Of a DNA stretch of 36,087 nucleotides, positions 1 through 36,087 are shown piece by piece (position 1 is the first letter of the stretch; every line of letters starts with the position of its first letter). This DNA comes from Chitinivibrionales bacterium. GTDB lineage: Bacteria; Fibrobacterota; Chitinivibrionia; Chitinivibrionales; WJKA01. The notes under the pieces are model-generated. The model was not told where the DNA came from. It worked only from the letters and a program-made list of their open reading frames with translations, and did no database searches. The stretch lies in contig WJLZ01000203.1 in NCBI GenBank assembly GCA_014728215.1, positions 1 to 36,087 on the forward strand, in the 5' to 3' direction. The translations under genes and the position numbers were made by a program.

Positions 1-74
1 AACACTTTTTTATTGTGCCAGAATTTTTTATCGATCATTTTGTATTACTTTTTTTCGGGAATTTTTCCCGTGGG

Positions 75-99
75 CGCACCTTTCCCCCATCGGCGGTAC
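75..99. repeat. Dispersed 25-base repeat, copy 1
   Basis: Positions 75-99 match 9181-9205 at 24 of 25 bases. The core reads CGCACCTTTCCCCCATC followed by a GCGGTAC end. Both copies lie in intergenic DNA of the EPS locus in the same orientation. On the minus strand, the direction of the genes, each lies downstream of an inverted repeat of the TGTTCA-N5-TGAACA type. It could be a leader element or simply a dispersed repeat. Confidence 0.6.
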
Positions 100-150
100 T
101 ACGCAATCGCATGCCAAATCAACCGTTTAGGAATAATAAGCATACACCTC

Positions 151-168
151 TGTTCACCGATTGAACAA
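151..168. promoter_or_regulatory. Putative second operator for the EPS MarR regulator
   Basis: TGTTCA (151-156), five bases, then TGAACA (162-167) and a further A. This is the same half-site and the same 5-base spacer as the perfect inverted repeat that abuts the MarR start codon at 9620-9638; only the outermost T of one arm is lost. A clear promoter was not identified next to it, although a weak TTGACT...TACATA pair lies upstream on the minus strand. Assignment rests on pattern identity only. Confidence 0.45.
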
Positions 169-298
169 GTGTTTTGTGAAAAAAGATACTTTAGGGGCAT
201 AGGGGGTATGTATGGGGGGAGGGTCGAAAGTCAAAACTCGAAAGCGCTGCACTGAATTTATCGAAATGTCGAAGTATTCGAAATAATATCATTGGTAA

Positions 299-327
299 TT
301 TATTATATGGAAGTTTATTATATGGAA
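299..327. repeat. Tandem 15-base duplication
   Basis: TTTATTATATGGAA occurs at 299-312 and again at 314-327, separated by a single G. It looks like a recent slippage duplication in AT-rich intergenic DNA. No function is apparent. Confidence 0.7.
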
Positions 328-378
328 AGGGATTGCCATCCCTTTGTATCCCTTTTAGGGAAAATGCCTGATTATAAG

Positions 379-400
379 CTATGCCGGCAGACCGGCATAG
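379..400. repeat. Perfect 9-bp hairpin
   Basis: CTATGCCGG (379-387), loop CAGA, CCGGCATAG (392-400). No T-run follows on either strand, so it is not a typical intrinsic terminator. The core TATGCCGGCATA theme recurs in the palindrome between tssB and tssC (17353-17368), so it may be a REP-like palindromic unit or a processing signal downstream of the Wzz-type gene. Confidence 0.6.
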
Positions 401-565
401 GAAAAATTCAGCTCCATAGGCATAGCACTTGTATATTGGTTTGATTGCAGATCCGGCTTCCAAGCCCTCCCGGAGCTACAGCGATAAGGCGAAGCTGCAT
501 CCGGCATTTCTCTATTCGCGCAATTCGTATGATTCGTGGGTGTTAATTCCCACGGCAAAAGAAAG

Positions 566-692
566 GGGGAACCACAGATAACTCAGATGTGCACAGATAT
601 AATGAGAGAAATGTCGAATAGTGTACGATCTCTTCACCCAAATTTTCAGATCCGCGATAATCCGTCGCATCCGCGTCATCCGCGTTCTATCT
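566..692. repeat. Composite dispersed repeat (R1), long copy
   Basis: On the plus strand a head with repeated CACAGAT/CAGAT words (566-600) is followed by a tail built from CATCCGCGT/CATCCGCGTT words (643-692). The tail is nearly identical to 7945-7999, and its end matches 3111-3134. The left end of the Wzz-type gene, including its stop codon TAG at 689-687, lies inside the repeat. The repeat reads antisense to the gene. Confidence 0.7.
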
Positions 693-1676
693 CCTCCCCA
701 GTCGCAACTCGCGCCGAATGCCCTCGATCAGCTTTTTGTCTTCTTCGGTTTTCTCCCCCGAAACAAAGGCATGTTTGAACACCACAAAGAGCACGGTCAG
801 AAAAAAGAGTCCAAAAGCAAAAACAAGAGGATAGAGTTTTTTTTCCTTATGACTCACGCTCGGAAAGGGAGGATCGATAATCTGGAACGCCTCCTTACTC
901 ACCACCATCGCCTTTTCGTACTCCTGGGCGACCAACTCCTGGATTTTTGCGCGCAAGAGGGGGTCCGATACAACCGTGAGCTGCTTTTCGAGGTACTTGA
1001 TATTTTCATTGGCGTCTTCCTGGGTCGATTCGCGAATATAGAGGTCGAGATATTCGAGGCCGTTTTCGAGCAAGGTATGACTGAATGAAGAATCTTTGCT
1101 GTTTACGCTTATTTCCATTGTATTCGATTTCGTGACTTCTCTTTCTAAAAATTCTCCATTGACTACCCCTGCAATTTTCATGGGCTCGGGTTTGAGAGAA
1201 TCGGCAACCCATTTCTTTTCATCTTCGTTATAATTTTCCTTATAATACTTGGGTGCAACAAGTTCATATACCGATGGTATAAGATTGTATTTTTCCAGAA
1301 GCTCGGCACCAAACTTCCTGCTGTCAAGCACAATATCAATTTTATCGAGGCTGGCATTGCCGCCGATATTGAGCTGGCTGGCTACCAGGCCTCCCAGGGC
1401 GCCGAACCCTGAAACCGAGGGCATTTTCCGGGAATCGTTCTCCTTGGGTGCGATCACCGCAGTGGCCGTATAGGTCGGGCCTTTGATACGAGCAGCCACA
1501 TAGCCCAGCACCAAACCCAGAATTGTCACGCCAATAATCAGCCATTTGTTTTTGACAAGCTCGTAGACATACTCCAGAAGATTGATTTCATCGGGATCGG
1601 TGTAGATCTGCGGTTGCGGCTGAATCGGCTGCTGCATGGCTGGGCCGCCGGGTTGAAAATTTGTATCATTGGTCAT
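687..1676 (-). CDS. Wzz-type polysaccharide chain-length determinant protein
   Basis: Inner-membrane co-polymerase expected to control the chain length of an exported polysaccharide. The 329-residue protein has the Wzz layout: a Gln/Pro-rich cytoplasmic start, a first membrane span at about 45-63, a long periplasmic region that is helical around 205-265, a Pro-containing segment (DPPFPSV, about 268-274) and a second span at about 281-301. The charged C-terminus lacks a tyrosine-kinase domain. The ATG at 1676 is preceded by AAGGA at good spacing. It closes the visible EPS gene series on the minus strand. The last codons and the stop merge with a dispersed repeat, so the C-terminal few residues may be repeat-derived. 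Confidence 0.88.
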   Translation of the reverse strand: MTNDTNFQPGGPAMQQPIQPQPQIYTDPDEINLLEYVYELVKNKWLIIGVTILGLVLGYVAARIKGPTYTATAVIAPKENDSRKMPSVSGFGALGGLVASQLNIGGNASLDKIDIVLDSRKFGAELLEKYNLIPSVYELVAPKYYKENYNEDEKKWVADSLKPEPMKIAGVVNGEFLEREVTKSNTMEISVNSKDSSFSHTLLENGLEYLDLYIRESTQEDANENIKYLEKQLTVVSDPLLRAKIQELVAQEYEKAMVVSKEAFQIIDPPFPSVSHKEKKLYPLVFAFGLFFLTVLFVVFKHAFVSGEKTEEDKKLIEGIRRELRLGRR

Positions 1677-1914
1677 AGGCTATTTCCTTTGAATGGATTT
1701 CCCATGGAACATTCGGAATATCGCGGAAAAGAATGGGGAACCACAGATTCGCACAGATAATCACAGATGATGGGGAAATGGAGTACTGGAGTGATGGGTG
1801 AGGTGATTTCAGATTGCAGATTGAATAATCGTCCTCGTCCTCGATATCATTTGCCATCATGAGCCACTCGGCCATCCATTCGGCCCGCTTTCCGAGCTTA
1901 ATATCATTACTCAC
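1666..1914 (-). pseudogene. Remnant of a small gene fused to repeat sequence
   Basis: A GTG-started frame begins at 1914, overlapping the stop of the fragment upstream (GGTGAGTAATG junction). Its first 30 or so codons look like genuine protein (SNDIKLGKRAEWMAEWLMMA, then an acidic stretch). The remainder is translation of repeat DNA (1735-1798) and runs 11 bases into the Wzz-type gene. The simplest reading is the N-terminal part of a small helical protein whose rest was lost when repeat DNA moved in. The family is not recognised. Confidence 0.4.
1735..1798. repeat. Chimeric repeat: R1 head joined to an 8-base tandem array
   Basis: GGGGAACCACAGAT and two more CACAGAT words (1735-1769) match the head of the 566-692 element. 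They run directly into TGGAGTAC / TGGAGTGA / TGGG units (1779-1798) with period 8, the same array seen at 7855-7890. It lies between the Wzz-type gene and a gene remnant. Confidence 0.6.
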
Positions 1915-2038
1915 CTCCAATAAGCTGCTGTGCTACCAAAATGAGATCTTCATGTTGTTCGAGCAATCCCGGGTTTGTCGTTTTCCATTTACGTTTTAAC
2001 TCAAGCCAGGATTTTTCATTCTCACTAAAAGATTTTTG
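1907..2038 (-). pseudogene. C-terminal fragment of an unrecognised small gene
   Basis: A 43-codon frame without a start codon sits just downstream of hepT. It reads QKSFSENEKSWLELKRKW and ends in QQLIGGE before TAA at 1909-1907. An in-frame TAA directly precedes it at 2041-2039. The composition (amphipathic, charged) and the stop/start junction with the next fragment suggest it was the end of a gene in a two-gene unit. It could belong to another toxin-antitoxin pair, but that is a guess. Confidence 0.4.
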
Positions 2039-2045
2039 TTATAAA

Positions 2046-2462
2046 CTAATCGTTGATGTATTCGTAAATTTGAGTATAGTATACTTCAAAGTCTTTCAGA
2101 TGACACTCAATAATCGACATCATGATTGTATCATCAACAGCCTGGTATTCATGGACAGCGATATTCCTGAAACCAACCATTTTCATCATTGTAGACGCAA
2201 TGCTTCCGGTGATAATTTTCTCTTTTGCCAGGATCCCGAATGACTCTTTATAGGTTGCAGGAAGCTTGAGGCCTTTTTGAGCAATAATAATATGGGCAAT
2301 ATCGATACATGCCTGCACTGCTCTTTGAAGGTTCACTGAAATGATATCATCCAGAAAGATTTCATCGATTGCCCCCTCCTCCATATCCTTTGCCCTGACA
2401 ATAGACTTAAGGCAATTCTTTATTATCGATATTTTGGAGAGTATGGCGTCTTTTTCAAGCAT
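2046..2462 (-). CDS. hepT: HepT-type HEPN toxin (DUF86 family)
   Basis: HEPN-domain protein of the MntA/HepT type VII toxin-antitoxin family; members act as RNases that the partner MntA inactivates by AMP addition to the tyrosine of the motif. The protein is all-helical, 138 residues from the chosen ATG, and shows the family signature R-X4-H-X-Y as RNIAVHEY at about 99-106. A start at 2492 is also open, but the ATG at 2462 gives an 8-base overlap with the end of mntA, the usual coupling in these pairs. It ends just before two gene fragments. The key Arg, His and Tyr are intact, so it is probably functional. Confidence 0.85.
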   Translation of the reverse strand: MLEKDAILSKISIIKNCLKSIVRAKDMEEGAIDEIFLDDIISVNLQRAVQACIDIAHIIIAQKGLKLPATYKESFGILAKEKIITGSIASTMMKMVGFRNIAVHEYQAVDDTIMMSIIECHLKDFEVYYTQIYEYIND

Positions 2463-2859
2463 ATATCCTGCCGCGCAGCATGGAATCTTCAATGATTTTC
2501 CTGCTTTTTTTAAAATCGATATACTCGCTTATCTTTTGAGCTTTATAAACGACAAATTTGCCGGGATCATTATTGATTACCAGTTCACCGTTTGCAAGCA
2601 CCTGCATGGTAATTATTATATCCGAAGAATTCAGGAATATCATATCAAACTTTTTTTGTAATGCATCTTCAAGATCGATTATGAGTTGTGCCCGATCTGA
2701 AAAGGATTTCGGCGGTTCTTTGAAATAGGCCGCACAATCGATATCGCTTTCATCGGCAAAATTTTCAGTCAGAACCGACCCGAAAAGTAAGGCAAACTCC
2801 ACCCGGTCTTCAAGCACGATTTTAATACGCGAAACAATTGATTCCACTTGATGATTCAT
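2455..2859 (-). CDS. mntA: MntA-type minimal nucleotidyltransferase antitoxin
   Basis: Small nucleotidyltransferase that in characterised pairs AMPylates its HepT partner. The catalytic signature GS-X10-D-X-D is complete: GS at 27-28 and DID at 39-41. The start is taken at ATG 2859 because the longer frame to 2928 overlaps another reading frame and the protein similarity begins near MNHQVESIV. A strong Shine-Dalgarno is not evident (GAAGAAAAAAAC before the ATG). Translation may be coupled to the small frame that ends 11 bases upstream. It overlaps hepT by 8 bases. The pair sits between EPS genes and probably stabilises the locus or defends against phage. Confidence 0.85.
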   Translation of the reverse strand: MNHQVESIVSRIKIVLEDRVEFALLFGSVLTENFADESDIDCAAYFKEPPKSFSDRAQLIIDLEDALQKKFDMIFLNSSDIIITMQVLANGELVINNDPGKFVVYKAQKISEYIDFKKSRKIIEDSMLRGRIYA

Positions 2860-2869
2860 GTTTTTTTCT

Positions 2870-3027
2870 TCAGCAAAGAAGGCCTTCAGTAATCTCTTTT
2901 TCCCGTGATCTGAACCAGCCTTTAACACTCTCCCTGTCGGTGCTGTTCAGGCTGACCGGATCGGGACTCTCTTCAACATCATCGAAGAAAAAAACGAGCG
3001 GAGGAGCGTGATGTCGTTTTCATTCAT
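2870..3027 (-). pseudogene. Small upstream gene of the mntA-hepT unit, apparently frameshifted
   Basis: An ATG at 3027 opens MNENDITLLRSFF. A one-base shift at a T7 run (A7 at 2988-2994 on the plus strand) continues smoothly as FDDVEESPDPVSLNSTDR and so on to GWFRSREKEITEGLLC, with TGA at 2872-2870, 11 bases before mntA. Neither frame alone gives a convincing protein. One extra T would give a continuous protein of about 52 residues. This may be a true frameshift, a slippage-dependent gene or a sequencing error in a homopolymer. The family is not recognised. Confidence 0.4.
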
Positions 3028-3070
3028 TGAATGTAGTTCTCCGCGCTCCTGAAGCAATTCTTCTCCCTCT

Positions 3071-3134
3071 TAAACCACAATTTCCGTTCTTATCTGCGCA
3101 CATCGGCAAAATCAGCGTCATCCGCGTTCTATCC
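3071..3134. repeat. Dispersed repeat R1, short divergent copy
   Basis: AAACCACA near 3072 and the tail CGTCATCCGCGTTCTATCC (3116-3134) match the two ends of the 566-692 element, with a diverged middle. As at 687, the stop codon of the neighbouring minus-strand gene (TAG, 3131-3129) lies inside the repeat end. Confidence 0.6.
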
Positions 3135-4259
3135 TCGTATCGCTTTTATAATCCGCTGCTGGTCCTCTTTTTCCAGGTACGGATGAAAGGGCACGCTGAA
3201 AATCCGGTCCGCAATCGATTCCGATACCGGAAAATCGCCTTTTGTATGCCCCAGCAATGAAAAGGCGTCCTGCAGGTGAAGCGGTTTGGGGTAATAAATT
3301 GCTGCCGGGATATTTGCAGCCTTGAGTTTCCCGATAATTTCATCACGATTATCGCTCACAATCGCGTACTGTGCCCATGCCGACATGCTATGTTCGGGCA
3401 CGGTCTGCAAGGTAAAACCGCCGCTCAATGCTTCCCCATACCGATGTGCGACACCCTGGCGGTTCTCCAGCTCCTTGTCGAACAGGTCGAGCTTGCAGAG
3501 CAGCACCGCGGCCTGCATGGTGTCCATTCTTCCGTTGAGACCGATCCGCACATTATCGTACTTATTGCTTCCCTGACCGTGGATCCTGATCGAGGTAATT
3601 TTTTCGCTGAGCGCATCATCATTTAAGAATACGGCGCCACCGTCACCATAACACCCCAGGGGTTTGGCAGGGAAAAAACTCGTTGCCGCCATGTCTCCCA
3701 GGCTGCAGGCTCTTTTGTTTTTATAGCGCGCGCCGAAACTCTGGCAGGCGTCTTCCAGAACAAAAAGGTTGTTTTCCCGGGCGACTTTTCCTATGGTATC
3801 GTACTCGGCGGGACATCCGAATATATCGACCGGGATTACGCCCCGTGGTTTCAGGCCCTCAGGCGCGCCCGGCGAAGACTTTTTACCGCTCGTTACATCA
3901 GCGATCGCCTGTTGCAGTTTGCCGGCATCGATATTGAATGTCTCCGGATTGATATCAACAAATACCGGGGTCGCTCCCAGAAGGGAAATAACCTCGGCGG
4001 TGGCAATGAACGTAAAGGGCGTGGTAAAAACAGCATCACCCGGACCGATATCATAGGCCATCAGTGCTAAAAGAAGCGCATCGGTGCCGCTGGAACAGCA
4101 CACACAATGCTTTACCCCGCAGTAGTTCGCAAGTTTTTCTTCAAGCTCGAAAATTTCGGGCCCCATGATATATTTGCCGTGGGACAGAACCGTTTCAATC
4201 CGCTTTTTTAGCGAGGTTTCAATTAATGCCTGCTGGGCCTTGAGATCAATGAATTGCAT
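3129..4259 (-). CDS. DegT/DnrJ/EryC1-family sugar aminotransferase, WbpE-like
   Basis: PLP-dependent aminotransferase acting on a nucleotide-linked keto-sugar. The sequence strongly resembles WbpE, which makes UDP-2-acetamido-3-amino-glucuronate from the 3-keto sugar: FIDLKAQQA at the start, SSGTDALLLAL at 56-66, VLEDACQSFGA around 167-177, and FFPAKPLGCYGDGG with the PLP lysine at 199. The length (376 residues) fits, with a Lys/Pro/Gly-rich insert at about 121-140 that WbpE lacks. The ATG at 4259 is chosen because family similarity starts there; it overlaps the preceding small gene by 14 bases. The dehydrogenase and acetyltransferase of the Wbp pathway are not in the window, so the actual substrate is uncertain. 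The stop codon lies in a dispersed repeat. Confidence 0.88.
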   Translation of the reverse strand: MQFIDLKAQQALIETSLKKRIETVLSHGKYIMGPEIFELEEKLANYCGVKHCVCCSSGTDALLLALMAYDIGPGDAVFTTPFTFIATAEVISLLGATPVFVDINPETFNIDAGKLQQAIADVTSGKKSSPGAPEGLKPRGVIPVDIFGCPAEYDTIGKVARENNLFVLEDACQSFGARYKNKRACSLGDMAATSFFPAKPLGCYGDGGAVFLNDDALSEKITSIRIHGQGSNKYDNVRIGLNGRMDTMQAAVLLCKLDLFDKELENRQGVAHRYGEALSGGFTLQTVPEHSMSAWAQYAIVSDNRDEIIGKLKAANIPAAIYYPKPLHLQDAFSLLGHTKGDFPVSESIADRIFSVPFHPYLEKEDQQRIIKAIRG

Positions 4260-4446
4260 TTCCCGGCTTATCCTCAATGTTAATTCGTGTTTCGAACCAG
4301 AATTGTGCGGCATTGGAGACCCATTCCAACCGCTGCTCGGCAGTCATGTGCTGAAATGCAGTATGGCCGTCAAAATCCGATTCCGACAGTGTCTCTATTT
4401 TCTTGCGGAAACTGATGGTTCCCTTTTCAAATTCTTCTCTCTTCAT
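4246..4446 (-). CDS. Small partner protein of the upstream nucleotidyltransferase
   Basis: A 66-residue protein of unknown function. It begins with the ATGA overlap shared with the nucleotidyltransferase stop and ends 14 bases inside the aminotransferase, so it is translationally linked on both sides. It has a basic/acidic helical first half and then the stretch MTAEQRLEWVSNAAQF. Short proteins with an EQRL-W-type helix often accompany DUF6036/AbiEii-like nucleotidyltransferases; that resemblance is from memory and not proof. It may be the second component of a toxin-antitoxin-like pair. Confidence 0.6.
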   Translation of the reverse strand: MKREEFEKGTISFRKKIETLSESDFDGHTAFQHMTAEQRLEWVSNAAQFWFETRINIEDKPGNAIH

Positions 4447-4943
4447 AGCAGCTTTTTCAGCGTGTCGATATCGATTTTATCTTTATCCCGTGGCGGCTTT
4501 ATTTTCTCTTTTATTTCAATGAGTTTTGATTTCGAAATGACCCTGATTGTATCTCCCCTGATTGTAATGCATTCACTTGAAGGGAGTAAATTTTCATACA
4601 GATGCTCTCTGGTCAGCATAATATCGATATGCCTGAATGGCTTTTCGTTATCGATCAAGCTGAAAACCACCGCATTTTTCTCCTTGATCATTATCGCTAC
4701 CTTTTCAGGATCGCTGATACTGAGCAAGGGAACCGGAACGCGGGGGACCAGACCCAGCTTTTTGACCACCCGGTCGAGGTGCTCGATATTTTTTTTGTCC
4801 ATTTTGACCGACAGATCAAGATCGAGGGTCATCCGTTCCACTCCATGAAGGACCGCCGCAACACCACCGCATACAATAAATTCGACCTTCGCCCTCGCCA
4901 GTTCATGGAGCATTTCCAGAAGATGACTTTGCTGATCACCCAT
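4443..4943 (-). CDS. Nucleotidyltransferase-fold protein (DUF6036/AbiEii-like)
   Basis: A 166-residue nucleotidyltransferase-fold protein. The signature GG (26-27) followed by DLDL (41-44) fits the polymerase-beta-like fold, and a later KLIEIKEKIKPPRDKDKID segment is typical of family members that pair with a small protein. The ATG at 4943 (MGDQQSHLLE) is preferred over 4964 because it gives an 8-base overlap with the epimerase and removes residues without similarity. Overlaps of 8 and 4 bases embed it in the sugar operon. The role is unknown: a toxin-antitoxin module or a regulator of the sugar enzymes are both possible. Confidence 0.7.
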   Translation of the reverse strand: MGDQQSHLLEMLHELARAKVEFIVCGGVAAVLHGVERMTLDLDLSVKMDKKNIEHLDRVVKKLGLVPRVPVPLLSISDPEKVAIMIKEKNAVVFSLIDNEKPFRHIDIMLTREHLYENLLPSSECITIRGDTIRVISKSKLIEIKEKIKPPRDKDKIDIDTLKKLL

Positions 4944-5892
4944 GATAGCTCTTATACCAGGCAATAAATTTCGGCACGCCTTCGCTTATTGGCGTGGTGG
5001 GTTCAAAGCCCAGCATCTCCTTTGCATGGCGAATATTGGCATAGGTAGCCTTGACATCACCCATCTGCATGGGTAAAAGCTCTTTGTGTGCCTCACACCC
5101 CAGACATTTTTCTATAAGCGTAATTAAATCGACAAGGTTCTCGGAGCGGTTATTTCCCAGATTAAAGACCTCACACTGCGCCAGATCAGGAGCGTCGAGT
5201 GATGCAACCACTCCCTGTACAATATCATCGATATAGGTAAAATCCCGCTGCATATCGCCTTTGTTAAACACCTTGATCGGCTCCCCGGCCAGGATCGCCT
5301 TGGTAAAGAGCCACATGGCCATGTCGGGCCGACCCCAGGGACCGTAAACCGTGAAAAACCGGTGCCCGATTGTCTGAAAACCGTACAGATGTGAATAACA
5401 ATGGGCCATCAGCTCATTGGCTTTCTTGCTGGCCGCATATAAACTCACCGGCGTATCCACCCGGTCCTGCTCCGAAAAGGGAAGCTTGGTGTTACCGCCA
5501 TACACACTCGACGACGACGCGTAGACCAGGCGCTTGATTCCGGTATGACGGCACCCTTCTAATACATTTAAAAATCCCGAAATATTCGAGTCAATATAGG
5601 CATGGGGATGCTCAAGCGAGTAGCGCACACCGGCCTGGGCGCCAAGGTTGCAGACAACCTCGTAGGGACCCGACTCAAAAGCCTTTTTCATACCCTCAGC
5701 ATCATGAAGATCACATCGGATAACCCGGTATCCGGGATATTTCTCCAAGATCGCATTCCGGTCCTCCTTGATTTTCACATCGTAGTAGGGATTGAAATTG
5801 TCGAGTCCGGTAACGCTGTCGCCTCTATCAAGCAGCTTCCGTGCGACATGAAACCCGATAAAGCCGGCTGTGCCGGTGAGGAGAATGTTCAT
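4936..5892 (-). CDS. NAD-dependent nucleotide-sugar epimerase, UDP-glucuronate 4-epimerase-like
   Basis: Extended short-chain dehydrogenase expected to interconvert UDP-glucuronate and UDP-galacturonate. The NAD-binding motif GTAGFIG lies at 7-13, the SSS triad serine region at 126-129, and the catalytic YAASK at 152-156. NPYYDVKIKEDR and HRFFTVYGPWGRPDMA are typical of the UDP-glucuronate 4-epimerase branch. The length, 318 residues, is a little short of the usual 330-340. It follows galU by 64 bases and overlaps the nucleotidyltransferase gene. With the glucuronokinase-like kinase and GalU two genes upstream it completes a plausible uronic-acid precursor route. Confidence 0.88.
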   Translation of the reverse strand: MNILLTGTAGFIGFHVARKLLDRGDSVTGLDNFNPYYDVKIKEDRNAILEKYPGYRVIRCDLHDAEGMKKAFESGPYEVVCNLGAQAGVRYSLEHPHAYIDSNISGFLNVLEGCRHTGIKRLVYASSSSVYGGNTKLPFSEQDRVDTPVSLYAASKKANELMAHCYSHLYGFQTIGHRFFTVYGPWGRPDMAMWLFTKAILAGEPIKVFNKGDMQRDFTYIDDIVQGVVASLDAPDLAQCEVFNLGNNRSENLVDLITLIEKCLGCEAHKELLPMQMGDVKATYANIRHAKEMLGFEPTTPISEGVPKFIAWYKSYHG

Positions 5893-5956
5893 GATACTAA
5901 TTCCCTGTTTTTGACATTTGACCTTTGAATGTTATGCGGTGAGAGTTTGAAATGCA

Positions 5957-6838
5957 TTAGCATTCATTCGCCAACTCTTTTATCCACCTTCGCAACTCAT
6001 CGCCCATATCATCCCGTTTCAGTCCGAAAAGCACGCTTGCCTTGATAAATTCGGCTTTGTTGCCGATATCGTAGCGCTTGCCTTCGAGGTGTTTGCCGTA
6101 AATAGCCCGGTCGTTGAGCATGAGCTTGAGCGCATCGGTGATCTGGATCTCTTCGTTGATTCCCGGGGGTGTCGATTCAAGGTAGGTGAAAATGTCGGGC
6201 GAAAGTACGTATCTGCTGGCGACCACCATATTTGAGGGGGCGTCTTCGGGCTTGGGTTTTTCTACAAAATTGTTGATCAGATACACCCGGTCATCGATAC
6301 ACTTGCCGTCGATGACACCATATCTGCTTACCCGCTCCCGGGGAACTTCTTCCACAGCAATGACACTCTCGTGATAGCGGTCGTAGATAGTCATTAACTG
6401 TTTAATCGCCGGTGTTGTTTGGGTTTCGATAACCGTATCGCCCAAGAGCACGGCAAAGGGGTTATTGCCGACGTGGCATTTTGCATGGGCGATGGCATCA
6501 CCAAGCCCTTTCAATTCCTTCTGCCATACAAAATGAATATTTGCCAGATCGGTTATTCGACGGACTGCATCGAGTTCGGCCTGCTTTCCCTTTTCACTCA
6601 GGACATTTTCCAGCTCGAAATTGCGGTCGAAATGCTCCTCGATCGCCCGTTTACCTTTTCCGATAATCATCAGGATGTCGGTTATTCCCGAAGCAACGGC
6701 TTCTTCGACAACATACTGGATTGTCGGCGTGTCGACAATAGGAAGCATCTCTTTGGGCTGGGATTTTGTTGCCGGCAAAAATCGTGTTCCCAGCCCCGCG
6801 GCCGGTATAATCGCTTTAGTAACCGCAGATTTACTCAT
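5957..6838 (-). CDS. galU: UTP-glucose-1-phosphate uridylyltransferase (GalU)
   Basis: Makes UDP-glucose from UTP and glucose-1-phosphate; related enzymes also accept other sugar-1-phosphates. At 293 residues it is canonical in length and motif: GLGTRFLPATKSQPKEMLP from residue 15 (nucleotide binding), IQYVVEEA, LLGDTVI with the metal aspartate, NFVEKPKPEDAPSN and GNKAEFIKA. The ATG at 6838 overlaps the kinase stop as ATGA, so the two proteins are made together. That coupling raises the possibility that this copy serves glucuronate-1-phosphate rather than, or as well as, glucose-1-phosphate; the sequence itself does not decide this. Confidence 0.95.
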   Translation of the reverse strand: MSKSAVTKAIIPAAGLGTRFLPATKSQPKEMLPIVDTPTIQYVVEEAVASGITDILMIIGKGKRAIEEHFDRNFELENVLSEKGKQAELDAVRRITDLANIHFVWQKELKGLGDAIAHAKCHVGNNPFAVLLGDTVIETQTTPAIKQLMTIYDRYHESVIAVEEVPRERVSRYGVIDGKCIDDRVYLINNFVEKPKPEDAPSNMVVASRYVLSPDIFTYLESTPPGINEEIQITDALKLMLNDRAIYGKHLEGKRYDIGNKAEFIKASVLFGLKRDDMGDELRRWIKELANEC

Positions 6839-7845
6839 TCGTCACTTTCCGGTGAAATGTCGGGCTTGATAACCTCAACTCCCGTGGGTGTCAGGGCTTC
6901 ACAGATCGATTGAAACATAGTTTCATCGGTATAGGTCCCGATTATTGCGCCGCCGGAGCCGGTGAACTTTGCGCTTGCTCCAACGCCCCGGGCAGCTTCA
7001 ACCATGGCGATATTATCTTTACTGATACGGCAGAGTTTTCTACGTATATCAAAATTTTCGTTGAGAAGATCATGGATTCGATCATTCTTTTTCGCAACCA
7101 GCGAATCATGCACCTTATCGGTAAGCTCACCCCATTTGCCCATGGCTTCGATAACCTCAGACTCGCCCCGGTTAAACCTCTCCCGAAGGTTGTTATGAAA
7201 AATATCGGAGCCCTCCGAGAGGTCGGCCCGATAGGCGATATATAACGATGGAAACTGGTCCCGGGACAGCATTTCATAGATGCCATAGCCCTTTTCATCC
7301 ATATGCTTCTGATTGAAATCCATATAGACCGGGCCCTGATAAACCTGGGCCACCCGGTCCTGAAGACCTGCGGATATGCCGAGCTGTTCCTTTTCAACCG
7401 ATAAAATAAGATTAGCAAGGACAGGTTTGACAATTTTCACCCCATAATAGGCCATGAGTGCCCGAAAACAGGCAGTAATGATCGCACTCGAGCCCGCAAG
7501 TCCCACAAGATGGGGGATATTCGATGAATAACGAATGGTGAAGTTATCGTTATGAAGAACAATTCCTTTTTCGGAGCAATAATCGTGAAATACCTTTATG
7601 GCCGCTTTCAAAAGACGGATCCCGCCGTAATACCCGTGATGGTTGACATCGAGCACAAGATCCTGAATGCTTTGAAATACCGAATGGTCACGCACGCTCG
7701 GAAGGATCTCCAACTCCGGTGATTCGTACAGCACCACCCCGGCATAAAAATTCCTGAATGTAAAAGCGATCGTCTTCCCGAAATAACCGTCGGAGGGATT
7801 ACCGATCAGCGCAGCGCGGGGAAAAGCTTGAGTTCGAATAATCAT
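6835..7845 (-). CDS. GHMP-family sugar kinase closely resembling plant glucuronokinase
   Basis: GHMP-fold kinase, 336 residues. Its motifs track plant glucuronokinase (D-glucuronate to glucuronate-1-phosphate) along the whole length: LIGNPSDGYFGKTI at 13-26, GYYGGIRLL at 71-79, the ATP loop GLAGSSAI at 115-122, the stretch GISAGLQDRVAQVYQGPVYM at 156-175, NFDIRRK at 264-270 and KFTGSGGA at 293-300. Generic GHMP kinases share only the fold. The 4-base overlap with galU supports sequential action: kinase product plus UTP gives a UDP-sugar. There is no Shine-Dalgarno; an 8-base tandem repeat lies 9 bases upstream of the ATG. The alternative is a related kinase for another uronic acid or sugar. 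Confidence 0.82.
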   Translation of the reverse strand: MIIRTQAFPRAALIGNPSDGYFGKTIAFTFRNFYAGVVLYESPELEILPSVRDHSVFQSIQDLVLDVNHHGYYGGIRLLKAAIKVFHDYCSEKGIVLHNDNFTIRYSSNIPHLVGLAGSSAIITACFRALMAYYGVKIVKPVLANLILSVEKEQLGISAGLQDRVAQVYQGPVYMDFNQKHMDEKGYGIYEMLSRDQFPSLYIAYRADLSEGSDIFHNNLRERFNRGESEVIEAMGKWGELTDKVHDSLVAKKNDRIHDLLNENFDIRRKLCRISKDNIAMVEAARGVGASAKFTGSGGAIIGTYTDETMFQSICEALTPTGVEVIKPDISPESDE

Positions 7846-7854
7846 AGGAAGATT

Positions 7855-7890
7855 TGGAGTGATGGAGTATTGGAGCTATGGAGTAATGGG
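7855..7890. repeat. Period-8 tandem array
   Basis: Four and a half units of TGGAGTNN (TGGAGTGA, TGGAGTAT, TGGAGCTA, TGGAGTAA, TGGG) in perfect phase. The same array occurs at 1779-1798. It lies directly upstream of the glucuronokinase-like gene in the position where a ribosome-binding site would be expected. Confidence 0.75.
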
Positions 7891-7944
7891 AACATGCCGG
7901 GCATAGTATCTTTTACTCAACTTCTGTTTTCTTTTTCATGTCTA

Positions 7945-7999
7945 TTTTTTCTCAAATCCGCGAAAATCCGTCGCATCCGCGTTATCCGCGTTCTATCTC
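7945..7999. repeat. Dispersed repeat R1, tail copy
   Basis: Built from ATCCGCG words, ending in CGCATCCGCGTTATCCGCG and TTCTATC. It matches 643-692 at almost every position. It starts 7 bases downstream of the gmd stop codon, in the same orientation relative to the gene as the copies at the Wzz-type and aminotransferase genes. Confidence 0.7.
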
Positions 8000-8005
8000 T
8001 TACTC

Positions 8006-9043
8006 TTATCTCGATTTGACCGTTTCCCGGTCGGCTTTTACCATTATCTCAACCAGCTGATCAAAGGTCACGGTCGGTTTCCATCCAAGTTCCTGGTTTG
8101 CCTTTGTTGGATTCCCACAGAGCTGTTCGACTTCGGTAGGACGATAGTATTTCGGATCGACTTCCACGACCGTTTTTCCGCTCTTTTTATCAACACCTCT
8201 CTCATTCTCATTTTCGCCCTGCCATTCGATTTCCATATCGAGGCATGCAAAGCTCTTTTCCACAAACTCACGGACCGTATGCATTTCACCGGTGGCGATA
8301 ACGTAATCATCGGGCGTCTCTTTTTGCAGCATGAGCCACATGGCATTCACATAATCGGGTGCGTATCCCCAGTCCCGGCGGGCACTGAGATTTCCCAGCC
8401 GGATACAGTCCTTGGTCCCGGCTTGGACTCCGGTAACGCCCAGTGTAATTTTTCGGGTGACAAAATTCTCTCCCCGTCGGGGGGACTCGTGGTTAAAAAG
8501 GATGCCGTTGCTTGCATGAAGATTATAGGCTTCACGGTAGTTTTTGACAATCCAGAACGCATACAGTTTGGCTACCCCATAGGGCGAACGGGGATAGAAC
8601 GGTGTTGTTTCGCTCTGGGGAACTTCCTGCACTTTTCCGTAGAGTTCTGATGTCGACGCCTGATAGAATTTGCATTTCAATCCGGTCTCCTTGATGGCGT
8701 CGAGCAGGCGAAGGGTTCCCAGGGCATCGACCTCGGCGGTATACTCGGGCACCTCGAAGGAGACTTTCACATGAGACTGAGCGGCAAGATTATAGATCTC
8801 ATCGGGTTGAATTTTCTCCACCAACCGGTTGAGATTACTGCTGTCGGAGACATCGCCGTAGTAAAGGTAAAAATTTTCCTTCTGCTTGCCTCGCTGATGA
8901 ATATGTTCGATCCGCTCCCGGTTAAAACTGCTCGCCCGACGGATCATCCCGTGGACTTCATACCCTTTATCGAGCAACAGCTCGGTAAGATAAGAACCAT
9001 CCTGACCGGAAACACCGGTAATGAAAGCTTTTTTTGGAGACAT
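8006..9043 (-). CDS. gmd: GDP-mannose 4,6-dehydratase
   Basis: Converts GDP-mannose to GDP-4-keto-6-deoxy-mannose, the precursor of GDP-fucose, GDP-rhamnose or GDP-perosamine. The 345 residues match the family throughout: [15 protein letters not shown] near the N-terminus (NADP binding), [13 protein letters not shown], the Thr/Ser-Glu-Leu-Tyr block [11 protein letters not shown], catalytic YGVAK in [12 protein letters not shown], and [16 protein letters not shown]. The ATG at 9043 has AAGGGA upstream. A promoter candidate with a palindrome between -35 and -10 lies at 9082-9111. The next enzyme (GDP-fucose synthase or reductase) is not in the window. Confidence 0.96.
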
Positions 9044-9081
9044 GTGGATTTTCCCTTGCTTAGTCGTGCTTTAATGAGCTT

Positions 9082-9111
9082 ACAATATGGCCTGGAAGGC
9101 CATGTTGTCAC
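9082..9111 (-). promoter_or_regulatory. Putative gmd promoter with palindromic spacer
   Basis: On the minus strand GTGACA (9111-9106) and TATTGT (9087-9082) are separated by 18 bases. The spacer holds the perfect inverted repeat ATGGCCT-TCC-AGGCCAT (9103-9087). Flanking bases extend it to a 12-bp stem with one wobble pair. The palindrome is placed where a repressor or MerR-type activator would act. The start would be near 9075, about 30 bases before the gmd ATG. Confidence 0.45.
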
Positions 9112-9180
9112 AGAATACAATCTCTTTTAGGTGGATATCTTAGTGCTTGCTTCATTTCGAATTTCGGATTTACCCAAAGA

Positions 9181-9205
9181 CGCACCTTTCCCCCATCAGC
9201 GGTAC
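9181..9205. repeat. Dispersed 25-base repeat, copy 2
   Basis: Matches 75-99 with a single difference (A for G at 9198). It lies between the MarR gene and gmd. Minus-strand TTACCC and GGGTAA segments flank it and could pair, a feature not conserved at copy 1. Confidence 0.6.
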
Positions 9206-9277
9206 CGGGTAATTTTCCCACTCCGCGCCAAAGGTTCGGCTACAAAAAAAACAGCAGACCGGCAGTGCCAATCTGCG

Positions 9278-9619
9278 TTATGGATGTTTACTCAAAGGCG
9301 ATATGTCACCGACCGCTTTTTTCAATTCGGTGATCTCCTGCTGCAGCTTGTCGAATTCATCGAGACGATTGTTGAGATATCCCTGGGTAATCACGATCTT
9401 CTCCTTAACCCCCTTGGGCGTTAGAAGATACTGCCACCGGATTTGCCCCGGCTGATTTTTCAGTTTCTTCGCCTTGATAATACCCTTCTCAACAAGGCCG
9501 GCAAGCACGTAATTCGCCTTTCCCAGGCTGACATTCAGCTTCTTTGCAAGACCGCGCTGGGTCTGACAGGGCTCTTTTTCGATTTCTCGAATGATCTTGT
9601 ATTCGATATTTGGTTTCAT
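9278..9619 (-). CDS. MarR family EPS-associated transcriptional regulator
   Basis: Small winged-helix DNA-binding protein of the kind found next to exopolysaccharide genes. The wHTH covers about residues 5-75: YKIIREIEKEPCQTQRGLAK, then LNVSLGKANYVLAGLVEKG as recognition helix and wing region. It is followed by a C-terminal helix (RLDEFDKLQQEITELKKAV) suited to dimerisation. The ATG at 9619 is chosen over 9661: a good promoter sits just upstream, and the similarity starts at MKPNIEYKII. Predicted transcription starts only about 15 bases before the ATG, and no Shine-Dalgarno is visible. A perfect inverted repeat touches the start codon, suggesting autorepression. Confidence 0.85.
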   Translation of the reverse strand: MKPNIEYKIIREIEKEPCQTQRGLAKKLNVSLGKANYVLAGLVEKGIIKAKKLKNQPGQIRWQYLLTPKGVKEKIVITQGYLNNRLDEFDKLQQEITELKKAVGDISPLSKHP

Positions 9620-9669
9620 TTGTTCAACTTGTGAACAAAAATTATACTTCGGGAACCCCATCGATGCAA
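9620..9669 (-). promoter_or_regulatory. MarR-gene promoter with start-site operator
   Basis: On the minus strand TTGCAT (9669-9664), a 17-base spacer and a perfect TATAAT (9646-9641). Immediately downstream is TTGTTCA-N5-TGAACAA (9638-9620), a perfect 7+5+7 inverted repeat ending at the base before the ATG. The predicted start (about 9634) falls inside the repeat, a classical repressor position. The same repeat layout recurs at 151-168. Confidence 0.72.
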
Positions 9670-9739
9670 GTGTTTTCTTAAATAATTTATGATAATAATT
9701 TTAAATACAAGGGATTACGAGAAAAGGGCCGTGAAGATT

Positions 9740-11260
9740 TTATACTTTTTTCTGCGCCAAACCGAATCGTTTCAATTTGAAATCGATCAGATCAGGTTTC
9801 TGAAAATGGATGATCGATAATGCTCCCACGAACATAAATCCCGATGCATAGAGCATTAGAAATGGGCTGACCACAAAATTGGTATAGCCGAAAAACATCC
9901 GCAGGCTTATCAGGCAATAGCAACCCATGACAATCTCGATAAGTGCGGTGATGTCTTTAAGAGGCTTGTAGTAGCCGCCGTTTTTCTCGCCCTTTTTCGG
10001 CGTCCGATGAAACGGTGATTGTAATCTGAAAAGGGCTTCCAGTACAGCTTTCCCGTTGTTGACCGCGAGGCCTGTTCCGATCAGCATCATAATAGGAATA
10101 AGGAAAAATTTCTTAATACTTTTATTACCCAGAAAATGCTGCGATACCATATACATTGTTGATGGTCCGCTGGTAGCAAGAACCATCGATGAAACAACAA
10201 TACCGAACATGAACGGCGACAGCGATATTTTTACGAAGTATAAAATCGGCATCGAAAGCAATGCCATCATGAGCATGAGTGGATGAACCACATAATGGGT
10301 GAGATGAAGAATTGCCTGCAAAAATTTAAAAACAGAGATCTTTTTCTCAATAAGAAGGGGAACAATTTTTATAGCGGTCTGAATCGATCCTTTGGCCCAT
10401 CTGAACTGCTGATTTTTAAAGGCATTGATATCCTCGGGGACTTCGGCAGGGACTTCGATATCGGGTACATACTCGGTTTCCCAGTCATTGAGCTGCATTC
10501 GGTATGAAAGATCCATGTCTTCGGTGAGGGTATCATGCTGCCATCCGCCGGAAGTTTCGATAGCTTCACGACGGAACACGCCGGCCGTGCCGTTGAAATT
10601 CATGAACAGGTTATTCCAGCTTCGCGCCGCCTGTTCGACCATGAAGTGACCGTCGATACCCACGGACTGCCCCCGTGTCAGCAGGGATGCCTTTGGATTG
10701 AGGTGGGTCCACCGGGCCTGCACCAGCCCCAGTTTTGGTCGGTCGACGAAAAAAGGAAGCGCTTTTTTCAAAAAATCTGGTTTCGGAACGAAATCGGCAT
10801 CGAAAATCGCGATAAACTCGGCATCGGTATACTGTAAGCCGTGCTGAAGTGCGCCGGCCTTGAAACCGGTCCGGTCGGTGCGCCGGATAGCGCTGATGCG
10901 AACCCCCTCTTTGCCGAGACGAGTAACCGCATCATCGACATACCCCCGGGTTTCATCGGTGGAATCATCGAGAACCTGTATTTCATAGCGGGAAACCGGA
11001 TAATCCATGGCCGCAGCCGCTTCAATAACACGCACGGCAACCGTCTTTTCGTTATACATGGGAAGCTGAATGATAACCGAGGGGAAACGGCTTTCATCGG
11101 TAAGGAAATCGAATTTGTGCATGATCTCCCGCTGACGGGGTACTACCTGATTGCGCTTCCTGATAAACAGCCCGGTCAGAACATAACACTGAAGACCATA
11201 GGCAAGAAGTGTTACCGAACAGAGAATATAGAGAATACAGAGAATAATGAGAGCGGTCAT
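9740..11260 (-). CDS. Cellulose-synthase-like membrane glycosyltransferase (GT2)
   Basis: Processive-type family 2 glycosyltransferase, 506 residues, expected to polymerise a beta-linked polysaccharide at the inner membrane. An N-terminal span (about 3-30) precedes the catalytic domain with LDDSTDET (97-104), the DAD motif in IFDADF (152-157), TEDMD (246-250) and the acceptor motif QQFRW (284-288). Several C-terminal spans follow (about 315-490). There is no PilZ domain, so it lacks the c-di-GMP switch of BcsA. The order of motifs is that of bacterial cellulose-synthase-like and plant CslA (mannan synthase) proteins. The nearby GH113-like protein might act on a mannan, but that link is speculative. 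Confidence 0.88.
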   Translation of the reverse strand: MTALIILCILYILCSVTLLAYGLQCYVLTGLFIRKRNQVVPRQREIMHKFDFLTDESRFPSVIIQLPMYNEKTVAVRVIEAAAAMDYPVSRYEIQVLDDSTDETRGYVDDAVTRLGKEGVRISAIRRTDRTGFKAGALQHGLQYTDAEFIAIFDADFVPKPDFLKKALPFFVDRPKLGLVQARWTHLNPKASLLTRGQSVGIDGHFMVEQAARSWNNLFMNFNGTAGVFRREAIETSGGWQHDTLTEDMDLSYRMQLNDWETEYVPDIEVPAEVPEDINAFKNQQFRWAKGSIQTAIKIVPLLIEKKISVFKFLQAILHLTHYVVHPLMLMMALLSMPILYFVKISLSPFMFGIVVSSMVLATSGPSTMYMVSQHFLGNKSIKKFFLIPIMMLIGTGLAVNNGKAVLEALFRLQSPFHRTPKKGEKNGGYYKPLKDITALIEIVMGCYCLISLRMFFGYTNFVVSPFLMLYASGFMFVGALSIIHFQKPDLIDFKLKRFGLAQKKV

Positions 11261-11384
11261 AAATCTTTTCTGCCCCGAAATATGGGCATCGCCTTTAACT
11301 ATTTCTTCCTGCGAAAACTATAAAATAGTTATTCAGTACTATAGAAAAACAACAGCAAAATGAATAAAATCAAATATTTTTAAA

Positions 11385-13400
11385 TCAACGCTCAAGAAGC
11401 ATATCGAGCTTTTCCTGAATTTCTCTGAAAAGCGGCGCGTCACGAACAATATCCGCCATGGTAAGTTCATCCCATCCCGATTGACGTATTCCAATAACTT
11501 CACCGGGACCGCGGAGTTTCAGGTCCCGCTCGGCAATGGAAAAACCATCATGGTCGCTGCAAAAATGGTTCAACCGTTCTTCAGCAACGCTCTCTTTTTC
11601 AAAGGATGCAAGCAAAAAGCAATAGGCGTCCCGGCCGTCCCGGCCAACCCGCCCGCGTAACTGGTGAAGCTGGGACAAGCCAAACTGTTCCGCATTTTCG
11701 ATAATCATGATACTCGCCGACGGGATATCGATTCCTACTTCCACGACTGTTGTCGATACAAGAAGCTTGATTTCGCCCATAACAAACTGCTCCATTACCC
11801 GCTCCTTGTCTTCAATTGCCATGCGGCCGTGAAGCAATCCGACAGGTATGGATTTAAAAGTACCGCCGGTTAACTTTTCAAATAACGATGTCACATCGCC
11901 AACCCCCTCTTCACCGGCATAATCGCCTTCGATCCGTGGTGCAATATAAAACACCTGTCCTTTACCCGATTCGATATGTTCCCGTGCAAACCGCTCCATT
12001 TCCATTCGTTTCTTTTCGGGAACAACATGGGTTCTCACCGGTTTCTTTTCTACCGGAAGATGATTAAGGCTGACAATATCCAGATCGCCATAGAGGGTTT
12101 TTGCCAGAGTCTGGGGGATCGGCGTAGCCGACATGAGGAGAAAATCCGAAGCGGGATCTTTTTCCTGAAGGGTCAGGCGCTGGCGGACACCGAACCGGTG
12201 CTGTTCATCGATCACGATCATCCCAAGCTTTGCAAATGCAACCGACGGCTGAAGTAAGGCATGGGTGCCTACAACAAAACGGACCTCGCCGTTCTTCAGG
12301 CCGGCAATGATCTTCCGTTTCTGTGAGGAAGCAGTTCCCCCTTTCAACAGTGAAGGCTTAATCCCCAAGGGACGAAGAAAAGTGGTAAGCGTTGTATGGG
12401 TCTGGGTCGCCAGAACTTCGGTAGGCGCCAGCCAGGCTACCTGACAGCCTTCGTTGAGTGCAGGCAGGCAGGCACAGAAAGCAACAACGGTTTTTCCGGA
12501 ACCCACATCACCCTGCAACAGACGATGCATTCGTACATCAACAGCCGAATCTTTGTGAAGAATCGATACGGCCCGCCGCTGTTCATCGGTGAGTGTAAAG
12601 GGAAGAGTGTCTTCTATCCGGGACATAAGCCCCCCTGCTTTCATCGACCGGCCAGGCTGGGCAAACTTCCTTTTACTCCAGCGAAGCGACAATGCAAGCT
12701 GATATAACTCTTCATATTTAATACGGTCCCGAAAACGGTCAAGTAAATCCGGATCATCGGGCATATGAATCTGGGTCAGACATTCCTGGAGAGAGGGAAA
12801 TCCTTTTTCCTGCTCGATCATTGCAGGTAAAATCTGGGGATAATGCTTGAGATTTTTCAGTACCCATTTGATCACCTTGAAAAGTGTCTTCTGATTAATG
12901 GTGGCACTCCGCATTGCCATACTGATCGAATAAATCGGTAAATAGGGAACATCGGGAGCGGTTTTATCCTTTCCCATTACTTCAATATCCGGATGGACCA
13001 TCTGGAATTTTCCGTAACAGCCGATTTTGCCGGTCAACATAAGACGTTTCCCGGTATGAAGCATGGCTCTCAGATAAGGAATGCCATGAAACCAGAGCGC
13101 TTCGATCGCTCCGGAATCATCTTCAACAAGGATCCTCAGTCGCGGCTTCCGTCCTTTCTCAACCCGTGTTCGTGTGACAGTCCCGATAACCGAACACTGA
13201 GAGTCTCTGAACTTGTGTACCGCTGCCAGGGGTGTTATTACCGAACGGTCGATATAGCGCAGGGGAAAATGGTACAAGAGAGTGCCGATAGTTTCGAGTC
13301 CGCTTTCTTTGCATGCCGCAAACCGCTTCGGACCAAAACCGGGAATTGAAGAAAGGGGCGATAAAAAATCGAGACGTTTTGAATATGATTGCTGTGCCAT
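11385..13400 (-). CDS. recG: ATP-dependent DNA helicase RecG
   Basis: Double-stranded DNA translocase that remodels stalled replication forks and Holliday junctions. It has 671 residues, close to the 693 of E. coli. The order is an N-terminal wedge/OB region (about 60-150), Walker A GDVGSGKT (297-304), DEQHRFGV (398-405), MSATPIPQTL, then the second helicase domain with QLRGRVGRDGRDAYCFLL, and a short C-terminal part. The ATG at 13400 is 3 bases after the stop of the preceding gene, without a clear Shine-Dalgarno, so translation is probably coupled. It is the last gene of an unusual unit with two exported proteins. Confidence 0.96.
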   Translation of the reverse strand: MAQQSYSKRLDFLSPLSSIPGFGPKRFAACKESGLETIGTLLYHFPLRYIDRSVITPLAAVHKFRDSQCSVIGTVTRTRVEKGRKPRLRILVEDDSGAIEALWFHGIPYLRAMLHTGKRLMLTGKIGCYGKFQMVHPDIEVMGKDKTAPDVPYLPIYSISMAMRSATINQKTLFKVIKWVLKNLKHYPQILPAMIEQEKGFPSLQECLTQIHMPDDPDLLDRFRDRIKYEELYQLALSLRWSKRKFAQPGRSMKAGGLMSRIEDTLPFTLTDEQRRAVSILHKDSAVDVRMHRLLQGDVGSGKTVVAFCACLPALNEGCQVAWLAPTEVLATQTHTTLTTFLRPLGIKPSLLKGGTASSQKRKIIAGLKNGEVRFVVGTHALLQPSVAFAKLGMIVIDEQHRFGVRQRLTLQEKDPASDFLLMSATPIPQTLAKTLYGDLDIVSLNHLPVEKKPVRTHVVPEKKRMEMERFAREHIESGKGQVFYIAPRIEGDYAGEEGVGDVTSLFEKLTGGTFKSIPVGLLHGRMAIEDKERVMEQFVMGEIKLLVSTTVVEVGIDIPSASIMIIENAEQFGLSQLHQLRGRVGRDGRDAYCFLLASFEKESVAEERLNHFCSDHDGFSIAERDLKLRGPGEVIGIRQSGWDELTMADIVRDAPLFREIQEKLDMLLER

Positions 13401-13403
13401 TGA

Positions 13404-13913
13404 CTAATCGCGCGGTCCGGGAGTGATAAAAAATCCAAACAATAAATGTTCCTCGAAAATTCCTTCGGAAAAGGCGGCCACCTCGACATTCAGACCTATT
13501 CCGACATGGGGAAGGATAGCATACCGAACGCCGGCACCAATAGAACCGAAGGGACGGTTCAAAATATGCTTCCACAACCCGGTTGTTGTCAATCCACCGC
13601 CGCAATACAGAGGAACAGATGCTTTGTTAAAGGTGAATTCATAGCCCGCGCCAAAAGAATTCCACACCTTGAAAAAGGAATTGTGCTTTTCTTCAAAGGC
13701 TAACCCATATCGAACCAGCAGCCCCCTCCATATTTTCCACCGGCCGCTTGCCGCAAGGGTCGCATTAAACTCGCTGTCTTCAAACGATGCTGCACCTGAC
13801 ATGCCCAGTTCAACCGGCCCGGGTTTTCTCTTTTCCGGCAACAGCTCTTCGCCATAGGAAAAACCTGCGCCTGCACCTAATATAATTATAATAGCCATAA
13901 TTGCAGATTTCAT
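13404..13913 (-). CDS. Exported protein, probably a small outer-membrane beta-barrel
   Basis: A 169-residue protein of unknown function. It has a signal peptide (MKSAIMAIIIILGAGAGFSYG, cleavage near residue 21) and then alternating hydrophobic/Gly-rich beta strands (FGAGYEFTF, LYCGGGLTTTG, GAGVRYAIL, GIGLNVEVAAF). It ends in FGFFITPGPRD, close to the aromatic ends seen in outer-membrane barrels. The ATG at 13913 overlaps the GH113-like stop as ATGA, and AAGGAGT provides a good Shine-Dalgarno. It lies between a surface lipoprotein and recG. No specific family is recognised. Confidence 0.7.
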   Translation of the reverse strand: MKSAIMAIIIILGAGAGFSYGEELLPEKRKPGPVELGMSGAASFEDSEFNATLAASGRWKIWRGLLVRYGLAFEEKHNSFFKVWNSFGAGYEFTFNKASVPLYCGGGLTTTGLWKHILNRPFGSIGAGVRYAILPHVGIGLNVEVAAFSEGIFEEHLLFGFFITPGPRD

Positions 13914-14944
13914 TGCCAGTACTCCTTTACCACCCTTTCCGCAGGCCTGCCCCGGGGTGTGTAATCAATAGCAGCAGTGTCTCCCCGATCATTCAACTCC
14001 CACTGCCACCAGAACATGCCATGCAAAAAATCCATTTTTTCCGATGCAATCAATGCTGCACGGTAGCAGTCGGCCTGAAGACGGTCATCCCTGTCGCCTT
14101 TGTGCTCGAAACTCCCGGGATTTTCTGCAGCAAGCGTATGATTCATATACCCGATTTCGGTGAGGAGAACATCACGATGGTGAGAAAGTGAAACATCACG
14201 AAGCATCTCTTTCCATGAGGCCCAGGAAAAGAGCATATCCTCAAGCATCGGATTATTTCTTTTGCTGACCGGAAAATAGGCATTAGCACCGATATAATCC
14301 AGCTTGTTCCAGAATTGAACGCTCAAAACTTCCTGAGGACAACTCGAATATGTAAGCAAACCGCGGAACCGGCTGCGGCAGGAATCGATTATCTCGTGCC
14401 ATAGGTGCGTATCCTGCGAAAGAGCAGTCAATTCGGTACCCACACAGAATATATGGGCCCCCAGGGTATCTGCAAGATGGGCATAATGGAGGATAAATTT
14501 CAGATACGATGCTTTCCATGCCGGCCTGTCCGAGGGAATGATATCCGCCCGGGGATCACCGGTATTCACATCTACATGAGGTTTAACGACAAGGGTGAAT
14601 CCTCTCTTCACAACCCTGTTGCATGCGGAAATAAAATCGGCATCGGGAATCGAACGGGGATCATCCCGGGTGATATGATTTGAACTGATTGTTTCCTGAA
14701 AACCATAGGGTATCAAAACGATAGTGTTAACACCAAGACCGGCAATTTTTTCAAGATTATTATCGAAATCGACGGGATCAAAGGTATTTCGCTCGGTCCC
14801 GTAAAAAAAGATTGTCATTCCCTTATAGGTCGGTTTTTCTTTCACGGAAGCCGGACTGGAAATGTTGGTACAACTTTCAAATGCAAGGAGAAAAACAATA
14901 AGAAAAGGAAGACTGTATCCGAAATTTCGAAAGCAACACATCAT
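13910..14944 (-). CDS. GH113-like glycoside hydrolase lipoprotein
   Basis: A 344-residue TIM-barrel protein resembling family GH113 (beta-mannanase-type). The catalytic glutamates fit: acid/base E171 in FCVGTELTAL and nucleophile E263 in LLTEIGY. Supporting stretches are KGMTIFFYG at the start of the barrel, VVKPHVDV, DYIGANAYFPV and GMFWWQWE. An N-terminal hydrophobic segment (10-21) ends at Cys25 (AFESC), a non-canonical lipobox with Glu at -2; lipid attachment is therefore only probable, with plain signal cleavage or a membrane anchor as alternatives. The ATG at 14944 lacks a good Shine-Dalgarno. It is the first gene of a unit with the barrel-like protein and recG. Confidence 0.75.
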   Translation of the reverse strand: MMCCFRNFGYSLPFLIVFLLAFESCTNISSPASVKEKPTYKGMTIFFYGTERNTFDPVDFDNNLEKIAGLGVNTIVLIPYGFQETISSNHITRDDPRSIPDADFISACNRVVKRGFTLVVKPHVDVNTGDPRADIIPSDRPAWKASYLKFILHYAHLADTLGAHIFCVGTELTALSQDTHLWHEIIDSCRSRFRGLLTYSSCPQEVLSVQFWNKLDYIGANAYFPVSKRNNPMLEDMLFSWASWKEMLRDVSLSHHRDVLLTEIGYMNHTLAAENPGSFEHKGDRDDRLQADCYRAALIASEKMDFLHGMFWWQWELNDRGDTAAIDYTPRGRPAERVVKEYWQ

Positions 14945-15060
14945 TTGGCACGGTTTTTCCGGTTTTCTCCACCTTCACATACAGGAGCCTCTTATCCCTC
15001 ACCGGGGCGGTTAATTAATACTGCGCACAAAGTGCTCTGTTTATTGCCGGATCCTTCATT

Positions 15061-15096
15061 ACCAAAAAAGCCCCGGACGAAGACATCCAGGGCTTT
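15061..15096 (-). terminator. Intrinsic terminator of hcp
   Basis: On the minus strand a 13-bp stem (15096-15084 with 15079-15067, two G-T wobbles, loop TCTT) contains AAAGCCC / GGGGCTTT. It runs straight into TTTTTT. It lies 26 bases after the hcp stop codon. Confidence 0.88.
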
Positions 15097-15121
15097 ATTA
15101 TTCCATCTGAAAATCGGGAAC

Positions 15122-15607
15122 TTACCTTCCTTCTCTCCAGGAATCGGAAGCCTGAAGGTTTCCATCGAGGTAGGTCCAGGTGATCTTCTGGTAACGCATG
15201 CTCACCTTTTCGAGATGAAGATAGCGTTCCTTTGTGGGGTCTTTAACATTGTACATGATCGGCTGGACCGAACAAATCTTCACATCTTCTAAAAGATGGT
15301 TGAAATATTCGGTTTCGGTGCCTGTATCATCAATACGGAACCACTTCAGCTCGACCTGCGTGAAAGTCTGGCCCTCACACACTGCTTTGTAAAGGTACGG
15401 CGATGAAGCATCATAGGCTTTCACAAGCGTAATGGCTTCATGCTTTCTGGTACCTGTCAGCTTACCGGTATCGGGATCGGTGGGGATCCGCACTTCATGA
15501 TGAAACTCATGAACTTCGATACTTCCTTCACGGCCAGCGACATCCACAGAACCTTTAACTTCACTGCCGTTTTCATCTGTCATCCACATATAGGCCGGTA
15601 TTGGCAT
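15122..15607 (-). CDS. hcp: Type VI secretion tube protein Hcp
   Basis: Subunit of the hexameric inner tube that the T6SS sheath ejects. At 161 residues it matches Hcp1-family proteins in length and layout: MPIPAYMWM at the start, GREGSIEVHEFHHEV, the loop GKLTGTRKHEAITLVKAYD, KWFRID and LHLEKVSMRYQKITW near the end. The ATG at 15607 has a strong AAAGGAG. It has its own promoter region with a CRP/FNR-type palindrome and its own terminator, so it can be expressed far above tssABC, as a tube protein must be. About 190 bases separate it from tssC. Confidence 0.94.
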   Translation of the reverse strand: MPIPAYMWMTDENGSEVKGSVDVAGREGSIEVHEFHHEVRIPTDPDTGKLTGTRKHEAITLVKAYDASSPYLYKAVCEGQTFTQVELKWFRIDDTGTETEYFNHLLEDVKICSVQPIMYNVKDPTKERYLHLEKVSMRYQKITWTYLDGNLQASDSWREGR

Positions 15608-15655
15608 GACCTACTCCTTTCAAAGAAGGGTGAATTGTTTTTTGTTTACGACTTA

Positions 15656-15699
15656 AATATATTATTCCAGCACATGCAAAGTCTGTGATTCAAATCACA
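15656..15699 (-). promoter_or_regulatory. hcp promoter with CRP/FNR-type site
   Basis: TGTGATTTGAATCACA (15699-15684, minus strand) is a perfect palindrome that matches the CRP consensus TGTGA-N6-TCACA in all ten fixed bases; it also has the TGAT-N4-ATCA core shared with FNR-type sites. A -10 candidate TATATT lies at 15661-15656 with no good -35. If transcription starts near 15649, the site centres about 42 bases upstream, the class II activator position. Confidence 0.65.
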
Positions 15700-15800
15700 A
15701 ACCATGCACTTTTTTAACAGTTCGATTTTCGGCAGCCCATACCGGACCATCCTCAAATATGCGCAGCTCACGAAAAGTTGACACATAGAACACACTGTCT

Positions 15801-17321
15801 CTACTTACTTTTCGGCATCTGCGATACCAGCGACAGATTGATATCGATACCCTCGATCTGGAAGTGCGGCATGACCGCAAGGCCAACCGTGAAAAATCCA
15901 GGATTATCCTCGATCTCTTTCACTTCAACTTCAGCGGCTTTCAGCGGATGGGTAGCGATCAGCTCGGGACCGGGATCGTTCATTTCGGTTACCAGTCCGT
16001 TAATCCATTCCTGCAATTCATCCTGCAGTACTTTCCGGCTCTTGGTGGATCCGATATTTTCACGCTGTATTACCTTCAGGTAATGGGCGATACGGGAAAC
16101 AAGGAAAATATAGGGAAGCCGCGAATTAATCCGCATATTTGCCGTGATTGCAGGATCATCATACTCCTGTGGTTTCTGAGTCGAATTAGCAGAAAAGAAA
16201 CAGGCGTAGTTTCTGTTTTTATAGAATGAAAGCGGAATGAATCCTTCCTGGGCAAATTCAAATTCCCGCGTTTCAGGAATGAGAATCTCGGTAGGAATTT
16301 TCATCTGTTTGCCTTTACCGACATCGTACAGGTGAATCGGCAGATCCTCGACCTTTCCGCCGGCTTCCGGGCCTCTGATCTGCACACACCATCCGTTGTC
16401 AACAAATGAGCGCACCATGTTGGCTGCGAAAGCAAAGGATGCATTCCCCCAGAGATATTTTTCGTGGTCGTCGCCTTTCACACCCTCTTCATAATTGAAT
16501 TCCTTCACCGGCTGCGTTTCGGAACCGTAGGGCAGACGGAGTGCAAACCGGGGAAGCACCAGGCCGACATATCGAGAATCCTCGGACTCCCTGAAACTGT
16601 TCCATTTCAGAAATTCGGAACGCTCCATGTAGTTATGAAGGTCTTCGATTTTCGGAAGGTCGTGGACATTATCCTTCCCAAAAAATTTCGGTGTTGCCGA
16701 ACCGATAAAGGGGCAATGGCATGATGATGAAACCTTTGCGATTTCCTGCAGCAGACCGACATCGGCCGCGCCGCTGTTAAAATCGTAATTGGAGACGATT
16801 GCGCCGTAGGGTTCACCGCCGGGTGTGTCATACTCATCGGTATAGACATGTTTGTAAAGCCCCGACTGGATTGTTTCGGGAGCATCTTCGAAATCTTCCG
16901 CCAATTCATCCTTGGATGCATCCAGAAGGTCGATCTTGACATTTTTCCGGAAATCGGTGCGGTCGACCAGAAACTTCAGACTCCGCCATGCCGATTCCAT
17001 TTTCTGGAATTTCTCATTATGTATGATTTCATCCAGCTGGTGTGACAGTTTTTTGTCGATTTCGGCGATATGCTGATCGAGCAGCACCTTATCGATTTTA
17101 TCGACGGTCTGTTCAGATTCGAGAACGCTGCTGACAAAGAAGGCCAGGGCCGCACCGATTCGTTCATTGGCATTACTGTCGGCCAGTGCCTCGGCATTCT
17201 TATAATTGACAACATCCACCGCTGATTCGGGGACCGATAAATTCATTGTCTGATAAATATATTCCAGGCTGGTTGCATTTTCGGCCTGTGCTTCCGCCTG
17301 TTTTTCTTCTTGATTTGCCAT
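15801..17321 (-). CDS. tssC: Type VI secretion contractile sheath large subunit TssC
   Basis: Large subunit (VipB type) of the contractile sheath that wraps the Hcp tube. At 506 residues the length is typical. Family features include ALAFFVSSVLESEQTVDKID near 40-60, WRSLKFLVDRTDFRKNVKID, the conserved LVLPRFALRLPYG, an NASFAFAANMVRSF stretch and the C-terminal SRLPYIFLVSRIAHYLKVIQ. The ATG at 17321 has GAGGAG at good spacing. It follows tssB by 50 bases that include a perfect 16-base palindrome. No terminator is seen between it and hcp, so read-through is possible. Confidence 0.95.
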   Translation of the reverse strand: MANQEEKQAEAQAENATSLEYIYQTMNLSVPESAVDVVNYKNAEALADSNANERIGAALAFFVSSVLESEQTVDKIDKVLLDQHIAEIDKKLSHQLDEIIHNEKFQKMESAWRSLKFLVDRTDFRKNVKIDLLDASKDELAEDFEDAPETIQSGLYKHVYTDEYDTPGGEPYGAIVSNYDFNSGAADVGLLQEIAKVSSSCHCPFIGSATPKFFGKDNVHDLPKIEDLHNYMERSEFLKWNSFRESEDSRYVGLVLPRFALRLPYGSETQPVKEFNYEEGVKGDDHEKYLWGNASFAFAANMVRSFVDNGWCVQIRGPEAGGKVEDLPIHLYDVGKGKQMKIPTEILIPETREFEFAQEGFIPLSFYKNRNYACFFSANSTQKPQEYDDPAITANMRINSRLPYIFLVSRIAHYLKVIQRENIGSTKSRKVLQDELQEWINGLVTEMNDPGPELIATHPLKAAEVEVKEIEDNPGFFTVGLAVMPHFQIEGIDINLSLVSQMPKSK

Positions 17322-17352
17322 AATCGTTACTCCTCGGTTTGTATGACAATAG

Positions 17353-17368
17353 GGTATGCCGGCATACC
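17353..17368. repeat. Perfect 16-base palindrome between tssB and tssC
   Basis: GGTATGCC followed directly by GGCATACC. In RNA it would form a short hairpin between the two sheath genes, upstream of the tssC Shine-Dalgarno. The theme resembles the hairpin at 379-400. It could affect mRNA processing or bind a protein. Confidence 0.55.
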
Positions 17369-17371
17369 GGC

Positions 17372-17893
17372 TTACTTGCTCTCTTCCTTGCTTTCTTCTT
17401 CAGTTTCTTCCGGAACAATTTTCTTTAATTCTTCCTGCAACGATTTCGCCGTATCAGGATCTTTGATGATATCTTCAAGACGTTTTCTGAATTCTCTGTT
17501 GTCTAAAAGATTCGATTTCAGATCCTTGATCAGGTTCCGGGCTGCAAGAAGCTTGCTGAGGGCGGGGACCTCCTTGGCGATATTTTCGGGCTTAAAAGAA
17601 TCCATGTTTTTAATATCAAGATCGACATTGATATTGCCCTCTCCGGTCAGTTTGTTTTCGACCGAATATTTCAGGTTGAGGTCCATGCTTTCCATAACCT
17701 GGGTGAAATTGTTCTTGTTGATATTGATCTTTTCCCGATCGACCACCCGTTCATCATGCTCCTCGCCTGAAAACTCTCCCATGACAAGCATCTTCAGAGG
17801 CAATTCAACTTTCTTCTTTGCATCACCCTTACCCACATCAAGTTTAAGATTGATCCGTGCAGGGGGGATTTCATTTTGAAAACTTCCGGCCAT
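17372..17893 (-). CDS. tssB: Type VI secretion contractile sheath small subunit TssB
   Basis: Small sheath subunit (VipA type), partner of TssC. The 173 residues show the family start (ARINLKLDVGKGDAKKKVEL), KMLVMGEFSG, the INKNNFTQVMESMDLNLKYSV block, and the acidic helical C-terminus (LARNLIKDLKSNLLDNREFR-like helix). It ends in an unusually Glu-rich tail (EETEEESKEESK). The ATG at 17893 is 23 bases after tssA. Gene order A-B-C on one strand indicates one transcript. Confidence 0.95.
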   Translation of the reverse strand: MAGSFQNEIPPARINLKLDVGKGDAKKKVELPLKMLVMGEFSGEEHDERVVDREKININKNNFTQVMESMDLNLKYSVENKLTGEGNINVDLDIKNMDSFKPENIAKEVPALSKLLAARNLIKDLKSNLLDNREFRKRLEDIIKDPDTAKSLQEELKKIVPEETEEESKEESK

Positions 17894-17916
17894 AATAACC
17901 TGCCTTTCCGTTTAAT

Positions 17917-19374
17917 TTATTTGTTTAATGTAAATGCCTTAGTCGGGTTTATCTGACTTATCTTTTTTACCGTATCATTGAGTTTTGTTGTCATCTCCAC
18001 CTGTTGATTCTGCGGCTTGTTTGCCCTTCCAACCTTAAGCGCCTGTACCAAAACCGCCCATGCTTCCACCGCCAGATCGGGATTCCACAAATGGAGATGG
18101 TAGGTGTCGATTTTTTCGTCAAGGGCCTCCAGAATCGAAACGGCGATATCGGGTTGTTTACCCTTGAGGAGGAGTTGCCCCATCAAAATAGACCGGTTGA
18201 AATTATCTTCTTCGCACGAAGAACTCCTGATTCCATTCTGCAGCAGCTCCAGCGCCTTATCGACTTTTCCGGTGGCTGCCAGTGACTGGGCTTCACGTTT
18301 TTCCTTTTCAAGGATATCTTCATCATCGTCTTCATCGCCGTCATTATCGCCCCCCTTGCCTCCCGAGAGTGCAGACATGACTTCGGATTTTATCCAGCTC
18401 TTTGTCGTATCATCGCAAAACGGTGTCCCATCGGTAAAAGCCAACTCCACCAGCGTGGGTATCCGTTTAAGGAGCACGGCGGTTTCAATAAGAATGATAT
18501 CCCGTATTGCTGCATTGCTTTCACCAAGCTCCTTGCAGGCGGTTGCGGAATATCGTTGCAGATCGAGCCAGAGGTGGTTTCCGGCGCCGGTAAACGTTTC
18601 TTCGGACTTTTCAAAGAGTGTTTTCCAGTCTTTCTGACCAATCAATCCTTCAAGAAAGGCTTTCTGCTGGGCATTGGGTCCTTGGAGCTGCGTTTTGCCG
18701 TCGGATGCCGGAGGTGCATTCTCCATCAGATCCCACCTGAGTGAACGCATAAGACGGTATCCCATTATTTTTACGGGCTCTTTTTCAATAAGAAACCGGG
18801 CAAGTTTTTTTCCTTCAGTCTGGGCCTGCTTTGGCGTCTCATAGGCCTGAGCTTGATTCTGGGCAGGTTGTTGCTGTGACTGCTCGGCTTTGGGCTTCGG
18901 CTTACAAGCCTTTTCCCAGGACTGGGCTTTTTTAAAGAGATTCGATGGAAAGGGAGAACCATCGGGAAATTTTGATTCCAGAATACTTTTCAGTTTTGTA
19001 AGCGATTCAACAAGCCGCGTTATGTGTTCATAGTCGCTTTCGGTGGGCTTTTTCTGATTACAGAATTCGGTATATCGCTCTTCTGAAATCCATTTAATTG
19101 CCAGCCCTTTGGCCCGCGGGCGAGCAGGGAAACAATTATCATAATCCTGTTCTGTAAGTGATGTCATGCCCTCAAACAGATCTGCAAATGCTTCCCACTG
19201 TTCGTCACGAAGCAACGCAAAGCTTAAAAAGGCCATCACCCGCAGATCCTTTGATTTTTCGGCCAGGATTTTCCTGCTGTTATTTATGATCAATTCATAA
19301 TCGATCCCTCCAAGTTTCCCTATTTCACTCTTGAGGGCATCGAAATCGGTATCGTAATTGACATTCTCTCCCAT
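17917..19374 (-). CDS. tssA: Type VI secretion protein TssA (ImpA N-terminal family)
   Basis: TssA-type protein that caps or starts sheath assembly at the baseplate. The N-terminal ImpA domain covers about 10-130: DYELIINNSRKILAEKSKDL, then FADLFEGMTSLTEQDYDNCF, which resembles the family's signature region where a subunit count is followed by a C-F/W-P motif. A Gln/Ala-rich linker (about 155-190) leads to a VasJ-like helical C-terminal domain (about 190-485) with an acidic insert (DNDGDEDDDEDILEKEK). The ATG at 19374 has GGAG about 8 bases upstream. It heads the tssABC unit. Confidence 0.85.
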   Translation of the reverse strand: MGENVNYDTDFDALKSEIGKLGGIDYELIINNSRKILAEKSKDLRVMAFLSFALLRDEQWEAFADLFEGMTSLTEQDYDNCFPARPRAKGLAIKWISEERYTEFCNQKKPTESDYEHITRLVESLTKLKSILESKFPDGSPFPSNLFKKAQSWEKACKPKPKAEQSQQQPAQNQAQAYETPKQAQTEGKKLARFLIEKEPVKIMGYRLMRSLRWDLMENAPPASDGKTQLQGPNAQQKAFLEGLIGQKDWKTLFEKSEETFTGAGNHLWLDLQRYSATACKELGESNAAIRDIILIETAVLLKRIPTLVELAFTDGTPFCDDTTKSWIKSEVMSALSGGKGGDNDGDEDDDEDILEKEKREAQSLAATGKVDKALELLQNGIRSSSCEEDNFNRSILMGQLLLKGKQPDIAVSILEALDEKIDTYHLHLWNPDLAVEAWAVLVQALKVGRANKPQNQQVEMTTKLNDTVKKISQINPTKAFTLNK

Positions 19375-19657
19375 GGGATTATCTCCGGGTATGGGAGATT
19401 TGATTATTTCGAGCAGGTCGGAAATATGCTTCTCCTAGGCTAAGAATTTTCGGGATAGGCATCCACAAAAATCTGCAATCCACTACAATATAATAATTCA
19501 CTTAATAAAGGGGCTATAGTTTTCTATTTTGCCAATAATTTTTTGTTTACCCGTCCCAAGCCCTTTGAGAAGGAGCGGGTGAGGACCAATAAAAATCGGT
19601 GGCAGAAAGACATGCTCAAATCAAATCACGGAAATTGGCGGCGGGGAACCGCCCGTG

Positions 19658-20371
19658 TTAGAGGTTTTCCATGCGGAGCATATCTTTCCTTTTGTTGATA
19701 TACTTTTCGAAATCAAGGGAGGTAAGCGAAAGCATATAATCGAAACGCTTGTCTGCAGCCGATACATTAACCGAGAAAATTACCCGGGTTTTAGGGAAAT
19801 CCCACCGTGCATAGGCTGAAGTAATGATACGTTTATAATATTCCGAAGGATGGTAGCGCAGATTCCAGCGCTCCTTCTGAATGTATCGATCGGTGTTCAG
19901 AAATATCTTCCGTGGATCGAGTCCCTTGAACACCGGTTGTTTTTTACCATATTTCTTGCGTAATAAATCATAAATATCATGAACAAAGGTCAGCGACTGA
20001 TCCCGGATATGCCGGTAATACTCATCCACGCTGCGAAAAACATTGTAATTGAAATCATAGGATGCCAGGTGGTCAAAATCAAAAACGACCGTTACCTGAA
20101 AAAATCGGTCTTCCACAAAAAAGTAGCGGATTTCCGCCGGATATCCGGCAATATCAGCACTGCTGGAATAGACCGAAAGATTCAATTCTTCGGGAAAATC
20201 GGTTTCGAGCTGAACCTGTTTCCACTGCTCAGGCTTAACCGTACTTCGTACTTCTGAAGCACTCATACCCCATACCGCATTCTGAAAACCGACCGGCGGT
20301 TCCGCTGCAAATACCGGATATATCAGTGCAATGCATAATAAAAATTCTACTCCTTTAATCATACAATACAT
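19658..20371 (-). CDS. Exported protein of unknown function
   Basis: A 237-residue protein with a signal peptide (about residues 4-22, ending FAA before EPPVG). The mature start GFQNAVWGMSASEV has the W-G-M-S-x-x-E-V pattern common in bacterial periplasmic proteins of unknown role. The rest is Tyr/Phe/Arg-rich, with a mixed alpha/beta look and no motif I can name. The first frame codon (20398) is TTG; the ATG at 20371 is preferred because AGAGAGGG lies 12 bases upstream; an ATG at 20362 is also possible. It lies 283 bases beyond tssA on the same strand; a functional link with T6SS is not shown. Confidence 0.65.
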   Translation of the reverse strand: MYCMIKGVEFLLCIALIYPVFAAEPPVGFQNAVWGMSASEVRSTVKPEQWKQVQLETDFPEELNLSVYSSSADIAGYPAEIRYFFVEDRFFQVTVVFDFDHLASYDFNYNVFRSVDEYYRHIRDQSLTFVHDIYDLLRKKYGKKQPVFKGLDPRKIFLNTDRYIQKERWNLRYHPSEYYKRIITSAYARWDFPKTRVIFSVNVSAADKRFDYMLSLTSLDFEKYINKRKDMLRMENL

Positions 20372-20492
20372 TTTATAATAACACCCTCTCTGTATCAACC
20401 TGTCATGCCTTCTATTAAGTAATTCGGTAATCTTTTTTGTTCTCTTGCCTGTTTTGCATGATTCACCTTTGTGTTGCCGCCATCAAATACGT

Positions 20493-21065
20493 TTATCGCC
20501 CGACCGCGCCGTAAAGAATACCACGGTCAATTACACAGGGCTCTCTCCCCACGGTGCCCATCATAACCGGCGCCCGGGCCTGAAAGCCGGTCAGGGAAAT
20601 CCGGGTTCCGCCCCTGCGAGCAAATGATTCGATATCCATTCGCACATAACGCTCGTTCCGTGCCAGAGAATCTTTAGGGACAACCTCGTAGCTCTGGGTG
20701 ACCATATGATGACTCGTGAAACGAAATTTCACCTCCTTCGTACCGATTTTCGTTCGAGGAATCGTATCATTAAAGGGCAAAATAAGCAGTCGCATATACG
20801 ATCCGACCGGGGTGCCGGGCGTTCCCGAAGGAGCATAGTCTTTTGAACAGACAAAGATTACCACCGTATCTACATCAAGGCTGCAGGCGTTCGGGTGATA
20901 ACGGTTGCCCTCCAGTGTAACTTTTCCCCCGTTAACATAACCTTCAAATACCACCGATGGAACATAGGGTGTTTGGGGCGTATTAACATCGCTGCAAAAG
21001 AGAAGGTTAAAGCCCCAGAAAAAGGCACTATACATTACTATACGCCTCATATAAACCATTCTCAT
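20493..21065 (-). CDS. Putative small lipoprotein or exported protein
   Basis: A 190-residue protein of unknown family. A hydrophobic start (RRIVMYSAFFWGFNLLFC) ends at a Cys that could be lipidated, although LLFC is a weak lipobox. The mature part is rich in beta-forming residues (SVVFEGYVNGGKVTLEGN, VDTVVIFVC, KEVKFRF), consistent with a beta-sandwich. Start choice is uncertain: ATG codons at 21065 and 21050 both precede the hydrophobic segment, and no strong Shine-Dalgarno separates them. It is transcribed away from murB. Confidence 0.55.
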   Translation of the reverse strand: MRMVYMRRIVMYSAFFWGFNLLFCSDVNTPQTPYVPSVVFEGYVNGGKVTLEGNRYHPNACSLDVDTVVIFVCSKDYAPSGTPGTPVGSYMRLLILPFNDTIPRTKIGTKEVKFRFTSHHMVTQSYEVVPKDSLARNERYVRMDIESFARRGGTRISLTGFQARAPVMMGTVGREPCVIDRGILYGAVGR

Positions 21066-21159
21066 TATTCCGTCGTTTGCCCGTATATCCACAAAAAGCT
21101 GTATCAATCCTTTTCTCAAACTATTTTTCTAATTATCACTTCACTTTAATGATACTACT

Positions 21160-22101
21160 ATGCCGGATAAAGTTCTACTCGATTTCTTTGAAAGCCGAAG
21201 CACGGGGTGTTATCATATCGATGAGCCCCTCTCGCTGCATACGTCATACCGGGTCGGCGGACCGGCCGACATATTCGCCTTTCCCGACAGACTCGACACT
21301 CTGATCGAAATCCTTCAGTTTTGTAAAAAAAACCGCATTCCATTTTTCTTTCTCGGCCAGGGCGCCAATGTCCTTGTTTCAGATAAGGGATACCGGGGAG
21401 TGGTTGTCACCCTGCGCAGAGGTTTTAACTCACTTTCTTCTGACGGCCCTTTCGTTGATATTGATGCCGGCGTTTTACTTCGGGACCTTGTGATTTTTTG
21501 CGAGTACAACTCTCTTGGCGGTGTCGAGTATTTAGCAGGAATTCCCGGTACGGTTGGTGGCGCACTTACCATGAACGCCGGTGTCGATCGTGCTGAAATC
21601 GGTGATGTTGTCGAGAAGGTAACGATACTGGACCACAATTATATCCCTGTGACTATAAACCGGAATGAAATTTCCTTTGGCTACCGTTCCGCGCCCGAAC
21701 TCCAAGGCCGGCCTGTAATCGGCTGTCTTCTGAAGCTTTCCCGGGCCAACCAGGCCCATCTGAAAGAGATACGTTGTTCGCAAATCAGCAGGCGCCGAAA
21801 AAAACAGCCCTTGGAGATGCCGTCATGCGGAAGCGTATTCAAACGACCCCCCGGCTATTATGTCGGACAGATGGTCGAAGAGCTTGGCTTGAAAGGATTT
21901 CGGCATAATGATGCAAAAATCTCCGAAAAACATGGTGGTTTCATTCTCAATTGCGGAAATGCCCGGGCCGATGATATTCTCTTTTTAATTAAAAAAATGC
22001 GCGCTGAAATACTCAGGCAATACAATGTCAAACTAGAACCCGAAGTGCGCTTTCTTGGATTCGAACGGCCGGTTGATGAACTTCCGGAAACGGATTTTTA
22101 G
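21160..22101 (+). CDS. murB: UDP-N-acetylenolpyruvoylglucosamine reductase (MurB)
   Basis: FAD enzyme that reduces UDP-GlcNAc-enolpyruvate to UDP-MurNAc in peptidoglycan synthesis. Family landmarks are present: HTSYRVGGPADIFAFP (about 27-42), LGQGANVLVSDKGYRGVVV, EYLAGIPGTVGGALTMNAG (FAD binding), FGYRSAPE, the catalytic-serine block CGSVFKRP near 222-229 and the EKHGGFILNCGNA end. At 313 residues it is typical of the shorter MurB class. The family's usual PSAGS is PSCGS here. It is divergent from the lipoprotein gene on the left; the 94-base gap must hold both promoters. Confidence 0.95.
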   Translation: MPDKVLLDFFESRSTGCYHIDEPLSLHTSYRVGGPADIFAFPDRLDTLIEILQFCKKNRIPFFFLGQGANVLVSDKGYRGVVVTLRRGFNSLSSDGPFVDIDAGVLLRDLVIFCEYNSLGGVEYLAGIPGTVGGALTMNAGVDRAEIGDVVEKVTILDHNYIPVTINRNEISFGYRSAPELQGRPVIGCLLKLSRANQAHLKEIRCSQISRRRKKQPLEMPSCGSVFKRPPGYYVGQMVEELGLKGFRHNDAKISEKHGGFILNCGNARADDILFLIKKMRAEILRQYNVKLEPEVRFLGFERPVDELPETDF

Positions 22102-22229
22102 CTTTGTTCTCAACCGGTACCGGTGTCGGATAAACAAAAACTGTATTTTTTTTCATCTTTTTATTCCTGCAGGTATTATATTCCTCCTTGTCATTTCCTC
22201 TTTGTGCAATACCATACCGGAGGTATTTC

Positions 22230-23018
22230 ATGGATAAAAACCAGACCGCAGATACACCCCTTGAGCTTTACGAAAAAGCCTACAAACTCCATTACCAGGA
22301 ATATAAGATCGCCGAGGCATGCGCTATCTACCGACAGTTGATCGAAAAATTCCCCGATTCACGGGAATGTGGGTACGCGGTCATTCAGCTCAACAAAATC
22401 GAATCGAACAAGGTAGCAAAACGGCTCCTGCAATCGTCAACCGTCTCTCCCCGTATTTCCTACGCTGCACTAATTATAGGAATTGTCTCCCTGGTAATTA
22501 CGCTCTCGGTTCTTATCCTTTTTTCTGTAGAGTTTAATAATCGGGAAAAGGAAATTGCCGAGTCTCTTACGGTAATCCGTTCATCAGTTGATACCACCCG
22601 GCAGGAAATCAACAACGCACTCCGTATCTCCCGGGCCCTCGGAGCCTTGGTTGGCGGTAACGATGACCATGCTCTTGAAATTCTCCGAACGGTCCAGTCG
22701 TCCGGCAGCCCGGCAATTGCATCATACAGCATTGCCGCCGATATTTATTTGCAAAAAAAACAATACAAAAAAGCAATCGCAGAATACGAAAACCTTCGGA
22801 ATATTTTCCCCGAACTGGAATTTATCCCCGATAAAATCGCCATGATTAAAAGCAGAATAGAACCGGTCGAAAACGATACTGCCCGAGAAGAAGCAGCAAA
22901 CATCGCCGATTCAAACCACCCAAAATCCGGAGCTTCCCTGAATTCGGCTCAGCAAAAAAGCTCCGAATCGACCTTTAAAAAATCGTTGCTTGTTGTCGAC
23001 AGTGTGGAATTCTTCTAA
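22230..23018 (+). CDS. Single-span membrane protein with TPR-like repeats
   Basis: A 262-residue protein of unknown specific role. A short TPR-like helical N-terminus (LYEKAYKLHYQEYKIAEACA) suggests a cytoplasmic domain. One strong membrane span follows at about 78-101 (ISYAALIIGIVSLVITLSVL), then a helical coiled-coil stretch and a second TPR-like region (AADIYLQKKQYKKAIAEYEN) outside. The C-terminus is Ser/Asn-rich. ATG 22230 is chosen over the earlier frame opening because GGAGG sits 6 bases upstream. It follows murB by 128 bases and ends before a strong terminator. Confidence 0.7.
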   Translation: MDKNQTADTPLELYEKAYKLHYQEYKIAEACAIYRQLIEKFPDSRECGYAVIQLNKIESNKVAKRLLQSSTVSPRISYAALIIGIVSLVITLSVLILFSVEFNNREKEIAESLTVIRSSVDTTRQEINNALRISRALGALVGGNDDHALEILRTVQSSGSPAIASYSIAADIYLQKKQYKKAIAEYENLRNIFPELEFIPDKIAMIKSRIEPVENDTAREEAANIADSNHPKSGASLNSAQQKSSESTFKKSLLVVDSVEFF

Positions 23019-23106
23019 GCTCGAATTCAGCCCGGTTCGCCGCGGAGCCGCAGAGAAGAGCGTTTCGACTGAATAAAACCCGGCAAGTCTACTGTTAATG
23101 CACAAA

Positions 23107-23141
23107 GCCCTGTCCTTTGCATGAAAGGACAGGGCATTTTT
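23107..23141 (+). terminator. Strong terminator between convergent genes
   Basis: GCCCTGTCCTTT and AAAGGACAGGGC form a perfect 12-bp stem (23107-23118 with 23124-23135) around a 5-base loop, followed by ATTTTT on the plus strand. The minus strand reads into CTTTGTG, so it may also work weakly for the lipoprotein gene ending at 23164. Confidence 0.9.
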
Positions 23142-23163
23142 ATAACCACCCGAAAACAGCTTA

Positions 23164-24225
23164 TCAGAAGAAAGCTTTTTCGGAATAATGCTTTCCAAAA
23201 TCTGTTTTATATTCGTAGACCAGCTTCTTAACTTTTCCTGCCGGTGACGGAAAATAGAGGAGCATATCTTTGCATTCGTGCTCCTGGTCGAGGATTTCCT
23301 TATCAATTTTCGAATTATTCCGTGCCACATAGCGTTTGCCGTCTTCATTTTCGATAAAGAAATTTTTGGACCAGAGCCGGAGGGGATTGTAGGAATAATT
23401 ATAGATACTTGCCTTGATTGTTACCCCTCTACCCGACTGTTTTATTACCGGACATGCCATGAGAATATCGTACTTATTGACCTTATCATAAATAGCTGAG
23501 TCCGGTTTATCTTCAATAACCGCATCATAAGCAGAATAGGTGTCTTTGGTTTCACGGAAAATATCCGAGAGCAGGCTCTGGGCCTTTTCATTCTCCGGAT
23601 CCAGGTACAGAGCGAGTTTTGCATTGAATTCCGCACGAATCATCTCTTCGATTTCTTCTTTATTACCCCGGGCGTCTTCATACTGCATCCGGGCCAGTTC
23701 CAGCTTTCCATTGACAAAGTCGTTGATCAGGTTTTTCCGCTGCTCCTGGATCTTTGATGGATTACTGGCAACGGCAAGCGCTTTATCAAGCCATTCAGTT
23801 GCCAGATAAACCTTCCCTCTGGCTTCACTGGAATCTGCAAGTCGCGATAAAAATCCTGCATATTTCTGTTTCAACTCGGGTTTAACATCGGGCGACATCA
23901 AAGAATCGATATCCTGCACAAAGAGACCCAGCGCATCCATGGTCGACGTAGCTTCTGATAAAATCAGATTTCCTCGAATAAGCGTTGTTTCGATGAACCG
24001 GTTTCTGAGACTGGTTCGTACTGAAGCATAGTTGTCCTTTTTTTTAACCGCTTTCCAGAAATAGGTATATGCTTCTTTTTCCAGACGCCGTTTTTCATCG
24101 CCGGTTGCGCTCTGGGCTTTTTTGTATGCAGAGTCTCCCCGGCTTTCTAAAGAACCGGTAGTACATGAAACAAGCAACATCAAAGCGCTTAAGCCGATGA
24201 CTAACCGAATAGCTTTTATCATCAT
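23164..24225 (-). CDS. Lipoprotein with helical repeat domain
   Basis: A 353-residue lipoprotein of unknown function. The signal has a clean lipobox (LMLLVSC, Cys21). Residues about 30-230 are helical with TPR-like spacing (RLEKEAYTYFWKAVKKKDNY, YLATEWLDKALAV, AEFNAKLALYLDPENEKAQS). The last 110 residues form a beta-rich domain (VTIKASIYNYSYNPLRLWSK, ENEDGKRYVA, VKKLVYEYKTDFG), reminiscent of DUF4352-like ligand or assembly domains, but this is not certain. GGAGGG lies just before the tandem ATGs at 24225 and 24222; the second has better spacing. Confidence 0.7.
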   Translation of the reverse strand: MMIKAIRLVIGLSALMLLVSCTTGSLESRGDSAYKKAQSATGDEKRRLEKEAYTYFWKAVKKKDNYASVRTSLRNRFIETTLIRGNLILSEATSTMDALGLFVQDIDSLMSPDVKPELKQKYAGFLSRLADSSEARGKVYLATEWLDKALAVASNPSKIQEQRKNLINDFVNGKLELARMQYEDARGNKEEIEEMIRAEFNAKLALYLDPENEKAQSLLSDIFRETKDTYSAYDAVIEDKPDSAIYDKVNKYDILMACPVIKQSGRGVTIKASIYNYSYNPLRLWSKNFFIENEDGKRYVARNNSKIDKEILDQEHECKDMLLYFPSPAGKVKKLVYEYKTDFGKHYSEKAFF

Positions 24226-24363
24226 AGCCCTCCACCGATAAATAGTGAATTTTTCCCTCTTTTTAGGGGGAAAGGTGTAATTTTGTTAGAATTAAAGATG
24301 CTTTATTACCTGAGTTAGTGTCAATAATAATAGTTTATTTTAATTATTAAATGGGATTATCGC

Positions 24364-24391
24364 TTGATTTTCGCCCGGTGCGTCGTATATT
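24364..24391 (+). promoter_or_regulatory. Putative cca promoter
   Basis: TTGATT (24364-24369), a 16-base spacer and TATATT (24386-24391). Transcription would start near 24398 and leave a leader of about 50 bases without a clear Shine-Dalgarno before the ATG at 24447. Confidence 0.5.
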
Positions 24392-24446
24392 CAATGAAGT
24401 CGGCACATCGACAACACCTTTATGAATATATATTCGTTTCGATTCT

Positions 24447-25784
24447 ATGCCTAAAAAAAATGAAAAAGAACAATTAGCCCACGACATTGTCCGCCGCCTC
24501 AACCGCCATGGATACAGAGCGCTTTATGCAGGGGGATATGTGCGTGATATGCTGCTTGGGATTGCAAATGGAAAAGAAAGCGATATCGATATCGCAACAA
24601 GCGCCCGCCCGGAAGATATTGCCCGGGTTTTTCCGAAAGTCGCCCGCGTGGGTGAGCATTTCGGTGTTATGATTGTAATCAGGAACAATATCCCCTTTGA
24701 GGTAGCAACCTTCCGTGCCGATATCGGTATAAAAGACGGGCGCCATCCAAATGAAGTTGCCTTTGTTGATGAACGCGAGGATGCTCAACGCCGGGATTTT
24801 ACTATCAACGGACTCTTTTACGATCCCGAGACAAGGGAAGTACTCGATTATGTTTCCGGCAAAGAAGATCTTGAAAAGGGAATCATTAGAGCAATCGGGA
24901 ATCCCGAAGAACGGTTCAGGGAAGACTACCTCAGGCTGCTTCGGGCCATCCGCTTTTCCGCACGATTCGATTATGCTGTCGAGGATACCACCTGGAAAGC
25001 GGTATGCAGTGCCCGGAAGGGAATCGGTGCCATATCACCCGAAAGGATATTTCAGGAACTGGACAAGATGCTTCGCTCCCCGCATCCGGACAGGGCGATT
25101 ATCCTTTTACACGAATCCGGGCTCCTTCCCTTGATTCTTCCGGAAATCCAAGCACTTGTGGGTGTCGAGCAACCCCCGGAGTTTCATCCGGAAGGTGATG
25201 TCTTTGCTCATACGGTAAAAGCGCTCGGCCTTTTAAAAGATCCCTCACAGTGTGCAGCCTGGAGCGTCCTTCTCCACGATATCGGGAAACCCGGTACCAT
25301 GAAACGAATGGACCGGATACGGTTCAATCAACATCAGCATATAGGCGCACTTATGTCACGAAAAGTGCTGAAACGGCTCAAAGCATCCCGCGCACTCATC
25401 GAAAATGTCTATGAGTGTATCGACAACCACATGAATTTCATGAATGTCAAAAAAATGAGGCTGTCGACGCTCAAAAAATTTCTTGCCCGCCCAACTTTCG
25501 ATGATGAAATGGTTCTTCACAAAGTAGACTGCCTGGCAAGTCATGGGGATCTGGAAAATTACGAATTCCTGAAAGAAAAGAAACAAGAACTCACTGCCGA
25601 AATGATAAAGCCCGCTCCCTTTTTGCGGGGAAAAGATTTAATCGACGCCGGTCTGACTCCCGGCCCTCTGTTCGGAAAAATCCTCAAACAGGCTTATGAT
25701 CTTCAGCTGGAAGAAAGAATTACAACCCGGGATGAAGCTCTGGAATGGTTGCACAAGACCATCGAAAAGAAGCCAATACAATGA
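24447..25784 (+). CDS. CCA tRNA nucleotidyltransferase / poly(A) polymerase family with HD domain
   Basis: Class II nucleotidyltransferase expected to add or repair the tRNA 3' CCA end. Motifs run in family order: GGYVRDMLLG (29-38), catalytic DID (46-48) in SDIDIAT, RRDFTINGLFYD, the nucleotide-recognition region with EDYLRLLRAIRFSARF, and a C-terminal HD domain with HPEGDVFAHT and LLHDIGKP (about 274-281). The family's usual RRDFTINAL is RRDFTINGL here. At 445 residues it is typical of bacterial CCA-HD proteins. Poly(A) polymerases share these motifs, so the exact activity is not fixed by sequence reading. Confidence 0.9.
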   Translation: MPKKNEKEQLAHDIVRRLNRHGYRALYAGGYVRDMLLGIANGKESDIDIATSARPEDIARVFPKVARVGEHFGVMIVIRNNIPFEVATFRADIGIKDGRHPNEVAFVDEREDAQRRDFTINGLFYDPETREVLDYVSGKEDLEKGIIRAIGNPEERFREDYLRLLRAIRFSARFDYAVEDTTWKAVCSARKGIGAISPERIFQELDKMLRSPHPDRAIILLHESGLLPLILPEIQALVGVEQPPEFHPEGDVFAHTVKALGLLKDPSQCAAWSVLLHDIGKPGTMKRMDRIRFNQHQHIGALMSRKVLKRLKASRALIENVYECIDNHMNFMNVKKMRLSTLKKFLARPTFDDEMVLHKVDCLASHGDLENYEFLKEKKQELTAEMIKPAPFLRGKDLIDAGLTPGPLFGKILKQAYDLQLEERITTRDEALEWLHKTIEKKPIQ

Positions 25785-25880
25785 ATAATAATTCCCGCTG
25801 TAAAACGGTATCCCGGTACATGTTTAAGTGCATATTGACGATCGTATTTTTTACCGATTAAGGTAATTAAGCGACCTAAT

Positions 25881-25911
25881 TTGTTTTTCCCTTGTAGAGT
25901 CTATGTATAAT
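25881..25911 (+). promoter_or_regulatory. Putative rimP-nusA operon promoter
   Basis: A perfect TATAAT (25906-25911) with a weak TTGTTT (25881-25886) at a long 19-base spacing. It lies about 135 bases before rimP and just upstream of a hairpin/T-run, so transcripts starting here must pass that signal before reaching rimP. Confidence 0.45.
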
Positions 25912-25949
25912 TAAGTATTTTAATTCACTTCTCTGGGATGCATCATGCG

Positions 25950-25969
25950 CGGGCGAAAGCCCGTTTTTT
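25950..25969 (+). terminator. Terminator or attenuator in the rimP leader
   Basis: CGGGC, GNRA-type loop GAAA, GCCCG, then TTTTTT. The stem is short (5 bp, plus a G-T pair) but GC-only. It is 165 bases after the cca stop, so it may end cca transcripts, or it may attenuate the rimP-nusA operon from the promoter just upstream. Confidence 0.6.
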
Positions 25970-26044
25970 GTTATCAACCGGCAATTTTGCAGCAAAAGAG
26001 AAAGATTTAAAGATTTATTGAGAAAGATTTATAGAGAAAAAACA

Positions 26045-26503
26045 ATGAATATTCGGGACCAGATCATTCAAACAGTCGAGAACAGGCTCACAAAGCTTGG
26101 GTTCGAACTATTTGAATTGAAAGTCATTCCTACCGGTCCCCGGAAAATCGTTAGAGTATATATCGACAGTCCCACTGGGGTGACTATCGAAAATTGTGAG
26201 AATGTAAGCAGAGATCTGTCTATGTTGCTTGATGTAGAAAATATTTTTGGCAGGCAGCCGTACATTCTTGAAGTCTCATCACCCGGCGCCGACCGCCCGT
26301 TGCAAACCGAAAAGGATTATCAGCGGAATACCGGACGGCCGGTCAAACTCAAACTGAAAGAACAATTCGAAAAAAGCAAAACTCTTACCGGGAAAATCCT
26401 GGGATCTTCAGGTTCCGGGGTGCGGCTTCTGGTAAAGGAACGTGAAGTAGAAATTCCATTTTCACAGATAGAACATGCAAAAATTGAATTCGAATTCAAG
26501 TAA
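26045..26503 (+). CDS. rimP: Ribosome maturation factor RimP
   Basis: Assists 30S subunit assembly. The 152 residues show the RimP N-domain (LGFELFELKVIPTGPRKIVR, then YIDSPTGVTIENCENVSRDL) and the hallmark YILEVSSPGADRPL. An SH3-like C-domain follows. The ATG at 26045 is chosen because family similarity starts with MNIRDQII; an in-frame ATG at 26018 would add nine residues. It is the first gene of the rimP-nusA-infB series, as in most bacteria. Confidence 0.93.
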   Translation: MNIRDQIIQTVENRLTKLGFELFELKVIPTGPRKIVRVYIDSPTGVTIENCENVSRDLSMLLDVENIFGRQPYILEVSSPGADRPLQTEKDYQRNTGRPVKLKLKEQFEKSKTLTGKILGSSGSGVRLLVKEREVEIPFSQIEHAKIEFEFK

Positions 26504-26524
26504 CGCTATTGAGGATTTAGCTCT

Positions 26525-27958
26525 ATGAAGCGAAAAACAAAAGTTAAACTTGCTAAAGAACTGGATATTGCCACGGCAATAGGCAGCCTGACTAAAGAAA
26601 AAAGTATTCCCCAGGACCTGGTTTTAGATTCTTTAAAGGAAGCGCTTTCCGGTGCTGCAAAAAGATATTTAGGCACACCGATAAACGTTGAGGTTAAAGT
26701 CGACCGGGAAAAAGGAACCATCGAGGTCTATACCCGTCGCACGGTTGTCGAGGAAGTTGAGGACCCTGAAAAAGAGATCGGTGTCCAAGAAGCTAAAACG
26801 CTCGATCCGGAACTGGAAGTCGGTGATGAGCTGATTGAAGATCTCGATATTGCGATGTTCGGCCGTACCGCAATCCAGACCGCAAAACAGGTCATTGTCC
26901 AGCGGGTAAGAGAAGCCGAGCGGGAAAAAATATTTCAGGATTATTCCGACCGTATTGGAGAACTCATTACCGGCACGATCCAGCAGATCGATAAAGGAAA
27001 TATCCTCGTTAATCTGGGCCGCACAGAAGCGTTGCTTCCCTATAAAGAGCAGATTCGCAAGGAACGTTTTCGTCAGGGAGATACGATTCGGGCCTGTATT
27101 ACCGAAGTGAAAAACAATACCAAGGGCCCGCAGATCATCATTTCCCGGACCTGTCCCGATTTTCTTGCCCGTCTTTTTGAACTGGAAGTGCCGGAAATTT
27201 TTGATAAAACAGTTCGAATAGTTAAAGTGGCCCGCGATCCAGGCCACCGGTCAAAAATAGTGGTCGCTACCTCAGATGAACGGGTCGATCCTGTTGGTGC
27301 GTGCGTCGGCATGCGTGGAAACAGGGTTCAGGCCATTGTTCGTGAACTCTCCAACGAGCGTATCGATATCATTAACTGGACCAGCGAGCTGTCACTCCTG
27401 GTGCGCCGGGTCTTCTCTCCCGCTGAAGTCAAGCGTGTTTTTGAAATTGGTGATAACAAAATTGTCGTTATTATCGAAGAAGACGATCTTGCTCAGGCGA
27501 TCGGAAAAGAGGGCCAGAATATCAGACTGGCATCACGCATACTCAATAGAGAAATCGATGTCTACGGTGATGAAGAATTTGGGGCAATGACCGATGCGCA
27601 AAAGGAAGAGGCGCTCAGGGAAGAGATCGAAGAACCTGAAGAAGAGGTCGAAGAAACCGGCGTCGAAGCTTCAGAAGAAGCCGAGAGTGACGAAACGGCT
27701 GATATCGGTGAAGAAACTCCAGCCGAAACCGGGGAAACAGAGGCTGAAACAGAGGCTGAGACCGGTGAAGAGACCGGTGAGGAAGAAGAAAATGAAGAGT
27801 TGGTTGGCGTTTCTGATGAATCTTCGGAAGCAACTCCAGCCGACAATCAGGATATTGAAAAAGCAGACAAAATAAGCGCAACCGAAGAAGCTGAGAAGGA
27901 ACACGACGCGGCTGAAGAACAAGGCAGTGAAAGTGAAAAAGAAGAGCAGCAATCATAA
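26525..27958 (+). CDS. nusA: Transcription termination/antitermination protein NusA with acidic tail
   Basis: RNA-polymerase-binding elongation factor controlling pausing, termination and antitermination. It has the N-terminal RNAP-binding domain (about 1-130), an S1 domain (about 138-200: GELITGTIQQIDKGNILVNL), KH1 with DPVGACVGMRGNRVQAI, and KH2 with DDLAQAIGKEGQNIRLASR, ending near 347. The last 130 residues are almost entirely Glu, Ala, Thr and Ser. The E. coli AR1/AR2 repeats are absent. Part of the tail is coded by four tandem 12-base units (27734-27781). GAGG lies upstream of the ATG. Confidence 0.95.
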   Translation: MKRKTKVKLAKELDIATAIGSLTKEKSIPQDLVLDSLKEALSGAAKRYLGTPINVEVKVDREKGTIEVYTRRTVVEEVEDPEKEIGVQEAKTLDPELEVGDELIEDLDIAMFGRTAIQTAKQVIVQRVREAEREKIFQDYSDRIGELITGTIQQIDKGNILVNLGRTEALLPYKEQIRKERFRQGDTIRACITEVKNNTKGPQIIISRTCPDFLARLFELEVPEIFDKTVRIVKVARDPGHRSKIVVATSDERVDPVGACVGMRGNRVQAIVRELSNERIDIINWTSELSLLVRRVFSPAEVKRVFEIGDNKIVVIIEEDDLAQAIGKEGQNIRLASRILNREIDVYGDEEFGAMTDAQKEEALREEIEEPEEEVEETGVEASEEAESDETADIGEETPAETGETEAETEAETGEETGEEEENEELVGVSDESSEATPADNQDIEKADKISATEEAEKEHDAAEEQGSESEKEEQQS

Positions 27959-28002
27959 AGGAGTGCTTAGAGGTTACTTAACCATAAGCAGAGGTTTTTT
28001 GC

Positions 28003-30369
28003 ATGGCTAAAGAAAAAGTTTACAAACTGGCACAGGAATTCAAAGTTTCGAGCGAAGCATTGGTACAAATGCTTCGTGGTATGGGTATTCCCGTCAAAAG
28101 TCATATGAGCACTGTTGACGAAACTTTGCGGGATGAAATCAAGCAGAAATTCGAGCAGGAACGCGCTGAAATCAAGAAAGAATATACCCGTAAAAAGGAA
28201 ATGCTTGCTAAAAAGCGTGAAGAACTGCTTGCCAAAGCCGAAACCAAAGAAGCGCCCGCACCGGAACCGGAAGCTCAACCCCGGCAACGGAAAAGAACAG
28301 AGAGAAAAGCCAGCCCCCATCCCCGGCGGGATAGCGGAAAGGTGGAGGTATATCCTGTTGATAAGGAACAGGCCAAAACCGGTCCCCAAAAGGCACCTTC
28401 TTCAGAAGCCGGTCCTTCTCGTGGAGGAAAACCCGGCGGCTATAATAAAAAGCAGAAGAAAAAGCATGGCAAACGGCGACATGAACAGCCGGAAATCAGA
28501 CAAGGCGAACTTAAATCGAATGTAAAAAAGACGCTGGCAAAAATCGGCGCCGGATCGGCGAAGAAAAAGTATAAAAAAGATATCAAAAAAGAGACCGATG
28601 AAACAGAAGAAAAGAAAATTTTAGAGGTCAGTGAATTTGTTACCGCAGCCGAACTGGCCAATATGATCGGTAAAGCCATCTCCGAAGTCATTGCAAAATG
28701 TCTGGAATTGGGCCTCTTTGTTACCATCAATCAGCGGCTGGATTTTGAAACTATCGAGCTTCTTGCCGACGAATTCGGATATTCGGCAAAACTCCTTGAA
28801 GAGTATGCGCCCGAAGAAGAATCCGAATCCGAAGAAGAGTTACAGGGAGAGATTATTCCCCGCGCGCCGATTGTGACGGTTATGGGTCATGTCGACCACG
28901 GAAAAACGTCATTACTCGATTATATTCGCCGGACCAATGTCATCGCCGGTGAGGCGGGCGGTATTACGCAACATATTGCAGCCTACGAAATCAAAACCAA
29001 TCACGGTAATGTGACCTTCCTCGATACACCGGGTCACGAAGCCTTTACCGCCATGCGTGCCCGTGGTTCACAGATTACCGATGTTATCGTTCTTATCGTG
29101 GCCGCCGACTCAGGGGTCATGCCGCAGACAAAAGAAGCGATCGACCATGCCCGGGCAGCTAATGTTCCGATTGTCGTAGCAGTCAATAAAGTCGATCTTC
29201 CTACCGCAAATATCGACAAGGTTAAAGGTGAGCTGGCCCAGTACAATGTCGTTGTTGAAGAATACGGAGGAACAATATCCTGTATCGAAATTTCGGCGAA
29301 AACCGGTCTTGGCGTCGACAAGCTTCTGGAAACCCTTGCGCTCGAAACCGAAATGCTCGAGCTTAAATCCTCGGCCGATGGAAAAGCGTCCGGGGTTGTT
29401 ATCGAGTCGGAACTTGACCGCGGAAAGGGCGCTATTGCCACGATTCTTGTACGAAAAGGAACCATAAGAAAAGGCGATCCCTTTGTCACCGGAATTCATC
29501 ATGGCCGTGTGCGCGACCTGTTTAACGAACGGGGAGCCTCGGTCGATACCGCAGGACCGTCACAACCGGTTATAGTCCTCGGACTCACCGGCACACCGCA
29601 GGCAGGTGACACCTTCAAGGTCGTCGAAGATGAAAAACAGGCCAGAGAAATCAGCGGCCGACGACGCCTTGCCCAGAAAGAACGGGAACTCCGGCGGATC
29701 AGTACGGTCTCTCTCGACCATCTTTACGAGCAAATTAAAGCCGGAAACGTTCAGTCACTCAATCTTATTGTTAAAGGTGACGTGGACGGCTCTGTTGAAG
29801 CACTCGCCGAATCATGCATCAAACTCACTAACGATGAAATCCGGGTGAATGTTATCCGGAAAGGCGTCGGCGCCGTGAATGAAGCCGATATTATGCTGGC
29901 AGCAGCATCAAATGCCATTATTATCGGTTTTCATATCAGCCCGAACACCAAAATCCGTGAGCTGGCGAAAAAAGAAGGCGTCGATATCAGAACGTTCCGG
30001 ATTATTTATGAAGCCGTTGATGCGATCAAGTTGGCTATGGAAGGCATGCTTGCACCGGAAATTAAGGAAAATATTCTTTCCAATACCGAGGTCCGTGAAG
30101 TTTTCAAGATTTCGAAAATCGGAATTGTGGCCGGCTGCATGGTAACCTCGGGCGCCGTTACCCGTGGTTCAAAAGCTCGCATAATTCGCGACGATATAGA
30201 AATTGCTGATACCGAAATATCATCGCTGCGCCGTCATAAAGACGACGTCAAGCAGGTCCAGAGTGGCTACGAATGCGGTGTCACGATCCATAGATTTTCC
30301 GACTTTAAAGTCGGTGACAGAATCGAAACCTATGAAGAGGTTGAGATCGCTCGTAAGCTCCAGGCTTAA
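28003..30369 (+). CDS. infB: Translation initiation factor IF-2
   Basis: GTPase that places initiator tRNA on the ribosome. At 788 residues, it has an IF2_N domain at about 3-55, a long charged linker (about 60-205, Lys/Arg/Pro-rich), a second IF2_N-like domain (about 210-265), then the G domain with GHVDHGKT (295-302), DTPGHEAF and NKVD. Domains II-IV follow with GDVDGSVEAL and the C-terminal KVGDRIETYEEVEIAR. AGAGG precedes the ATG. It follows nusA by 44 bases in the usual order. Confidence 0.97.
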   Translation: MAKEKVYKLAQEFKVSSEALVQMLRGMGIPVKSHMSTVDETLRDEIKQKFEQERAEIKKEYTRKKEMLAKKREELLAKAETKEAPAPEPEAQPRQRKRTERKASPHPRRDSGKVEVYPVDKEQAKTGPQKAPSSEAGPSRGGKPGGYNKKQKKKHGKRRHEQPEIRQGELKSNVKKTLAKIGAGSAKKKYKKDIKKETDETEEKKILEVSEFVTAAELANMIGKAISEVIAKCLELGLFVTINQRLDFETIELLADEFGYSAKLLEEYAPEEESESEEELQGEIIPRAPIVTVMGHVDHGKTSLLDYIRRTNVIAGEAGGITQHIAAYEIKTNHGNVTFLDTPGHEAFTAMRARGSQITDVIVLIVAADSGVMPQTKEAIDHARAANVPIVVAVNKVDLPTANIDKVKGELAQYNVVVEEYGGTISCIEISAKTGLGVDKLLETLALETEMLELKSSADGKASGVVIESELDRGKGAIATILVRKGTIRKGDPFVTGIHHGRVRDLFNERGASVDTAGPSQPVIVLGLTGTPQAGDTFKVVEDEKQAREISGRRRLAQKERELRRISTVSLDHLYEQIKAGNVQSLNLIVKGDVDGSVEALAESCIKLTNDEIRVNVIRKGVGAVNEADIMLAAASNAIIIGFHISPNTKIRELAKKEGVDIRTFRIIYEAVDAIKLAMEGMLAPEIKENILSNTEVREVFKISKIGIVAGCMVTSGAVTRGSKARIIRDDIEIADTEISSLRRHKDDVKQVQSGYECGVTIHRFSDFKVGDRIETYEEVEIARKLQA

Positions 30370-30558
30370 TACGAGATCAGACAAACACGGTTGCGAATGT
30401 CTTGTGCATTAGCCCGCATTTTGTAAAAGGGCCGTCGTCGTACAGCGCGGCAGTCAATTGCCGGACTACTGCATCCAGCGACTTTCTGCTCCGGATGTTA
30501 AGCGATAGAGAGTTTTTTCGTTAGACGTACGCATAACGGCAGCATCGGGTTTGACATA

Positions 30559-30918
30559 ATGACTTCACCGCAGTATCACATACACAGACTCAAAGAGCTC
30601 CTTCACCGTGAAGTAGGCAGGGCCATTTCTACTCAGGTCAGAGACCCCCGCGTTCCGCCCCTGCTGACCATTACCGATGTAACCATCTCGCCCGACAGCC
30701 GTAATGCAACGGTATACGTTCACATTCAATCGGAGGAAGTTGACAAAGAAGAGGCCGTTCGGGCCCTCAATAAAGCGGCGCCCTTTATCCAGAAATTTGT
30801 CGCCGGACGGGTATCCACCCGGCGGTTGCCGAAACTCTATTTCAAGATCGACACCTCACTCGACCGGGGATACCGGGTGGATGAACTCTTACGGGATATG
30901 GAAAATGACCTGGACTGA
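30559..30918 (+). CDS. rbfA: Ribosome-binding factor A
   Basis: KH-fold protein that helps 16S rRNA 5' end maturation on the 30S subunit. The 119 residues show the family pattern: LKELLHREVGRAIS at the start, DPRVPPLLTITDVTISPDSR, then ATVYVHIQ, and the C-terminal LPKLYFKIDTSLDRGYRVDELL. It lies 189 bases after infB in a gap without an obvious gene; ylxP, found there in some phyla, is absent. It overlaps nrnA by 14 bases. Confidence 0.95.
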   Translation: MTSPQYHIHRLKELLHREVGRAISTQVRDPRVPPLLTITDVTISPDSRNATVYVHIQSEEVDKEEAVRALNKAAPFIQKFVAGRVSTRRLPKLYFKIDTSLDRGYRVDELLRDMENDLD

Positions 30919-31864
30919 ATTAAAAGCAGTCATCGACCGGAACGATTCTTTTTTAATTTCATCCCATCTATCCATGGACGGCGACAGTATCGGATCCCAG
31001 CTCGCAATGTACTGGTATCTGAAAAGCCTGAGCAAAAGAGTCTCGATTTATAATCACGATACGCTTCCTTCACGGTTCAGTTTCCTTCATAATTCATCAG
31101 CAATTTCATACACAAAACCTAAAGATTCCTTTGATGTTCTGGTTATCCTCGATTGCTCGAATCCCGATCGTCTGGGCTGGAGCGGACATGATTCAATTTC
31201 CCGTTTCATGGTAAATATCGATCATCATAGAGACAACACACATTTCGCCGATATCAATATTGTGGATAAGGATGTAGCTGCAACCGCCCAACTTATCTAT
31301 CTCTTTTTCGAATCGCTCGCTGTTGATTATCCCAGGGAAGTCGCCGAATACCTGTATATCGCAATCATGACTGATACCGGTGGATTTCGTTTTTCCAATA
31401 CGACCAGTGCAGTTCTGAGAATCTGCTCTCATCTTGCTGAAAAGGGGCTTAACTGCTCGGAAATGTATCAGCGTGCCTATGATTCGCATACCCGCAGTGG
31501 TATGATGCTTTGGTCCAGGATCTGGTCGAGTCTTGAATTCTTCCTCGATGACCGTATCTGTGCTTTGAAACTGCCCCTCAGCCTGATCGATGAACTCGGC
31601 GCATCCTACAGCGATTCTGAAGGCATTGCCGACAGGACGGTTCTTGCGCAGGGTGTAGAAGTCGGCATGTTTATCAAATACAAGGATACCGAGACCCATT
31701 TCAGTCTCAGATCCCGCGGCGATGTCGATGTCGGCAAGATTGCACAGAAAATTCCCGGTGGCGGCGGCCATGGAAGCGCTGCCGGCTGTACCATTTATAT
31801 GCCCTACGAAGAAGCTATAGCGTATATGCTCGATATTATTCGTAAGGAGCTCGATTCACATTGA
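30905..31864 (+). CDS. nrnA: DHH-family oligoribonuclease / pAp phosphatase NrnA-like
   Basis: DHH/DHHA1 phosphoesterase; relatives degrade short RNA oligomers and dephosphorylate pAp. The ATG at 30905 overlaps rbfA by 14 bases and gives 319 residues, normal for the family. Metal-binding motifs are complete: DGD (25-27), D83 in ILDCSN, DHH (106-108) in NIDHHRDN, and DTGGFRF with its aspartate. The DHHA1 domain carries the substrate-binding GGGGHGSAAG (285-294). Its place between rbfA and truB is common in several phyla. Confidence 0.92.
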   Translation: MTWTELKAVIDRNDSFLISSHLSMDGDSIGSQLAMYWYLKSLSKRVSIYNHDTLPSRFSFLHNSSAISYTKPKDSFDVLVILDCSNPDRLGWSGHDSISRFMVNIDHHRDNTHFADINIVDKDVAATAQLIYLFFESLAVDYPREVAEYLYIAIMTDTGGFRFSNTTSAVLRICSHLAEKGLNCSEMYQRAYDSHTRSGMMLWSRIWSSLEFFLDDRICALKLPLSLIDELGASYSDSEGIADRTVLAQGVEVGMFIKYKDTETHFSLRSRGDVDVGKIAQKIPGGGGHGSAAGCTIYMPYEEAIAYMLDIIRKELDSH

Positions 31865-32727
31865 ACGGTTTTATTTGTGTTGATAAGCCCGGCGGTCCCA
31901 CCTCTTTTGCCGTGGTAGCTCAGGTAAAACGGCAACTGAAAATATCAAAAGCCGGTCACTGCGGTACGCTCGATCCGAATGCAAGCGGGCTCCTGATACT
32001 GGCCCTGGGCAAAGCAACAAGGCTTATCCCCTGTTTATCGCTCGAACCCAAAATATACGAATTCGACATAACTTTCGGTGCCCAGACAGATACGCTGGAT
32101 CCTGAAGGGAGCATTATCAAAGAGAATGAAAAAATCCCCGAAGAAAATGAACTCCGGGCAGTGATCCCTGATTTTACCGGCCGTATCGAACAGACCCCCC
32201 CACGCTATTCGGCAATAAAAATTAAAGGAAAACGAGCCTTTGCCTTGGCACGGGAAGGAAAAGAATTCGACCTGCCCCGGCGAACAGTATCGATTTTTTC
32301 TCTTACTCTCGACACCTTCGATCAATCACAGGGCATTGCACAATTAACCGTCTCCTGTTCATCGGGAACCTATGTGCGTTCCCTGGCCCGGGACATTGCA
32401 GAAAAACTTGGAACCTGCGGCTATGCATCATCAATAAAAAGAACCGGTATGGGGCGGTATTCGGTAAAAAAAGCGGTCACACCAGACCGGATTACCGCCG
32501 AAAATACCGATTATATTATATCGATAAGCGAAATGCTCGATGATCTCCCAAGGATATTTGTTGACCGGGACCAGGTCAAAGCGCTTTCCAATGGTCAGGA
32601 CCTTTCATTGCCGGTTAAAACTCAGAACGGCAAACCGGTCCTTGCGATGGATGAAGAAAGCGGTTTTGTTGCTCTTCTCACCCCGTGCGATGCAAATAAA
32701 TTTCATCCGGATATTGTCATTAAATAG
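31861..32727 (+). CDS. truB: tRNA pseudouridine(55) synthase
   Basis: Makes pseudouridine 55 in the T-loop of tRNA. The 288 residues include VDKPGGPTSFAVV at the start and the active-site block GHCGTLDPNASGLL with catalytic Asp38. RYSAIKIKGKRAFALAREGK and SCSSGTYVRSLARDI are further family signatures. The start is a TTG at 31861 that overlaps the nrnA stop as TTGA; family similarity begins at once, and no upstream alternative fits. A short PUA-like C-terminal region follows. Confidence 0.95.
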   Translation: MNGFICVDKPGGPTSFAVVAQVKRQLKISKAGHCGTLDPNASGLLILALGKATRLIPCLSLEPKIYEFDITFGAQTDTLDPEGSIIKENEKIPEENELRAVIPDFTGRIEQTPPRYSAIKIKGKRAFALAREGKEFDLPRRTVSIFSLTLDTFDQSQGIAQLTVSCSSGTYVRSLARDIAEKLGTCGYASSIKRTGMGRYSVKKAVTPDRITAENTDYIISISEMLDDLPRIFVDRDQVKALSNGQDLSLPVKTQNGKPVLAMDEESGFVALLTPCDANKFHPDIVIK

Positions 32728-32736
32728 AATAGTACT

Positions 32737-33669
32737 ATGGAACTTATCAGATCATTAGAGAATTTTTCCTGTTCCGCAAGTGTCGCCGCGGTAGGCAATT
32801 TTGACGGTATCCATCGCGGGCACGGGATAATTATCGACGAAGTCGTTATGCGGGCACGGAAAAATAATGCCGCAAGTATCCTGGTGACCTTCGAACCCCA
32901 CACCCGGGCGGTGCTCAATCCCGATGGTGAACAGCCGATACTTACTACCCTCGAAGAAAAATGTGTTCTTGTCGAATCCAGGGAAATCGATTATCTTGTC
33001 AGTCTCTCCTTTGATTCATCGTTGCAGCATATGACCTATTCGGAATTTATCGATAAAATATTGAGCAGAAAATTAGGCCTCAAAGAACTGGTTATGGGTG
33101 AAGGGCATATGTTCGGGAAGGACAAGAAAGACAGCAATTCATTGCATCAATCAAGAGGCAGAATGCATTTTAGTACGTTTATTGTTCCCACTGCCGTGTT
33201 GGAGGGGAGTATGATTTCTTCCACCGAGATACGCAGAAAGATAATCGGAGGGAGGCTTTCTGAGGCCGTGTATCTGCTGGGGCATCCCTATCTGATACTC
33301 ACCAAACGCATTGGTGGAATACAACAGGGAAGAAAACAGGGGTATCCAACCTTGAATTTTGCCGGCGTAACACCTCCCAAGGTAACACCGCATACAGGGG
33401 TCTATGCAGGAAAAGTGCACTATAAAAATGCGACCTGGACCGGCGCTGTCTATTACGGTACCTGTCCGACATTTGCAACGAGAAAAGAACATTTTGAATT
33501 TCATTCATTCGATGCCATCACCGGAGAACCACCAGTTGGTGAAACCGCACGGTTATGGCTCTATGATTTTATCCGCCCCGACCACGCCTTCGCAACTGGT
33601 GGCCGGCTGACCGAACAAATTTCAAAGGATGTATCAACAATTAAAGAATTTTTCTTAAGGGAGAAATGA
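32737..33669 (+). CDS. ribF: Bifunctional riboflavin kinase / FAD synthetase
   Basis: Makes FMN and FAD from riboflavin. The N-terminal adenylyltransferase domain has [17 protein letters not shown] (about 17-33) and [12 protein letters not shown], then the SSTEIR motif in [11 protein letters not shown]. The C-terminal flavokinase domain has [16 protein letters not shown] and TGVYAG. Length 310 is standard. No Shine-Dalgarno is visible; the gene starts 9 bases after truB, so re-initiation is likely. It ends 1 base before the rpsO start codon. Confidence 0.95.
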
Positions 33670-33670
33670 G

Positions 33671-33940
33671 ATGACAATCACCAAAGAGAGAAAGAAAGAG
33701 CTCGTCAAAGAGTATGGTGAGAATGAAACCGATACCGGAAATACCGCTGTTCAGATTGCGATCCTCACCGAACGAATCAAAGAACTTACCGAGCATCTTA
33801 AAATTGAAAAAAAGGACCATCATACCCGCTACGGCCTTCTGAAATTAGTTGGTCAGCGGCGATCACTGCTGGACTACATGATCAAAAAAGACATTAGTGC
33901 CTATCGGAGCCTGATTAAAAAACTCGGTATCAGAAAATAA
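33671..33940 (+). CDS. rpsO: 30S ribosomal protein S15
   Basis: Primary 16S rRNA binding protein of the central domain, 89 residues as usual. Family features are complete: [20 protein letters not shown], the [16 protein letters not shown] block and [23 protein letters not shown] before the ATG supplies a good Shine-Dalgarno inside the end of ribF. It precedes pnp as in E. coli. Confidence 0.98.
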
Positions 33941-33964
33941 CAATACTATACCGGTTCATGAGTC

Positions 33965-33979
33965 CCTGCACCGTGCAGG
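33965..33979 (+). other. Hairpin in the rpsO-pnp intergenic RNA
   Basis: CCTGCA, loop CCG, TGCAGG form a 6-bp stem without a T-run. In E. coli, RNase III cuts a hairpin in this position and PNPase represses its own messenger afterward. This hairpin is much shorter, so equivalence is only suggested by location. Confidence 0.35.
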
Positions 33980-34030
33980 TCGTAACCAACCATGGACCAT
34001 ACCCTTATTTTACACAGATTGGTAAATATT

Positions 34031-36087
34031 ATGACATACAAAAAATTTGAAACAGAAATTAACGGCCTTAAGGTCTCGCTGGAAACCGGTCGATTGGCAA
34101 AACAGGCTGGCGGCTCAACTGTTTTCCGTCTTGGCGACACCATGGTGTTGTCGACGGCATGTGCGGGTAACCCGCGTGAGGATATCAGTTTTTTTCCACT
34201 CTCGGTCGAATATATCGAAAAATCCTATGCTGCCGGAAAAATCCCCGGCGGATTTTTCAAACGGGAAGGCAAGCCGAGTGAAAAAGAGGTCCTCAGCGCC
34301 CGGCTGGTCGACCGTCCAATCCGTCCACTTTTCCCCGAGGGGTACAAAAACGAACTCCAGATTGTCAACACGGTCATTTCGGCCGATGAACAGTACGATG
34401 CCGATGTTCTTGCAATTACGGCAGCATCATGCGCGCTCTCACTTTCGGACATCCCCTTTTTAGGGCCCATTGCCGGGGTCAGAGTCGGTATGGTCGACGA
34501 CAAACTGAAAGTCTTTCCTACCCTGGCCGAAACAGAAGCCAGTCCCCTGGACCTGATCATCGCCGGTTCCGAGGATTCTATCGTCATGGTTGAAGGCGGC
34601 GCCTACGAAATTGCCGAAGAGACGATCATTGAAGCAATTCTTCTGGCCCACGAAGAAATCAAGAAATTGGTGGTGCTTCAAAAACAGCTTGTTGCCGAAG
34701 CCGGTAAGGCAAAAATCGAATTCGTTTCACCGGAACCGGACAAAGAGATTTTCGATGAAGTAGAAAAGCTTGTAAAAGACAGAATTCACGAAATCAGCTA
34801 TAACGGCAATAAACAGGAGCGATACAGCGGCCTCAAAGTGCTTCTTGACGAAGTAACTGCCGCCCTGGCCGAACGGTTTCCAGAACGGGAAAGCGAAATT
34901 GCCGAAGCATTTCATGAAATCGAAAAACAGGATATCCGGAAAACGATCCTCGAGAAGGGTGAACGGATCGGGGGACGGGATTGCGATACCATCCGAGACA
35001 TTACCTGCGATCTTGATGTTCTCCCCCGGGCCCACGGCTCCGCCCTCTTTACACGCGGTGAGACACAGGCACTGGTGGTCACCACCCTGGGAACCAAACT
35101 CGACGAGCAGCGGATCGACAATGTCCAGGAAGAATACAGCAAAACCTATATGCTTCACTACAACTTTCCGCCCTTCTCAGTTGGAGAAACCAAGCGCATG
35201 GGCCCGGTCAGCAGACGGGAAGTCGGCCACGGCCATCTCGCCGAACGGTCGCTCAATCCGATCCTGCCCAGTGAAAAGAGTTTCCCTTATACAATTCGCA
35301 TCGTCTCGGAGGTCCTCGAATCCAACGGCTCATCGTCGATGGCCACGGTCTGCGGCGGTTCCCTGGCCCTGATGGCCACCGGGGCCCCCTCAAAGGCACA
35401 TGTTGCCGGCGTGGCAATGGGACTGGTAAAAGAAGGCGACCAGGTGGCGATCCTCACCGACATTCTCGGCACCGAAGACCATCTCGGAGATATGGATTTC
35501 AAAGTTGCCGGTACCCGCGAAGGAATTACCGCTATCCAGATGGACATCAAGATCCACGGCATTACCGCCGACCTGATGAAAGAGGCTATGGAAAAAGCCC
35601 GTGTTGCCCGGCTGAAAATTATCGACATCATGGAAGACGCCATTTCCAAGGCCCGGACCGAACTTTCGGCCTTTGCCCCCCGGATCGCCACGATTTCGAT
35701 AGACAAAGATAAAATCCGCGATCTGATCGGCCCGGGTGGTAAAGTAATCAGAGAGATCCAGGAAGTCACCGGCGCAACAATCGCTGTGGAGGATGACGGG
35801 ACGGTCAATGTCTATACCGCCAACCAGAAACAGAAAGAAGCCGCCCTCACACGGATCAAAGCTGTCGCTTCCGATCCGGAAATCGGTGATACTTTCGATG
35901 CCGTGGTAAAAACAACCGTCGATTTCGGCGCCTTCGTCGAATATCTCCCCGGCAAAGAAGGCCTGGTTCATATTTCTGAAATGGAAAATCACCGGGTGGA
36001 AAAAGTCACCGACATCTGCAAGGTCGGCGACCCCATGAAAGTCAAAGTAGTCGGCTTCGACCGCTTCGGCAAAATCCGCCTGAGCAG
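34031..36087 (+). CDS. pnp: Polyribonucleotide nucleotidyltransferase (PNPase), 3' end cut by window
   Basis: Phosphorolytic 3'-5' exoribonuclease of RNA decay. The open frame starts at ATG 34031 and runs off the window after 685 codons; typical length is about 700-710. Two RNase PH domains (GKIPGGFFKREGKPSEKE and VDRPIRPLFPEGY in the first; HGSALFTRGETQALVV, NFPPFSVGE and GGSLALMATG in the second) flank the helical linker. A KH domain (DLIGPGGKVIREIQEVTGA) and most of an S1 domain (VDFGAFVEYLPGKEGLVHIS) follow. Only the last residues are missing. The Shine-Dalgarno is weak. Confidence 0.97.
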   Translation, partial: MTYKKFETEINGLKVSLETGRLAKQAGGSTVFRLGDTMVLSTACAGNPREDISFFPLSVEYIEKSYAAGKIPGGFFKREGKPSEKEVLSARLVDRPIRPLFPEGYKNELQIVNTVISADEQYDADVLAITAASCALSLSDIPFLGPIAGVRVGMVDDKLKVFPTLAETEASPLDLIIAGSEDSIVMVEGGAYEIAEETIIEAILLAHEEIKKLVVLQKQLVAEAGKAKIEFVSPEPDKEIFDEVEKLVKDRIHEISYNGNKQERYSGLKVLLDEVTAALAERFPERESEIAEAFHEIEKQDIRKTILEKGERIGGRDCDTIRDITCDLDVLPRAHGSALFTRGETQALVVTTLGTKLDEQRIDNVQEEYSKTYMLHYNFPPFSVGETKRMGPVSRREVGHGHLAERSLNPILPSEKSFPYTIRIVSEVLESNGSSSMATVCGGSLALMATGAPSKAHVAGVAMGLVKEGDQVAILTDILGTEDHLGDMDFKVAGTREGITAIQMDIKIHGITADLMKEAMEKARVARLKIIDIMEDAISKARTELSAFAPRIATISIDKDKIRDLIGPGGKVIREIQEVTGATIAVEDDGTVNVYTANQKQKEAALTRIKAVASDPEIGDTFDAVVKTTVDFGAFVEYLPGKEGLVHISEMENHRVEKVTDICKVGDPMKVKVVGFDRFGKIRLS

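Follow-up and report, generated by a model that had tools for sequence, protein, structure and literature searches.

Three adjoining genes on the minus strand of a Chitinivibrionales contig (WJLZ01000203.1 of GCA_014728215.1, whose 36,087 nucleotides are the window analyzed here) encode a GHMP kinase, a GalU-type uridylyltransferase, and an SDR resembling UDP-glucuronate 4-epimerases, flanked by other sugar-nucleotide genes. The original prediction had described this trio, including the 4-base overlap of the first two genes, and its coordinates proved exact. The features, all on the minus strand, are as follows.

3129-4313, minus: DegT-family aminotransferase, WbpE-like (amino-uronate pathway), downstream neighbor; 350 bits to WbpE (3nu7)
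4936-5892, minus: UDP-glucuronate 4-epimerase-type SDR, 318 aa; 389 bits to 5u4q, 170 bits to 6zl6
5957-6838, minus: GalU-type UTP--sugar-1-phosphate uridylyltransferase, 293 aa; NCBIfam TIGR01099, 370.5 bits (cutoff 326.8)
6835-6838, minus: ATGA, 4 bases shared by the end of the kinase gene and the beginning of galU, read from the sequence
6835-7845, minus: GHMP kinase, glucuronokinase-like, 336 aa; Pfam PF00288 (GHMP_kinases_N), E 1.9e-13
7354-7368, minus: GLQDR, kinase residues 160-164, with presumed catalytic Asp163; invariant in 60 relatives
7483-7503, minus: ATP-binding loop GLAGSSA, kinase residues 115-121; G115 and A117-A121 invariant in 60 relatives
7783-7803, minus: GNPSDGY, kinase residues 15-21; invariant in 60 relatives, replaces GEHTD of galactokinase-like GHMP kinases
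8006-9043, minus: GDP-mannose 4,6-dehydratase, upstream neighbor; TIGR01472, 570 bits

The kinase ORF is intact and overlaps the galU ORF in a different frame, and the gap between galU and the SDR gene measures 64 bases. A HepT-like RNase gene, half of a likely toxin-antitoxin pair, lies amid the genes of the sugar cluster (2046-2492). Elsewhere in the window, a gene for a GH113-like glycosidase (13910-14944) is followed by type VI secretion genes (region 13910-19374), among them those for the sheath large subunit (15801-17321) and TssA (17917-19374).

The kinase forms its own branch of the GHMP family

The kinase matches Pfam through the GHMP N-terminal domain alone, and it exceeds the cutoff of no NCBIfam equivalog, the best being mevalonate kinase (51 bits versus 163). 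Its nearest sequence relative in the PDB is the distant heptose kinase 3k85 (40 bits), and no close glucuronokinase structure was found in that database. The nearest folds to an AlphaFold2 model built with 60 relatives (pLDDT 90.3, pTM 0.89) are the heptokinase WcbL, mevalonate kinases, and galactokinases. The invariance of GNPSDGY, GLQDR, and most of GLAGSSA, together with a GSGG motif that is mostly invariant across 60 relatives, indicates that this GHMP-kinase fold retains its ATP loop and the Asp presumed to be catalytic. GLQDR aligns with GGKQDQ of 3k85. GNPSD aligns without gaps with the GEHTD of a GHMP kinase fusion encoded on contig C14 of the same genome, in an overall profile match that is weak. 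The Glu of the galactokinase GEHTD lies near C6 of the sugar, and its absence from the GNPSD of the kinase would suit a substrate carrying a carboxylate. Phylogenetically, the kinase family is a GHMP branch of its own, split from other GHMP kinases at 99/98. A sequence presumed to be that of Arabidopsis glucuronokinase falls inside this clade and is 45% identical to the kinase over 304 aa, which we treat as a lead toward a plant-like identity.

Kinase and galU are inherited as a pair

A family-pattern search of GTDB contigs yielded at least 567 relatives of the kinase, the closest named one being a 90% identical kinase in a Chitinivibrionales metagenome bin; viral contigs yielded none. Relatives of the kinase-galU pair occur in Fibrobacterota, Verrucomicrobiota/Lentisphaerae/Kiritimatiellae, Planctomycetota, and Bacteroidota. 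We examined 86 loci, a nonrandom sample made up of the 80 best-scoring loci and a few from the phylum of the window, of which 84 had enough flanking DNA for adjacency to be counted. In 74 of these 84 rows, galU and the kinase gene are immediate neighbors on one strand; as one contig is present twice, this amounts to 73 of 83 distinct loci. The exact 4-base overlap occurs in 25 rows, and one locus (L030) has the reversed gene order. The main exception is Verrucomicrobiaceae, in which the kinase gene stands without an adjacent galU. Because adjacency holds in so many locus rows and across several phyla, the pairing is not due to chance.

The same association appears when whole genomes are surveyed. 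Strong GalU matches (E ≤ 1e-60) are present in 7 of 168 genomes of the phylum, which are precisely the seven with a full-length kinase, and the two genes are adjacent in all seven; these genomes represent perhaps four lineages rather than seven independent events. On a complete, mobilizable plasmid of Rufibacter tibetensis (NZ_CP012644; L161), the kinase gene and galU lie side by side, with no other sugar-nucleotide kinase/transferase or sugar-activation gene flanking them, a hint that the pair is mobile. From the adjacency, the co-occurrence within the phylum, and the lone pair on the plasmid, we conclude that the kinase gene and galU make up a conserved two-gene module whose members are inherited together. 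In one genome of the same order (G021), which has no strong GalU, only the first 28 residues of the kinase are recognizable on a 3.1-kb contig (L038:1145-1228), possibly a decayed or broken copy.

The paired GalU is the only strong copy in its genome

The galU product is a GalU by NCBIfam equivalog and scores 304 bits against YngB of Bacillus subtilis (7b1r). It is the one GalU in the genome above the TIGR01099 cutoff, which led us to reject an additional galU with a housekeeping role, and each of the 43 kinase genomes surveyed likewise contains a single strong GalU. The original prediction had this copy acting on glucuronate-1-phosphate (GlcA-1-P); since there is no second strong galU, the paired enzyme is no extra copy set aside for that substrate. 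It probably also makes UDP-glucose, unless that supply is covered instead by the GalU-like domain of the C14 fusion. This fusion (L037:7761-9683) is a 640-aa protein of the window's own genome with a galactokinase-like GHMP kinase at its N terminus and the GalU-like domain at its C terminus, and fusions of this type occur in many relatives (also at L141-L148 and L155-L157). It is a galactokinase-like protein distinct from the glucuronokinase-like kinase, and a second case of a kinase coupled to a putative uridylyltransferase.

The Gly that precedes Arg-Tyr, kept in the solved GalUs that we aligned, is replaced by Ser or Ala in 39 of the 68 paired GalUs. We found no link between this substitution and the choice of substrate. 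Six characterized UGPases are specific for Glc-1-P, with rates on GlcA-1-P below 10% of those on Glc-1-P (PMC12203929).

Genomic context of the pair

The best solved relatives of the SDR are 5u4q, which was deposited as a dTDP-glucose dehydratase, and the UDP-glucuronate epimerase BcUGAepi (6zl6). Its ASSSSVYG and FTVYGP segments correspond to STSSVYG and FTVYGP of BcUGAepi, so that the carboxylate-binding positions, Thr/Ser-Ser-Ser and a Thr backbone position, are kept; the decarboxylase Glu is absent, as in the sequence pattern of UDP-glucuronate 4-epimerases. The protein thus looks like a candidate UDP-glucuronate 4-epimerase. Epimerases of the UDP-glucuronate type follow the kinase-galU pair in about 20 loci, mostly of planctomycetes, and in four loci a UGDH-like (UDP-glucose dehydrogenase-like) gene comes immediately before it. 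In a genome of the same order (G022; L032), the genes run kinase, galU, DctP, DctQ, an ORF placed where DctM would be expected, and UxaC (glucuronate isomerase); this combination of the pair with a TRAP transporter and uxaC was seen in one genome among the loci examined. UxaC itself is present in 37 of the 43 kinase genomes, that of the window included, indicating that bacteria with the kinase usually metabolize glucuronate. We infer that a uronate substrate fits several of these gene contexts best. In a genome of the same taxonomic family (G037; L028:2507-7158), genes that by eye resemble those for the sulfate adenylyltransferase CysDN and a WbpD-like acetyltransferase flank the same cluster, as might be expected for a sulfated, amino-uronate polysaccharide.

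No nucleotide-sugar dehydrogenase was found within the window. The original prediction had noted as much for UDP-glucose dehydrogenase and had envisaged a locus fed by salvage without that supply. The observation stands for the window and fails for the genome, whose contig C114 encodes a clear UGDH that scores 603 bits against its human counterpart. We therefore reject a UGDH-less genome, and salvage is not the sole source of UDP-glucuronate in this bacterium. The genome also encodes a GDP-mannose dehydrogenase on contig C4 and a TviB-like UDP-GlcNAc dehydrogenase on contig C48 (L036), where a gene resembling Fkp (fucokinase/GDP-fucose pyrophosphorylase) lies beside the TviB-like gene. Searches of the genome for a PF01704-type pyrophosphorylase and for MIOX gave no match, and both searches were silent in the controls as well.

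Relatives of UGDH are present in 33 of the 43 kinase genomes. The other ten, in which a search at E ≤ 1e-40 gave no UGDH relative, keep the kinase with an adjacent galU and contain TviB/WbpA-like, GDP-mannose-dehydrogenase-like, or truncated dehydrogenases and nothing else of this kind. Most of these ten are incomplete bins, and one is the complete chromosome CP070675. Salvage might be the sole source of UDP-glucuronate in CP070675, and the epimerase there could also act on an amino-uronate.

Discussion

The best explanation for the pair, and one that we hold to be somewhat likelier true than false, is that kinase and GalU form a glucuronate salvage module leading from glucuronate through GlcA-1-P to UDP-glucuronate. 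The GHMP kinase would phosphorylate free glucuronate at C1 using ATP, and GalU would couple the resulting GlcA-1-P with UTP to give UDP-glucuronate, alongside its production of UDP-glucose. The SDR, judged by its sequence, would then epimerize UDP-glucuronate to UDP-galacturonate. This route would run in parallel with de novo synthesis of UDP-glucuronate by the UGDH encoded on C114; delivery of the product to EPS is a guess. Against this reading stand the occurrence of the UxaC run in a single genome, the galactose cluster next to the pair in Bacteroidales, the Verrucomicrobiaceae whose kinase gene has no galU beside it, and the low rates of characterized UGPases on GlcA-1-P.

Plants make UDP-glucuronate in a comparable way, through glucuronokinase and UDP-sugar pyrophosphorylase in the myo-inositol oxygenation/salvage pathway, and they too operate this salvage in parallel with the UGDH route. 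The two systems share a GHMP sugar-1-kinase and a UTP-dependent uridylyltransferase, with UGDH alongside. They differ in that the uridylyltransferase is a bacterial GalU here and a large PF01704 enzyme in plants, and in that the genes here overlap in an operon. Another parallel to the bacterial pair is the GKUP of zebrafish and Xenopus, in which a glucuronokinase-type GHMP kinase is likewise tied to a short nucleotidyltransferase of bacterial type. GKUP is a single polypeptide, whereas here the genes are separate and overlapping, with the kinase first and a GalU that exceeds its family cutoff. In the zebrafish protein, the fused bacterial-type nucleotidyltransferase has extremely low activity, and the authors of that study ascribed only lone pyrophosphorylases to bacteria (PMC3938481). 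Fkp, a bifunctional fucokinase/GDP-fucose pyrophosphorylase, also couples a GHMP sugar-1-kinase to NDP-sugar formation, but it is fused, acts with another sugar and nucleotidyltransferase, and belongs to another GHMP branch. Like the canonical GalUs (B. subtilis YngB, Escherichia coli GalU), the paired enzyme exceeds the TIGR01099 cutoff; it differs from them in being inherited together with a GHMP kinase and, in the paired GalUs noted above, in having Ser or Ala for Gly before Arg-Tyr. The SDR resembles BcUGAepi and 5u4q in its SDR fold family and in its carboxylate-binding Ser/Thr positions.

Two other explanations have to be weighed, and the preference of ordinary, characterized UGPases for Glc-1-P (PMC12203929) speaks for both. 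The kinase could activate another sugar, such as galactose, glucose, or galacturonate, whose 1-phosphate GalU would convert to the UDP form. This would agree with the heptokinase, mevalonate kinase, and galactokinase folds nearest to the kinase model, and with five Bacteroidales loci in which the pair sits beside genes for a galactokinase, a sugar transporter, a regulator, and an aldose 1-epimerase. Those galactose loci already contain an ordinary galactokinase, however, and the kinase sequence is remote from those of galactokinases. Uronates are suggested by the neighborhoods with genes for UDP-glucuronate epimerases, UGDH, or UxaC. What is presumably the Arabidopsis enzyme lies inside the kinase clade, and we regard activation of another sugar as rather unlikely.

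Less probable still is a division of labor in which the kinase does act on glucuronate and the GalU beside it makes UDP-glucose only, in which case another enzyme would uridylylate GlcA-1-P and the adjacency would reflect joint regulation of UDP-sugar supply. The single strong GalU per genome, the UGDH of this genome with its relatives in most kinase genomes, and the four loci with UGDH immediately upstream of the pair are what this explanation would lead one to expect. It accounts poorly for the ten genomes (including a complete chromosome) that retain both genes side by side with no UGDH relative at the threshold used, for the restriction of GalU within the phylum to genomes that also have the kinase, and for the Rufibacter plasmid with the pair only. 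The lack of a PF01704-type match in the genome also tells against it, in a search that was equally silent in the controls.

Bacterial UDP-glucuronate is normally credited to UDP-glucose dehydrogenase. The kinds of enzyme considered here are known, and their pairing in bacteria is apparently undescribed: no paper describing a bacterial glucuronokinase was found in the literature searched, which included a minority of subscription papers. The claim may be partly implicit in public annotation, as the KEGG label GLCAK (K16190) has been reported in a gut-metagenome study (PMC10687571). A bolder version of our proposal, which we consider doubtful, is that a uronate-1-kinase and a GalU accepting GlcA-1-P as well constitute a widespread, partly mobile module in the PVC and FCB groups, that this module supplies UDP-uronates in lineages without UGDH, and that the bacterial family is ancestral to the glucuronokinases of plants and animals. 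If glucuronate salvage is the correct reading, hundreds of genes now labeled just "GHMP kinase" would gain a function, and GalU would have an unrecognized second substrate. As separate enzymes that are easy to express, kinase and GalU could also serve in UDP-uronate production, and bacteria that degrade glucuronate-rich polymers could directly reuse the monomer.

Follow-up and report, generated by a model that had tools for sequence, protein, structure and literature searches.

A conserved palindrome over the predicted start of a MarR_EPS gene as the probable operator of its family, and its pairing with leader elements

The closest described systems are MarR of E. coli, in which a winged helix goes together with an inverted repeat (marO) that overlaps the regulator's own promoter and which has a separate N-terminal dimerization helix, and, for the leader region, RfaH, which reads the ops element, with the NusG paralogues UpxY and LoaP beside it. 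For LoaP, the use of a UNCG-type RNA hairpin is described in one report (PMC12691694). The regulator studied here is assigned to TIGR04176 (MarR_EPS in NCBIfam), where membership is decided by a curated cut-off and the gene lies in an EPS or nucleotide-sugar locus. The NCBIfam line of this family gives no operator, and as far as our searches show, the family is named by its neighbourhood. We found neither a report of the operator proposed below, judging by titles and the beginnings of abstracts, nor a functional study of the family in the open-access literature. PMC10599003 names the gene among salt-induced genes, and in PMC1569441 "MarR" is only an author name.

The window analyzed, 36,087 bases long, is the whole of contig C203 in the 5.0-Mb draft genome of a Chitinivibrionales bacterium. 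It carries the following features:

9669-9664, minus strand: -35 element TTGCAT, with a 17-bp spacer before the -10 element
9646-9641, minus strand: -10 element TATAAT; the sigma70-like promoter spans 9641-9669
9620-9638, minus strand: putative operator palindrome TTGTTCA-CAAGT-TGAACAA, TTGTTCACAAGTTGAACAA, conserved upstream of homologues
9622-9636, minus strand: exact core GTTCA-N5-TGAAC within the 19-mer palindrome
9619-9617, minus strand: ATG start codon of MarR_EPS, directly after the palindrome
9278-9619, minus strand: MarR_EPS regulator gene, 113 aa, winged helix with a long C-terminal helix
9182-9205, minus strand: leader element GTACCGCTGATGGGGGAAAGGTGC between MarR_EPS and gmd, a candidate recruitment site for a NusG paralogue
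8006-9043, minus strand: gmd, downstream of the regulator
6835-7845, minus strand: GHMP-type kinase gene, downstream of the regulator
5957-6838, minus strand: galU, downstream of the regulator
4936-5892, minus strand: epimerase gene, downstream of the regulator
3129-4313, minus strand: DegT aminotransferase gene; the block of EPS and nucleotide-sugar genes spans 3129-9043
687-1676, minus strand: Wzz-type chain-length determinant gene, further downstream
150-168, minus strand: second operator-like site TTGTTCAATCGGTGAACAG, with the exact core and one mismatch in the palindrome, reading off the contig end
76-99, minus strand: another leader-element copy, GTACCGCCGATGGGGGAAAGGTGC, 52 nt downstream of the core at 150-168

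Because gmd and the kinase, galU, epimerase, DegT and Wzz-type genes lie downstream of the regulator, we regard the locus as an EPS or nucleotide-sugar operon. With a GT2 gene upstream, the regulator sits in an EPS-biosynthesis locus of the kind that TIGR04176 describes. Elsewhere in the window (15122-19374, minus strand) there are type VI secretion genes for Hcp, VipB, VipA and a VasJ/ImpA-like protein.

The regulator belongs to TIGR04176 with 107.9 bits against a curated cut-off of 88, aligned over profile positions 4-103 of 105, and matches HTH_24 and MarR in Pfam. A search of the genome at E <= 0.01 returned its own gene and no second match, and the nearest named relative (L036, 85% identical) comes from a Chitinivibrionales MAG. 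The predicted structure (mean pLDDT 86.6; helices 5-15, 21-27, 32-44 and 68-106, strands 48-53 and 61-66) combines a winged helix with a single long helix at the C-terminus (residues 68-106). No useful relative came from the phmmer search of the PDB: its best match, 3jqh_A (E 6e-08), covers residues 89-111 only, with no passing stretch, and the winged-helix entries among the matches listed had E 0.17 or worse. Foldseek and VIA-align grouped the model with MarR- and PadR-type regulators, placing it in the MarR winged-helix fold. The first VIA-align row was E. coli MarR (3vod_A, Z 11.7, rmsd 2.2 Å over 78 residues); many rows are tied with it to within 1, PadR-type chains among them, and PadR/LmrR chains of comparable size reach Z 10-11. 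The 113-aa model differs from E. coli MarR in having the one long helix at its C-terminus and in lacking a separate N-terminal dimerization helix; a dimer would presumably be formed through the long helix. The segment SLGK.NY, common to all five aligned proteins, one of which is gammaproteobacterial, lies in the helix that is expected to read DNA.

The sequence-only reading had described a near-ideal promoter, a perfect inverted repeat over the predicted transcription start and an ATG directly behind it, and each of these features was recovered at the place it gave, on the minus strand. The two 7-bp arms at 9620-9638 pair without a mismatch. Relatives most often carry 8-bp arms, TTGTTCAA-N3-TTGAACAA, the eighth pair of which is broken in the window copy. 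Transcription is predicted, as estimated from the -10 element, to start at about 9632 on the minus strand. In a close relative (L019), the promoter reads TTGCAT-N17-TATACT and stands at the same distance from the core (4 bp) as in the window. The inverted repeat thus overlaps the regulator's own promoter and predicted start, as expected of an autoregulatory operator and as in marO, while its arms, GTTCA-N5-TGAAC, differ from those of marO.

Further claims of that reading concerned the leader, which was said to be short and to lack a Shine-Dalgarno sequence, so that the operator would also form the initiation region. The leader is indeed short (about 13 nt) and has no such word, but this carries little weight because it is not distinctive: 8 of 16 other window starts checked, themselves uncurated, also lack any Shine-Dalgarno word tried. 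That the operator ends at the ATG holds in the window but is not general, since the operator lies 82-260 bp from the conserved start in 7 of 13 phylum genes. An upstream ATG at 9661, which would open a 127-aa ORF through the operator, was rejected because most phylum homologues begin at or just before M-IEYK.

Base composition predicts 0.0002 copies of the 19-mer for the window and 0.03 for the genome, and one and two were observed, respectively. The exact 15-bp core has four copies in the 5.0-Mb genome (at 9622 and 152 of the window contig, at C117:174365 and at C215:36155), which is about as composition predicts (5.3). The C117 copy, the second perfect 19-mer, is part of a 12-bp terminator-like hairpin and was set aside as such; the C215 core sits inside an apparent short-chain dehydrogenase frame and was left out of the operator count. 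This leaves both plausible operators on the EPS contig, and the probability that two of the four exact cores fall on this 36-kb contig is about 0.0004. Since the core of 150-168 stands near the contig end and is followed by a leader element, another EPS unit probably begins just beyond the end.

The terminator-like stem on C117 favours an explanation in which the palindrome works as an RNA hairpin, for termination, stability or start-codon masking, and not as DNA. The window RNA can fold (-6.3 kcal/mol, z -1.7), but the fold is weak. As 14 of 200 shuffles fold equally well, a terminator or hairpin at this site was rejected. Part of the core may also be untranscribed because it overlaps the predicted start. 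An Rfam search of the window returned one match, with an E of 0.59, under its gathering score. Across homologues (see below), the same letters and spacing recur rather than merely complementary arms, although this evidence is only partly independent because the sites were picked by their letters. We consider a role as RNA very unlikely.

The sequence-only reading had proposed that homologues be scanned for the same repeat. The family search covered 167 genomes of the window's phylum, 15 of which had a match over the cut-off (16 genes), and 369 genomes of the class to which a gammaproteobacterial genome (G200) belongs, 42 of which had one. All 58 over-cut-off genes and 22 of 37 sub-cutoff relatives, 80 genes in all, were scanned over the upstream 400 bp (250 for L121), with gene starts taken from the profile matches. 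Four of the 15 sub-cutoff matches left out were near contig ends or had a stop, and the others were lower-scoring; in 20 of the 22 included, the open frame spans at least 199 residues. The exact core was found within 400 bp upstream of 49 of the 58 MarR_EPS genes (13 of 16 in the phylum and 36 of 42 in the gamma-class) and of 18 of the 22 sub-cutoff relatives, that is, 67 of 80. Dinucleotide shuffles (300 rounds) gave a mean of 0.04 of 80 genes with the core and a maximum of 1. Together with the expected number in the window given above, this comparison refutes a chance palindrome, for which the AT-rich setting speaks and nothing further, and we take its probability to be negligible.

The spacing is as constant as the arms: in the first 46 genes, N5 was the only spacing found (N0-4 and N6-12 gave zero), and two reversed-word controls reached at most 1 gene at any spacing. 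The 67 sites form 60 clusters by flanking sequence and have 59 different spacers, indicating that the arms were held while their surroundings diverged. Thirteen of the 80 genes have no exact core within 400 bp upstream. For nine of them (L012, L015, L041, L058, L137, L141, L148, L150 and L008) it lies further up, at about 1.6 kb in the case of L008, where it is visible in L050; L121 and L078 have a core with one mismatch, and in L125 and L126 no core occurred anywhere in the DNA fetched around the gene. The rest of the same loci, 188,151 bases, held 15 cores, 14 of which stand upstream of the regulator. The operator is unusually well conserved for a putative autoregulatory operator of MarR type.

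We then scored pairs of -35 and -10 elements upstream of the sites, using weights that were not trained on these genomes. The mean promoter-like score was 9.3, 9.2 and 9.6 for phylum, gamma-class and sub-cutoff sites, whereas random anchors gave 3.2, 2.1 and 1.9. At 77%, 83% and 89% of the sites (controls 44%, 38% and 38%), the end of the best -10 lay 0-10 bp ahead of the core, the exceptions being 3 of 13, 6 of 36 and 2 of 18; in 13 of 18 sub-cutoff relatives the -10 abuts the core. Because the -10-like pair mostly ends right before the core, the operator usually covers the predicted start point, which is the position that repression at the start point would require. This placement argues against MarR_EPS binding the site as an activator or nucleoid-like organizer instead of a repressor. 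Weak, below-cut-off NCBIfam matches to Sta1 and Lrs14, and to Sso10a for a longer relative, would be in keeping with such a role; the core, however, follows a -10-like element in most genes, a place at which a bound protein normally prevents initiation, and we think an activator or organizer improbable.

The reading that we prefer, and hold with considerable confidence, is that the palindrome is the conserved operator of the family, used by MarR_EPS for autorepression and for the control of EPS genes. A MarR_EPS dimer would read GTTCA-N5-TGAAC, the half-site centres of which are 10 bp apart, or one helical turn. Lying over the predicted +1 and directly after the -10 element, this dimer would block RNA polymerase, and MarR_EPS would keep down its own expression and that of the cotranscribed EPS genes until some signal releases the repressor. 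Directly observed are the sequence, the family membership, the constancy of the site and its spacing, the promoter-like position and the linkage. We infer the binding by this protein, the dimer, the repression, the transcript start, the signal and the recruitment to the leader element; conservation by itself shows neither which protein binds nor the sign of control. The site could instead serve another DNA-binding EPS regulator, with MarR_EPS merely one of its targets, as the core also occurs before non-MarR units, such as a NusG-paralogue gene in G026, and before units whose next gene is not MarR_EPS (L097 and L103). Yet it is this single gene family that the site accompanies, in both of the distant groups and among the sub-cutoff relatives, and the two plausible operators among the four cores of the 5-Mb genome are both on the window contig, so that we regard another regulator as unlikely.

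The observation of the sequence-only reading was right and its interpretation is well supported. Its prediction of simple autorepression is probably too narrow, because the core is also found ahead of other EPS units and of some rfaH-type genes, and an ops or ops-like element frequently follows it. At other promoters, as at 150-168 here, this operator would tie further EPS units to the same switch, and in some relatives an rfaH or NusG-paralogue gene would be under this switch as well.

The window holds both layouts in which the operator and the leader element occur: 150-168 followed by 99-76, and 9620-9638 followed by MarR_EPS and then 9205-9182. The distance of 52 nt from core to element in the first layout is also that at C20:6902 of G002, and in the phylum the element lies 44-67 nt after the core in seven cases and just after the MarR_EPS gene in six. 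The element differs from ops: the sense strand of 9182-9205, which reads GTACCGCTGATGGGGGAAAGGTGC, has no GGCGGTAGCGTG word, and a scan of the window for ops with up to 1 mismatch found none. No description of its word, GTACCGCY-N4-GGGGRAAGGTGC, was met in the literature, which was searched by names. Allowing up to 2 mismatches, the word occurs in 11 of 15 MarR_EPS-positive genomes versus 2 of 18 other genomes scanned (Fisher P 0.0004). The 33 matches fall in 13 of the 33 genomes; a reversed-pattern control also gave 7 matches in 4 genomes (G007, G016, G027 and G030), so single matches with two mismatches may be due to chance. Elsewhere in the genome, the element stands before genes that appear from their translations to be cysD-like and Gfo/Idh-like, and in G002 (L175, 2821-4380) gene pairs that look small nucleotidyltransferase-like and HEPN-like from their translations lie near it.

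The genome has its own NusG paralogue at C165:1996-2541, which matches both UpxY (62.6 bits, cut-off 100) and LoaP (34.9 bits, cut-off 125) and falls below both cut-offs; as it misses the UpxY cut-off, we call it UpxY-like only. Across 40 genomes of the order, the 11 strongest matches to it come exclusively from genomes with the element; the weaker ones are in element-negative genomes or in G039, which was not scanned for the element. Counting any paralogue at E <= 1e-8, 11 of 13 element-positive and 9 of 19 element-negative genomes have one (Fisher P 0.06); at a cut of 184 bits, chosen afterwards, the numbers are 11 of 13 and 0 of 19. No paralogue was found in the element-positive genomes G001 (77% complete) and G003. 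The element also lies downstream of the paralogue gene, by 287 bp in G002 and 1.6 kb in G004. The NusG-paralogue tree does not show the element-positive rows to form a single clade among the paralogues. It supports two element-negative clades and places the element-positive G022 with the element-negative G028. Overall, the leader element tends to travel with the UpxY-like NusG paralogue.

In the gamma-class, the arrangement resembles that of RfaH and ops. Among MarR_EPS loci with a long leader, in which over 60 bp separate the start from the nearest core (within 700 bp), 12 of 15 have GGCGGTA between the core and the start, giving the order operator, ops word and gene. In 11 of these 12 it reads GGCGGTAGCGT, which we take to be the ops word. 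GGCGGTA occurs in 0 of 23 short-leader loci, where there is less room, and no antisense copy lies between core and start in gamma-class MarR_EPS loci. Among sub-cutoff relatives with a long leader, the ops word was found in 1 of 7. The taxonomic order of the window differs from these loci in its leader word, and the paralogue of the window's own genome scores best as UpxY-like, below the cut-off.

Of the 64 gamma-class loci, 19 contain an RfaH-like gene in the DNA fetched (10 of 42 MarR_EPS loci and 9 of 22 sub-cutoff loci, one being the query's own locus). In L137, L141, L148 and L150, the core stands some 600-650 bp upstream, ahead of an rfaH-like gene that precedes the regulator. In L142, an rfaH gene (303-803) is followed directly by the operator and then by a 207-aa relative (983-1606), a TIGR04176-like winged helix of 65.5 bits (below the cut-off) with extra C-terminal residues, and the start codon inside the second operator arm suggests a near-leaderless mRNA. 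In L054 (G026 C52, 10292-11198), one operator stands about 12 bp before the matched start of a NusG-paralogue gene and a second stands before MarR_EPS, and the regulator and the antiterminator gene are thus predicted to be under the same site.

These extra operators and linked rfaH or NusG-paralogue genes suggest a joint opening of EPS units followed by antitermination: release of MarR_EPS would open a set of EPS units at once, and the antiterminator would then carry the polymerase through them. We hold it to be an evenly balanced question whether EPS genes of both the phylum and the Gammaproteobacteria are governed by such a two-step switch, in which the MarR_EPS operator would gate initiation and the leader element would recruit a NusG paralogue that helps polymerase along the long operon, with ops and RfaH in the Gammaproteobacteria and GTACCGCY-N4-GGGGRAAGGTGC and the UpxY-like protein in Chitinivibrionales-type bacteria. 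This coupling of operator and leader element is the more novel part of our findings. The recurrent pairing of the operator with an ops or ops-like element suggests that the control of EPS initiation and antitermination form one module. The leader element offers a testable recruitment site for a group of NusG paralogues. A concrete and nearly invariant operator would make the targets of MarR_EPS predictable in many genomes, and the ligand or signal could be searched for with a simple reporter.
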